DNA from: Zingiber officinale
Lineage: Eukaryota; Streptophyta; Magnoliopsida; Zingiberales; Zingiberaceae
Direction: 5' to 3'
Length of the DNA stretch: 64,000 bases
Assembly (NCBI RefSeq): GCF_018446385.1
Contig: NC_055989.1
Span: 133,327,004-133,391,003 of the forward strand
Shown here: positions 1-64,000 of the stretch, in pieces
Layout: each line of letters begins with the position of its first letter
Position numbering within the stretch: the stretch's first letter is position 1
Notes under the pieces: model-generated
What the model was told of the DNA's origin: nothing
The model's database searches: none
Seen by the model: the letters and a program-made list of their open reading frames with translations, nothing else
Position numbers and translations under genes: made by a program

Positions 1-969
1 CTTGGCCGGCCCCATTGGATGGGTAAGAAGGTGGGTATGCGGTGGGTATAAATCTCTATATACTAGAGGCTACGATAGGGACCGAGAGGAGGAATTGGTT
101 TTGGTCTCCCGATGAAATTAAGCATCCCGTGTTTGCCCCGAACACACAACTTAATTTCATCAATAATAATTCATTCCACTAAAGAACTATTATTGAACTA
201 CCGCACCAATCCCAAATTATATTTTGGGCTCCTTATTATGAGCGTGTTAGTCTCCCTGTGTTTAAGATATCGAATGTCCACTAATTAAGTGAGTTACTGA
301 CAACTCATTTAATTAATATCTAAGTCTAAGAGTAGTACCACTCAACCTTATTATCATGTCGGACTAAGTCCACCTGCAGGGTTTAACATGACAATCCTTA
401 TGAGCTCCTCTTGAGGACATTATCAACCTAGTATCTCTAGGACACAGTTTCCTTCTATAATCAACAACACACACTATAAGTGATACCATTTCCCAACTTA
501 TCGGGTTTATTGATTTATCGAACTAAATCTCACCCATTGATAAATTAAAGAAATAAATATCAAATATATGTGCTTGTTATTATATTAGGATTAAGAGCAC
601 ACACTTCCATAATAACTGAGGTCTTTATTCTTTTATAAAGTCAGTATAAAAGGAACAACCTCAAATGGTCCTACTCAATACACTCTAAGTGTACTAGTGT
701 AATCATATAGTTAAGATAAACTAATACCTAATTACACTACGACCTTCCAATGATTTGTTCCTTTCCATCTTGGTCGTGAGCTACTGTTTATAATTTATAA
801 GGAACCGATAACATGATCTTCTGTATGTGACACCACACACCATGTTATCTACAATATAAATTAATTGAGCAACTACATTTATCATAAATGTAGACATTTG
901 ACCAATGCGATTCTTATTTCTAGATTAATGTTTATACCAAAAGCTAGGCTTATAGTATACACTCTAACA
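1..969 (-). mobile_element. Family A copia LTR, partial (fossil, copy A1)
   Basis: This is the 5' part of a long LTR in minus orientation, cut by the left window edge. It ends at TACACTCTAACA, the reverse complement of the family start TGTTAGAGTGTA. It is near-identical along its length to the right part of the solo LTR at 15267-17934. It lies inside the gag/protease region of another copia element, which resumes at 970. Whether it is solo or part of a full element cannot be seen here. Confidence 0.85.
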
Positions 970-3429
970 GCAGACACATAACAACATTCATCTAATTCTA
1001 ATACAAGCCCAGAGGGCAGAGATAGATGATAAGTTCCTACAGCAACAGCAGCAACCCCTGCTCCATTGCCTACGCGTAGGTCCACCTCACCCTTTGCCAA
1101 TGCCCTGCTATTTCTCAGCGCCTGCACATTAGTACAAATGTGAGAAGCACATCCGGTATCTAATACCCATGATGAAGAAATAGATAGATTGACTTTTATA
1201 ACATATATACCTGAAGTGGAAGTCTCACTTCTCTTCTTCTTAAGATCCTCCAAGTATACTTTGCAGTTCCTCTTCCAATGCCCGGTCTGACCGCAGTGGA
1301 AGCAGGTAGCATCTTTGGTGACCCCTCCTTTAGGCTTCAGTGCCTTGCCTTTGCCCTTGGCTTGGGACTTTCCCTTGCCTTTGGGCTTGCCCTTGCCCTT
1401 GTGTTTCTGAACCATCAGAACAGAGTGGGGCTTAACCTTCTTAAGGTTATGCTAAGCAGCTCGGGCAGTGACTTGTCAATTTCGTTCATGTTGTAGTTTA
1501 GAACGAATTGACTATAGCTATCCAGCAAGGACTGCAAGATCAGGTCAGTGGCCAGCTCTTGGCTAAGCGGGAATCCCAACCTCTGTAGGTTTTCTATGTA
1601 CCCAATCATTTTGAGTACATATGGGCCTACGGGAGCCCCATGTGACATCTTGCACTGAAATAGTGTCCTTGAGATCTCAAATCTCTCATGCCACGCGCCC
1701 ATTAACTCGTGTTGTTTCTGAAGCTCAGAGTTCATGGTCGCGAGCATAAGACAGGACACATCTAATGCGTCATCTTGATGCTTCTTGTAAGCATCTTGGT
1801 CAGCTCGCGTGGCAGTGGCAGGAGGAGCCTCCGGAATGGACTGCTCCAGAACGTACAGTTTACGCTCTTGGGTGAGAACTATTCTCAGATTCCTGTACCA
1901 GTCCAGGAAATTTGCTCCGTTGAGCTTGTCCTTGTCAAGGTCAGAACGCAGAGAGAAAGTGTTCGTGTTTGACATCATGGTTATCTACAACAGAAAAATA
2001 CAGAAAATAAATAAATATCATATTCTTTTAATCATTTAATTAGGCCTTTTAACTAAATGATGCTCCCACTGAATTCTATAATTCAAGTGGGATAAGATCC
2101 AAATCATACTATGCCTTGAGTTAGCTTTGGCTAATACGCCTAAGATTTAGTATGATCGGTAGGTAATAATTTACCAATTACATCTCTATGCAACTCTTGT
2201 TTATAGGATCATTATCCGCAATTATATTAAAACTTGAGTTAGCTTTGACTAATACGCCCAAGAATTAATATAAATGTGATTTATGTCCTATCTTTCCAAC
2301 CGTTGGAAGAATGCCTACAGTTAAACTCGATTTAACTAGTTGTACTCAATTAAATTGAGTCTCTACTCACCCATGCGTTGATAGGCGCGACCAAGATTGT
2401 CCCTCCATACCCTACCAAGATAATATGTGTTGCTCTGCTTTGGCAGATTCAACAACACATGTGATCGAGGTAGTGATAGGTATCATGGCATGGTAGGCAT
2501 TTTAGAGTTGACGCGATTGAGATCTAATCTAATCGTAGGGTGCATCTTGTACACGATTTAGATCTAATCTAATCGTTAAGGCGCTAATTAACTACTTTAT
2601 TAGCATGCATCAAATACACACAAGCAATTAATTATACTATTTGTGATTAGTCATGGCCCTACTACGATATTCTCAAGCCAATGAGAAGATCGGATGGTCA
2701 ACCTAGGGTCAACAGCTTCTCAAGCTCCTCCCTTTGACCACCTTGTGTTGCTCGCGCCCTCCTCGTAACTCCGTCTCGAGTGGACCTTCCACGGCTCCAA
2801 TTTTGTATATTACAATTTTGAAACTTGAGTTACATTCGAGTCTAAACTAATTTACAACAACAATAAATGGGGAAAGGCACGACGCGCAGGTCGCGTATCA
2901 AATATACAGTACACACAACACAAATGACGACGCGCAGGCCGTAATATGAATTAAAACACAATTTTCAAATCTAATTTGGGTCTTTTGGGTCATGAATTTC
3001 ACAAACTAATACATAATTCTAAATTATTTATTTTCTATAATTTTCTGTAATTTTTACTACAATTTTTATGAGTAAAATTCCCGGCGGTCCCGTTTAGTGA
3101 GTTTCGGGCACAATCGGGAACGAATCCCCTTGCGGGGCCAGGGGCAGTACCCCTACCCGCGATATAACCATCGCGAGTGTTCCTTAGCGATCCTACAGCG
3201 TCTTAGCCCGCTGTCCCAAAACGTTTTGGGGTGAAACCTTGCCGTTTCAGAAAAATCTTCTCGGTAGTCGAAACTTACAAGTGTCGAAACACTTGTGCTT
3301 CGCTTCTACGAGAAAAATACCCATAAAAACCATAAAAACCATAAAATTATAGAAAGTTATAGAACTGATATTTTTCTAAAAAATACAAATTAAACTCGTA
3401 CAAGACTTCGCACGTGGCTCTGATACCAC
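970..3429 (-). mobile_element. Ty1/copia element B: gag and leader (fossil)
   Basis: This is the internal part of a minus-strand copia element. Gag-like coding sequence runs from about 1978 down to about 970. It has a capsid-type N-terminal part, then a CCHC zinc knuckle (CFHCGQTGHWKRNC), then the start of the protease with a DTG-type site. The 1.4 kb from 1979 to 3414 is untranslated leader. A primer-binding site complementary to initiator tRNA-Met (TGGTATCAGAGCCA on the minus strand) lies at 3415-3428, right beside the LTR. The coding region is interrupted by at least one frame break and by the A1 LTR insertion, so this is a broken fossil. The Angela/Tork lineage is likely. Confidence 0.85.
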
Positions 3430-6400
3430 TGTTGGGATTTTCGGGCCGTAAAAACCGCTTTTTCGCGTTACGGAAACCCCCCATGCCACCGGATCCGTGC
3501 GAAGTTTATAAAACAAAATTTTCATGTACGAGTTTACTAAAGCCTAGATCTACACTAGGAGAAGAAATTTACCCTCGATGCGATGCCCTTCGCAATCCCG
3601 CTTGTCAAACGGTTCGCCGGATCTCAAAATCGTCAAGTGTACGATCCTCTAGAAGTATCCACACAAACAAACTAGGTGGGGAAGACCAAACAAAGGTGTG
3701 CTAGCACCTTAGATTGTTCGGCCAAGGAGGAGGAGAGGGAAAGCAAGAAGAGAGGAAGAAAGAGAAATGAATGCCTTGAATAAAAATCAAATTTTCATCC
3801 ACCATAAGTGGTCGGCCACATAATGGAGTTGTAACCTCCATTCTCATTTAATGTGGCCATTAAAGAGGAGATTTGTAACCTCCATGAGGTGGCACACACA
3901 TGTGCTAAACATGATGATGTGTAACACCATTATTGGCCACTTAATGCCAACTCACAAATGAGGTGGCATATAGTCAAGCCAAACTTGACTTTTCCTCTTT
4001 CTCTCAAGTCAAATCAAACTTGACATTATAACTCCCATGGTTGATCAAATCCAACCATTTGATTCGAGCAAATTTAATATAATGGATCTAATTCATTTAA
4101 TTAAATTGATTCAATGAGTCATAATCTAAATTAGACTCATTGAACATATGCATCAAATTGAGTCCAACTCAATTAGTTCAATTAGGATTACTCTTAATCC
4201 AATTTGATTCATCATATGAATCTAATTCTCTTGGTTCATCATATGAACCTAATCTCCATCTAATTGTCCTTTGTGTGTGACCCTATAGGTTCTTATAACG
4301 TTGGCAATGCTCCTAAACTCATTTAGAAGCATAAGTAATGAGCGGTATCTAGCAATCAATCATTACTACCCAAGTTATAAGAATGTTGAGATCCAACATC
4401 ACCTTGTGACTACTAATTGTGACTCCTCACAATATATGACAAGTGCCCTTCTTGTTAGAGTGTATACTAAAAGTCTAGCTTTTGGTATAAACATTTATCT
4501 AGAAATAAGAATCACATTGGTCAAATGTCTACATTTATGATAAATGTAGTTGCTCAATTAATTTATATTGTAGATAACATGGTGTGTGGTGTCACATACA
4601 GAAGATCATATTATCGGTTCCTTATAAATTATAAACAGTAGCTCACGACCAAGATGGAAAGGAACAAACCATTGGAAGGTCGTAGTGTAATTAGGTATTA
4701 GTTTATCTTAACTATATAATTACACTAGTACACTTAGAGTGTATTGAGTAGGACCATTTGAGGTCGTTTCTTTTATACTGACTTTATAAAGAAACAAAGA
4801 CCTCGGTTATTATGGAAGTGTGTGCTCTTAATCCTAATATAATAACAAGCACATATATTTGATATTTATTTCTTTAATTTATCAATGGGTGAGATTTAGT
4901 TCGATGAATCAATAAGCTCGATAAATTGGGAAATGATATCACTTATAGTGTGTGTTGTTGATTATAGAAGGAAACTGTGTCCTAGTAATCTAGGTTGAGA
5001 ATGTCCCCAAGAGGAGCTCATAAGGATTGTCATGTTAAACCCTGCAGGTGGACTTAGTCCGACATGACGATGAAGTTGAGTGGTACTACTCTTGGAGCTA
5101 GATATTAATTAAGTGAGTTGTCAGTAACTTACTTAATTAGTGGACATTTGTTATCTTAAATACAGGGAGACTAACACACTCATAATAAGAAGGAGCCCAA
5201 AATGTAATTTGGGATTGGTGCGGTAGTTCAATAATAGTTCTCTAGTGGAATGAATTATTATTGATAAAATTAAGTTGTGTGTTCGGGGCGAGCACGAGAT
5301 GCTTAATTTTATCGGGAGACCAAAACCAATTCCTCCTCTCGGTCCCTATCGTAGCCTCTTAATTATAAAGTACTATATCCACCTATACCCATCTTCTTAC
5401 CCATCCTATAGGGGTCGGCCAAGATAGCTTGGAGACCAAGCTAGGGCCGGCCATGGGTATGTTCATGGGTGAATTCATGTGGCCGTCCCTATTAAAATAA
5501 AAAGGAATTTTAATTTTAAAAATTTTCTTATGTGGATAATATAATTTAAAAGAGAGTTTAAAAATTTAAATCCTTCCTTTTATAAGATTCTACGAAAGAT
5601 TAAGAGAAGAGTTAAAATCTCTTTCCTTATTTGTAGATTAAAAGGTTGATTTTAATTTTGGTAAAAACTTTCCTTTTAATTATATTCATGATTTAAAAGA
5701 AAGTTTAAAAATTAAAAATTCTCTTTTATTAGTTTCTACAAAAGATTAAGAAAAGATTTAATATTTTTCCTTATTTGTAGATTGAAAGGAGATTTTAATT
5801 TTTAGAGATAACTTTCCTTTTTGGAAATTATCCACATGTTTAAAAGAAAGATTTTAATTTATAAAATTTCTTTTTATTAACCAATCATGAAAGGATTAAA
5901 ATTATTGGAGAAATTTTTATAAATTTCTAAAAACAAATTAGGAAGTTTTAATTTTTGTTTTAATTAAAACTCTCCTTGTTTTGGGGAGAAGAGTGGCCGT
6001 CCATTATAATTTGAAAAGAGAAAATTATTTTAATTAAATAAATTTTCCTTTTCAATGGCAAAAGAATTAAGGAAGTTTTTATTAAATTTTCCTTATTTGC
6101 CAAGACCAAGGATTATAAAAGAGGGGGTAGAGGAGGCTTCAAGGCTAACGACTCTATTCTATTTTTCCTCTCTTTTCTCCTTGGGTGTGGCCGACCCTTT
6201 CTTTCCTCTCCTCTCCTTTGTGTGGCCGAAACCTTCTCATGGTGGAGATAGCTTTGGTGGCCGGATCTAAGAAGGAGAAGAAGGAGAGAAAAGAAGCCTC
6301 TTTCTAGCATCCCTTGGAGCATGGTGGTGGTGGCCGAACCTCTTCATCCTAGGAGAAGTTTTGATGGCGAAACTTGTAAGGAAGAAGAAGGTGCTTGGTG

Positions 6401-7808
6401 GTTCTCATCTCAGAAGATCGTTGCCCACACAACGTCCGAGGTTAGAAGAGGAATACGGTAGAAGATCAAGAGGTCTTTCTAAAAGGTATAACTAGTAATT
6501 TTTGTTTCCGCATCATACTAGTTATTTTTGGAAATAATACTAAATACAAGAGGCATACGATTCTAGAGTTTCGAATTTGTTTTCGATATAGTGTTCTTTT
6601 GTTTTTTTTTCCTTGTGATTTGATTGTTCTTTTCGGTTAACCTAAAGTTATTTTAGGAAATTAAATATTAGCTTTCCATAAAAGGTTTTGTCTAGTCGGT
6701 GGTGGTTGCTCCCATATCCAAGAAGGCCATGTGCCTCGCCACGTCAGTACTGGGAACCAATTATGGAAATTAATATTTAATGAAATTAATAACTTAAGGT
6801 GATTTGGGTCGAACGTGTTAAGTTCCGCAGGAGACCCAAGTCAAAACCTAAAAGAACGAATAGATTAAGTTTTGGATCAAACGTGTTAAGTTCAGCAGGC
6901 GATCCAAAATTTAATTTAAAAGAACACATGGTAGCTAGGAAAAGGTTCAAACCTTTGTACGAAATTTTTGTAGAGTGGAACCTCTAGGTTTTCCGAGTAG
7001 CAACCAACACTTCTATCCTAGACATCTAGATTGATCAATATGAGGCATAGACCGTGTCATCCTTTAATTAATCTAAATCTTGAACTCCAAGTAGATTCAC
7101 TCGATCAAATGAGCTCAATATCTCATATTGACTCATTTGGGCATGGTCATGCACTTCGTGGTCTCACTCTATCAAGAATATCGATGTCGCTCCCGTCATA
7201 TAGGAGGGATAGATCTCATCTACATCACTCACATCTCTCTGCATAATTCGTTACATACCCAGTAATCACCTTTATAGTCCACCCAGTTACGGGTGACGTT
7301 TGACGAAGCCAAAGTTCGTAACTCCTTATATAGGGATCCATGGTGACTTCAGGTCCAAGGACTAGTAGTCATACTAATAGTCACATGAGAAAGTATATGA
7401 CACTCATATAACGATTTATGATACTTTCTCATGGCGGGTCATGCAGTATACATTCTCCAATGCATACCCATGTGTCAACTTGATATCTCCATATCCATGA
7501 CTTGTGAGATCAAGTCATCGAGTTGACCTACATGCTAGTCTTGTCACATTAACATTGTCCCTGAATGTTAATACTCGACTAGGAATGATTAAGAGTAGTG
7601 TTCCCTATAACATCTCACTATCGATTCAACCAATCGATTGATATAGGTAAGAACCTTCTACTCAAGGATGCTATTATACTTAGTTTATTTGGCACCAATA
7701 CAAGTAAGCATAATAACCAAAAAACCAAATGCCTTTATATATAAGAATATGATACAATGAGTCCATACAACAATCATCAAATGATTGGCTCTAGGGCTCT
7801 AATTAACA
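3430..7808 (-). mobile_element. Ty1/copia element B: 5' LTR, split by a solo LTR (fossil)
   Basis: The LTR runs from TGTTGGGATTTT next to the primer-binding site to TAATTAACA, in minus orientation. Its two halves, 3430-4452 and 7010-7808, total about 1.8 kb once the nested family A solo LTR is removed. That size fits Angela-type copia LTRs. Gypsy-derived sequence begins at 7809, so element B itself sits in an older gypsy fossil. Its other end lies outside the window. Confidence 0.75.
4453..7009 (+). mobile_element. Family A solo LTR, copy A2 (fossil)
   Basis: This LTR of about 2557 bp begins TGTTAGAGTGTATACT and ends GTAGCAACCAACA. It is flanked on both sides by the 5-bp direct repeat CTTCT (4448-4452 and 7010-7014). 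No internal region is present, so it is the usual product of LTR-LTR recombination. A TATA-type promoter (TATAAAAGAGGGG) lies at about 6115. It interrupts the LTR of element B and is therefore younger than B. Confidence 0.92.
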
Positions 7809-8684
7809 TATGCCTACTCCACTGCTCTACCGAATGGACGACCTATCCACATATATCTTCCAGGTTACTTTTGGCTCAACGTTCTACACTTTAGTCACAA
7901 AATCGACTAAGGCTTGTGCCTTGGTCGTCGATCTGGGTTGGTATTGTATGTCTAACTCACTTAACTCCGTGGTTCACTTGATTAGCCACTTGGATGCCTT
8001 TGGGTTGAGAAGGACTCTCCCGAGCATGCTGTTAGCTAACACAATTATGGGATGCAATAGAAATTATGAGCGTAACTTTCGAGTGGTGAGGATCAACCCG
8101 TACGTCAACTTCTCAAGACAAGTATAGCAGCATTCAACATTTTTCAATAAGTGGGTCAAAAAGTACACTGACTGTTGTTCAACGTCGTTATGTCGCACCA
8201 ACGCTGATTTGACTGCCTGTTCTATGGACGACAAGTACATCCAGAGCGGCTCGTCGACTATGGATTTTACCAGTACATGTAAAGAAGTTAAATAACTCTT
8301 GAGCTCTTCTTGCGTCTTGTTACACTCCGCATTTCATTGAAATTTCGTAGCTTAGCGTAGACCTTTGAAGAATGAGTGGCTTTGATCGAACGACTTGATG
8401 ATAAATCTTGATAAGGTTGTAATTCGTCTGGTTAGTCGCCAAGTCTCCTTTAAGTTGTGCGGAGGGGGCATGTCTTGGAGTGTCTTCACTTTGCTTAGAT
8501 TTACTTCGATCCCCCGCTCAGTTACGATCTAACTGAGGAATCATCCACTTTTTACCCCGAATAGGTATTTATTGGGGTTGAGCTTAACTCTATACTTCCT
8601 CAGGGTTCATTAAGTCTCCTCTATATGTTGTCGACGTATACCTCCATGTTCCGGTCGATCTATCTCCAGAACACCTTGTTCATC
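7809..8684 (-). mobile_element. Ty3/gypsy pol fragment (element G1, fossil)
   Basis: Read on the minus strand, 8150-8680 resembles the reverse transcriptase to RNase H stretch of plant gypsy elements (MEVYVD, and ALQDMPPP-like and RLTGRI-like blocks). It is heavily decayed, with many breaks. A family A copia LTR starts at 8685 and cuts it. Related gag sequence resumes at about 14.53 kb. No coding capacity survives. Confidence 0.65.
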
Positions 8685-11254
8685 TGTTAGAGTGTATACT
8701 AAAAGCCTAGCTTTTGGTATAAACATTTATCTAGAAATAAGAATCACATTGGTCAAATGTCTATATTTATGATAAATGTAGTTGTTCAATTAATTTATAT
8801 TGTAGATAACATGGTGTGTGGTGTCACACAAAGAGGATCATGTTATCAGTACCTTATAAATTATAAACAGTAACTCACGACCATAATGGAAAGGAACAAA
8901 CCATTGGAAGGTCGTAGTGTAATTAGGTATTAGTTTATCTTAACTATATAATTACACTAGTACACTTAGAGTGTATTGAGTAGGACCATTTGAGGTCGTT
9001 TCTTTTATACTGACTTTATAAAGAAACAAAGACCTCAGTTATTATGGAAGTGTGTGCTCTTAATCATAATATAATAACAAGCACATATATTTGATATTTA
9101 TTTCTTTAATTTATCAATGGGTGAGATTTAGTTCGATGAATCAATAAGCCTGATAAGTTGGGAAATGATATCACTTATAGTGTGTATTGTTGATTATAGA
9201 AGGAAACTGTGTCCTAATGATCTAGGTTGAGAATGTCCTCAAGAGGAGCTCATAAGGATTGTCATGTTAAACCCTGCAGGTGGACTTAGTCCGACATAAC
9301 GATAAGGTTGAGTGGTACTACTCTTGGACTAAGATATTAATTAAATGAGTTGTCAGTAACTCGCTTTATTAGTGGACATTTGACATCTTAGACACAGGGA
9401 GACTAACACACTCATAATAAGAAGGAGCCCAAAATGTAATTTGGGATTGGTGCGGTAGTTCAATAATAGTTCTTTAGTGGAATGAATTATTATTGATGGA
9501 ATTAAGTTGTGTGTTCGGGGCGAACACGGGAAGCTTAATTTCATCGGGAGACCAAAACCAATTCCTCCTCTCGGTCCCTATCGTAGCCTCTTGTATATAG
9601 AGATTTATACTCACCTTCTTACCCAACCAATAGGGGCCGGCCAAGCTAAGCTTGAAGCTCAAGCTTAGGGTCGGCCAAGCCTAAAGGTTGGCCTTAAGGT
9701 GGCCGGCCAATAGCTTGGAGCCCAAGTTTAGGTGGCCGGCCACATCATATTAAAAAGGATTTTTTTATTAAAATTATTTCTTATGTGGATATCATAGTTT
9801 TAAAAGAGAGTTTAAAAATTAAATCTTTCCTTTTAAAGCTTTCTACAAAAGATTAAGAAAAGATTTGAAATATTTCCTTATTTGTAGATTGAAAGGAGAT
9901 TTTATTTTTAAGAAAAACTTTCCTTTTTGACCATGATAATAATTTAAAAGAGAAGTTTAAAAATTAAATATTCTCTTTTATTAGTTTCTACAAAAGATTA
10001 AGAAAAGATTTGATATCTTTCCTTATTTGTAGATTGAAAAGAGATTTTAATTTTTAGAGATAACTTTCCTTTTGGAAATTATCCACATGTTTAGAAGAAG
10101 AATTTTAATTTATAAAATTTCCTTTTTATTAACCAATCATGAAGGGATAAAAATTATTGGAGAAATTTTTATAAATTTCTAGAAACAAATTAGGAAGTTT
10201 TAATTCTTGTGTGAATTAAATTTTCCTTGTTTGGGGGAATTAGAAGTGGCTGGCCATTATTATTAAAAGAAGAAAATTGTTTTTTAATTAAAATAATTTT
10301 TCTTTTTTATGACAAAAGAATTAAGGAATTTTTTATTAAAATTTCCTTATTTGTCAAGACCAAGGATTATAAAAGAGGGGTAGAGGTGCCTTCAGGGTGA
10401 TCAACTCTATTATTCTTCCTCTCTTTTCCTCCTTGGTGTGGTCGGCCTATAGCTTCTTCCTCTTCTCTTCTTCTTATGGCCGGAACCTCTCTTGGAGCTC
10501 TTGATGGTGGCGGTTCTAGCTAGGAGAAGAAGGAGAGAAAGGTGTTTTTGTTTCTTGCATCCCTTGGAGCTTGGTGGTGGTGCTCGGACCTCTACTTCTC
10601 TTGGAGAATTGTGGTGGCCGAAACTTGCAAGGAAGAAGAAGGTGCTTGGTGGTTCTCATCTCGGAAGATCGTTGCCCACACAACGTCCGAGGTTAGAAGA
10701 GGAATACGGTAGAAGATCAAGAGGTCTTTTTAGAAGGTATAACTAGTAATTTTTTCTTTCCGCATCATGCTAGTTATTTATGGAAATAATACCAAATACA
10801 AGAGGCTTACGATTCTAGTATTTCGAATATGTTTTTCGAAGTTGTGTTCTTTTATTTTTCTTTTCCTTGTGATTTGATTGTTCTTTTTGGTTGACTTAAA
10901 GTTATTTTAGGAAATTAAATATTAGCTTTCCATAAAAGGTTTTGTCTAGTCGGTGGTGGTTATTCCCATATCCAAGAAGGCCATGTGTCTCGCCACGTCA
11001 GTACTGGGAACCAATTATGGAAATTAATATTTAATGGAATTAATAACTTAGGTGATTTGGATCAAACGTGTTAAGTTCCGCAGGAGATCCAAGTCTAAAC
11101 CTTAAAGAACAAATAGATTAAGTTTTGGATCAAACGTGTTAAGTTCAGCGATCCAAAATTTAATTTAAAAGAACACATGGTAGCTAGGAAAAGGTTCAGA
11201 CCTTTGTACAAAATTTTTGCATGGAACCTCTAGGTTTTCGAGTAGCAACCAACA
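8685..11254 (+). mobile_element. Family A copia 5' LTR, copy A3 (fossil)
   Basis: This 2570-bp LTR has the same ends as copy A2 (TGTTAGAGTGTATACT to GCAACCAACA). It is followed at 11257 by a primer-binding-site-like sequence (TGGTATCGAGCT) and retrotransposon internal sequence. It therefore represents the 5' LTR of an element, not a solo LTR. It is inserted in the gypsy fossil G1. Confidence 0.9.
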
Positions 11255-14200
11255 ATTGGTATCGAGCTAGGTATTGCCTCTGTATTTGGTATTAGTTTAA
11301 TTATGCACATGTCATACATAATTTAGGCATTAATAGTAGGATGTGCTAACTTTGTGGATCTGGATCCAACTATTATGGCTTATAGTTATTATGTGTGATT
11401 GGATCCTTGAACATGTCAAGGGCATTTATTGTGTGTGCATGATTGTATTATAAAATACAGCAGGAGCTGTATTTATTTTTATTAGGATTTTATTTTTGAT
11501 CTAGATACATGTACATTCCTTCGAGGAATATAGGATCGAAAAATGTAAAATTCTATTTATGTTGCGGATCGAATCTTGCAAGGCGTGGAACCTTTTGAGG
11601 ACCAGAGGCGCAGCAGAATAAGGAGCAAGATGGATGCGACAACTAGACCCGGTGGCGGTGGCCAAAGATGGCAGCAGCTAGGGTTGGCGACACACGAATG
11701 ACAGCAATAGATAAAAGCCATAATAGTTGAAAATTAGTTTTTCTATTTATTGCTTTTTATGCTGTGTTGTGTGTGCTTGTTAGTATGCATATTTAGTAGG
11801 CTAGCATAGTTAAAATTCCTCATTTATAAATAACTAAGAGGGAGAGGGATTTTTAAGTAAATCCCATGGTCTCCATTACTGGTTTGTAAGTGATGCAAAC
11901 AAGCTTGCGCGTTGGCTCTGAGTGCCTTCCTCCATAACGGATGAGCTTGTTTGTGGATCACTAGAACAGACTTCCATTTTTGGATGACTATAGGAAGTTA
12001 ATTAAGAGCGTGTGATCTTCCCCAACGGAAGGGACATAATCTTATTAATGGACTTAGTGTCAAGTAATGGTATACACTTAGACACATTTAATAGTATCCT
12101 CCCCAACGGAGTCACTACTATCACTTGTGTGACCAAAAGGAAATCAACTATTGATTTGTCATAAAACTAGATTGGCAATATAAATAAAATTAATAAACCC
12201 CTCTTACAAATGTTTGAATTTGTATACGTCCACACTAACGTGGCATACAAGATTCATGGTGTTTGAGGTAATTTTATTTGCCAAAAAGTTATATTGACAA
12301 GATAGTCAATGGGTAAAACCCTCCTCTTACAAATGATGAATTTGTATACGTCCACACTAACGTGGCATGCAAAATTCACGGTGTTTGAGGTGTTGGTAAA
12401 TTTAAATAATATTGTTTGAGGAATCAATGTTATTTTAAATTCAAAGAGTTTTGACCAAATATTTGATCAAAGACAGATCAACTATTAATTTTATTCGTTA
12501 TAAAGTAAAGTTGATGAGATAATAAAATTAATGAATAAAATCTCCTCTTCGATTTTGTATACACAAAATTCATGGAGATTTTAAGGAGTTGATCTTGACC
12601 AAATATTTTTGATATTCTTAGGATGTTTGTCAATCCCTAGTAGTCATACTATAGAAAAGACTTAGTAGTCCCAATTGTAATGATTGGAAATAGGACTTGG
12701 ACATTAAGGTAGTCTGTCTTCTTAGAACTAAGAACAATTTAGGTGTATTTAATTCATTAGTTGAAACATGTCTAGTGGTGTTATCTACCAGAACCTGGAG
12801 TGTAGATACAAGATGCCATTAATCATGTCTGCAATTCATTGCAGGGTTCCAGGAAACCCGACAGCTAAATGAAAGGTAAATCATCGTCCACATGGGCACT
12901 ACTGTAAAAGTGGTAGCTGTTGCAGTGGGAGATGTTTATCCTTTGATAAGAATAAAATATGGATTTTAAGTAATTGTCTTTACGTACCAAGTTTAGAAAG
13001 AACCTGATTTCAGTTTCTAAACTATTATAGATATTGTGTCTATTTTGATAACAAAGTTGTTATCAAGAAAAATAGGGAAGTTATCTATTCTGGTATGATG
13101 GTTGACAATTTATAATCCAATAACTCTCACGCTGCAACAAATGGAAATTAGTAACACATCTTCTAATTTTAAGAGAAAGCAACCTTCGGAAATGAACCAA
13201 TTATATCTTTGACACCTAAAGTTAGGTTATACTTAAGTAGGATTCATTGGTAGCTGATGAACTTTTGGGTTCATTGGTAGTGGAAATCTTTCCAACCTGC
13301 GAGTCTTACTTGGAAGGAAAATAACCAAGAAGCTTTTAAGTCCAAGGGGTATGGAGTCAAAGATATGTTGAAATCGGTTCATTCTGATTTGTGTGAACCT
13401 ATGACTATCCAGACAAGAGGTAGTATTGAATATTTCGTCTATTTTATAGACAACTATTCAAGATACAAATAAATTTACTTAATGTACCGCAAGACTAAGT
13501 ACTTTGATTAGTTCAAAGAGTACAAGGCTGATGCGGAGAAATGTTAAAGTAAATGTCACTATGGTAAGATCGTAGTGGCAAGTACCTCTTGGGAGAATTT
13601 AGGAGTCACTTATCAAAAGTAGGGATTCAATCCCAACTAACTGCAGCTGGTACACCCCAACAGAATGGTGTAGTAGAAAGAAGGTAAAGGACTCTTATGA
13701 AATAATTAGATAGATGATGAGTTATTCAGAAAATTACCAAATTTGTTTTAAGGATAAACTCTGAAAATGAAAGTGAACATAGTACCTTCCAAGTTAGAAC
13801 TCTCTACTCATATAGAATTGCTGAATAGGTGAAAACCTATTTTGAAGCATATTCGGATTCGGGTAATCCAGCACATATGTTAAAGAGAGACAATGATAAG
13901 TTGGATAGGAGTTCACTTGTTTGTAAGTTATCCTAGATAAACAAAAGTAGGTTTATAGTCTTAAAAATCAGAAGGTCATTGTTAGCATCAATGACTGATT
14001 TTTTAGAAAAGGACTATATAATGAACCACGTGCTCATAAGTAAATTTGTTCTTAAGGAAATAATAAAGGACATGTCTAACCTAGTACCAACTGTACAAGA
14101 TGAGATACCACAAGAAAACTGCAACACGTATCACAAATTGATACACAATTACAGAAAGTGTCTTGTTGTAGTGGGAGGGTTGTTATGCAACCTAAATAGG

Positions 14201-14530
14201 TTCATGTTTTGGGAGAGTTTTTGGACTCGATCCCTGGAGGACATGAACCTGATCTCCGGTCATATGATGAAGCACTCCAAGATAAAGATGCAGCATCTTG
14301 GCAAAGAGTAATGAATAAAAGAATTAGAATATATGTATTCTAATAAAATCTAGAAGCTTGTAGAATCACCAAATGGTGTAAAAGCCGTTGGGTGTAAAAA
14401 GGCTATAATAGGAAAAGAGGGATAGACAGGAAGGTAGTAACTTTCAAAGCAAGGCTTGATGAAAAAGGAAACTTTTTCACTGGTAGTCATGCTTAAGTCT
14501 ATCCGGATTCTTTTATATAATATTCACTGA
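11255..14530 (+). mobile_element. Family A copia internal region, 3'-truncated (fossil)
   Basis: This is the internal region of copy A3. About 1.6 kb of leader-like sequence has no recognisable gag. It contains two good copies and one weak copy of a repeat built on TTGTATACGTCCACACTAAC (12.2-12.6 kb). Protease-flank, GAG-pre-integrase, integrase and the start of the reverse transcriptase region follow from about 12.85 to 14.53 kb, recognisable by similarity to the better copy at 59.7-62.7 kb. The coding part is badly broken at many places, and no 3' LTR in this orientation follows. It is an old fossil. Confidence 0.7.
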
Positions 14531-15266
14531 GTTACCTATATCTATAAAAGTTTGGTAAATATTATAGTTAGTAATTACCGCTTAGATAATCAATGTGTCG
14601 TAATGAGGGACTTTTACTCCCTCCAAGTCTTGAGGATTGCATGGGCTCCTGGCCCTTGGTGTTGTTGCACTATGCTTGCTCGAGGCCCCTTTGGCGGTTG
14701 GTGTGTATGGGTCATCTAGCGTTCCTAGATAACTGTCGACTCCAGGATTACTTCCTTTTTCCAAGTTGTCTAGCTTCCTCGAAGTTGATGTATTTGGTAG
14801 CCCGCCCTAGCAGGTGATCAAAGTCTATCAGGGGCTTTCAGATAAGCGAGCGATAATCGTCATCTATAAGTTCTTGAGAAAAAGAACTTATCAAGATTTC
14901 TGAAGTGGCTGATGGGACTTCCATAACTACTTAGTTAAACCTCTTAATATAGGCTTTCAATACTTCCTTGAGCCCTTGTTTGACCAAGAACAAGTTGAGA
15001 TTTGTCTTCTGATAGTGGCGGCTACTTACAAAGTGCTAGAGGAACACCGTTCGGAAGTCTTTAAAGTTGCATATGGATCCGATCGACAATCATTTGAACC
15101 ACTTCTGCATTGATCCAGAGAGCGTGGTGAGGAATATTCGACACTTGACTCCATCAGTATACTAATGAAGTGTAGCCATGTTGTCGAACTTAATCAAATG
15201 GTCCTCAGGACCGGTTGCCCCCGTGTATTGCCCAATCATTAGTGGTCTGTAGTTATGTATCAGTTG
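14531..15266 (-). mobile_element. Ty3/gypsy gag fragment (element G1, fossil)
   Basis: The minus-strand reading has the character of a plant gypsy retrotransposon gag capsid domain (QYTGATGPEDHL and IFLTTLSGSMQKWF-type blocks around 15.0-15.24 kb). It is interrupted at 15267 by solo LTR A4 and resumes at 17940. It is decayed, with several breaks. Confidence 0.65.
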
Positions 15267-17934
15267 TGTTGGTTGCTACTCGGAAAACCTAGAGGTTCCA
15301 CTGTACAAAAATTTTGTACAAAGGTCTGAACCTTTTCCTAGCTACCATGTGTTCTTTTAAATTAAATTTTTGGATCGCCTGCGGAACTTAACACGTTTGA
15401 TCCAAAACTTAATCTATTTGTTCTTTTAGGTTTTGACTTGGATCTCCTGCAGAACTTAACACGTTCGACCCAAGTCACCTTAAGTTATTAATTCCATTAA
15501 ATATTAATTTCCATAATTGGTTCCCAGTACTGACGTGGCGAGGCACATGACCTTCTTGGATATGGGAGCAACCACCACCGACTAGACAAAACCTTTTATG
15601 GAAAGCTAATATTTAATTTCCTAAAATAACTTTAGGTTAACCGAAAAGAACAATCAAATCACAAGGAAAATAAAAACAAAAGAACACTATATCGAAAACA
15701 AATTCGAAACTCTAGAATCATATGCCTCTTGTATTTAGTATTATTTCCAAAAATAACTAGTATGATGCGGAAAGAAAAAATATTAGTTATACCTTTTAGA
15801 AAAACCTCTTGATCTTCTACCGTATTCCTCTTCTAACCTCGGACGTTGTGTGGGCAATGATCTTCCGAGATGAGAAACCACCAAAGCACCTTCTCCTTTC
15901 TTCAAATTTCGGCCAAGCACAAAGCTTCCAAAAGATGAAGATCTTTTCCACCAACCAAGCTCCAAAGGATGTAGGCTTTCTCTCCTTCTTCCTCAAGCTA
16001 GATCCGGCCACCAATTAAAACTCCATAAGCATGAAGAGGTTCGGCCACAAAGAGAAGAAGAAGAGAAGAAGGAAGTGCCGGCCACACCACCAAGGAAAAG
16101 AGGAAGAAAAATAGAATAGAGTCGTTCACCTTGAACCCTCCTCTACCCCCTCTTTTATAATCCTTGGTCTTGGCAAATAAGGAAAATTTAATAAAAATTT
16201 CCTTAATTCTTTTTCCATTGAAAAGAAAAATTATTTAATTAAAAATAATTTCCTTTTTCAAATACAATGGCCGGCCACCTCAAACCCCAAATCAAGGAAA
16301 GTTTTAATTAAAACAAGAATTAAAACTTCCTAATTTGTTTCCGAAAATTTATAAAAATTTCTCCAATAATTTAATCCCTTCATGATTGGTTTATAAAAAG
16401 GAAAATAAATTAAAATATTTCTTTTAAACATGTGGATAAAAAGAAAGTTATCTCTAAAAATTAAAATCTCTTTTAATCTACAAATAAGGAAAGATATCAA
16501 GTCTTTTCTTAATCTTTTGTAGAAACTAATAAAAGAGAATTATTAATTTTTAATCTTTCTTTTAAATCATGAACATGATTAAAAAAGAAAGTTTTCTTAA
16601 AATTTAAAATCCTCCTTTAATCAACAAATAAGGAAAGATTTTAAATTTTAAACTCTCTTTTAAACATGTAGATGATTTACAAATAAGGAAAGTTTTTACC
16701 AAAAATTAAAACCATCCTTTTAAACTACAAATAAGGAAAGAGATTAATCTCTTCTCTTAATCTTTTGTAGAAAGCTATAAAAGGAAATTTTTAATTTTTA
16801 AACTCTCTTTTAAAATCATGATATCCACATAAGAAATAATTTTAATAAAAATCCTTTTTAATATTCTAGTGGCCGGCTACCTAAGCTTGGGACCCAAGCT
16901 TTGGTCGGCCACCTACATGACTCATCCACTTGATCTTGGCCGGCCCTAGCTTAGGTTCCAAACTAGCTTGGCCGGCCCCATTGGATGGGTAAGAAGGTGG
17001 GTATGCGGTGGGTATAAATCTCTATATACTAGAGGCTACGATAGGGACGGAGAGGAGAAATTGGTTTTGGTCTCCCGATGAAATTAAGCATCCCGTGTTC
17101 GCCCCGAACACACAACTTAATTTCATCAATAATAATTCATTCTACTAAAGAACTATTATTGAACTATCGCATCAATCCCAAATTACATTTTGGGCTCCTT
17201 ATTATGAGTGTGTTAGTCTCTCTGTGTTTAAGATAACAAATGTCCACTAATTAAGTAAGTTACTGACAACTCACTTAATTAATATCTAGCTCCAAGAGTA
17301 GTACCACTCAACTTCATCATCATGTCGGACTAAGTCCACCTGCAGGGTTTAACATGACAATCCTTATGAGCTCCTCTTGGGGACATTATCAACCAAGATT
17401 ACTAGGACACAGTTTCCTTCTATAATCAACAACACACACTATAAGTGATATCATTTCCCAACTTATCGGGCTTATTGATTCATCGAACTAAATCTCAACC
17501 ATTGATAAATTAAAGAAATAAATATCAAATATATGTGCTTGTTATTATATTAGGATTAAGAGCACATACTTCCATAATAACTGAGGTCTTTGTTCCTTCA
17601 TAAAGTCAGTATAAAAGGAACGACCTCAAATGGTCCTACTCAATACACTCTAAGTGTACTAGTGTAATTATATAGTTAAGATAAACTAATACCTAATTAC
17701 ACTACGACCTTCCAATGGTTTGTTCCTTTCCATCTTGGTCGTGAGCTACTGTTTATAATTTATAAGGAACCAATAACATGATCTTCTGTGTGTGACACCA
17801 CACACCATGTTATCTACAATATAAATTAATTGAGCAACTACATTTATCATAAATGTAGACATTTGACCAATGTGATTCTTATTTCTAGATAAATATTTAT
17901 ACCAAAAGCTATGCTTTTAGTATACACTCTAACA
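15267..17934 (-). mobile_element. Family A solo LTR, copy A4 (fossil)
   Basis: This 2668-bp LTR is in minus orientation, from TGTTGGTTGCTACT to ACTCTAACA. The 5-bp direct repeat AGTTG sits on both sides (15262-15266 and 17935-17939). No internal region is present. It splits the gypsy gag of G1. It is close in sequence to copies A1-A3, so the family was active after G1 inserted. Confidence 0.93.
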
Positions 17935-17939
17935 AGTTG

Positions 17940-19140
17940 GTCATCCAAGATCTCTTGAGAAAAATGTCATTGATCCGCTCGGGAGAGTCGTCGAGTCGGG
18001 GTGCTTTACCTTTCCGCCCATCCCAGACAGGTGCATCCTCTGAAGAGGATCCTTGTGTCTTTTTCACTCGGCCTTGCTCTTCTAAGGGTGTGCGGAATAA
18101 CGCCTGGTGATAAGGGATCGGCATGTTTGGTGCCTCTCCGAAGGCGTCGGTCGACCTATTGCTTGGCTTGCGAATGAAAGGGTTTTCCGCTCGGGCTCTG
18201 GGATCAGCTTGCTGGCCTGTCATCAACGCTGTGGGGTCATTTGCTCGCAGTCAACTGTTGTTTGTTGTTGCTCCAACATCTTCGCAGCTCGGACTTGTAT
18301 CAACATCTCCAAGTCTTCTTGTGTTAGCGTTACCATTGTAAGTCGTCCAATGCCCTCCATCTTCATGTTTCGGCTACAGGTAACTTCCCACAGATAGCGC
18401 CAAATATGATCCTGTCTGAAAACGGAGAAGATGACAAGATAGGGATGTGGCTCGAAGGTTGATGAGGCGAAGACTCCACGTGGTCTTGTAACACGAACAA
18501 CATTAGTGCCAGACCAGGAAGGGGTTTGTGGCATTGTCCCTCAGACGCTTAAATCAGTAATCCACACAAATGTAGAAGAAGAACATTAAGTATGCTGTAG
18601 GAAAAGCATATTTAATAGCGAAGCATCACATACCTCTACCTGTGGATGGGAACCTCCTTTTACAGTGTCACTGCAGCGTCTGTTTTCCAAAGTGTGCACA
18701 TGTTTTCTAAAACATCCTAGGAAAAAATAAATCAAAAAGTGTCTCTGACACATTTCCTTAAGTGAGCATACAAATCTCTAATGTGATAGGCTAGAAGCTT
18801 TTAAAGTTCTGTTTGTCTACTGGACATGCTCTGTTGTCAGTAGTACAAACCTCTAAAAAAGTACGATGAGATATGCAGGGGTCTCGATGTAGGTTGACCG
18901 GTGGCCGCTCGACCGTGACGCCCTGTCGACCGGGTCGATGGCTCGGGATTTTATTGTTGCCTCTATCATTCCGTTGTTGGCTTTCAGAGACTGGACATTC
19001 GGACAGATTCATTCGTTCAGAACTATGCTTGTCTTCTCGGATCGAGCATACCGTTCGTCCTGCCTTGCTGCCCCGTTCAGCCAACATCACCTGATCTACT
19101 AATCTTGTTTCTTTGACTTTGACCTCCATATCAGTCGCTC
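17940..19140 (-). mobile_element. Ty3/gypsy gag start and 5' LTR (element G1, fossil)
   Basis: 17940-18400 is the N-terminal part of the gypsy gag on the minus strand. The sequence TTGGCGCTATCTGTGGGAA at about 18386-18404 matches the junction seen just inside plant gypsy LTRs. The LTR itself runs from about 18407 to roughly 19140; its outer end is not sharply defined. It is clearly homologous to the LTR relic at 51.6-52.3 kb on the opposite strand. The element is broken and old. Confidence 0.6.
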
Positions 19141-19612
19141 TTCTCTAGTGGGACCCCTATTCATCATCATATCATTTACTATATGAGACTCTTAAGATTA
19201 TAAGTTGATCTCAGTTTTACTCTAAGTGATTATTAGCTGTCTACTTGAAGTTCTAATCAGTGTCTGCTAATTTAACTTGTATCCTATTGACTATGGATGA
19301 TTCGGTCTATAGAGTATAACTAGGAAAATGACTGATTAAAATGAATAGATTTTAACTAAAAAAGAAGATTAAAATAGATTTACATCTTTTATATTTATTC
19401 ATTGGTCAAACAATTACATGTTTTTGTTGAGTACTTAAAATACGATTGTTAATAATTATATTGATTAGAGATATTGAACATACTCTCAACATGATAGTCA
19501 TTATGAGGGATTAAAAATGTTCGTATTAATGTAAATAATTCAATCTGGGGTAAATATAAGATGTTGATGTCTCCAATTTGTTTAGAAGAACAGCTATGTA
19601 AGGTATAACAAC
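19141..19612. other. Intergenic, nothing recognised
   Basis: AT-rich sequence without a supported gene or a repeat boundary. Confidence 0.5.
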
Positions 19613-20035
19613 TAGGGATGGCAATGGGTCGGGTTCGGGTCGGATTCTATATCCTCCATACCCATATCCATCGGGTATAGGATATCCAATGGGTATACCC
19701 ATACCCATTAAAGGACCGAATATATTCTATACGTGTAATTTTTCTTCTTTCTATCGAGTTATTATCATTCAACAAAAACATATTAAAATTAACATCCTAT
19801 TAAAATATATATATATAATTAAAAAAATAGATTAAACATCTATATAGGCCTACTAATATCAACAAAAAATAGTAAGTTGATTTTAGAAAAAGAAAATTTT
19901 CTTTATTATATGTATATATATTATTTAATCAGGTATTCGGGTCGGGTATCGGGTATCGATAGTCCCTCCATACCCTCCTCCATTCGGGTCGGATGTCGGA
20001 TCCTCCATCGAGTTCGGGTCAAATTGTCATCCCTA
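19613..20035. mobile_element. hAT-type MITE with 8-bp target duplication
   Basis: This 423-bp element has imperfect terminal inverted repeats, starting TAGGGATGGCAATGGGTC on the left and TAGGGATGACAATTTGAC on the reverse of the right end. Both subterminal regions are rich in CGGGT/ACCCG words. The exact 8-bp direct repeat ATAACAAC flanks it (19605-19612 and 20036-20043), as expected for hAT transposition. The interior is AT-rich and non-coding, so it is non-autonomous. Confidence 0.88.
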
Positions 20036-20043
20036 ATAACAAC

Positions 20044-20439
20044 TTTCTTAGCATCAATTGCTCTGTATACTTGTTGTCGCACGAATTATTTTTCCTTAAA
20101 TATGATTTGGATGTACTTATTTGGTTTTTATGACATGTTTCTTATTTGGTGTATGCAACTTGATTCTTATTTGGTCTTTGTGACTTGATTTTTATAGTCT
20201 TTGTGACTTGATTCTTATTTAATTTGGTCTAGTTTTTGTATTAGAGTTGAGGAACATCCATAAAGAATATGGATTTGGTTTCTGGAACTTTTAAGGGAAG
20301 TTTAATTTGTGATCATTCTTCTAACAACAAGTGTGAAGAAAAGGATTAGTAAATAATCGTTGTAACTATTTATAATTTACATATTGATTAATCGTTCATG
20401 CATATCAATCATGTTAACAGAAGGGACTCAAGTCTAGTT
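20044..20439. other. Intergenic, AT-rich
   Basis: A short tandem motif of the type CTTGATTCTTATTTGGT recurs at about 20155-20230. Nothing else is recognised. Confidence 0.4.
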
Positions 20440-21540
20440 CAACCTGCTCAATACACTCATCCCAAGAAGTGGAGTTTTCCCAAGAACAAGTCATCTCTGA
20501 CTCAACATCAGACGCCAACTACGTCTACGACTTAGCCAAGACATCTCAGCCTCAACAACTCGACCAAGACATTCAGTCTCGGTAACTCAGCCAAGACATA
20601 TCGGTCATGGTAATTCAGCGAACACATCTCCGTCTTGGCAACTCAGCCAAGACATCTTTGCCTCGGCATCTCGGTCTTAGCAACTTAGCCAAGATATCTC
20701 TATCTCAATAACTTAGCTAAGACATCTCAGCCTCGACAACTCAGCCAAGACATCTATGCCTTGGTATCTTAGTGTCAACAACTCAACCAAGACATCTCGA
20801 TCTTGGCATCATGGCCTGTCTTGGCCTCAAATCCCAACATCCTTTTCTCGGCCTCAATAGCCAACATCCTCCTTGCCTCGGGCTCACATCCCATCATCCT
20901 CTATGTCTCAGCCTTAGTTGTCGACTTTATCTATTCTTAAGATCACTCAACATTGACGTTATTTCCTTATTTGTCCTTGGCAAAACCCTCATTAATGAGG
21001 TCGTTGTGCCTAGAAGATGCGAATAACAATGATCAATATTCTAGAACACATAGCACAAGATGAATAGAGAAGTAGTTGAGGAGTTATCAATTTGGTCTTC
21101 TAGAAGCTCTCCTTCAAACACATGGCACTTAGCGGATGGAGAGGTAGCTACTAATCTCCTCATCACTGCTGATGTGAAAATGCTCTTCAGATTATTCTAT
21201 AAAATCTAGAGGAGGTAAATGCAAAGGGCTGCTATTTTTGAACTCTCACATACACACTCTGCGATATCATCTAAGACGACTATATAAACTCTATAGGAGG
21301 TAAATACAAAGACTCCTCTTTTTCAACTCTCACATACACACTCTAGATACGGTATCATCTACCTTTCTTTTTCTTCTTGCCATTGTAGTTTCATACTTTA
21401 AGTAAATTCTAACTTGAGCATCAGAATGGTCTATCAAAATCTCTCCGACACTAATTAAACCTATGTTGAGGTGTATTTCAGGACAATCTCATCCTCCTTC
21501 ATCAATGACTTTCGGAGAGAGAGCATGCCAAATCGGTTGT
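20440..21540 (+). mobile_element. Degraded LTR-like relic with minisatellite
   Basis: 20490-20900 is a diverged minisatellite of about 20-40-bp units on the theme AACTCAGCCAAGACATCT with CTCGGCATCT. It is followed by a TATA-like TCTATAAAATC and a tandem duplication of about 75 bp that contains CTCTCACATACACACTC (21.21-21.36 kb). Near 21.41 kb is CTAACTTGAGCATCAGAA, which resembles the conserved 3' part of plant gypsy LTRs. I infer a decayed gypsy-type LTR. No boundaries or target duplication were found. Confidence 0.4.
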
Positions 21541-22647
21541 TGACTAATTATATATAATATTTGATTGGAATAGAGTGACAAAGTGGCAAAAGGCGATATC
21601 GCTCGCTCCCAATGTCCCCGTCGCACCACGCCCAAGGTCTTCACGAGGAAGGTAAATCACGATAACTGGAGAAGTTAGTGCGTAGTGGGAAGAGATGCAC
21701 AGAGACCAAGGAATTGGAATAGAGTGACAAAGAAGAGAGAGGAAGAGGAGGAGGAGGAGGAGGAGAGCATGATAATTCATAAAGAGCTCTTGTTCCCTGG
21801 ATGGAGTCACTCACCTATAGTATTCAATATTCATGCGTGAGTTAAGGCGGCATAGTGCAGAAGGTACAGTAGGAGTTAGGTAAACACAGACCACCGCACT
21901 ACACCACTTTAATCCTTGTATTCGTACCTTCAATAGCTTTTATTATTACTGGTTGATCAAATCATACTTGAATATACTTGTTTTGATCAAATCTCCCTTT
22001 CATTCTACAACTGCCCATGTAATTTGAAAGGTCAACACCATAAATTTTTGTACAATTAAAATATCTTAAATTGACTATATAAGGCCAAAAAGTGCTAAAA
22101 GCCAATATTAGGCCTCCAACAACGTCAAGTGAGGCGAGGCACAGGTAGAGTGGGTTGAGGTTGGGTGGCAGGCTAGTTCGGGTCGACTGAGCTTCTAAAA
22201 ACCCAACATGAGCTACCAAAAGCTGTTCGTGTTTTATAGGGCACGGATCTTCTGATCCCGGATCCTTGAATCAATCTTATCTCTTATTCATTTATTAGTT
22301 GAATAAATTGGATTCCATCTGTTTAACAAGTAGGATCCAGTTCACCCATCCAATGAATAAATAGGACCTCTTCTAGTCCAGAAAACCTTTGTTTTATAAC
22401 AGATGACCGATGTCAACTGGTGAGCATGAAATAATTAGTGATGAGTAATGATGTGTAAAGGAAAAAAATGTTAGAAACAAGTTTAAAGATTGATATATAA
22501 ATTTATGGTTTACTATTTTTATTTTCGTGGATCCATCATTTTATATGTCTATTCTTAAATTTTTCTTTGAGATTTTTTTCCTTTGCGTATTATTTTTCAT
22601 TAGTGATTTCATCTTTAAGGGCACAAGTAGAGTCAACTCTACTTTGA
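21541..22647. other. Intergenic, no gene recognised
   Basis: Contains a GGA-rich trinucleotide stretch at about 21736-21765. No plausible coding region and no clear element ends were found. Confidence 0.4.
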
Positions 22648-23268
22648 AGGTCAGTTTACTTAGGAGAGCGAAAAACAAAACTAAAGAAAAAATTTGATAA
22701 TGGAAAGGTCTCCGTTGTTTACTTTATTAAAATTTTCAGATGGAAGAGAAACACAATTCATCAACGGATAATTTTAGAGTAAAAATTGATTACCTTAACT
22801 TTCTATTTACTCTAAAATATGGATGAGGAAGGAAAAAAATCTATGGTAGAAAATTATGCTTGGAGGAAGAGAAGAGAAAGGGTGAAAGAATCCTTTCCTT
22901 TATATACTTGTTTATATATCTTGATAGAAGATGGTGGATACATACAAAGTAATTTTATAAATAAAAAATGGTACATGCGTCATTTTATGGGTATATGGTG
23001 TAATTTTATAAGTAAAAAATGATACATGTGTTATTTTTTGGGTAAATGATATAATTTTGTGAATGAAAAGGGGTACATGCATTATTTATTTTTCCATCCG
23101 CGACTTTTCATTTGCTTTTGAAGTGGTCGAATTTAGCTTCAAAATTATCCGTTGATGGATTGCATTTCTCTTCTATCTGAAAATTTTAATGAAGTAAACA
23201 ATGAAAACTTTTCTACTATGGAAATTTTTTTTTTAGTTTTACTTTTTGCTCTTCTAAATAAATTGACC
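22648..23268. mobile_element. Foldback / long-TIR MITE
   Basis: The two ends form long imperfect inverted repeats of about 120 bp. The left arm starts GGTCAGTTTACTTAG (22648) and runs to about 22770. The right arm, about 23130-23268, reads GGTCAATTTATTTAG on the reverse strand. The inner parts of the arms share AATTTTCAGAT and ATCAACGGATAATTTT. The centre repeats the motif GGTACATGC with ATAATTTT. No convincing target duplication is seen, so the superfamily is open (Mutator-like foldback is one option). Confidence 0.6.
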
Positions 23269-24700
23269 ATAAAATCGAACGGAAGAAAAAAAAATAATGT
23301 ATATACCCTTTTTTATTCACAAAATTATAACATATACAAAAAAAAAAAATGACGTATGTACCTTTTTTAACTCGCAAAATTATACTATATACCCAAAAAA
23401 TGACATATGTATCTTTTTTTCCTGTCCCGACACTGACGTTCTTGGTTTTACAGCTCAGAACGAAGTCTTCGCAAGGTAAATTAAACCACTGAGTCACATC
23501 CCCGACTAGTTGTCTTCACCGTTTCGGGACACGATCACTGACATCAGACGAAAGATAGCGGATGGAAAAAAATAACGCATGTACCTTTTTTTCATTCACA
23601 AAATTACAACATATATCAAAAAAAAAAAAATTGATGCATGTACTATTTTTAACTCATAAAATTATACTATATATATTAAAAAATGATGTATATATATATT
23701 TTTTATTTATAAAATTACGTCACATCTATCGACATTTCTCTATTAAGATAAATGAGCATATAGATTTTTTTTTTTTTACCCTTTTTCTTCTCTTCGAGAT
23801 AATTTTTCATTATAAAATTTTTTCCTTTTTCATATGCGCTTTTGAGTAAATAGAGCCTACGTAATCATTCTAATTTCTAATTCTATTCGTCTTAGCTTAG
23901 GTGGGTTCATTGCTTTTTTTACTTAGTAGATCTTTTATTCGCCTTATATATATATATATTGCACGACTCAACATACTTCAGAAAGAAGACACTTTTCTAT
24001 CCTCTAAAAGTCAAACATTGTAGACTGCGATGCATGCTTTCAAAGTTTGCCTGTCCTCCACTGGCACGATATATGCTTCCTTCCTGATCATGCCAAACCC
24101 CCTCAGAAATTAAGAATGGTCCTAAGTCCTATATATTACATCATTCATGCACATCAAAGTCCACAGGTTGACTACTTGTCTCAAAATGCCGGGGCACTCC
24201 ATGTTCTTTAATTTGTGCATGGGTCCTGAACTTGTCGAATCAATATGACAATTCGACGTGCATACTTCAACAGTCAAGCCACGAAGGAGAGTGGCAAACA
24301 AAAGGCTGGCTAGCTATACAAATTAGAAGAAAGAGTACTTTGTGTTCGATAATTAATTAACAATATTTCGACTTAATCTGTCAACAAAAAGAGGGGAAAT
24401 TAACCGAGAAGTCAGTTCTGATCAGACTAATGAAATAGCTAGCGGCGTAAACTTGAGTATATAAATAAAGTGGTTATTTGATGTATTTCTGTGTCTAAAT
24501 CAGCATATACATAGTTCACACCATAAAAAAGGATAACAAATACAGAACTGTTTAATTAATGATAAGAAAGTGACTTCTTGATGATGATCATAAACCAACT
24601 GTGCTAATAATTCCTAGAACTGTATAATTAATAGACGAAAGAGAAGGAAACAAACGAAGGAGAAAGAAATAAATTCTTGATTTTTTTTTTTTTGAAATAA
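23269..24700. other. Intergenic; AT-rich repeats, then downstream flank of the EPFL gene
   Basis: 23280-23420 and 23570-23720 repeat the same theme found inside the foldback element (ATGTACCTTTTTT with ACAAAATTATA), suggesting related insertions. 23420-23560 is a GC-richer segment between them. A short TA run lies at about 23945-23960. The rest up to 24.7 kb is unique and AT-rich, without a supported gene. Confidence 0.45.
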
Positions 24701-24738
24701 ATGGAAAAACTGAGTGATTAAAGAAGAGAGGTTGGCGT

Positions 24739-25122
24739 TTACGGTTGGAAGAGCTTGTTGTGGCACTCGCATCGCCAGGCCTGCGGGTAGTAATTCTCCG
24801 GAGGAACGCTGCCAGGGTGGATCACGACGAGCACCGCGCGGCACGGCGCACAGCCCCGGCACCGGCCGAGGCAAGCCGGAGGGGAGGAACCAACGAGCAG
24901 CAGCCTATTTCGGGAAGAAGGTCGGACGACGGCGCGGGCGAGGGGCCTTCTTTCTTTCGCCATCGTCCCGACCGCTGCGCACGGGGCGATTTAGGAGGTC
25001 GGAAATAATCAAGAATTCGATGAAGAAATATATAGACAGTTGTTTGCATGCTTACAAAGAACTCCGGCGAGGAAGAGGAAGAGCACGAGCCGGCGGCGAT
25101 GGTGGCGGAGGAAGTGATCCAT
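24739..25122 (-). CDS. EPIDERMAL PATTERNING FACTOR-like secreted peptide (EPFL)
   Basis: Encodes a 100-residue precursor of a cysteine-rich signalling peptide. In plants this family is secreted and perceived by ERECTA-family receptor kinases, with TMM in some tissues, to pattern stomata, stems and leaf margins. Two exons: 25122-25056 codes for a basic start and a hydrophobic signal segment (LVLFLFLAGVL). 24974-24739 codes for the spacer and the mature domain. The GT-AG intron (25055-24975) leaves a consistent phase-1 reading. The mature part begins GSSPPAC and has six cysteines (CLGRC, GCAPC, WRCEC). It ends with PENYYPQAWRCECHNKLFQP, which closely resembles the EPFL4/5/6 tail (EYYPEAWRCKCGNKLFMP). 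A TATA-like ATATATTA on the minus strand at about 25272-25281 would place the 5'UTR at roughly 120 bases. Both exons are GC-rich. The family is near certain; the EPFL4/5/6 subgroup is inferred. Confidence 0.9.
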
Positions 25123-25326
25123 GGAAGCGCTATCGGTGGTGAGTTTCGGTTTGTGTGGCAGAATCGAAGAAGTGGAGTGGGGGATTGCTTGAAAACTGAA
25201 GAGAGGCGGAATTGGATGGAGATGGATGGATCTCCGAATGGAAACGTGCGGCGAAGTGGCAGCGATGTCATTAATATATATGAACTTGGTTGGATATGGT
25301 GATATTTTCATTTGGGTCCCTTGCAC

Positions 25327-25821
25327 TTGTCTTATTTAGTTCCCTCAGTTTCTTTTATGTAAATACTAGATAAATCAGGTGTTATATGGTCAATGATTAA
25401 TGTTGAATTTAATATTCAATTTAATAAAAATTTATTTATAATATAAGTCAATTGAACAAATAAAATTAATTTATTAATTTTTATGAATTATAAAAAAATA
25501 TAATATTAAACTTCTTTATAGCCTTAATCTTTTCTTCATATTTTTTTTCAAAAAAAAAATTAACAGGCCTCAAAGTGAATTTATTTATTTTTTATTAATT
25601 TTCAAAATTCAATTCTTATTTTAGGCGCCTAGTTGTCATCTCCGTAACTTATTCTTCTGAAACTCTTGCTCCTCCTCCTCCTCCCCTTCCCTTTCCATCT
25701 CCACCGCTGCTCTACCAAATTTCCATCTCAAACCCTAACTTTCCGATTTTATCGCCGGCCCCTGTTTCGAACCTCCTCGGCTTCGGCGGAGGAGGATTCC
25801 TTCTTCATCGTCCCATAATTC
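25327..25821. promoter_or_regulatory. Shared upstream region of the divergent EPFL and GTD-binding genes
   Basis: The two genes are divergent, with about 700 bases between start codons. 25340-25620 is very AT-rich. A pyrimidine-rich 5'UTR-like stretch (CTCCTCCTCCTCCCCTTCCC) at about 25670-25700 precedes the plus-strand gene. No specific factor site is claimed. Confidence 0.4.
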
Positions 25822-28406
25822 ATGCGGCGGCGGCGCCCTGCAATCGCCCTCTGTGATCGCCTCGACATCCCCGCCGAATCCATGGCGATTCCAGACGGAG
25901 GAGGAGATGATTTTGACGTATTACGATGCTCCACCCCTCTCACCGTCTCCTGGCATCGCTGCCTCAAGCGGAAGCTGGACGAGAGGGACTCAGGTGCCCG
26001 TTGCCTCTCTTTCTTCACCGGCGAAGACGGTGGCAACGAGAATGGGTTTGCTAGGGTTGACATAGAGAACGAGGCGGCGGCCCTGAGGGAGGCACTAGCC
26101 AGCCACAAGCAGTCCGTTGAGAAGCTCCTCGCAGAGCTGGAGGAGGAGCGGAACGCCTCATCGTCTGCGGCCACCGAAGCGATGTCAATGATTATCCGGC
26201 TCCAGCGCGAGAAGGCGGAGGCGCAGATGGAGGCGCGCCAGTTCCGCCGTCTCGCCGATGAGAAGATGGCCCATGACCAACAGGAGATCGCCGTCCTCCA
26301 GGATCTCCTCTTCAAGCGCGACCAGACCGTGGAAGCCCTAAATTGTGAGGTCCAGGCATACCGCCATCGCCTCCTCAGCTATGGCATCGGCGTCGACGAC
26401 GGTGACGAGCCTCCCTCTGAGCCGCAGACACCTGACACTGCCACCACAACGCCCACCCGCGCTGCTGCCGGCTCCCAATTCGATGCCCTCTCTCGTGACT
26501 ATCCGGCATTGCGGTGCGCCGATGATTCCGCCGCCGACCTCGACAAGTACAACTCTGGAGAGATCCCCTGCGCCGCTGATTCACCCCGCGGGCCGTTTCG
26601 CCCGCGCATTCACCAGTTCGAGCGGGTGCAAAGCGGCAGCTTTCGCAGTTTCAAGGACAAAGGCGTCGTGGTGAGGCAGTCCTCGCGTCGGTGGTCGAGC
26701 CATGTCAGGAGCTTCTCCTACGGAAGCTTCAGCTCTGGCCTGGAATTCCCAGTCGACGACGCATCCGACTGTGGCGCGAGAGACGACATCAGCGACAGAG
26801 TCTACACCGTGGACGCTGTGCACGGAGCGACAGAGGACTACGTGAGCACGCCGAGGGAGCTCCATGGCAAAAGTGGAATCGAGGATGAAGCGCAAGAAGC
26901 GGAATTTAAGAGACTTTACTTGAGGCTGCAGGCCCTCGAGGCGGATAGAGAGTCGATGCGGCAGAGTTCGATCTCCATGGGCACGGACAAAGCTCAAATT
27001 ACACTTCTGAAAGAGATCGCGCAACAAATGTGCAAAGAAGTGGCAACTGAAAGAAAGGTGGTGAAGAGGTCGTCTTCCATCAAGAAGTCCTCTTCACTTA
27101 TGTCAACGGTTAAGGTGCTAGTTTATCTTTTTAAAATTTGAGTTTATTGGTTCTACTTTCAAGTGCAATGCAGGTAATTTATTGGGAAAAATTAGACAAA
27201 AGGCCACATTTGATTCACTGAAGAAAGCCTATTTGCCAGACACATCAAAACTAATAGACTAGATATGTCTCTACTTCTAGAATTAGGTACTTCATCTGTT
27301 GGTTAAAAGGCCAGATAATTATCTTGATCCTGTAGGAAAAAAAAATTCCACAATACTTTTCCAGGTTTCCTTATTCTCATTTCTTCTGTGTCTGAGAAGG
27401 AGTGTTTGTGTGGGAAACAGAGAGCTTATTATAAAATTTCAGCTTATGCGTCAAGTATCTTGATTCAGAGTAGAGCACAATTCAATTCCTTAATGATCAA
27501 TCAATTGAGACAGTGAAATCCTTGTAAGATAGATATAATTGCATAATGTATCCTAGTTTTAACATGCTTCCTGTATCATGACTAACAGGTACTGGCCTAA
27601 ATTTGAGACCATATTGAATTAGGGCTGACTTTGTTTCATCCAAAATAATGTGTGCCAATTAAGAGAAGAAACACTTCTACTATATCGGCGAAGCTCATTG
27701 CATCTCAAAATATTAGTTACTTGAGAGAGGAAAACCCATTTAGTATAATGAATTGTCATATTTGTCAATGCACGAATCAAACATACTGGCCAACCTTTCA
27801 TATCATGTTGAATTAGGTGGAATTGTTTCATTCTAAATTGATTAGTCACTTGGCATAGGGAAGCTTTTTAAATTTCTGAACATATTGGATCACTACACTT
27901 GTTAATGTATGTCTCTGAGGTACTGTCCTAATTTTGCTACCATGTTAAATTAGGGTACTAAACACTTCATTCCCATGAGTGATAAGTTTAATTGATTCCA
28001 AGTTATTGCATTCTTATTTTACCTGGAATGCTAGATGTCCTAGTATCAGTTATCATTTGCAGTTAATCCTAATTTCTCAATAACATGTGTCATGCCTTCT
28101 CTTCTTTTGATTTCTGTTCTTTTTACAGAATGTCATCTCAATTGTTTTGTGGAGGAAAAGGTCATCTCGTGTCAAGTAAGTTCACATCATCTCATTGATA
28201 TACTAATCTGCTAATTTCCATCTCAGGCCAATAAACGCTGAACTTATCGTTTCTATTCTACTAGATTTACGTTTGGGTTATCGTCAAACAATGCCGGATT
28301 AGTACTACTCTTGGAAAAATCTTCTCCCCGTTTGAGGCACAAGAGGCTCCTCACAAAAGCACAGGGCTCAGGGATGAGTCCTAAGCATCGGGTGCTCACA
28401 ACCTAA
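25822..28406 (+). CDS. GTD-binding (DUF593) myosin-binding-type protein
   Basis: GTD-binding domains bind the tail of plant class XI myosins, and such proteins act as cargo adaptors on actin. Exon 1 (to 27114) has the domain at about residues 84-190, a long coiled coil with LHKQSVEKLLAELEEER-like and EVQAYRHRLLSYGI-like blocks. A disordered, serine-rich middle follows, then a second coiled coil at about 355-420. A small exon at about 28130-28175 reads a hydrophobic then basic stretch (LWRKRSSRVK). Exon 3 (28265-28406) reads FTFGLSSNNAGLVLLLEKS, the C-terminal signature I know from the MYOB7-like members. The protein would be about 490 residues. I could not settle the phase of the 46-base middle exon with certainty. 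Two in-frame starts exist; the second (25882, CCATGG context) is the stronger one. No N-terminal membrane anchor is seen, unlike the long MYOB1-type members. Confidence 0.85.
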
Positions 28407-29993
28407 CAGTATCCATCTTGCTGCGGTTCTCGTTCTCAGGTTTGCTTTCAGAAATGTATTCTTTTCATTGAGACTCAGCGAGAAGAAAAGATTTAGTTTC
28501 AACTTCCATCCTGTTGTATATTTGTATTCCAACTTATTATTGTACGCACCCATTCTTTTAGCACAGCACCTATTACTCACGTTGGCAGATCTATCGCCAG
28601 AGGTCCACAATAGTTTGTTTTTATTTTATCTTATTTTTTGTGATCGGTGTCTTTTGGCCGTCCGGTTTAACTGGAATTTTATCCCAGACATTGACAATTA
28701 CTTACCATTAGCTTCCCCTTTCATATCGCAATCATTATCCATTAGCAGTTTGTTTTGATGGCCATCTCCTATGTCTTACATGTCACAGGATCGGATCGGG
28801 TCGGGCTAAATCATTAAGACCGTTCTGTATAGTTTTGACCAAGTCAAGCTCATAATCGCTTCAATGAATCCTTCTGTGTACGTAAAATGTTAGCACGTAC
28901 CGCAGTATTTTTTTTACCACCCTAAAAGCACCTCACCTCATCAGGTAACTGAAGACGATTACCTGATGGACGGTCGTGACTGCATCAATATTTGTGAACG
29001 GAATACGACGAGACGTCGCACCTAACCTTTCTGTACGGCGACTTCATAAGTTTATCGCGCGAGAGCAACGTTACTTAAACGATACTCGCTGTTCTATTGG
29101 ACAAAAGTTCACCTGGACTTGGGGACCCTGCACATGCTTCCAATCATGATGCTGGTGCAGTGCGAGGCGAAATTAGGGCACTGCCTGTTCCGCCCAGAGC
29201 ATCAGATCCTCACCCGTCGCCAGCATAGACGGCAACGCATCACCAGCCTGCTGTGAGCGGTGCCATGATTGGGGCCCATCGGACGGCCCAGATCTTCCCA
29301 TTATACTTCCGCAGCCGTCCGATCTGCTCCGCCCACCCGCACACCCACGTTGCCTCCAGCTCACTTGTAAACTTAGATCCCCCGACGCCGCACCACCGCG
29401 TGCGTCGCGTCTTCTTGCTCTGCCCTTCAGGACCGCACGATCGATTCCTTAACCACAATGTCGCCGTCCGATTGATCGACCGAACATGAATTTCATCGGG
29501 GTACCGCGCGGAGGAAATTCTTGTTCCAGCGGCGCTGTTCGAACGATCGCCATGTCATCGACCGCCCACGTTCTCCCTCCCTAAGGCTTAATAGACTAAG
29601 ACACCCCTCCATCTGGCACGTTCATTGGGCAAAAGTATGGGCTATTGTAGTAAACTAAGGTGGCATTTTAGTAAATAACGGTGGGTCTACATGTACTACG
29701 AAAAATGGCCGAGCTTTTCTGCGGTGGAGCAATAGGAGAGCGAGGAAGCAGTGGCTACGAATCCGAGGAGAGATGGCCGCCGGAGAAGCTAGGGCTGTGT
29801 AGGGAAGGCGGATATTTAGATGCCCCGGTGACGGGACAGGTCGTTCTTCGAGCGGGCGTCGGTTTAAGAGAGTTCGGACTTGAATTCCCAGGCGGTTCGA
29901 TCTCGCAACGTTAAGGGCGGATCGCTTCTACTCTCTCGCGGATCAGTTTGCGTTCCTTCGGATCCCCTTTTTTCTCCTCGCGCAATCAGTTAG
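28407..29993. promoter_or_regulatory. Intergenic and 5'UTR exon of the WVD2-like gene
   Basis: 28.4-28.9 kb is the 3' flank of the preceding gene. 28.9-29.6 kb is GC-richer unique sequence with no supported gene. A non-coding first exon of the next gene probably ends at 29993, before GTACGG. This leaves a 5'UTR intron of about 360 bases whose acceptor is the CAG at 30354-30356. Confidence 0.5.
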
Positions 29994-30358
29994 GTACGGT
30001 GCGATCTCTTTCTATTCCTATTATTAATGATGATCTTCGGTATGGCTCGCTTGATTGGTGACGGTGCGGATCGGTCAGTGTCGGATGAGATTTTTCGAAT
30101 TTGGATCTCTAGTTTTGGGTATCGTTGCTTGATAATGTTGGTTATTTATTTGAATTAGCCACAGATAAAAGTCCATTTCTCTTATTTGTGTTGAGGGAGA
30201 TATGTGGGGCGACGGAATTGAGGCTGAAGTAGAATTGGACCAGATTACCTGTGTTTAATTCAGGATATGTAAATTTCGATACAACTATTGCATAAAAGTA
30301 TGATCTTGTAATGAAATTTTGCGACAGTTGCTGTGGTGTGGCAGAATACCTTGCAGAG

Positions 30359-32870
30359 ATGGAATCTGGTGATGGAGTTGAAATGGAGCTTAGTAAAGGA
30401 ACTCCGGAAACATCTCCAGAGGCCAATGGATTTAGTTCTCAGATAAATAAGGAGAATGAAATTGTCGAAAACGGTGCTGATGCTGTTCCTGCAAGCAGTG
30501 GCTCCGAGGACACCTCAAAAGTCGAAGTCCCTGATTTCTCCAGAGACAGCCACGAAGTTTCTGAATCTGCGAGAGAAAACAACGGATCATTAAATCCCAT
30601 CAAGGTAATGGTCGTTTTCTGTTGTCTATTTCCACAAACATGGAGAATTATGTTCCGTAGAAGATGTGATTTTGACAATTTCTTGTGCAGAAAGGTGGAT
30701 CTGACGAATGTAGTCAATTCAAGAAGACAAAGAAAAATTTCGGACTTCTGAATGGTTCTGTAGGTGAACTGAACGAGAAAAGGAAGGCTCTTTTACAGAG
30801 TTCGTCCTTTCCGTCTAAAGGGTCCCTTAACACCACTACTTTAACAAGGCAGACTAGAATTGCATCGTCAAAAACAAATGGTTTGATCTTCTCCTACTTT
30901 GTTCATTTAGGGATGAATTGTGTTGTGCTTGGTTGATCTTGCAAATTTGCAGGGCACCTTACTGCTAAGACGACCACATCAAGTGTTCAGAAAACATTGG
31001 TTAGTCAAGACATCGGTGATTTTACTTTTCTTTTTCTACAATATGATAACAAGATTATTTTAGTAAACCTGCATGGCTGATCATGTGCTGTGATTTACTT
31101 GGGAGAAACTTTAACACTAGTTTTGCTCACTCCAGGCTGTGAACAAAGGCTCAGGAGAGGTGATTATTAGTGACAAATCTGCTAGGAATGGTACTTCTAT
31201 AAAAGATGGAAAGTAAGTTATTTTGTGAGAAATGCATTCCTTCATCCAAATGCGTAGGAACTATTTTTATCCATTATTAGTTATGGTCTTACCTAACAGA
31301 TAAGTTATGGTCTTAGTTTCTTAATTGTTGAATAGTCTGTTATTTGGGACAACTTTGAATACACTTCAGGAAATAAATTAGAACATCAGAGGATAGATAA
31401 ATCCATATTGCTATAACAGTTTATATATATATATATATGGTGCATAATATTGTATGAACAAAAAAACAGATAAAGCAAACATATTCTTTCTTGTCAGTGA
31501 AAGTGTTGGAACATTTGCATACTATACTTGTCCAAGAACCTCATGCACAATTGAAGCAGTATATTTGCTTAAAAATGGCTTAACCATGTAAAATGTTATC
31601 TATTCTTTCGAAATGAGGTTTATGTTCATCTGATGCAGGTCCTATGATATCAAGGAAAAACTCTCAGATAGCTCATTGTCAACCAAAAACGATGAAGATG
31701 CCCACTCCAATGCCTCGTAATTTCATGCTGATCCAATATATTTCATGAATTTACCTTCTTAGACTTTGTTTGAGGTTTTTGTTATGCTTACTCCAGAAGT
31801 ACAACACCACGTGCAATAAAGGGTACTGGTTGTGGTTTTAATTTTAGGTTGGATGAGCGTGCTGAGAAACGCAAAGAGGTGTGCATATGGATTTTATTTT
31901 TTGACTTATTTTATACAGTATAAATACAAATTTAACTAATGTTTATTGTTTTCCCAGTTTTTCATGAAGCTTGAAGAGAAGAATCATGCAAAAGAACTTG
32001 AAAAGACCAACTTGGATGCAAAATCTCAGGTGCTCTTTTTGTTTGAAATGTATGCTGTCCTACAGAGGAAATGCCAAATTAAAGTTAGGCAAAATATCGA
32101 ACTTATAGGAAAATCAAGAGGCTGAGATCAGACGATTGAGGAAGAGCTTGAACTTCAAAGCCACTCCAATGCCAAGCTTTTATCAAGAACCTACTCCTCC
32201 AAAAATCGAACTGAAGAAGGTATTATCATCTTAACTATCACAACCTTCATTACTCAATTGTAAGCTCATTCATAAACCTTCACTAGAAATAGAGAGAATA
32301 TATCTGCAGCAGCTTTCTTTAATCATGGTGCTAGCAAATTGACAAAATGTCTCCTGAGACCTTTAGTTCTACATAGCTGTTTCTACACGACCAAGAATAA
32401 TGACTATGCTTCAATTAAGCACTTTGTTCCGTGGTGAACACTATTGTCGTTAACCTTGATCATTACAGATCCCTCCGACACGACCCAAGTCGCCTAAACT
32501 CGGGCGTCGCAAATCATCCACTACAGCCACCGACAATCCTTTGGAAGCTGTCGACTCAAGTGAGAACTCAACCAAATCGAATGACATCTCCGCAACCAGC
32601 AAGGGGAATGCAAATGCTATGGCTTCCAAAAACCCAAAGCCGAAGACACTCGCCAAGCTTCCATCTCCCAAGTCGACAACCACAAGGTCCGACACAAAAT
32701 CCAGTGCGGCAGACAAACATGCATCAGACCAAAAGCCTATGGTCGAGGTACTTCAGATCGAGAACCACGCAATCACATCATCTCTCGAGGACAAAACTGA
32801 GGGAGATAAGGCAGTGGCCAACCTCGCTGAATCTGAAATAGTGCCCCAGCAAGTTTCTGTGCTTGGGTAA
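30359..32870 (+). CDS. WVD2-like protein with TPX2 domain (WDL5/6-type)
   Basis: Microtubule-associated protein; the family bundles or stabilises cortical microtubules and affects directional cell growth. Nine coding exons with consistent GT-AG splice phases: 30359-30604, 30691-30880, 30953-30999, 31136-31212, 31639-31716, 31797-31878, 31958-32029, 32109-32219 and 32469-32870. Together they give 434 residues. The acidic N-terminus ([11 protein letters not shown]) and serine-rich middle are poorly conserved. The TPX2 region starts at about residue 229 with [20 protein letters not shown], continues with [19 protein letters not shown] and ends with [19 protein letters not shown]. All of this matches Arabidopsis WDL5 closely. 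The start is chosen because an intron acceptor lies two bases upstream, which removes an earlier in-frame ATG at 30311. The end could be altered if the GTAAGT at 32866 acts as a donor. Confidence 0.93.
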
Positions 32871-33467
32871 GTAGTTGCCGAACGCTTCCTGCTCATAAGT
32901 ATATTAATTTTGAAGCCATTTGTGAATACAGAGGTTGTGTGCTGCTTGAAAGGTATGATTCGGATCTTTTACTGCAACTGCAAATTTTATTGTTTCCAAT
33001 TAATAGATAAATGTTGCACGACTCTATCTGTTAGACCATGTAAATCGTTTATAATATTCTGCTGTTTGATTTATGTTAATGCGTTTAAGCTATGCCTCGT
33101 TTGATTGCGTTGATGGATGCCTTAAATTTAATTATGCTAGACCCATTAAATATTAAGCAATACAAGAATAAAGACAAGCAGGTTGGAAATGACCGAATTC
33201 CATCAGCTTAGACTTGCAGAAGGATCAGCACCAAGGCATCAAAAAAAAATATCCATTGTATATTTGTATTAATCAAGAACAAAAGACTTTGATTCCTCCC
33301 CCAAATTCTAGTTCCTCATCGATTCATCATCCACAACGAGAGGAATCTTAAATTCAAGTGGAATTGATCCAAAAACTGGACATCGTCAATGGGAAATCCT
33401 ATCTTGAAGATCTTCTCCTCTATTTTCGATCGAGGAGAGGCAAAGTTGTCTTTTTTCGAGTTTTTTT
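32871..33467. other. Intergenic between convergent genes
   Basis: Holds the 3'UTR of the WVD2-like gene (AT-rich, no coding sequence) and, from about 33.3 kb, the 3' flank of the minus-strand gene. No repeat was recognised. Confidence 0.5.
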
Positions 33468-33926
33468 TTACTTCTCCCTCTGCGAAGGGCTCCGCCAGAA
33501 CCCGGCGCCGTAGAACTTCGCGATCATGACCTTCTCCAACTCCACCAGCTCCTCCGACGTCGCCTTCGCCGGTGAAGACTCCTCCGCCTCCTCCGCCGCC
33601 AAGATGAACCCACGGAGGATGTTGTTCTCGTCATCGTGAAAGGCGATGACTTTGTTCCCGTTGGCTTTTGTTCTCTTCTCCTTCAGGTGGACCTCTCTTC
33701 TCCGCCTCCGCCGCGCGCGCTGGACGATCGCGGATGGCAGCTTGACGGCGGAAACGACGACCAGGCTCGCCAGGCAGAAGGGGAAGCAACAGAGGACCGC
33801 CGCGCACTCCGCCGCGGTCTCCCCGGCGACTGCCGGTAACTGGGCTCCCCTGCGCGGTGTCGCTGATGCGATCGGAGGCCTCCGGCGCTCTGGCAGGGGC
33901 GCCGCGTGTCGGGGCTTTTCCTCCAT
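33468..33926 (-). CDS. Small conserved plant protein with one hydrophobic segment, function unknown
   Basis: A single-exon gene of 152 residues. It matches a plant family I recognise only as uncharacterised, marked by ETAAECAAVLCC followed by a cysteine-rich hydrophobic segment (CFPFCLASLVVVSAVKLP, about residues 48-66). A strongly basic stretch (RARRRRRREVHLKEKR) comes next, and the acidic C-terminal part ends in AKFYGAGFWRSPSQREK. The Cys-rich hydrophobic segment next to basic residues suggests a membrane-anchored or lipid-modified protein with a cytosolic tail; this is inference. It is convergent with the WVD2-like gene. High GC content makes open frames common here, but the conserved family motifs support this one. 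Confidence 0.75.
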   Translation of the reverse strand: MEEKPRHAAPLPERRRPPIASATPRRGAQLPAVAGETAAECAAVLCCFPFCLASLVVVSAVKLPSAIVQRARRRRRREVHLKEKRTKANGNKVIAFHDDENNILRGFILAAEEAEESSPAKATSEELVELEKVMIAKFYGAGFWRSPSQREK

Positions 33927-34081
33927 TGCCGTACACGTTTGGTGTTACCTTTCGGTTTCTGGAAAGAAAGCGGAATATAAAAAGCCAGAAGAAGAACCAC
34001 CTTGCGAAGCAGAAGACGACGGTACGAAGCTTCTTCGGTCTGGATTGGATGACATACGATCCATGGCCCACCTGTAGGTAG

Positions 34082-35091
34082 CGGGGCCCATGCGTGTATT
34101 TGACCGCGTGGGTAGCTGGGTGAGTGGCGTAAGGTTCCGTTTACTGGATCAATTGCTATGCCGCCGCTTGCCCCAGCGCACGTGCAGCACCCGTGTTGTC
34201 GAGTGCCCAAGCGGATTTTGTTATCAGAAGAATTTAGTTTAATTTTATTTCTTTATCAAATCGATTCAACATTACTCACACGCAGCATGATCTGGTCGCG
34301 ACGTGCCACTACACCCCCTACATCAGCTTACATGCCACTAGAATAAAATTTGTCCGATGATTTTTATTTATCTCTCAAATATCCTTTACAATGAGGATAT
34401 TTAAAGGAGATATTTAAAAAAATATCTCCTTTAAATATTCCTATTGGAGATGTCCTTACATAATCAAACATATTTTCAATTTTTACTAGAACATCTCCCG
34501 CTCATAACATGATACTTACATTTTTTATTTTTTTCACTTTGATCAATCAAACATTGTACTTCTATACAAAATTTTACTAACTGAAGATAACAAAAACCAT
34601 CTTAATTCAAATGGAAATGTACACATGGAGTCTCGTAAGATTTTTCATTAAATTAACACAGGTAGATGATTCATTATAATTGTACACACTTATCGCCCTC
34701 ATCGATGACACCTCCAAAGTTCTAACAAAACCCTTATTATTACTCTCCAAAGTTCAAACAAGTGTTTTCAAACTAGAACTTGAGTAAGAGAGTGAACTTC
34801 AGCAATGTTTCATCATCAAACTGCTTGCGCCAACCCATTTAGTTTGATTTTCAATTCATGGTCTAAAAATTACATTCACCGGCATATGATTTGCCAAATC
34901 GACCTGCAATTATATGCTAAGATTTTAGCAATGCAGTGAACATATTTCTGCAAAACTACACCAGTCGACAGGATTAAATACACGGGCGGGCTCAATCAGA
35001 TCCTGGACTGCAACTCCCAGCAGGACTGAAAAAATTGAACCCTCTACAGCAAATGAGATGCTTTTCATAACCCCATATCTATTTATATTCG
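34082..35091. other. Intergenic with a perfect-hairpin relic
   Basis: Upstream flank of the minus-strand small gene, then AT-rich sequence and the 3' flank of the SINA-type gene. Apart from the inverted repeat at 34388-34448, listed separately, nothing was recognised. Confidence 0.45.
34388..34448. repeat. Near-perfect inverted repeat (hairpin)
   Basis: The core is TTTAAAGGAGATATTT, then a loop of about 4 A, then AAATATCTCCTTTAAA. The arms extend to about 28 bases with few mismatches (CAATGAGGATATTT against AAATATTCCTATTG). This could be a very short MITE or the remains of one. Confidence 0.7.
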
Positions 35092-36762
35092 TCAAGTCTC
35101 CTTCCAAATCCTGCCAAAGACTCTCAGCTTCAGCACCTTCTGATCGTTGCCGGAGAAATAAAGGGCGAGGTTCCGGTGAACTATAAGCCCATCGTAGCTG
35201 TCTCGCACCATCCTGTGGTGAGTCCTGATGCTTCGAGGCACACCCTGCCATTTCATCTTGCGCCCATGGCCTCCGATTTCAAGGCAATAGTTGAACTTCC
35301 TTGCCTCAGACTCTTCACCGATGAAACGGATGAAGGCCATATAAACTGGCTCACAACCGATCACAAACGCTTCGAAATGAAGGCAGAAGTAGCGGTCGAA
35401 GCAGTTGAATAGCTGGGAAAAGAGATAACAATCAAAATGTGTCAAAAGGACAAGAAATAATACATGTGTATTAACAAGTAACTTTCTAAGTAACTGCAGA
35501 AAAAATGCAGTATGTCCCAGGAAAGGCTTTGCTTACAGTTAGAGTCCATGAGCAATTGTCAACAGAATGAGGATCCTGTTTCACATAACGGTGATTGAAA
35601 GTGCTTCCTGCTTGAAGATCCAATTTGTGGCATTGTTTCAGATGCGACATAAGTTCATGAATGTCTCCGGTGAAGGGACAATCTGAACCAGGATGAGGGC
35701 ATGCGTAAGGCCGGTAAACACAATGTGTTTTGTGCTGCAACTTGCTGTAATAGGGCATCATTTCTGTGCAACCAAGATGATGGTATGAGCAAGGTACATG
35801 GAGTGAAGCAGCAAGTTTTTCCAGTGCTAAACAACGGATTTGGCCAATTTCCTTTCGGCAGATTGGGCACTTGTTCACTTTGTTTTTGCAGGAAAAGCAC
35901 AAAGTGTGCCCACTTGGACACTGAAAGAACATCAACCAAAGGTAAGCATATCAGCATGAGTTCTAAATAACATATGATCAGAAATAAAAACACACTCATT
36001 GTGTACAGCACATGTAGATTAATGATACAAGTGACGCAACTTCTCCATTATGAGTCTGCCCGTGCACAATATGAAAGAAATAAAACTTATAATAAAAATT
36101 AAATTTAAAATTACACTAAAAAATAGTGCAAGCCTATACTGCAACAAACTGTTTGATCCAACTATTTGAGATCAGTCCTATAGAGATCTTCTTACCTTAT
36201 AACTGAGTTCTATGAGTGATCATATCTTAGCAATACTAATCTCTTATATTTTGTAGTGGCTAACAATTACAGTAATCAGAGATTAAAAACTAAACTGGAT
36301 CTGGTTGCTCAAAAAATAGGATATGAATAAGCAATCCATACTTGAAAACCAAGAATCCCTCAAATTAGCATAACCTATGAATGCTAGACAGATCAGCATC
36401 CTCACGGTACATTTTGAAGTAAAATATAGTGTTGGTTGATCTGCTTTTTTAAGAGTAAGTAAAAAATTTAGGTGCAATAATAGTACTCCTGCTGATACTC
36501 AACAAACCTGCTGAATAGGTGGAACCATTGTGTTTCTGCAGACAGGGCACTCTAATAGTTTGTCGATGCCACTGTTTGGAAGTATGAATGAAGATTTTCC
36601 ATGTGATGAATTCACTGCAGACTGATGTTGAACCTGTTCCTTTGGCTTGAGAGACTTGAGATTCATTGGTGGAGGAGAGGATGATTCATCCATAATTATA
36701 GGCTGAACAGTGCAGGATGAACTTGCAAATGTTTGCTTCTTTCCCAGCAAAAAGTTGGTCAT
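35092..36762 (-). CDS. SINA/SIAH-type RING E3 ubiquitin ligase (SINAT-like)
   Basis: Transfers ubiquitin from an E2 to target proteins. Plant SINATs act on targets such as NAC1 and on autophagy and brassinosteroid components. Three exons give 319 residues in phase: 36762-36508, 35920-35537 and 35412-35092. A disordered N-terminus of about 70 residues is followed by a C3HC4 RING (LLECPVC, CPSGHTLCFSC, KCPICRKE) that spans the first intron. The SIAH zinc finger and SINA domain follow (CSYHHLGCTEMMPYYSKLQH, FNHRYVKQDPHSVDN). The C-terminal TRAF-like domain reads CLHFEAFVIGCEPVYMAFIRF and ends RIWKET. One residue fewer than in Arabidopsis SINAT5 separates the sixth and seventh RING ligands. An intron acceptor lies eight bases before the start codon, so the 5'UTR is split and the transcript must begin upstream. 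Confidence 0.94.
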
Positions 36763-36770
36763 CTTGTAGA

Positions 36771-38780
36771 CTGAAGAAAAGCCCCCACTTTAATTATATT
36801 TTAACTATGTTCAGACAGACCGAGAGTAAATTTCATCATCACACTACCTGCAAAACAATTTAGTCAGTAGCTATTAAAATGTTCTGAACATTGAATAAAA
36901 AAATAGTATGCCAGGAAAAACAAAGGTAATAGGATGACATTCTGTAATAAGAATAACAATTAAATGTGAAACTGTACTTTGTGAAGGTTGGCTAGTTTCA
37001 TTGTCGAACTGTTGTTCCAGGATAATATCAACAAGTAGGCTAGATATCATCCAATCTAACAATCCTCATGAAAATGATTCTCATGCATATAGTATCTGGA
37101 TCTACTGCTTTATCTTTTCATGAATCAAAGTAGAACAAGAAGTTATCTAAATCTGTCATGTGGGTCATATTTAAAGAAAAATAATAAGTTATGTAAATAA
37201 GAGTCCACAAGGAAAAGGACAACAAGTAGTATCTATGCTTGGGTTTTCATAGCATACTATGAATCCACTAGTAATATGCTTGGTTCATCTTTTTAAATCT
37301 ATTCGCCTTGTGATGCATGCTTGTTTACTAGGAATGGAAACTCTCACTATCGTTCTTAACACACTTAAGAAATATAAATGATCTTTACAAATATCACCAT
37401 AGGTATGAATTAATATGTTAAAGATATAGATAGATTGCCTTTCATACCAATTCGAGATTTTGGGATAAATGATCAAGTAATCATCATTAACATGGTATCA
37501 AAGTTCAAATCTTATCTAAGAGACTGATATTTTATCATTAATTCATGTATTAAGGACAACCAAGAGAATCCACCCACACGTGAAGGGGAAGTATCAAGGA
37601 TATAAATGTATAAATTGGTGGTATGTTCCCCAACAACTGGAGCTTTTGGGATAAATGATTGGCCAACGGACTTTAACATTATATAGATCTCAATGGCAAA
37701 AATGATCCATGTACTCAACTCAAAACACTATGATTTTACTTCCTTGTGTTCCTTGACCTTACCAAAGCCTTCTGTTAGGAACGGAGATGTGTGCTGGCAT
37801 GCAGAAAATGAAAGAATAAAAAATTCAATTACTACATTGCAGGAGCCTTCAACAATTGATTGAATAACTATAACTTAATAAGTCTGTTTGATTTCTCTTC
37901 TTCCTAAAACTCTGGTTCTTACTTCTTAGCCACAGCCATAAATGTGCACATATGTTAGTTAAAATTATCAACTATCAAATTGGATCCATAATGCCAAGGA
38001 ATAATCAATTAAGAAGCATGTTTAGCCATAATTCTGAAGCATGATTGGAATATAGAAACTAGTATTAATCTGACTACCTTATACAAACTTCTATCAGTAT
38101 TATCTATATATACATGGATAAAAGGAAAACCCAAAACCAAATATGAAAACTTGATTCTACTGCTCAATATGCACGTTCAAACAAATTCCACAAGCAAACC
38201 ATAAAATGAGGGGAAAAGAATAATCGTCCGGGAGTCAAATAACAAGATATTTTTTTTAAAAAAAAAGGCTAATACATTGAAATAAAAGCAAGATAATCAA
38301 AGACATCCGTCCCCTACCATACGTTCAAATTAGTAACCCTAAAAGAAAAGAAAAACAACAACAAAAAACGCAAATCACGAATCCCCCATCCGCAAAGAAA
38401 AGACAGACAGATGCAGGGAGAGAAATCAATAAGATGCACGGCAGCAAAAGATCGACAGACAGGATTCAAAAGGAGAGGCCACAAGGAAGGACAACATGAA
38501 ACGAACCAAAAGACGGAGCAATTTGAGAGAGCTAACTGAAGGATTGAATAAGAATCCGAGGTCAAATCCCTCGAATTGTGCCACGCTTCCTTCTCCTTGG
38601 ATTCGATCGCGATCCTTTTCTTCGATCTTCGATCTCCAATCTCATTCACCTTCGCTCGCTGTCTCAAAAAAGGTACGAGCGAGAACCGGAAGTGTGTCAG
38701 AAACGGGACGGAGGGTAACGGAACGGGACCGACGTTATGACGATACTGCCCCTTTATATTTATATATTTTGCTACACAAA
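36771..38780 (-). promoter_or_regulatory. Long 5'UTR intron and promoter of the SINAT-like gene
   Basis: An acceptor (TTTTCTTCAG on the minus strand, 36780-36771) implies a 5'UTR intron. The GC-richer segment at 38570-38740 is the most likely first exon. A TATA-like ATATAAATATAAAG on the minus strand at about 38753-38772 sits just upstream of it. The donor site is not resolved. The AT-rich 36.8-38.5 kb shows no coding sequence. Confidence 0.5.
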
Positions 38781-40830
38781 TGGTAAATAATTCGCTACGA
38801 CAAGGGTAGAAGTGTAAATAAGTTATGTGGGGTTGTTCCCAAGTAATCCGGAAAAGATTCCGGGAAATTAGTACGTTATTTGTTAACTAATAGTTTTTGT
38901 TGTCCCAAATGGTTGTTATATGTTATTAATTAAAGGAAAACTTTCATTTTAGCCCATAATTGTTTTTTCTAACAAAATGCGCTCCAGAGTTTGAAAATAG
39001 TAAATCACCGCTCAAAAGTTTTCTCTTTTTCACTGGCTAATTCAACAATTAGTTTGAAATCAATTTCATTATGTTCATCACGTCCTTACGGTCTGTGTTT
39101 AGATTAGATTATATAAATAGAGATAAATTATAAGGACAATTTATAATTGACCATCAAATAATTAGGAAATGAAAAAACAAATAACTATGAGTTTAGTTGA
39201 TCAACAAATGACTATAAGATGGGGGGAGTTATTTTTTTTGTTGGTCAGAAATTAATCTTTGTCTCCATCATATTAAATTTATCATCCTTTAACTAACTAA
39301 ACACACCATGAGAATTTGAAATCAACATTATTATAATAAAAATTGATTACACTATTCGAGATTATATAAAAGAAATAAATCATAGAATATATTTATAGTC
39401 ATCCAATACATACTTGAAATCAATATCATTGCATCTATTAAACTTCACCGAAATAATATTGGACATCATTAAACCATGAATTAATGATAGTTAAATTACA
39501 ATTAATCTATCATCATCCTAGCTCCAAATAAATATTTTGAAAAAGAGAGTTAAATATGAAATTATGAATATGTGCATGAGCAAAATTGATCTGCTGCCCA
39601 CCTTCTAGCACTAGGTGCCAATCAAGGTAGTAAAAATGAATATGTTTATCCTCAGCATCCCTATCAATTTGTCCGAGGATCAACACGGACTGAGATACCA
39701 ATCAAGATTGTCACATGAGTAATCCCTCTCTGTTGCATACTGAGATGCAAGGGGAGGTGGGCAGCAGATGCCATATGTTTGCATAAGAAAGTAGAAATAT
39801 CTATAATTTGAGGATTACATACCACACAGTATTGCATCGTGAACTTGGAATTGGATTCGCAAGACAGACGATGATGCATTGATGCCATTGTGGGTATATA
39901 AATAGGCATGGGTTGGGCAAGCTTACATGCTAATTATGTACACCCACAAATTTTGTTTATGACGATTTGTTTAATTAGATAAAAAGAAAAAAGAAAAAAA
40001 AATAGGTGTCATGTAAACAATGCACAAACAATTAATTCGGGGCCAATAATTTTGGGGGGTCGAATGATTTGAGCCGGCAGAGGTCGGCGATGGGACTCAG
40101 ACATGGCATGCGTCGGGTGCGAACACGTAGAGTTATTATGGGGAGTGGGGTTGGGAAGTGGAAATCCAGCAGTCGCATGCGGACGAATGGGTCATGGCCA
40201 ATGGCCCTGTGGATGAGGTGGCAAGCGGTTTCGTGTGGGATTTGAACTAGTTTGCTGGTCAAAATGTGTTGAATCTCGATTGGATCTTTCATTAGATTCT
40301 GCTTCGACAGGTTAATTTTTTAGGCGCCTCATAATTGAGATAAGGTTGTAATAATTCGATGATTAACATGCCTGCATTTAAGACGATGATATTTGTTGTT
40401 GTCATCGACATCGACAAATTATTGTTTGTTTCTTCTAGTTGTGGGTCTTCTTTCTATCTACATTCTTTAAGGTAAACATTTCCATTTAATAATGAGTTCT
40501 TCACTCTTGTGTTTGTTGTTTTAAATTTAGGTATCTGAATAATTAATTTTAAAGTTAATCTGTTTGGCCTGATAAAATTTTTTCATCAATTATTAGAATA
40601 AATAAAAAAAATTATAAAAATTTATTTAAATAATTAATATTCTTAGGTCTATTTCATTAGAGAAAATATCTCCTATAATATATTATAATTAAATTTTAAA
40701 TTTTAAATCTTAAATCTATATAGTTATTTATTAGAGAAGCTAATCATTATACTATTGACCCGCCGGGTGTCAATTGTTCACTCTTGTAGTAGTCTAAAAG
40801 GTTGACTTCATTCTTTATTATATACTTGTT
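38781..40830. other. Intergenic, no gene supported
   Basis: AT-rich up to 39.9 kb. A GC-richer patch at 40.03-40.29 kb has a minus-strand open frame of 86 codons without recognisable homology. Many low-complexity words are present, but no element ends. Confidence 0.45.
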
Positions 40831-40959
40831 TACAATGTCCGTTTAATTATTTGTTATATGATTGTTTGTATGCATGTTCGTAATTGAATTAAATGTTCAT
40901 AAATATATTTAGCGTTTGGCATGATAAAAATTTATTTATGATTATTTTAAGATTATAAA

Positions 40960-41143
40960 TGAGTCGAGTTGAGCTCGAGCCAGCCTTAGCTCAAACTCAG
41001 TTCGACTTGTTTAATGCTAACTTGGCTCAAGCTCAAGCTCAATCGAGCTTATAAATTTGAGCTCAAGCTCGGCTCGATCATTTAATCCAAGGCTCGAACT
41101 TGACTTAAAATATCTAACCTTTTTATCAACTAACTGTACAAGA
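40960..41143. mobile_element. Left part of a non-autonomous element rich in GAGCTCGAGC words
   Basis: AATGAGTCGAGTTGAGCTCGAGCC and repeated GCTCAAGCTC words are typical of a common plant hAT-like repeat. The matching right part appears at 46.54-46.65 kb in inverted form (ending TTGACTCATTTGCACCC). This suggests one element that was later split by the insertions between them. No target duplication has been established. Confidence 0.5.
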
Positions 41144-41226
41144 GTTGACAGGTCTGGAGGACTAAACACCAGGCTGAAATCCGGCTAGGTATGCAGGACC
41201 TGATAGCTGATGCGAAGTCCAGATAG
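41144..41226 (+). mobile_element. LTR-like fragment, left of the CACTA insertion
   Basis: This short piece carries the motif GACAGGTCTGGAGGACTAA. Joined across the CACTA target duplication TAG, it reads smoothly into the repeat-bearing sequence at 45791-46500. Together they form one LTR-like relic interrupted by the CACTA element. Confidence 0.5.
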
Positions 41227-42085
41227 CACTACAACAAAAACTGCAAACGACAACGGATATTATCCATTGTCGTAGGGTCAAAAAATCGTTGTAACTGAGG
41301 GTATTGTAGAATGTATTGTCCTACGACAACGGTTTTGAATCCGTTGTCTTTGTAGACATTCGACAACGGTTTTTATCCGTTGTTGTTTATATGCTCAAAA
41401 TTTATTTACGAAGGATACGACAACGTTTTTAAAACCGTTGTAGTAGATAATTTCGACAACAGATATAAACCGTTGTGGTAGACTCTTTTTACAATAGATA
41501 TAAACGTTGTGGTATATAATTTTAATATATTTTACAACGGATAAAACCGTTGTCTTTTATCACTTTTTTAAAAAAAAAATCCGTTGTGGTTACGTACTTT
41601 TTACAACGTTTTTAATCATTGTCTTTAAGGTTCATGATGTAACATGATAATACCAAACAACCAATCTTTATTTAATATAAACAACCACCAATACAAAACT
41701 AAATACAAAATATGACAGCTAAAATATACAAAATGAGTTGTACTCATCAAACTTAGTAGTATCAAACCATAAATCACATGTTTTCCATTATTGTTCTCTA
41801 TATGACTTTTACACATTAGCAAGGCAAGATAGAACCTAACAAAGCTCACTCCTTGCATCAAAAATCTCAAGCCTCACGAATTGCCCGAGTTACGTACCTA
41901 CAAGAGAAAAATTAAACAAAACTTATCAAAAAAATATAAAATATAAGAAAAAAGAGAATTGTAGTAAGTACTGCATGAACTGTAACCAGAGAATAAATAT
42001 TTCGCATAGCTCTAATATCTGGACATGAGAGAAGGATTTCCAAAATTCCAGGACAACACTCAATGTCTGTAAAACGGAAGAGAAA

Positions 42086-42412
42086 AACTTATTCAATACA
42101 AACTTATGCAATATAAACTTATAATCTCTAAGAAATAAAACTTATGCAATAGAAACTTATGCAATACAAGCAATTTAACCAACTTAGAGTTGTCTTGGTA
42201 ACTTCCATGTGCACCATATCAATCACCTTTAAACCTTTTATAGAAAGTGACATAAGAAACTACCATGTGCACCTGCATTCATACTTCAATAGTGAGGGAG
42301 TTAGGCTTAATGGTCTAAAAATAGGAACTAATGTAATAAAAACTAACAGCAGATACATAAACTAAAGAAAAGCAGAATTTAGAACTGATTTTAAAATGAG
42401 AGGGATAAAATG
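42086..42412. repeat. Direct duplication inside the CACTA element, copy 1
   Basis: Pairs with about 43463-43750 in the same orientation. Both copies contain GCAATTTAACCAACTTAGAG, CACCATATCAATCACCTTTA and GGAGTTAGGCTTAATGGTCT in the same order with only scattered differences. The M14 exons lie between the copies, so the duplication brackets them. Confidence 0.85.
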
Positions 42413-42597
42413 AAAGATATTTTCAGGTGACTAATGCATATAATCCACTTTAGAGTTCTGGTATGACTTGAAATTACAAAGATCTAAAAACAATTTAACT
42501 AAGAAAAGTGTAAAACTAACAAATGACTGGAGATTTCAGGATTTAGTATTTGTATGATTTGTCAAAAGGTTTCTTTCAAGTTCTTGTTTTATGTTAC

Positions 42598-43272
42598 CTT
42601 TATGACAAGGTTATCTAGCAGTTTTTGGATGAACATAAGATCCACTCTTTGCATATTACGTTCTTTGGCTAAAATAGAAAGTAGTTGCCAAGCTACCTCA
42701 GAGGTAATAAGTTCTCTCCCATGTTGTCCAAAGCTCTGGAATACAAGGAATGTTCTGTCACAAATATGAACCATTAAAATCTGACAAAATTGCATTAAAC
42801 ATCATGCAAAGGATATCATACAACTTGAATGACTTTAAGTTTTTTTCACTTTTAGAATATTTAAATTTAGATAAACTCTTCACTGTGAAAATGAGTTAGA
42901 TGCAAAGAAAGTACCATAATTACTTTGGATATCCAAGTTTAGTACCTCTTATTTAGCACAACTTGGTGCTATTATTACTTCACCATGTAAATATCTGCCA
43001 GATGTAAATTCATACTACTTACCAGAAGTATCCTAAACTTTGATTGGTCATCTATATCCTCCGTATGTCGATTGTACGTGACAACCAAAATCTCTGCAAC
43101 ATAGCCCTTATTGCCTGCTTTTATAGTTTCCATCTTATACCAATGATTTTACTCGGCTTAGAAATCATCAAGAAACTAAGTGTTTGATAAAGGACAATAA
43201 GCTGAGCCACTTACAGTCAAAGTATCTGGATGTCGAACTACCGTCACCTTAATTTCTTTCAATAAAGCATCA
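42598..43272 (-). pseudogene. Captured exons of an M14 zinc metallocarboxypeptidase
   Basis: Three exons lie in gene order on the minus strand, with GT-AG borders and matching phases. 43272-43215 reads DALLKEIKVTVVRHPDTLT. 43133-43023 reads METIKAGNKGYVAEILVVTY and on to KFRILL. 42735-42598 reads SFGQHGRELITSEVAWQLLS and on to LLDNLVIK. They match the plant carboxypeptidase typified by Arabidopsis At5g42320, from just before the catalytic domain into its first part. The HGRE zinc-ligand motif (HxxE) is kept. The following exons, with MVPMENPNGR and the Arg/His substrate and zinc residues, were not found. The capture is therefore partial and cannot encode a peptidase. Introns came along, so the source was genomic DNA, not a processed copy. 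Confidence 0.88.
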
Positions 43273-43462
43273 CTGAAGAGTTTCACAAGACAACATTTCA
43301 GTAAGGAAACTAGAGAAAAAAAAATTAAGATAACTCTTATAACTGGAAACATGAATAGCACAACATTCATCAAAATTATCGATTGTCCAAAGAAGAACAT
43401 GCCTCCATGCGTCAAAATAGAGCAATCACAAGATGAAAATTTTCAAACCCTTAAAAAAACTT

Positions 43463-43750
43463 ATTCAATACAAACTTATAGTCTATAAGAAATAAAACTT
43501 ATGTAATACAAGCAATTTAACCAACTTAGAGTTATCTTGGTAACTTCTATGTGCACCATATCAATCACCTTTAAACCTTTTATAGACAGTGACATAAGAA
43601 ACTACCATGTGCACCTGCATTTATACTTAAATAGTGAGGGAGTTAGGCTTAATGGTCTAAAATAGGAACTAATGTAATAAAAACTAGCAGTAGATACAGG
43701 AACTAAAGAAAAGAAGAATTCAGAAATGATTTTAAAATGAGAGAGGGATA
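43463..43750. repeat. Direct duplication inside the CACTA element, copy 2
   Basis: Second copy of the unit at 42086-42412, about 290 bases long and slightly shortened at one end. Confidence 0.85.
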
Positions 43751-44879
43751 AAAAGAAAATCATCAGCCATAGAATTTACAAAATGATTCAAAATGATCCC
43801 AAATGAAGTTCAACCATCTTTTGAAGTGTTATTTAAAGGTAGAGGAAATTTATTTGCATTTTAATATAATGGGAACACCAAGAAGGTAAATAAAATATGC
43901 AGGAACATAGATATCAAACCTTTAGTTAATTCAATTTGTCAAATTGTATAATACTTTTCCTTACCAATGGTATAATTTCTGACACCAAACTTAATTGCTT
44001 GAACTATCAAACATTATCTATAATATTGTTTGCATTTGATTAAGGAGCACACAACAGTTAAAACACTAATATTAAATACTATATTCAAGGATATTTTGGT
44101 ATTGCTAACATTAACTTTCATATGTATGTTTTTAGTGATAATAAACTGAAATCCTTAAATTCATATCCTTGTATCAGAAATCAAAATTAAAATTAGTTGA
44201 TTATTCAAACTAACCCTCACTAAAAAAGTACACAAAATCAAATTATTCTACAAAAGAGCAACGAATTATAACAACTTACAATACAATGAGAAAGAAGGCT
44301 TATCTGACAAATGCAATACTTCTTTGATGATTGAAAATCTGTCAAAAATATGTTTAAAATGTATGTACATATGAAAGTCGGTAGATTATGCTAGAATACT
44401 GCATATTGGTTCGAGTCAAACCGGGTGACAGTAATGCTGAATATTAAAGGTGTAAAGGACAACACTCTAAATAAAATTGAATAGGAAATAAAGTAATAGC
44501 TAAGAACAATTTGATCCAGGAAGGAAAAAAACTGCAGAAATAAGAATCATTTAGGAATGTGTTAAATAACTGTCAAACTAAAGTTCCTTGATACAGGAAG
44601 AAAAAAACAATGAAAGCATGAATTGGGCACGGAGCGATAATATCAATTTTGAACTAATCCAACATATTGGGGAATCGTCTTCAATGTAAACCAGATTTCG
44701 ATAATAATCAACAAGGCAAGAGTCAGCAATCGAAGAGAATAAAAAGCTAAAATTAACTCAAATATGGGCCTCCAAAAGAGTAAAAAACAAATTTCGATCA
44801 AAAGCTCAAACTCCAGTTTTTAAGGAATCGGTGACGAAGAAGATGACAAAAGAAGGATTATTAATTACCCGTAACCATC

Positions 44880-44964
44880 GACGAATCACTACTGCTCTCA
44901 GATTACAAAACTGTGTTCGCCGATCCACACCTCTCTGTAGTGTTCGATAATCGCTCCTGCAGTC

Positions 44965-45001
<37 letters not shown>

Positions 45002-45245
45002 TGCCGAAGCCCCATCTGCGTTTCTCCTTGCAGTCCGCCGGGAGCTCGCTGACGCCTGTCTTCTTCCCGTTGAGAAGTCCCCGCAACCACCTGGCGGCGG
45101 GCCCTATCCGCTCACTGCTCCGTCGCCCACGATGACTCCCCCATTCCTCACTCAAATCCGCAGCTAAGGCCACCAAAGAGCGAGAAACCAACCCTAAAGC
45201 CACAGCAGCAAGGAAAAGGAAGAAAGCTAGCAAAGAGAAGATCAA
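44880..45245 (-). pseudogene. Signal-peptide-bearing exon inside the CACTA element, source unclear
   Basis: A GC-rich exon-like segment in an otherwise AT-rich element. From 45245 the minus strand reads a strongly hydrophobic start (MIFSLLAFFLFLAAVALGLV). A hydrophilic GC-rich stretch follows, then a GA/CT microsatellite at about 44967-44997 and a possible donor near 44872. It sits upstream of the M14 exons on the same strand. It may be that gene's own first exon, since plant members begin with a signal peptide, or a second captured gene. I cannot decide which. Confidence 0.45.
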
Positions 45246-45790
45246 AATAGATTGGAAGAGAAAACACGTGCGAAATACGTAGTCAAAGAGCCAAAGAAGC
45301 AGCAGTGGAAGGTACTCGTCGAGATTAGAAACCCGCTCACCAAGAAACGAGAAGAGAGCACACTATCGTGGAGGAAGATCCAGCGGAGACGACACCCCTT
45401 ACTGTCGCGCGGTTGACAGGATGACGTGAAGAGATGGTATGGGGAGAGGGAAAGAAAAATGGCTTAGGGTTCGGGAATGCGAAGGGGAAAATAAGGCGCT
45501 GAAAAGATTTGCGGAGAGAGGGAAATGACAAAACGAATAAAATTAAATACAACGGTTTTATCAAAACTGTTGTCGTAGCCCCTAAAAAGCGCTTAAAGAC
45601 AACGGATTTAGAAAACCATTGATCGCTCAATGACAACAGTTTTTCCAAAACTGTTGTCTTTTATATTTAATGCGGAGTTCAAAGACAACGATTTTGGCAA
45701 AAACCGTTGTCTTTGAGCAAATACACAACACTTTCTCTTAAAACTGTTGTCGTAGGGGTGTTGTCGTTTGTAGTTTTTGTTGTAGTGTAG

Positions 45791-46520
45791 GTCCACAGGA
45801 CCCGATATTTGGCGAAAAGTTCGGTTGGATCTGCGGGACCTAACAACCGGCCAAAGTCCAGTTGGGTCCGCGGGACTAACAACTGGCGGGAAGACCTGGT
45901 GGGTCAAAGGCAAGTTAAGCGATTGCAGTTGGTAAGTGGAGGTAAGCAACTAGAGGAGAAATCCAGTGAGGATGTGTTCTCGGTTGAGGGAACTGTAGGT
46001 GTCAGTCCAATTTATGTCCATTTGGGAAAACTAAGTTGAGATTTTGACTAGATCGATCTCGAGGAGACAGGATCTAATTACTACTTCTATTTTATTAATA
46101 TTGTGCTAACTCTATTTTGCAGGATAAACATATATATTTTCTGTTGTCTGGACTAATCATTTTTTGCAGGGAAGAAACTGTTGAAAAAAGGGAGTCTGGC
46201 TCCCGGAGCTGGTCCGAGAGCCTGGACTAGCTTGCCCAGGCAAGTGCCACAGGCACCCAAGAGGTCGGGGCATCCGAAGTTGGTCCAGGCACCCGGACCA
46301 GAAAACTTATCCAGGAGCTATGTTGGAGCGCGTCGACTGGTCGAGCCACATCAGCATGCATGGTCCAAGCCCCCGGAATGGACCTATATAAGGGCCTTTG
46401 ACCGGTAGTTTCAAATCATCATCTGCTACAACTTTCATATTCAAGTGCTGTTCTGAAAAGGCTAACGCTATTCCCTTAAAGACATAATTGCCATATAGAC
46501 TTAAATGCTGACATCAAGCC
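45791..46520 (+). mobile_element. LTR-like relic with degenerate repeats, right of the CACTA insertion
   Basis: Carries diverged tandem units on the theme GGACCTAACAACCGGCCAAAGTCC, then a TATA-like CTATATAAGGGCC at 46382 and a U5-like tail. Together with 41144-41226 it looks like one LTR of a retrotransposon of unclear lineage, split by CACTA. The outer borders are uncertain. Confidence 0.5.
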
Positions 46521-46539
46521 AGCATTACATAAGCTTGAA

Positions 46540-46655
46540 CTCGGTTCGAATATTAAATGAGCCAACTCAAGCTCGACTTGAGCTCAGTCAAAATCAAGCT
46601 CAAGCTGAGCTTTGACTGAGTGGCTTGACTCATTTGCACCCTTAGTTCGTTCAAT
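46540..46655. mobile_element. Right part of the GAGCTCGAGC-rich non-autonomous element
   Basis: Words such as CAAGCTCGACTTGAGCTC, ending TTGACTCATTTGCACCC, mirror the left part at 40.96 kb. It is probably the other end of the same hAT-like element. Confidence 0.45.
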
Positions 46656-46732
46656 ACACACGAGATCAATTAAATGAACAAATTTAAACAATTTGCTAAA
46701 CTAAATAACAAGCTTGAACACATATATAGGGG

Positions 46733-47665
46733 CGTAGTCAGGATTTTCGATTAGGAGGGGCAATTTTCAAAAATTCATGAAATGAGGAATTCGACTTACA
46801 ACTCTTGGAAGATCATTGCTTTTGAGAAAAATAGAGAAGATAAAATAGAGAGGAAGAAGTAAAAAAAAAGGAGAACTTTACTTTCTTCGTTAGCAACCTT
46901 GACTAGTTTCGGTGAGCTCGGCAATAACACAAAGAGAGCAAGGTAAGACAAGACATGACTATTTTGCCGTACCAATAAAATCCTAAAAAATACCAGAAGA
47001 GGAAGAAAATAAAAGGGTTGATAGCTGCTTGATCTTGTTGCTAGAAGAGGGCATCAACTGGTGTTGCATTTCTTGTTTGCTAGAAAAAAGAAAGGAGAAG
47101 AAAAAAGCTCTTGTGCTTTAGAAGAGGAGAGGAAAAAATTATAAGTTTACTAACGTTGGAGAAGAGAAGGAGAAGAAGCAAATGAGGAAGAAGAGAAAAA
47201 AAAAAATAAAAGATAGGAATGAGCGAAGGGGTGGCATACGGTACGGTTGGGATGTAACATGCATAGGAAGAAGAGGGAGAGAAAAAAAATGAAAGGTTTC
47301 GTCAAAAATATCCTTATTCTTTTTAAATCGTTTGAACTCATTTAAATATTAAACTTGGTTCGGTCATAACTTAACTTCAAATCAATTCTAATTTAAACCA
47401 ATATAATACTTATCTTCATATCTACCTGTTGAATTTAATTCAAACTTGATTCAATTTTAATTTAGTTTCGTTACTTTGTGCCCTACGATTTAGTTCATCC
47501 GTTCATTATTATATATTTTATTTTTAAAATTCAATACTTAACATTTAAAATCGTGATATTTCCTTGTAAAAGTGGTACCAATGGATAACTTAGGTCATGA
47601 ACTTTTCAAATATATGATCAATTTAAAATTTTGACATTGAATGGTGATGAATCAACTACTCAAAG

Positions 47666-47751
<86 letters not shown>

Positions 47752-47785
47752 TTAATAAAATGTGAGAGGGGGCGATCATGGCTAC
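46733..47785. mobile_element. MULE- or hAT-like MITE with a possible 9-bp target duplication
   Basis: The left end AGGGGCGTAGTCAGGATT and the reverse of the right end, CAGGAGCGTAGCCATGAT, form imperfect terminal inverted repeats. CACATATAT occurs directly outside both ends, suggesting a 9-bp duplication, although its AT-rich composition weakens the case. The interior has purine-rich tracts and a long TA microsatellite. No transposase is seen. It lies within another repeat whose halves (GCTTGAACACATATA and TATATGTTCAACTTATTAATG) rejoin across it. Confidence 0.65.
47667..47747. repeat. (TA)n microsatellite
   Basis: About 80 bases of uninterrupted TA dinucleotides inside the MITE at 46.7-47.8 kb. 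Confidence 0.97.
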
Positions 47786-48506
47786 GCTCCTGCACATATA
47801 TGTTCAACTTATTAATGTTTGTGAACAATATTTATGAATAATATTTGTGAACTATGTTCATCAGTAAAACTCTTATTAACCTGTTAAATAAACTAAAAAA
47901 GTTTCAAAATGAAAAAACAAATTTGTATTATAAAACTCAATAATCAGCCAAATAAATTTAAAATGTAAAAATTTCAAACAATCAAATAAATTTAAATTAA
48001 GAGTTCGATAACATTTAAATGAACCAAGTTCGAGCAAAACTTCAATTAATCTCAAACCAAGCTTGAACCAAGCTCAAGCCAAACTCAACCAAACTCAAGC
48101 TAATAAAAAAAATTAAGTTAAATTTAAATAATTATTTTAAAAGTTGGGTTCATTTTATATTTGGCATATCTTGACTTGATTACCATATTAAATAAACTTT
48201 AACGTCATAAAAATTAATTTGATTTGTCTTATTTACAGCCTACACAAGAAAAACAATATTATATGTATAATAGAGAATATAATTATCCCGCAAATGCAGG
48301 AAGGCCAACACACTTCCCATTACTTAAACATTTAAATAATCAAAATGTTCTTCTGAATGCTAATTAATAATATTAGCTTCGAGCATAATTTGAAGGCAAC
48401 ATTACGAAGAGATTAATCATATATTGTTCAATCTAAGCACGAGAACTTTCATTTAGTTGCATTTATTTACTTCATTAATTGACCTCGAAGCTGGCTAATT
48501 AATTGA
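47786..48506. other. Repeat relics and 3' flank of the YABBY gene
   Basis: 47.79-48.12 kb holds words such as CAAGTTCGAGCAAAACTTC and CAAGCTTGAACCAAGCTC of the same GAGCTC-type repeat family. The rest is AT-rich 3' flank without coding sequence. Confidence 0.4.
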
Positions 48507-51093
48507 TTAAACTTGCTTTTTGCCTTTGATGGAGAGCCCTAAATGGATCTCGGGGAAGCGTGACCACTGCATAATATTGATAATTAACATCTGTTAGTTT
48601 CGCAAAAAAATATAAATGATTTGAAAAAAAAAAATTAACGTAATTAATTCATTACGTTTTTGGCAGCTGCACTGAAGGCTTCCTTGTGGCTAATCTTGGG
48701 ATTTTCCATCTTCAGACGCAGGATTTCCTCTCTATTTTCAAGAAAAGAAAATCTCAAATCAATGCTATTTTTTATTTTAATAATTAATGTTAAAAGTAAT
48801 TAAGTACAACCTTAAAAAAAATAGTCATTAATTATCAATTAACCTTTAGTTGATATTGGAATCGCTTACTTTATAAACCTGTTATATGCAGAAGGAACGC
48901 GTCGCTTTTGATCTGTAGATGCAGCTTAATTCAAGGAGAGGAAGCAAATAAATTAATTACAAATTAGATAAAAAACAACCTATTACAAAATTCTTACATT
49001 AAGATATATCCTCGTTTAAACTAATTATGAGCATCATACAAATGGTCATCGCAAGAAGCACTATTTTTCAGAATTTAATCACAATTATGTATGTTTAATT
49101 TGACACTGTGTTTAAGAGCACTTAACTAAGTTAACTCTAGAGTTCTAACAAGATTATTCAGTGTATTAGTGATAACACAGATAAGCTTACGATATTGAAT
49201 GAGTTGCACTGGACGTGGAACGCAATCCATTGGGTTAATCACAGACAACTTGGCACGTTTAGACGAAGAACCGTAATCCATGTGGACAAATTGAGCTTCA
49301 AGGTTTTGGCTCTGCATTTAATGAATTGTAATCTCAAACTATTAAATTTAATATATGAATAAAAAAGAAGAGAGGAACAATATTTATATAAGATAATATA
49401 AGTACCATCTATCAGAAGTTATATTTCTTCTCTAATAGCAGTAAAGAATAATTTTGATTGATATATAATTTGATCATTTGTTGATATTGTTTACTATTTT
49501 TTAATATTTTAAAATGAGACTTTTTAGATATTAAATTACATTTGCAATAAAGTTATATACAATATTAACTAAAGATATTAACGAGACATGAAAATTGAGC
49601 AGTCTATATATCTAATTAATTATTCATGTAACGATGTGATGAAATAGGCAACCCATATATATTCTGGAAATTAATTTAGGAAAGTAAGAAGAACATATGA
49701 TAATAATTGTTAATTTAATTTCTAGGTGCATAAATCATAAATATAAAGAAAAGAAAAGAAAAGAAAAGAAAAGAAAAGGCATTGCTCTAACCTGCATATT
49801 TTGAAGTGGCCTTACATTTTTTTCGATAAAAGTTTGGAGATTGAGTGACAACACATTGGCACACACTCCACATGTTACTGCCACAGCATTAACCACATTG
49901 TTGCTTGGCACATTAACCTGCACAATATCAAATAAATAAATATTTAGATTTAGATAACTTAATTTTATTAAGTTTATAGTTAAGCATGCAATGGTCCTTT
50001 AATTGATTATTAAGGAAAATTATCAACTAGCTAATTAATTATATATACATAACAAAGCAGGCTGATCTAAGTAGAAAGAATAGGGTTTCAGAAGCTTTGT
50101 CAAGATCTTTCATCTTGACAAATGAAAGATCTGGTAATGATCCTACTGTGAGCTATATATATTACATAAAGATGAATAAAAATGAGTGTTTTCATGTCAC
50201 ACATACATGTATACATGGTCTTGAATTAGGGTTCTTAGTGACGTCAGTACTATCAATTAGGGTTTTCAGCTGGAACTATATAGAAGCCTATGGATCTTGA
50301 GTACAGTACTCCTGATATATATGCTCTGTTATCAATTCAAGAAATTATAATATTTGATTGATGCATGTATTGTTATAGAATCATTAGGCAGAATTTGCAT
50401 TTGTTTACTAAATTATATTAGCTGATAAAATTCCCCAAATTAATCCTATGAATATTAATTTCTAAATTTTTTTTGGTAAAATTGCACAAATGAATCCTAT
50501 AAATATTTCTGCTTCATCTCCTCTAGGTTGATCCTAATATTGATTACCTCTTTTTCATAATCCTATAAATAATATTTCTTTTAATAAAATCCCTACTTCT
50601 TCTTATATATGTTCCTATAAATGCAATTGTCTAAATACTTCATATACTAATTCTTCTCCTCCTCCTCCAAATTAATCATACAAATATTTCTTCTTCTTCT
50701 TCTTCTTCATCATCATCATATCACGATCATCATCTTCTTTGTCTTATATACTTCTTCATCTTCATCATCATGGTCATTCTCTTCTTTCCATTGTAAATTT
50801 CTTTATCCAGTAGTATCTCTACATCTTCTTGATGCATGTAGTCTAATTAGAAAAAACGTTGCAATTGTCCTCTACATAATTAGCTGATAAATTGTTCAAA
50901 TTAATCCTATCAATAAAATCCCCCAAATCCTCTAAATATTTCTTCTTTGAGAGAGATAGAGAGGGAGATGGTGCAATTACAGACACTACAATTGCAGTTA
51001 TATAAATATGAAGTAGAAGAAGATATTATTTACCACGAGAATGGTGTTGCAGAAGCTGCAGTTGATGTAGCAAACTTGGTCAAACGTCGACAT
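48507..51093 (-). CDS. YABBY transcription factor (divergent, YAB2/YAB5-like)
   Basis: YABBY proteins are plant-specific nuclear DNA-binding proteins that set abaxial identity and lateral-organ growth. Six exons with consistent GT-AG phases: 51093-51034, 49917-49792, 49311-49191, 48912-48870, 48731-48656 and 48566-48507. They give 161 residues. The C2C2 zinc finger (VCYINCSFCNTILV, then VTCGVCANVLSLN) occupies about residues 7-50 and spans intron 1. The YABBY HMG-like domain (RRVPSAYNRFIK, EEILRLKMENPKISHKEAF, AAAKNWSRFPEIHLGL) is at about 105-155. The intron position inside FIK-EEI matches the family. Odd features: the finger reads CGVC where most have CGHC, NPDISH is NPKISH, WAHFP is WSRFP, and the usual RPPEK before the domain is missing. 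The protein is shorter than FIL-type members and ends KGKKQV, as YAB2/YAB5 types do. YABBY identity is near certain; the subclade is inferred. Confidence 0.93.
49746..49778. repeat. (AAAAG)n microsatellite in YABBY intron 2
   Basis: About six tandem AAAAG units just downstream of exon 2 on the minus strand. Confidence 0.95.
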
Positions 51094-51475
51094 ATCCTAT
51101 CGATGATGGCGGGCGAGTGATGACTTTGCTTGATGCAGCTTGTAGATCTGCAGCAGCTAGCAAGGGCAAGGTTATTGCTATATAGAAGAAGGCAAATGAA
51201 GATAAGTTTGATATATTTACAGATAATTACGCTGCCTCTCCTATTTCCTGTAATTAGTATTTTGGAGCTTCACATATAATTCCAAAAAAATATATAGTAA
51301 TATACGTCAAGGAAATTTAAAAAGTTGCCAAGGAAACGTCAATCTGGAATTGACAGAGGCATTAATGCATGGTCTTCCAAATTCTACGACACTGAAGAAT
51401 TGATCACTTGTCTATCATCATCCATTATTATTATTATTAATAAAGCATCCTCTTCACTAGAACATGCTGTTTAAC

Positions 51476-51478
<3 letters not shown>
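51094..51478 (-). promoter_or_regulatory. Upstream region of the YABBY gene
   Basis: About 385 bases between the start codon and a TA microsatellite. It is AT-rich with several TATA-like words (near 51288-51300). No specific site can be defended. Confidence 0.35.
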
Positions 51479-51562
<84 letters not shown>

Positions 51563-51585
51563 TTATATTTATTTATTTATTTATT
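51479..51585. repeat. (AT)n and (TTTA)n microsatellite
   Basis: About 72 bases of AT dinucleotides followed by TTTATA and TTTA units. It separates the YABBY gene from the gypsy LTR relic. Confidence 0.96.
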
Positions 51586-51596
51586 TGATGCAGTGA

Positions 51597-52330
51597 TAAA
51601 GAGGAGTCACAGGAGGTAATAGTCGATGAAGGACAATGCTGCCCTGAACTAATTAAGGCGAGTGGTGGTGTCATCTGTCCGATTGTACATGACCATCCGA
51701 GCGGCCCGCGACAGAGGCTAACAGACAAACAACAACTCCCCTGGGCCATATCTTCCGAGCGGGAGGCATGTCCGGTCGGACAAAGGGCAGCTCTCTGACA
51801 ACTGTGCAGCCGAATGGGAAGCAGGGCAATAGCTTTGCTCATTACGTCCGGACAAGGACCACCCGGCCGAGCAACGGCCAATCGACTGCGTGTTGACCCT
51901 TTAACTATTTTATCATATCTTTTTTGGAGTTTGTACCGCTGACAGTAGAGCATGTCTAGCAGGTAAATTGTGCTTTAAAAATTTTTAGATTGTCATATCA
52001 GAGAGTTACATGACTGCTTAAAGAATGATGTCAAGGACACTTTTTTACTTATATTTTTCTAAGCTATCTAGGAAAATGTGTCTATGTCTTGAGATATGTG
52101 CACGAACACTACAGTGACACTATATAAGGAGGTTCCCATCTAGAGTGAGAGGTATGCGCAATTTCATTTTTTATATGCTTTAGCTACAATTCTCTTTTTT
52201 TTTTACTCACCGGAGACGACTTAAGTGTCGGAGGACCAACATTGGGAACTCCTTCCTAGCCCAAGACTAATGATTTTATGTTGTAGGCTTACATGAAATC
52301 TTTATTTCATCAACCTTCAAAGTATATCCT
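51597..52330 (+). mobile_element. Ty3/gypsy LTR relic (fossil)
   Basis: Homologous to the G1 LTR at 18.4-19.1 kb in inverted orientation. Shared blocks include CAGTGACAC followed by AGGAGGTTCCCATC, AACAGAGCATGTC-like words, and a GACTTAAGTGTCGGA block near 52220. It is decayed; no second LTR or coding region lies nearby and no target duplication was found. Confidence 0.65.
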
Positions 52331-53100
52331 TAGTTTTACATCTTTTTAGCCTTAGACAGAATTAATATATAATTAATGCTTTTCATGTTAAAATTTTCAA
52401 TCCATGTTAGGTCAAATCAACAACCTGATGCTTTGGCTCCACCAAGCTTTATCAAATTCAATCATTGAAAGAAAAAGAGGATGCACCAGCGTTCTCAAGT
52501 ATCCATCATAGCAGAAGCACTAGGGTTCTTAGTCTTGCAAATTAAACAACCCTGTGCTTCTTCCATTTCACATCATCCTCGACCTATTTTGTATCTTCTA
52601 TTTGGTGGAAAGCAGCTAGCGCACTGAGAAACAACGAGGCAAGTCCGAGTCAACTGGAAACCGAAAGATATGTCGGCTTTGATTTGATTCGATATAGAGC
52701 AAGGCGAAACACAGCCCCCCCTGGTTCAAGTGGAGAGAGTGACGAGTCACTCCAAGTTGGATTCACAAGCATATGCATGTTTTTTTTGTATGCTAGGAAA
52801 AGTGTGGCCAGTGACATGATTTCAGAGATTGCATAAAGTTGGAATTGTGGGCAGAGTATTTGTCATTTTTTTACCAAGAGAATATTTTTGCTCATGATAT
52901 ATCCACTTCATTGTATGTGGCCCATGCCTCCTTGTCTTCTCGAGTTACTTAGTTAAGTATGGCATTGGGAGGTTGTTGCAACTTGCATGCATGGGCCAAC
53001 ATGGCTGCCATTGAAAACTACCTGAACACTCCGCAGTGCACATATAATTTACTAGGCCTTTCAATCATGGGCCACTTTGAATCATGGGCCAAATATGGAT
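52331..53100. other. Intergenic, nothing recognised
   Basis: Unique-looking sequence with short open frames only. Confidence 0.4.
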
Positions 53101-53109
53101 CTATCGGCC

Positions 53110-53780
53110 CATTATATTTATATATATATATATATATAGCGCTGATATCCTGCACGACGGCACAGTACGCGACTGTGCGCGTCGCGCAGGATTTCAGCGC
53201 TTTTTTTTCCTTTTTAATTTTTGAATTAAAAAAATAATTAAAATATTTTTAAAAAATTTAATTTTTAGGATTTAGACTTTGGGTTATAGGGTTATAGTAT
53301 CGAAGTTATTTTTTTTTTATTTTACCTCTAGGGTTCAGGCTTTGGATTATAGTATCAAAGCTAATTATGGTTCAGACTTTGGGTAATAGTATCAAAGCCA
53401 TTTTTTTTAGATTTTACCTCTAGGCTTCAGACTTTTGGTTATAATATCAAAGCAATTTTGTTTTTTAGATTTTACCTCTGGGGTTCAGATTTTCCAATTA
53501 GATTATAGTGTTTGGTTTTTAAAAAAAATTAAAATAAAATTAATTTAAATATTTATTGAGTATTGTAATATGTTAAGGGGATATATTAATATATTAAAAA
53601 TTTATATAAGGAAATATTAATTTTTTTAATTGTTTTTTTTAGTTTAAAATATTAAAAAATAAAAAAAATTTAAAAAACAAAGCTTGATCTCCTACACGAT
53701 GCGCACAGTACGCGATTGTGCAGGACATCAAGATTATATATATATATATATATATATAACACTGATGTATTGTGGACGTC
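53110..53780. repeat. AT-rich repeat block with tandem units and related ends
   Basis: 53.26-53.52 kb holds four diverged units of about 65-75 bases on TTCAGACTTTGGGTTATAG. Both sides have a TA run next to a CAGTACGCGACTGTGC-type palindromic motif (53163-53178 and 53706-53721, the second in shifted form). This suggests one element with related ends, or two related insertions. Confidence 0.5.
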
Positions 53781-54305
53781 TTGCCGCGCGCTTTTGCACA
53801 CCACCAATATCTAGGTGCTTAGATTCTCTTATTTTTTTAATCAACATTTCTTTTAAAATAAAAACATTACTCCTCGAAATAATTTTATACCGTGAAATCT
53901 AATTTTTATTATATGGAATATTGTAATCTAAAAAGAAAACCTGCACCATAGAAAAAAAAATTTTATTGGCTTAAACCCAATAAAACTTAGCCCCTAAATC
54001 TTAAAATTTTAAACGCTAAATATATATAATATACCCTGCGAACATCTAAAATTTTTAATTTTAAATACTATAACTCAGGAAGAAATCTTGAACTCTAGAG
54101 GGAAAATCTTATTGACTCAAACCTATTATAACCCAGCTCCTAAATATTAAAATTTTAAATCGTAAATGCATATAATATACCCCAAAAAAATAAAAAAAAC
54201 TTTCTGCTTGAATCCAGGCACATAGATTATGGTCCAGGCGGCTGAATTCATCCATATAGTCACACAACAACGAGTCCGTAGTATAGCAAACTTGTGTATA
54301 TATAT
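53781..54305. repeat. AT-rich repeat with two tandem units
   Basis: Two diverged copies of about 130-150 bases (about 53.96-54.03 and 54.10-54.18 kb) share AAATATTAAAATTTTAAA-like and ATATAATATACCC words. They resemble, in reverse, the tandem units at 53.26-53.52 kb. No gene. Confidence 0.45.
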
Positions 54306-54731
54306 TGTTAATATAACGACTGCATAAAGAAGGAAGACAACACCTCACAATCTCTAACGCAGAAGAAGAGAAAGAGAGAAAGAGATCACACGGAGCAACA
54401 AACAAAGATGCACAAGAAAGAGCAAATATGAGAAAGAAGGAGAAGAAAAAAAAGAATTACAGTGATTCAGCAGTGTGCTTACTCCACATCAAAACGACGC
54501 AATTTTATTAGTGTTCTTTCTATAAGAGAATCACATTCAATGATTCTCATTATATAATAGGTTTACAATGATCCTTATAAATAGTGTCTACACCGCAGAT
54601 CGGGTAAAATCGTAACAGAATTATGTTATGAAAAATCGTAACAGAATTCTGTTACGAATAACTTTAACAGATTTTTCTTCTATGACATCCATCGTAGTGA
54701 CTTTCATTTAGATATGAGTCACCTGTCAACA
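54306..54731 (-). mobile_element. Ty1/copia element C: 3' LTR (fossil)
   Basis: This 426-bp LTR is in minus orientation, reading TGTTGACAGGTGACTC to TATATTAACA. It lies directly beside the 3' end of copia coding sequence. It is shorter than the family A LTRs, so it belongs to a different copia lineage. Confidence 0.7.
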
Positions 54732-57153
54732 ATTTTCATCTTGGTGAATATTCAACCCTTTAAAGAACACAAGCATCTGAACAAAACTCTACTTGGATTT
54801 CTGGATCTGAACTTCCTTTAGCATCTAGAAATATGGATCAAGTTCAAGTAATGATTTAACTTCTTTGTGGTTATTGACTTTGTCAACATGTCTGTAACAT
54901 TATCTGTAGTGTAAACCTTCTCAAGTTGAATTTCTCCTGAAGCAATCAACTCTTTGATCTTGTGAAATCTCACATCAATGTGCTTGGTTTTCTATGATAC
55001 ACCTGATTCTTCACCAAATAGATAATACTCTAACTATCGCATAACAACTTGACTTTACCTTGCTGAACTCCAGTTCTCTGACCAACCTTGTAACCCATAA
55101 AGCTTTCTTCGCTACTTCAGCTGCTGCTATGTACTCGACTCCATAGTAGACAATGCAATAATAGATTATATCATAACTGTTGGTGCAATTTCCCCTAGGT
55201 CAAGGTTGACCTAGTTGACCAAGCGTAAACCTTGGTCATGGTTTCGATGTTTGACAATACAGAAAGATATGTAGACATGGACAATGCAGGTGCAGTTATC
55301 CATGCGGAGAGATACTGATCAGGGTCTGATCAGGTTGGATGAAGAAGAGTCAAGTAGGTCAAGGTTGACCGGATACTTGACTGGGAAGTCCTGGTGAGTG
55401 AAGCCAGGCAGTTCGGAAAGTCCTGGTGAGTGAATCCAGGCAGTCGGGAAGTCCTGGTGAGTGAAGCCAGGCAGTTGGAGAAAGTCCTGGTGAGTGAAGC
55501 TAGGCAATTGGGAAAGACCTAGTGAGTGAAGCTAGGCAATTCGGAAGTCCTGGTGAGTGAAGCCAGGCAAGGGGAATCCAGATGGGTCAAGGTTGACCAG
55601 ACATCTGGTGAAAAGTCCAAGTATGGAGACTTGGCACGGGTAAAGTCCAAGTATGGAGACTTGGCACGGAAAAGTCCAAGCAGGGAGCTTGGCACGGGAA
55701 AAGTCCAAGCAGGGAGCTTGGCACGGGAAAAGTCCAAGTATGGAAGCTTGGCATGCGAAGTCGGAGAGGGCTCGGTAGCTCGTTCTTCGGACTAGGTCAA
55801 AGAGGGCTCGGTAGCTCGTTCTCTGGACCGGATGAAGTCGGAGAGGGCTCGGTAGCTCGTTCTCTGGACCGGACGAAGTCGGAGAGGGCTCGGCAGCTCG
55901 TTCTCCGGACTAGGTCAGAGAGGGCTCGGTAGCTCGTTCTCTGGACCGGACGAAGTCGGAGAGGGCTCGGTAGCTCCTTCTCAGGACCAAGTAGGGTTTA
56001 GGGCTGGGAGCTCTAAACCTGGATCGGTCTGGTGACCGATCCAGTGATACGCTGGGTTATTTGATCGGTCTGGTCACCGATCAGTAACCAAACAGAAGCA
56101 TTATGTTGCTTGTCTGATCGGTCAGCAGACCGATCAGTGATTGATCAGAAGGAGATCACCTTCGGGAGGGAAAGGTCTTGATCGGTCATGGGACCGATCA
56201 GGGAAGGACCTGATCGGTCCTCATGACCGATCAGGACCCTTGTGGACCGATCAGGATGAAGCCTGATCGGTCCACGTCCTAGCCGTTGCGTAGCAACGGC
56301 TAGTTTCTTCTGTGTCTTCTTCGCAGGTTATAAAAGGGGTTGAGGAGCTACTGTTCCAAAGTGTTACTTCTTCCTTCTTGCCCCTGCTTCTTGCTGCACT
56401 TGAGCTTTGCTGAGCTCTCTGATTCGTGAAGCTTCGTGTGAGCTTCCCCGGCTGGTCAGCTGCTGCTGTTCTTCCGTGAAGTTGCTGCTTCGACAACGGA
56501 AACCAGTCGAAGGCAAGCAAGGTGTTTTACATTCATATTGTTTGTATTTCTTGCTGTATTTCTATCTTGTTGTTGCAAGTTATTGTGGCGAGGTTTCTCC
56601 ACCCAGAAGGAGTTGTTATTAGCCGATTTTCCGGGGTCTCATCCACCGACGGATTGATAGGCTTCGTCCACCTTACGGACACGCCGAGGAGTAGGAGTAT
56701 CATCTCCGAACCTCGTTACATCGACGAGTTTGAGGTTTGCTATTCTCCGTTGTCGTTTCTTTTGTTTATTTCCGCTGCGCTAACCCTAATCGTAGGAAGA
56801 AACGCGAAGATTTGGGGTCGGCTATTCACACCCCCCTCTCTAGCCGCGATCATCGATCCTAACAATAACTTCTAATAGATAGGCTCTCCTGCCATAGTGA
56901 ACATGTATCCTGTAGTAGACCTCCTGTCATCTAAATCTTCTACATAGTTTGCATCTACGTATCCAATAACTGAATGATCTTATGTTTGTCTACTGAATAT
57001 GATGTTATAATCAGTTGTATTTCTCAAGTATATGAAAGTCCACCTCACTACATCCCAATGTGGTCAACTAGGATTTGAGAGAAACTTGTTCACCATATTA
57101 AATGCTTGCATCAAATCTGGTCTCGTGCAAATCATGACATACATCATATAATT
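54732..57153 (-). mobile_element. Ty1/copia element C: RNase H part of pol, split by a solo LTR (fossil)
   Basis: 54732-55177 and 56870-57153 are two parts of one minus-strand copia RNase H region (DDRRSTTGY-like and GVEYIAAAEVAKKALW-like blocks). They are interrupted by the solo LTR at 55178-56864. The element ends at 57153, where element D is inserted. It is broken, with several coding breaks. Confidence 0.75.
55178..56864 (+). mobile_element. Solo LTR with modular minisatellites (fossil)
   Basis: A 1687-bp LTR from TGTTGGTGCAATTTCCCC to CGATCCTAACA, flanked on both sides by ATAAC (55173-55177 and 56865-56869). It contains four repeat modules. Six or more units on AGTCCTGGTGAGTGAAGCCAGG lie at 55.38-55.57 kb. 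About five units on AAAGTCCAAG with GGAGCTTGGCACGG lie at 55.61-55.76 kb. About five units on GAGAGGGCTCGGTAGCTCGT lie at 55.76-55.98 kb. Several palindromic TGATCGGTCNNNNGACCGATCA units lie at 56.02-56.27 kb. A TATA-like TATAAAAGGGG at about 56330 is followed by a U5-like tail. Confidence 0.92.
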
Positions 57154-59574
57154 TGTTGGTTAATCCTAGGAAAACATACCGGTTCCATTGTACAAAATTT
57201 TTTGTACAAGTGTCGAACATTTCTTTAAATAACCTATTGTGTTCTTTAGAAGTTAAATTAGGAATCACAGACATCATTGATTCCAAATTTAACTTATCTG
57301 TTCTTAATGGTTTAAATTTGAATCGCAAGCGGAACTTAACACTATTGATTCAAATCTACCTAGGTTATTAATTCCATAAATATTAATTTCCAAAATTAGC
57401 TTCCAGGACTGCATGGCGAGACACATGGCCTTCTTGGATATGGGACTAACTACCACCGCCTAGGCAAAGCCTTTTAAGGAAAGCTAATATTTATTTCCTT
57501 AAATAACTCTAGGTTAACCAAAAGGAACAATCGAATCACAAGTTCGAAAAAGAAGAAAACACAAACTTGAAAAATAAATTCAAAAAACTAGATCTAATTG
57601 CCTCTTGTACTTAGAATTCTTATAAAGAAAATAACTAGTATGATGCGGAAGAAAATTACTAGTTATACCTTCTCTTTGTAAGCTAATGACCTAGAGATCT
57701 TCTGTCGTATTCCTCGTCTCGCCTTGGGCGTCGTGTGGGCGACGATCCTCCAAGATGAACACCACCCAAAAGAGTCCTTCCTCTTCCTCTAAGATTCGAC
57801 TACCACCACCACCAAGGAGAAGAGAGCAAAGGGAAAAGGAGAAGGGAGAGGGCCGACCACCAAAAGACCTCCAAGCAATAGAATAAGAGTTGTGTTCCAT
57901 GAAGCCCCCTCACCCCTTCTTTTATATTATTTGCCCAAGACAAATAAGGAAAAACTTTTACAAAAAATAAAATTATCCAAGAGTTTTTCCTTTTTCCTTT
58001 TAATTTTTCCTTTTCTTTCCTCTTGATTGAATCAATCACCAAATTTAATTTTGTGATGATTTTAATTAAATTAATATGGCCGGCCACTTGCTTGGGCACC
58101 AAGCAAGGTGGCCGGCCACCTCATCAAGGGGAAAAAGGAATTTTATTTTTATAAAATTTTACAAGAAAAACTCTTATAAAATTTTACAAGCTCTCTTTCC
58201 TAAAGTATGAGTTAAAAAAGGAAAGTTTCTAAAAATTAAAACCATGTTTTAAAATTTAAAAACTCTCTTATAAAATTTTCTTTTTTAACATGATGATAGA
58301 AAATTTTAATTTTAAAACTTATCTCCTTTTTTTTTCTTAAACCATGAGGATGGTTAAAAAAGGAAAGTTTTAAAACTTTTAAAACTCTCTATTAAAACAT
58401 GTGGCCAAATTCAAATAAGGAAAGTTTTTAAAATTAAAATCTCTCTTTTAAAACTTATAGTTTTCTACAAAGAGAAGATTTTAAAAAATTAAAAACAATC
58501 CTCCTATTTGAATTAATATTGGCTGGCCCCTACAAGCTTGGTCACCAAGCAATAGGGCCGACCCCTATAAGAGGATGTGGTCGACCATTGCTTGGTCACC
58601 AAGCAATGGTCCGACCCCCTTCTTGGATACCAAGAAGAGCCTTACATTTGGATGAACTTGAGTCTATAATGAGGCTATGACAGGGACCTAGAGGAGAAAT
58701 TGATTTTGGCCTTTCGATGAGCTTGAGTATCCCGTGTTCGCCCCGAACACACAACTCAAGTTCATCGATAATAACTCATTCCACTAGAGAGTTATTACCG
58801 CACTACCGCACCAATCCCAAATTACATTATGGGCTCCTTCTTATCATGAGTGTGTTAGTCTCCCTGTGTTTAAGATTACGAATGCCCACTAATTAAGTTA
58901 CTGACAACTCACTTAATTAATATCTGACTCCAAGAGTAGTACCACTAAACTTTATTGTCATGTCGGACTAGGTCCACCTGCAGGGTTTAACATGACAATC
59001 CTTATGAGCTCCTCTTGGGGACATTCTCAACCTAGATAACTAGGACACAGATTCCTTCTATAATCAACAACACACACTATAAGTAATATCATTTCCCAAC
59101 TTATCGGGCATATTGATTTATCGAGCTAAACCTCACCCTTTGATAAGTCAAAGAAATAAATATTAAATATATGTGCTTGTTATTATATTAGGATTAAGAG
59201 CACACACTTCCATAATAACTAAGATTTAGTTCTTTTACTAAGTCAGTACAAAAAGAACTTACCTAAATGATCATACTCAATACACTTAAAGTGTATCAGT
59301 GTAATTTATTAGTCAAGATAAACTAATATTTAATTACACTACGACTATTCTGATGGTTTGTTCCTTTCCATCTTAGTCGTGAGCAACTGTTTATAATTTA
59401 TAGAGAACCGACAACATGATCTTCTGAGTGTGACATCACACTCCATGTTGTCTACTATATAAATTAATTGAACAATTACATTTAATAAATAAATGTAGAT
59501 ATTGACCAATGTGATTCTTTTATTTCAACAAATAAATGTTTACAAAAGCTAGGCTTTTAATATACACTCTAACA
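57154..59574 (-). mobile_element. Copia element D: 3' LTR (family A-related, fossil)
   Basis: A 2421-bp LTR in minus orientation, from TGTTGGTTAATCC to ACACTCTAACA. It shares blocks with family A LTRs throughout (TCCAAGAAGGCCATGTG on its reverse strand, and the region around AATCCCAAATTACATT) but is a distinct subfamily. It differs from the partial partner at 63.0-64.0 kb by a few percent by eye, which suggests insertion one to a few million years ago. Confidence 0.85.
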
Positions 59575-62500
59575 ATCTTCCACTTATACTAAAAGACTAA
59601 GCTGCCATATCTGTTGCCTTACATCTGATTCTCATCCCCTCTACATGCCGATCAAAAGCTTTCGCCGGAAGGGCCTTTGTGAAAGGATCTGCTAGGTTAT
59701 CTTCTGATGTAATCTTGGCGACGACAACTTCTCCTCACTTGACGATGTCTCGTATCAGGTGGTACTTGTGCTCTATATGTTTACTTGTCTTATGAGCTCG
59801 TGGTTCCTTCGAGTTTGCAACTACACTGCTATTATCACAATAAATTGTGATGATTTTGGGCAAACCAGGAATCACATCTAAGTCCATTAGAAAGTTCCTG
59901 AGCCATATAGCTTCTTTGGCTGCCTCAGAGGCTGCCACATATTCAGCTTCCATGGTTGAGTCCGAGACGTATTTCTGCTTAACACTCCTCCATGCAATGA
60001 CTCCACCTCCTAGAGTAAGCACATAGCCTGACGTAGACTTACTATTGTCCCTATCTAATTCGAAATCTGAATCCGTGTAACCCACAGGGAGCAAATCGTC
60101 TATTTGGTAGACTAGCATATAATCTCTAGTCCTTCTCAGGTACTTTAAAATATGCTTCACAGCAGTCCAATGTCCTTGTCCAGGGTTACTTTGATATCTG
60201 CTAACCATGCCCACGGCAAAACAGATATCAGGTCTCGTACACAGCATTGCATACATAAGGCTTCCTGCAGCCGACGCATAAGGAACTGCCTTCATGTCCT
60301 CAATCTCCTTTGATGTCTTCGGGGACATCTCTTTAGATAAGGCTACTCTATGCCTAAAAGGTAAGAAACCTTTCTTGGAGTTTTGCATGCTAAAACGAGC
60401 AAGGATTGTATCTATATATAAAGCTTGGGATAGACACAACATTCTTTTCTTGCGATCCCTTATAACTTTGATCCCAAGAATGTGTGCACATTCTCCTAAA
60501 TCCTTCATATCAAATTGTTTGGACAACCATACCCTTACGTCCGATAATACCTTGACATTGTTGCCAATTAACAAAATATCATCTACGTATAATACAAGAA
60601 AAACCACCACATTTCCATTACACTTCTTATATACACAAGACTCATCCGGACACTGAATAAATCCATATGACTGGATTACTTCATTAAACCGGATGTTCCA
60701 AGATCTTGAAGCTTGCTTCAGTCCATAAATGGACCGATTAAGCTTGCACACTAGATGATCTTTGCCTTTTTCAATGAACCCTTCTGGTTGCTTCATATGG
60801 ATGTTTTCTTCAAGACTTCCGTTAAGGAAAGCTGTCTTGACGTCCATTTGCCAAATCTCATAATCCATATGAGCGGCAATGGATAAGAGTATCCGGATAG
60901 ACTTAAGCATGGCTACCGGAAAAAAAGTCTCCTCATAGTCGATTCCCTCTTTCTGAGTATATCCTTTCGCAACAAGTCTTGCTTTGAAGGTTTCTACTTT
61001 CCCATCTGCTCCTCTTTTCCTTTTGTAGATCTACTTGCATCCAACAGCTTTTACACCATCAGGTGGTTCTATAAGCTCCCAGACCTTATTAGAGTACATA
61101 GATTCTATTTCAGAATTCATTGCCTTTTGCCAAGATACTGCATCTATATCTTGGAGTGCTTCATCATATGTCCGGGGATCAGGTTCATGTTTACCCGGGA
61201 TCAAGTCCAAAGACTCTCCCAAAAACATGAATCTCTCAGGTTGCCTTACAACCCTCCCACTACGACGAGGCACAGTATGTGGTTGTGTATCATGTGTGAC
61301 ACGTGTTGCAGTCTCTTGTGGTACTTCATCTTATACTGTTGGACTGAAGTAGACGTGTCCTCTCTAATTTCTTCTAGAACTATTTCACTCATGGGCTTAT
61401 GGTTGATTACATAATCTTCTTCAAAAAATTGAGCATTGGTGCTAACAATGATCTTCTGATTTTTAGGATTATAAAACAAACCACCTTTCGTTCCCTTAGG
61501 ATATCCCACAAACAGACAAACTTCTGTACGTGATTCGAACTTGTCAGTATCTCCCTTCAGCACATGTACTGGACTACCCCATATCCGGATATGATTCAAA
61601 CTAGGCTTACGCCCATTCCATAATTCCATGGGAGTAGAAGGAACTATTTTAGAAAGTACCATATTTAGAATGTACACTGCTGTTTCTAAAGCATATCCCC
61701 AAAACAAATTTGGTAATTCTGAATAATTCATCATCGATCTAACCATTTCCATAAGAGTCATATTCCTTCGTTCTGCCACACCATTCTGCCGGGGTGAACC
61801 AGGTGCAGTCAATTGGGATTGAATCCCGACTTCTGATAAGTAATTCCTAAACTCTCCAAAGAGATATTCGCCACCATGGTCAGACCGTAGTGTCTTGATA
61901 CTTTTACCAAGATGTTTCTCCACATCAGCCTATATTCTTTGAACTTGTCAAAGCATTCAAACTTGTGGCGCATCAGGTAAATGTATCCGTATCTTAAATA
62001 ATCGTCTATAAAAGAGACGAAGTATTCATAACCACCTCTTGCTTGGATAGACATAGGACCACACAAATCAAAATGAACCAGTTCTAATGCATCTTTGGCT
62101 GTATACCCCTTGGCCTTAAAAGGTCTCTTGGTCATTTTTCCTTCCAAGCAAGATTCACATGTTGGAAAGTTTTCCAACTCTAATGAACCCAAGAGTCCAT
62201 CGGCTACAAGCCTTTGAATCCTACTTAAGTTAATATGTCGAAACCTTAGATGCCAAAGATACGTTTGGTTCATCTCTGAAGGTTCTTTTCTCTTATTAGA
62301 GTTAGAAGATGTGTTATTAATTTTCATATTTTTCTTTGTGGGAGAAATTAGATTTAAAGTGTATAATTGCCAACCAATGCACCAGAACAGATAATCACCT
62401 TATTTCTCTTTATAACGACATTGTTACTAAAGGAAACTGAATATCCATCCAAATACAGTTTAGAAACTGAAATTAAATTCTTTCTAAAACTGTGTACATA

Positions 62501-62999
62501 AAGACAATTTCTTAAAATCAAATTTATATTCCTATCAAAAGATAAGTAGACGTCTCCCACTGCAACAGTCGCCACCTTAGTAGCATTGCCCATGTAGACA
62601 GTTATCTCTCCATCAAGTAGACGTCTCCCACCGCTGCGCCTCTGGTGCTCCAAAAGTACCACGTCTCGCAAGAATCCGATCCGCAACAAAAATAGAATTT
62701 TACATATATCGATCCTATATTCCACAAGGGAATGTACATGTATTCTAGATCGAACAAAAATAAAATTCTAAAAATAATACAGCTCCTGCTGTATTTTATA
62801 CATACAATCATACACACAAATAATGCTCTTGACATGTCCAAGGGTCCAATCACACACAATATCAATAAGTCATAATAGTTGGAGCCTGCAACCAAAGATT
62901 TAGCACATCCTACTATTTTCCTGCCTAAATTATGTATGACATGTGCATAACCTATTTGAATTCTAAATACACAGAGGCAAACCCTAGCTCTGATACCAA
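59575..62999 (-). mobile_element. Copia element D: pol region and leader, no gag seen (fossil)
   Basis: Minus-strand order from right to left is as follows. Leader and primer-binding site (GCTCTGATACCA, about 62987-62998). A short protease-flank/GAG-pre-integrase part (62.73-62.06 kb, with CESCLEGK). Integrase (62.1-61.25 kb, with SDHGGEY and GVAERRN). Reverse transcriptase with YVDDILLIG, and RNase H (60.91-59.74 kb, with YTDSD, STMEAEYVA and YCDN). The lineage looks like Angela/Tork. The reverse transcriptase to RNase H stretch is a long open frame, but the whole is broken by several frame breaks. No gag lies between leader and pol, so the element is not complete. Confidence 0.88.
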
Positions 63000-63000
63000 T

Positions 63001-64000
63001 TATTGGTTAATCCTAGGAAAACGTACCGATTCCACTGTACAAAAATTTTTATACAAGTGTCGAACCTTTCCCTAAATAACCTATTGTGTTCTTTAGAAGT
63101 TAAATTAGGAATCGCAGACGAAACTTAACATCATTGATTCCAAATTTAACTTATCTGTTCTTAATGGTTTAAATTTGAATCGCAAGCGGAACTTAACACT
63201 ATTGATTCAAATCTACCTAGGTTATTAATTCCATAAATATTAATTTCCAAAATTGGCTTCCAGGACTGCATGGCGAGGCACATGGCCTTCTTGGATATGG
63301 GAGCAACCACCACCGCCTAGGCAAAGCCTTTTAAGGAAAGCTAATATTTATTTCCTTAAATAACTCTATGTTAACCAAAAGGAACAATCAAATCACAAGT
63401 TCAAAAAAGAAAAAAACACAAACTCGAAAAATAAATTCGAAAAACTAGATCTAATTGCCTCTTGTATTTAGAATTCTTACAAAGAAAATAACTAGTATGA
63501 TGCGGAAGAAAATTACTAGTTATACCTTCTCTTTGTAAGCTAATGACCTCGAGATCTTCTGCCGTATTCCTCACCTCGCCTTGGACGTCATGTGGGCGAC
63601 GATCCTCCAAGATGAACACCACCCAAAAGAGTCCTTCCTCTTCCTCTAAGATTCGGCCACCACCACCACCAATGAGAAGAGAGCAAAGGGAAAAGGAGAA
63701 GGGAGAGGGCCGACCACCAAAAGACCTCTAAGCAATAGAATAAGAGTTGTGTTCCATGAATCCCCCTCACCCCTTCTTTTATATTACTTGCCCAAGGCAA
63801 ATAAGGAAAAACTTTTTACAAAAAATAAAATCATCCAAGAGTTTTTCCTTTTCCCTTTTAATTTTTCTTTTTCTTCCCTCTTGATTGAATCAATCACCAA
63901 ATTTAATTTTGTGATGATTTTAATTAAATTAATATGGCCGACCACTTGCTTGGGCACCAAGCAAGGTGGTCGGCCACCTCATCAAGGGGAAAAAGGAATT
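63001..64000 (-). mobile_element. Copia element D: 5' LTR, partial (fossil)
   Basis: Matches 57154-58140 of the 3' LTR and runs off the right window edge, so the far end and the target duplication cannot be checked. Confidence 0.85.

Follow-up and report, generated by a model that had tools for sequence, protein, structure and literature searches.

The window analyzed here, a 64,000-nucleotide stretch of Zingiber officinale DNA, contains a complete, non-autonomous CACTA element of 4,561 bp at positions 41227–45787. Its 28-bp ends (41227–41254, plus strand, and 45760–45787, minus strand) form an inverted repeat that matches at 27/28 positions, the sole mismatch being position 17, and the end begins CACTACAACAAAAACT..., a terminal inverted repeat (TIR) start of the CACTA/CACTG type that marks CACTA (En/Spm) transposons. 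A 3-bp target site duplication (TSD), TAG, flanks the element at 41224–41226 and 45788–45790. Arrays of short words in both orientations lie inside both ends, as is usual for this class: of the ACAACGG/CCGTTGT words in the element, 10 lie in its left 420 bp, 3 in its right 260 bp, and 0 in the middle; the other 59,439 bp of the window contain 6. The left array (41248–41626) falls within a left end of ~740 bp that is common to a transposase-bearing relative (77%). The right array (45549–45755) falls within the native right end (45290–45787, minus strand), which corresponds at 79% identity to the promoter/leader end of the same relative. Allowing at most one mismatch, the 28-bp end is found at 648 + 668 places in the genome (1,316), and the reversed control gave 0. 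The listed open reading frames of the element include no long transposase frame, and alignment found no homology between its interior (outside the ends) and the transposase-bearing relative. An initial annotation of this DNA had claimed the matched 28-bp inverted repeat, the TAG on both sides, the subterminal word arrays, and the lack of a transposase, and had read the whole as a gene-capturing CACTA element with intact ends; these observations uphold the individual claims and support the overall reading.

The cargo includes a segment of an M14 carboxypeptidase gene, introns included, at 42408–43462 on the minus strand. Three exons were placed from reading frames and the donor gene at ~43215–43272 (DALLKEIK...), ~43023–43133 (METIKAGNKGY...), and ~42598–42735 (SFGQHGRELITSE...); these positions are approximate, and the first exon begins 8 nt inside its frame piece. 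In the consensus of the copy family (described below), AG precedes and GT follows each exon, which bears out the three splice-bounded exons of the initial annotation. Its suggestion that a donor carboxypeptidase locus be sought also proved fruitful. Over ~1,056 columns, introns included, the segment is 93.1% identical to a gene on C7 (C7:5769001–5773000, L037) and 92.6% identical to one on C8 (L038), and the family consensus reaches 94.1% identity to the donor. The donor runs on into downstream exons that are absent from the element. We assign the captured exons to the M14 family because the joined donor exons, including the downstream ones, match PF00246 in Pfam (E = 6.8e-23); of the element's own three exon frames, one gave PF00246, below threshold (E = 0.099), and the captured exons span only part of the M14 domain. 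Since the introns were kept, the piece was most likely taken up at the DNA level. A comparison of donor and captured introns, likewise suggested earlier, shows that the consensus differs from the donor at 17 of 708 intron/flank sites (2.4%). Other M14 genes were considered as donors and dropped. A diverged paralogue at C5:161.73 Mb matches the element at 76%, compared with 93% for C7/C8. The genes at C5:56.52 Mb and C6:45.00 Mb, which we take to be SOL1/CPD-like, have no DNA match to the element and belong to another M14 type.

A second captured fragment lies at 44996–45290, on the same strand as the M14 segment. It derives from the start of an IQ-motif gene, of which it has the 5′ leader and about the first 37 codons, and is 88.1% identical over 295 bp (91.5% for the consensus) to a locus on C5 (C5:150341501–150347500, L030), with a similar place present on C6. 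The C5 locus continues into an IQ-motif frame (PF00612, E = 4.1e-5) and further exons; we presume the gene to be IQD-like. A TATA-like word lies in the donor upstream of the captured stretch, and the core promoter of the gene therefore seems to have been left out. At 45105–45107, the position of the IQ start codon, the element has ATA. The same holds for 18/18 copies that retain the codon, the place being missing in 2 of the 20 copies read. A minus-strand frame at 45362–44967 was considered as an M14 signal-peptide exon but rejected, as it belongs to the IQ-motif gene. A further stretch of the window, 44635–44964, matches C8:130391917–130392242 at 87% and is a possible third donor match. This second fragment was not part of the initial annotation, nor were the direct repeats around the M14 segment (42085–42415 and 43457–43758) or the multi-copy nature of the element.

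Further copies with the same ends, which the initial annotation had proposed to look for, do exist. A genome search with the whole element gave at least 64 matches (best 40 of 3,238 candidates scored). Twenty family loci were read, of which 12 are full length; L011 and L014 represent a single site sampled from two haplotypes. Perfect 3-bp target duplications flank 11 of the 12 full-length copies, the exception being L006, and family copies differ from their consensus by 1.4–2.5%, mainly through transitions. Exon 4 of the M14 cargo is present at 31 family loci, as counted from the genome search list, and its 4 other matches are the C7/C8 donor, the C5 paralogue, and C17:15.42 Mb. The same ends and cargo thus occur at many unlinked places with differing 3-bp duplications. 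When the flanks of the element are joined with one TAG, the resulting empty site is contiguous at 39/39 other scored places, the best being C3:153806972–153807443 (89%); this flanking sequence is dispersed repeat DNA, and the best 40 of its 9,375 candidate places were scored. Nothing was found in favor of the idea that a resident gene or pseudogene at this site supplies the M14 exons, with CACTA-like ends present by coincidence. The unlinked copies with their different duplications, the contiguous empty sites, and the position of the donor elsewhere (C7/C8) all speak against it, and we regard it as next to impossible. Nor do the exons run across the element borders into a complete gene, an arrangement that the initial annotation had named as contrary to its reading. 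The element lacks a transposase, contains host DNA with donors elsewhere, and has moved together with its cargo, the properties of a Pack-CACTA. We consider it very probable that 41227–45787 is such a gene-carrying, non-autonomous CACTA transposon, a judgment that takes in the mobilization and capture history proposed below.

A candidate source of transposase is an 11,895-bp relative (L043, C1:71100346–71112240), both of whose 28-bp ends are identical to those of the family (28/28). It shares the outer ~746 bp on the left (77%) and ~523 bp on the right (79%) and has a matching 3-bp duplication. An 814-aa frame contains Transpos_assoc (PF13963), Transposase_21 (PF02992, E = 1e-98), and DUF4218 (PF13960), with DUF4216 (PF13952) in the frame that follows; the relative thus encodes a predicted TNP2-type transposase. 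No TNPA gene was identified in it. The end equivalent to the element's right end is the one from which the transposase is read inward. Because the 28-bp ends are identical, we infer that the element is a substrate in trans for the putative TNP2-type transposase. It would have moved by cut-and-paste, each insertion creating a 3-bp target duplication.

Seven sibling elements of 4.2–5.3 kb with the same ends, chosen for their size among the entries at the head of the list of ends, were used to examine other cargo. All seven contain host-gene-like pieces. Pieces of PEPCK are found in L045, L048, and L051 (by a Pfam pass for L045 and by similarity for the other two), and ankyrin repeats in L047 and L049 (Pfam pass for L047). 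The cargo of L050 was read as an ABC transporter and that of L046 as the start of a ubiquitin-conjugating enzyme, both from sub-threshold Pfam scores (27.4 versus 28 and 17.3 versus 25 bits for L050; 19.9 versus 27 bits for L046). The 3-bp target duplications match in 8/8 other elements. In 7/7 siblings the reading direction of the cargo runs from the promoter end into the element, which is also true of the M14 and IQ fragments studied here, and across the eight elements the distinct host fragments are in sense in 6/6 cases. The two-sided chance of this outcome in a coin toss is ~0.03, for a small sample in which the M14 and IQ fragments share one element. Should the sense bias be general, capture or survival of cargo would be coupled to transcription through the element, possibly because sense cargo supplies usable splice sites.

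Given that the captured exons follow the promoter end in sense orientation, a transcript of the element would carry spliceable exons. This orientation, the splice sites retained in the consensus, and the mostly open frames of the three M14 exons would suit an active chimeric gene under selection. The changes private to family members, 32 synonymous, 79 non-synonymous, and 6 stops, also show pN (0.0173) below pS (0.0230; pN/pS ~0.75), with captured introns at 0.0136. Against such a gene, across 315 exon sites the consensus has 12 non-synonymous changes relative to the donor and a single synonymous one, the 6 stop changes fall across 5 of the 20 copies, the IQ start codon is uniformly ATA, and the M14 domain is covered in part. 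We consider an active chimeric gene very unlikely. The exon changes look near-neutral, as read from the counts without a formal test; with these and the ATA codons in view, no protein function of the captured fragments would seem to be indicated.

The M14 segment sits between two direct repeats, XA (42085–42415, plus strand) and XB (43457–43758, plus strand), which in the family consensus measure 333 and 335 bp and are 96.1% identical (11 mismatches in 335 bp, 3.3%). In present copies XA and XB are 7.2% apart, more than XA is from XA (2.8%) or XB from XB (2.4%), and we conclude that X was doubled before the family spread. At joint 1 the donor and the repeat end have AAAAGAAA in common, an 8-bp match in which the chimera has one substitution; the donor and the repeat start share AAAAACTT, also 8 bp, at joint 2. 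Among random joints between donor locus and element interior, matches of at least 8 bp occur at a frequency of 0.00025 and matches of at least 5 bp at 0.008. The tail of X was then located genome-wide. A 20-mer from it, with at most two mismatches, is found at 116 places (4 in the control), 100 of which were listed. Judged by eye among these 100, two X tails 1.21–1.42 kb apart occur at 26 family loci. One X tail accompanies the element's right part at nine M14-less relatives among the matches listed (C8:74014732, C8:97422218, C7:154253538, C11:47091607, C4:16363347, C4:125788785, C3:19271594, C13:41319176, and C12:47283199), M14-less meaning that the locus gave no match in the genome search with the cargo exons. 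For two more relatives, at C21:83.75 Mb and C22:77.52 Mb, no X tail is among the matches listed. With two tails where M14 is present and one where it is not, the M14-bearing lineage is the one in which X was doubled. An exact single-X, M14-less element was sought with a gapped pattern, which had 0 matches, and was not seen in the best 40 of 996 candidates; at the C11, C12, and C3:145.18 Mb loci, three M14-less relatives in which both halves were located, the distance from start to tail of X is 1.7, 0.9, and 2.5 kb, where ~75 bp would be expected. These results, like the substitution at joint 1, tell against a simple capture history of the kind proposed next.

One history that would produce this arrangement is template switching with an upstream return. 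Repair or replication would have left the element at the end of X through an 8-bp microhomology, copied ~1.05 kb of the M14 gene antisense to the left-to-right reading of the element, and re-entered the element farther upstream by way of a second 8-bp match, at the start of X. X would thereby have been copied a second time; the chimera would then have spread to at least 31 loci. This route accounts jointly for the doubled X and both microhomologies, and we give it roughly an even chance. The alternative is fusion, in which element copies inserted on either side of an M14 segment lost their inner ends and the outer ends then mobilized the entire unit as a single element. The doubled X would then be the overlap of two truncated copies. 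Fusion is the model of Catoni and colleagues for plant Pack-CACTA/Pack-TYPE elements, as given in reviews and by Gisby & Catoni, and it predicts the observed layout of element part, host DNA, and element part. The divergence of XA from XB (3.3% in the consensus, 7.2% in present copies) exceeds that of the introns from the donor (2.4%), as it would if the two copies of X were different before they were joined, a caveat that attaches to template switching. The nearest M14-less relatives also resemble the left half of the element more strongly (identity up to 96%) than its right half (at most 90%), but the same gap is seen within single loci (95%/90% at C11; 94%/88% at C12) and may be a rate difference. 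Fusion does not require 8 bp of microhomology at both joints, although deletion repair could yield such matches, and the 4-kb stretches read at the donor locus contain no element copy, which could have been lost later. We regard fusion as possible but unlikely for this element.

In five of the seven siblings no direct repeats were found around the cargo and the other two have internal tandem repeats, leaving such repeats unsupported as a general rule. That the CACTA clan as a whole uses microhomology-guided template switching, and not neighbor fusion, to capture genes, and keeps only, or nearly only, sense cargo, is a conjecture that we would not expect to hold. How cut-and-paste transposons acquire host genes is still debated. 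In ginger, one assembly offers the donor, the chimera, its family of copies, relatives without M14, and one relative that encodes a transposase, and the joints can be read to the base, which makes the two capture models testable from a handful of relatives. The 6/6 sense bias, if upheld in a larger sample, would tie capture or retention to transcription.

Capture by microhomology-guided template switching has been proposed for animal Pack-TIRs, as gap filling or FoSTeST with a median microhomology of 2 bp, in a report that calls the question open for plant Pack-MULEs (PMC8277862). The proposed mode of entry is alike, whereas the hosts and transposons differ (PMC8277862); for plant CACTA elements, no report of such capture is among the matches listed from the non-subscription literature. 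Soybean Tgm-Express1 likewise combines several unrelated host gene fragments in one CACTA element; it reportedly has five, with exons and introns spliced into demonstrated transcripts (PMC1947982), whereas for the ginger element such transcripts are putative. The Tpn1 family of the unrelated plant Ipomoea nil is described as having 28-bp TIRs, 3–5 bp TSDs, subterminal repeats, and hundreds of non-autonomous copies with host genic regions but few with transposase (PMC5105172). It resembles the ginger family in TIR length, TSD, subterminal repeats, and gene-carrying copies, a likeness drawn from the published description; for the ginger family, two cargo donors and the copies of one chimera are described. 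Closest in kind are the Pack-CACTA/Pack-TYPE elements of Arabidopsis, rice, and maize, for which the published capture model is fusion of neighboring insertions (PMC8903248, PMC13317346). These too are non-autonomous, multi-copy CACTA elements with TIRs, TSDs, and pieces of host genes inside (PMC8903248, PMC13317346). The ginger element differs in combining pieces of two distinct genes, each in sense orientation, and in the ~335-bp direct repeats that flank its M14 piece, with microhomology where the piece joins them on either side. It is a further member of this known kind, and a well-preserved one with traceable source genes and relatives.

Seven sibling CACTA elements with the same 28-bp ends as the window element carry other cargo: PEPCK pieces (L045, L048 and L051), ankyrin-repeat pieces (L047 and L049), an ABC-transporter-like piece (L050) and a ubiquitin-conjugating-enzyme-like piece (L046). 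The host-gene-like pieces of all seven are sense with the promoter end, from which the transposase of the 11.9-kb relative reads inward. L046 also contains, at 3436–4030, tandem units of ~177 bp similar to the start of X, the direct repeat flanking the M14 piece in the window element. Window positions 44635–44964, within the element, match a place outside the element's family (C8:130391917–130392242) at 87%, and are possibly a third captured piece or else a relative of the element.

Two family copies, L011 (C5:16.7 Mb) and L014 (C6:11.07 Mb), represent one insertion in two presumed haplotypes (flanks 97–98% identical, elements 95.6%). The contig strands are opposite, and the haplotypes may differ by an inversion at this site. 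Two truncated copies, L020 and L021 (C14:67.63 and 67.64 Mb), have flanks 96–99% alike and appear to sit in a ~14.5-kb segmental duplication.

Elsewhere in the window, Copia-type LTR retrotransposon pieces with RVT_2, integrase and gag domains lie at 59735–62327 and 882–1978, both on the minus strand. A 439-amino-acid frame at 25822–27141 (plus strand) matches the Zein-binding domain (PF04576, E = 7.8e-32) and is likely an exon of a resident host gene.
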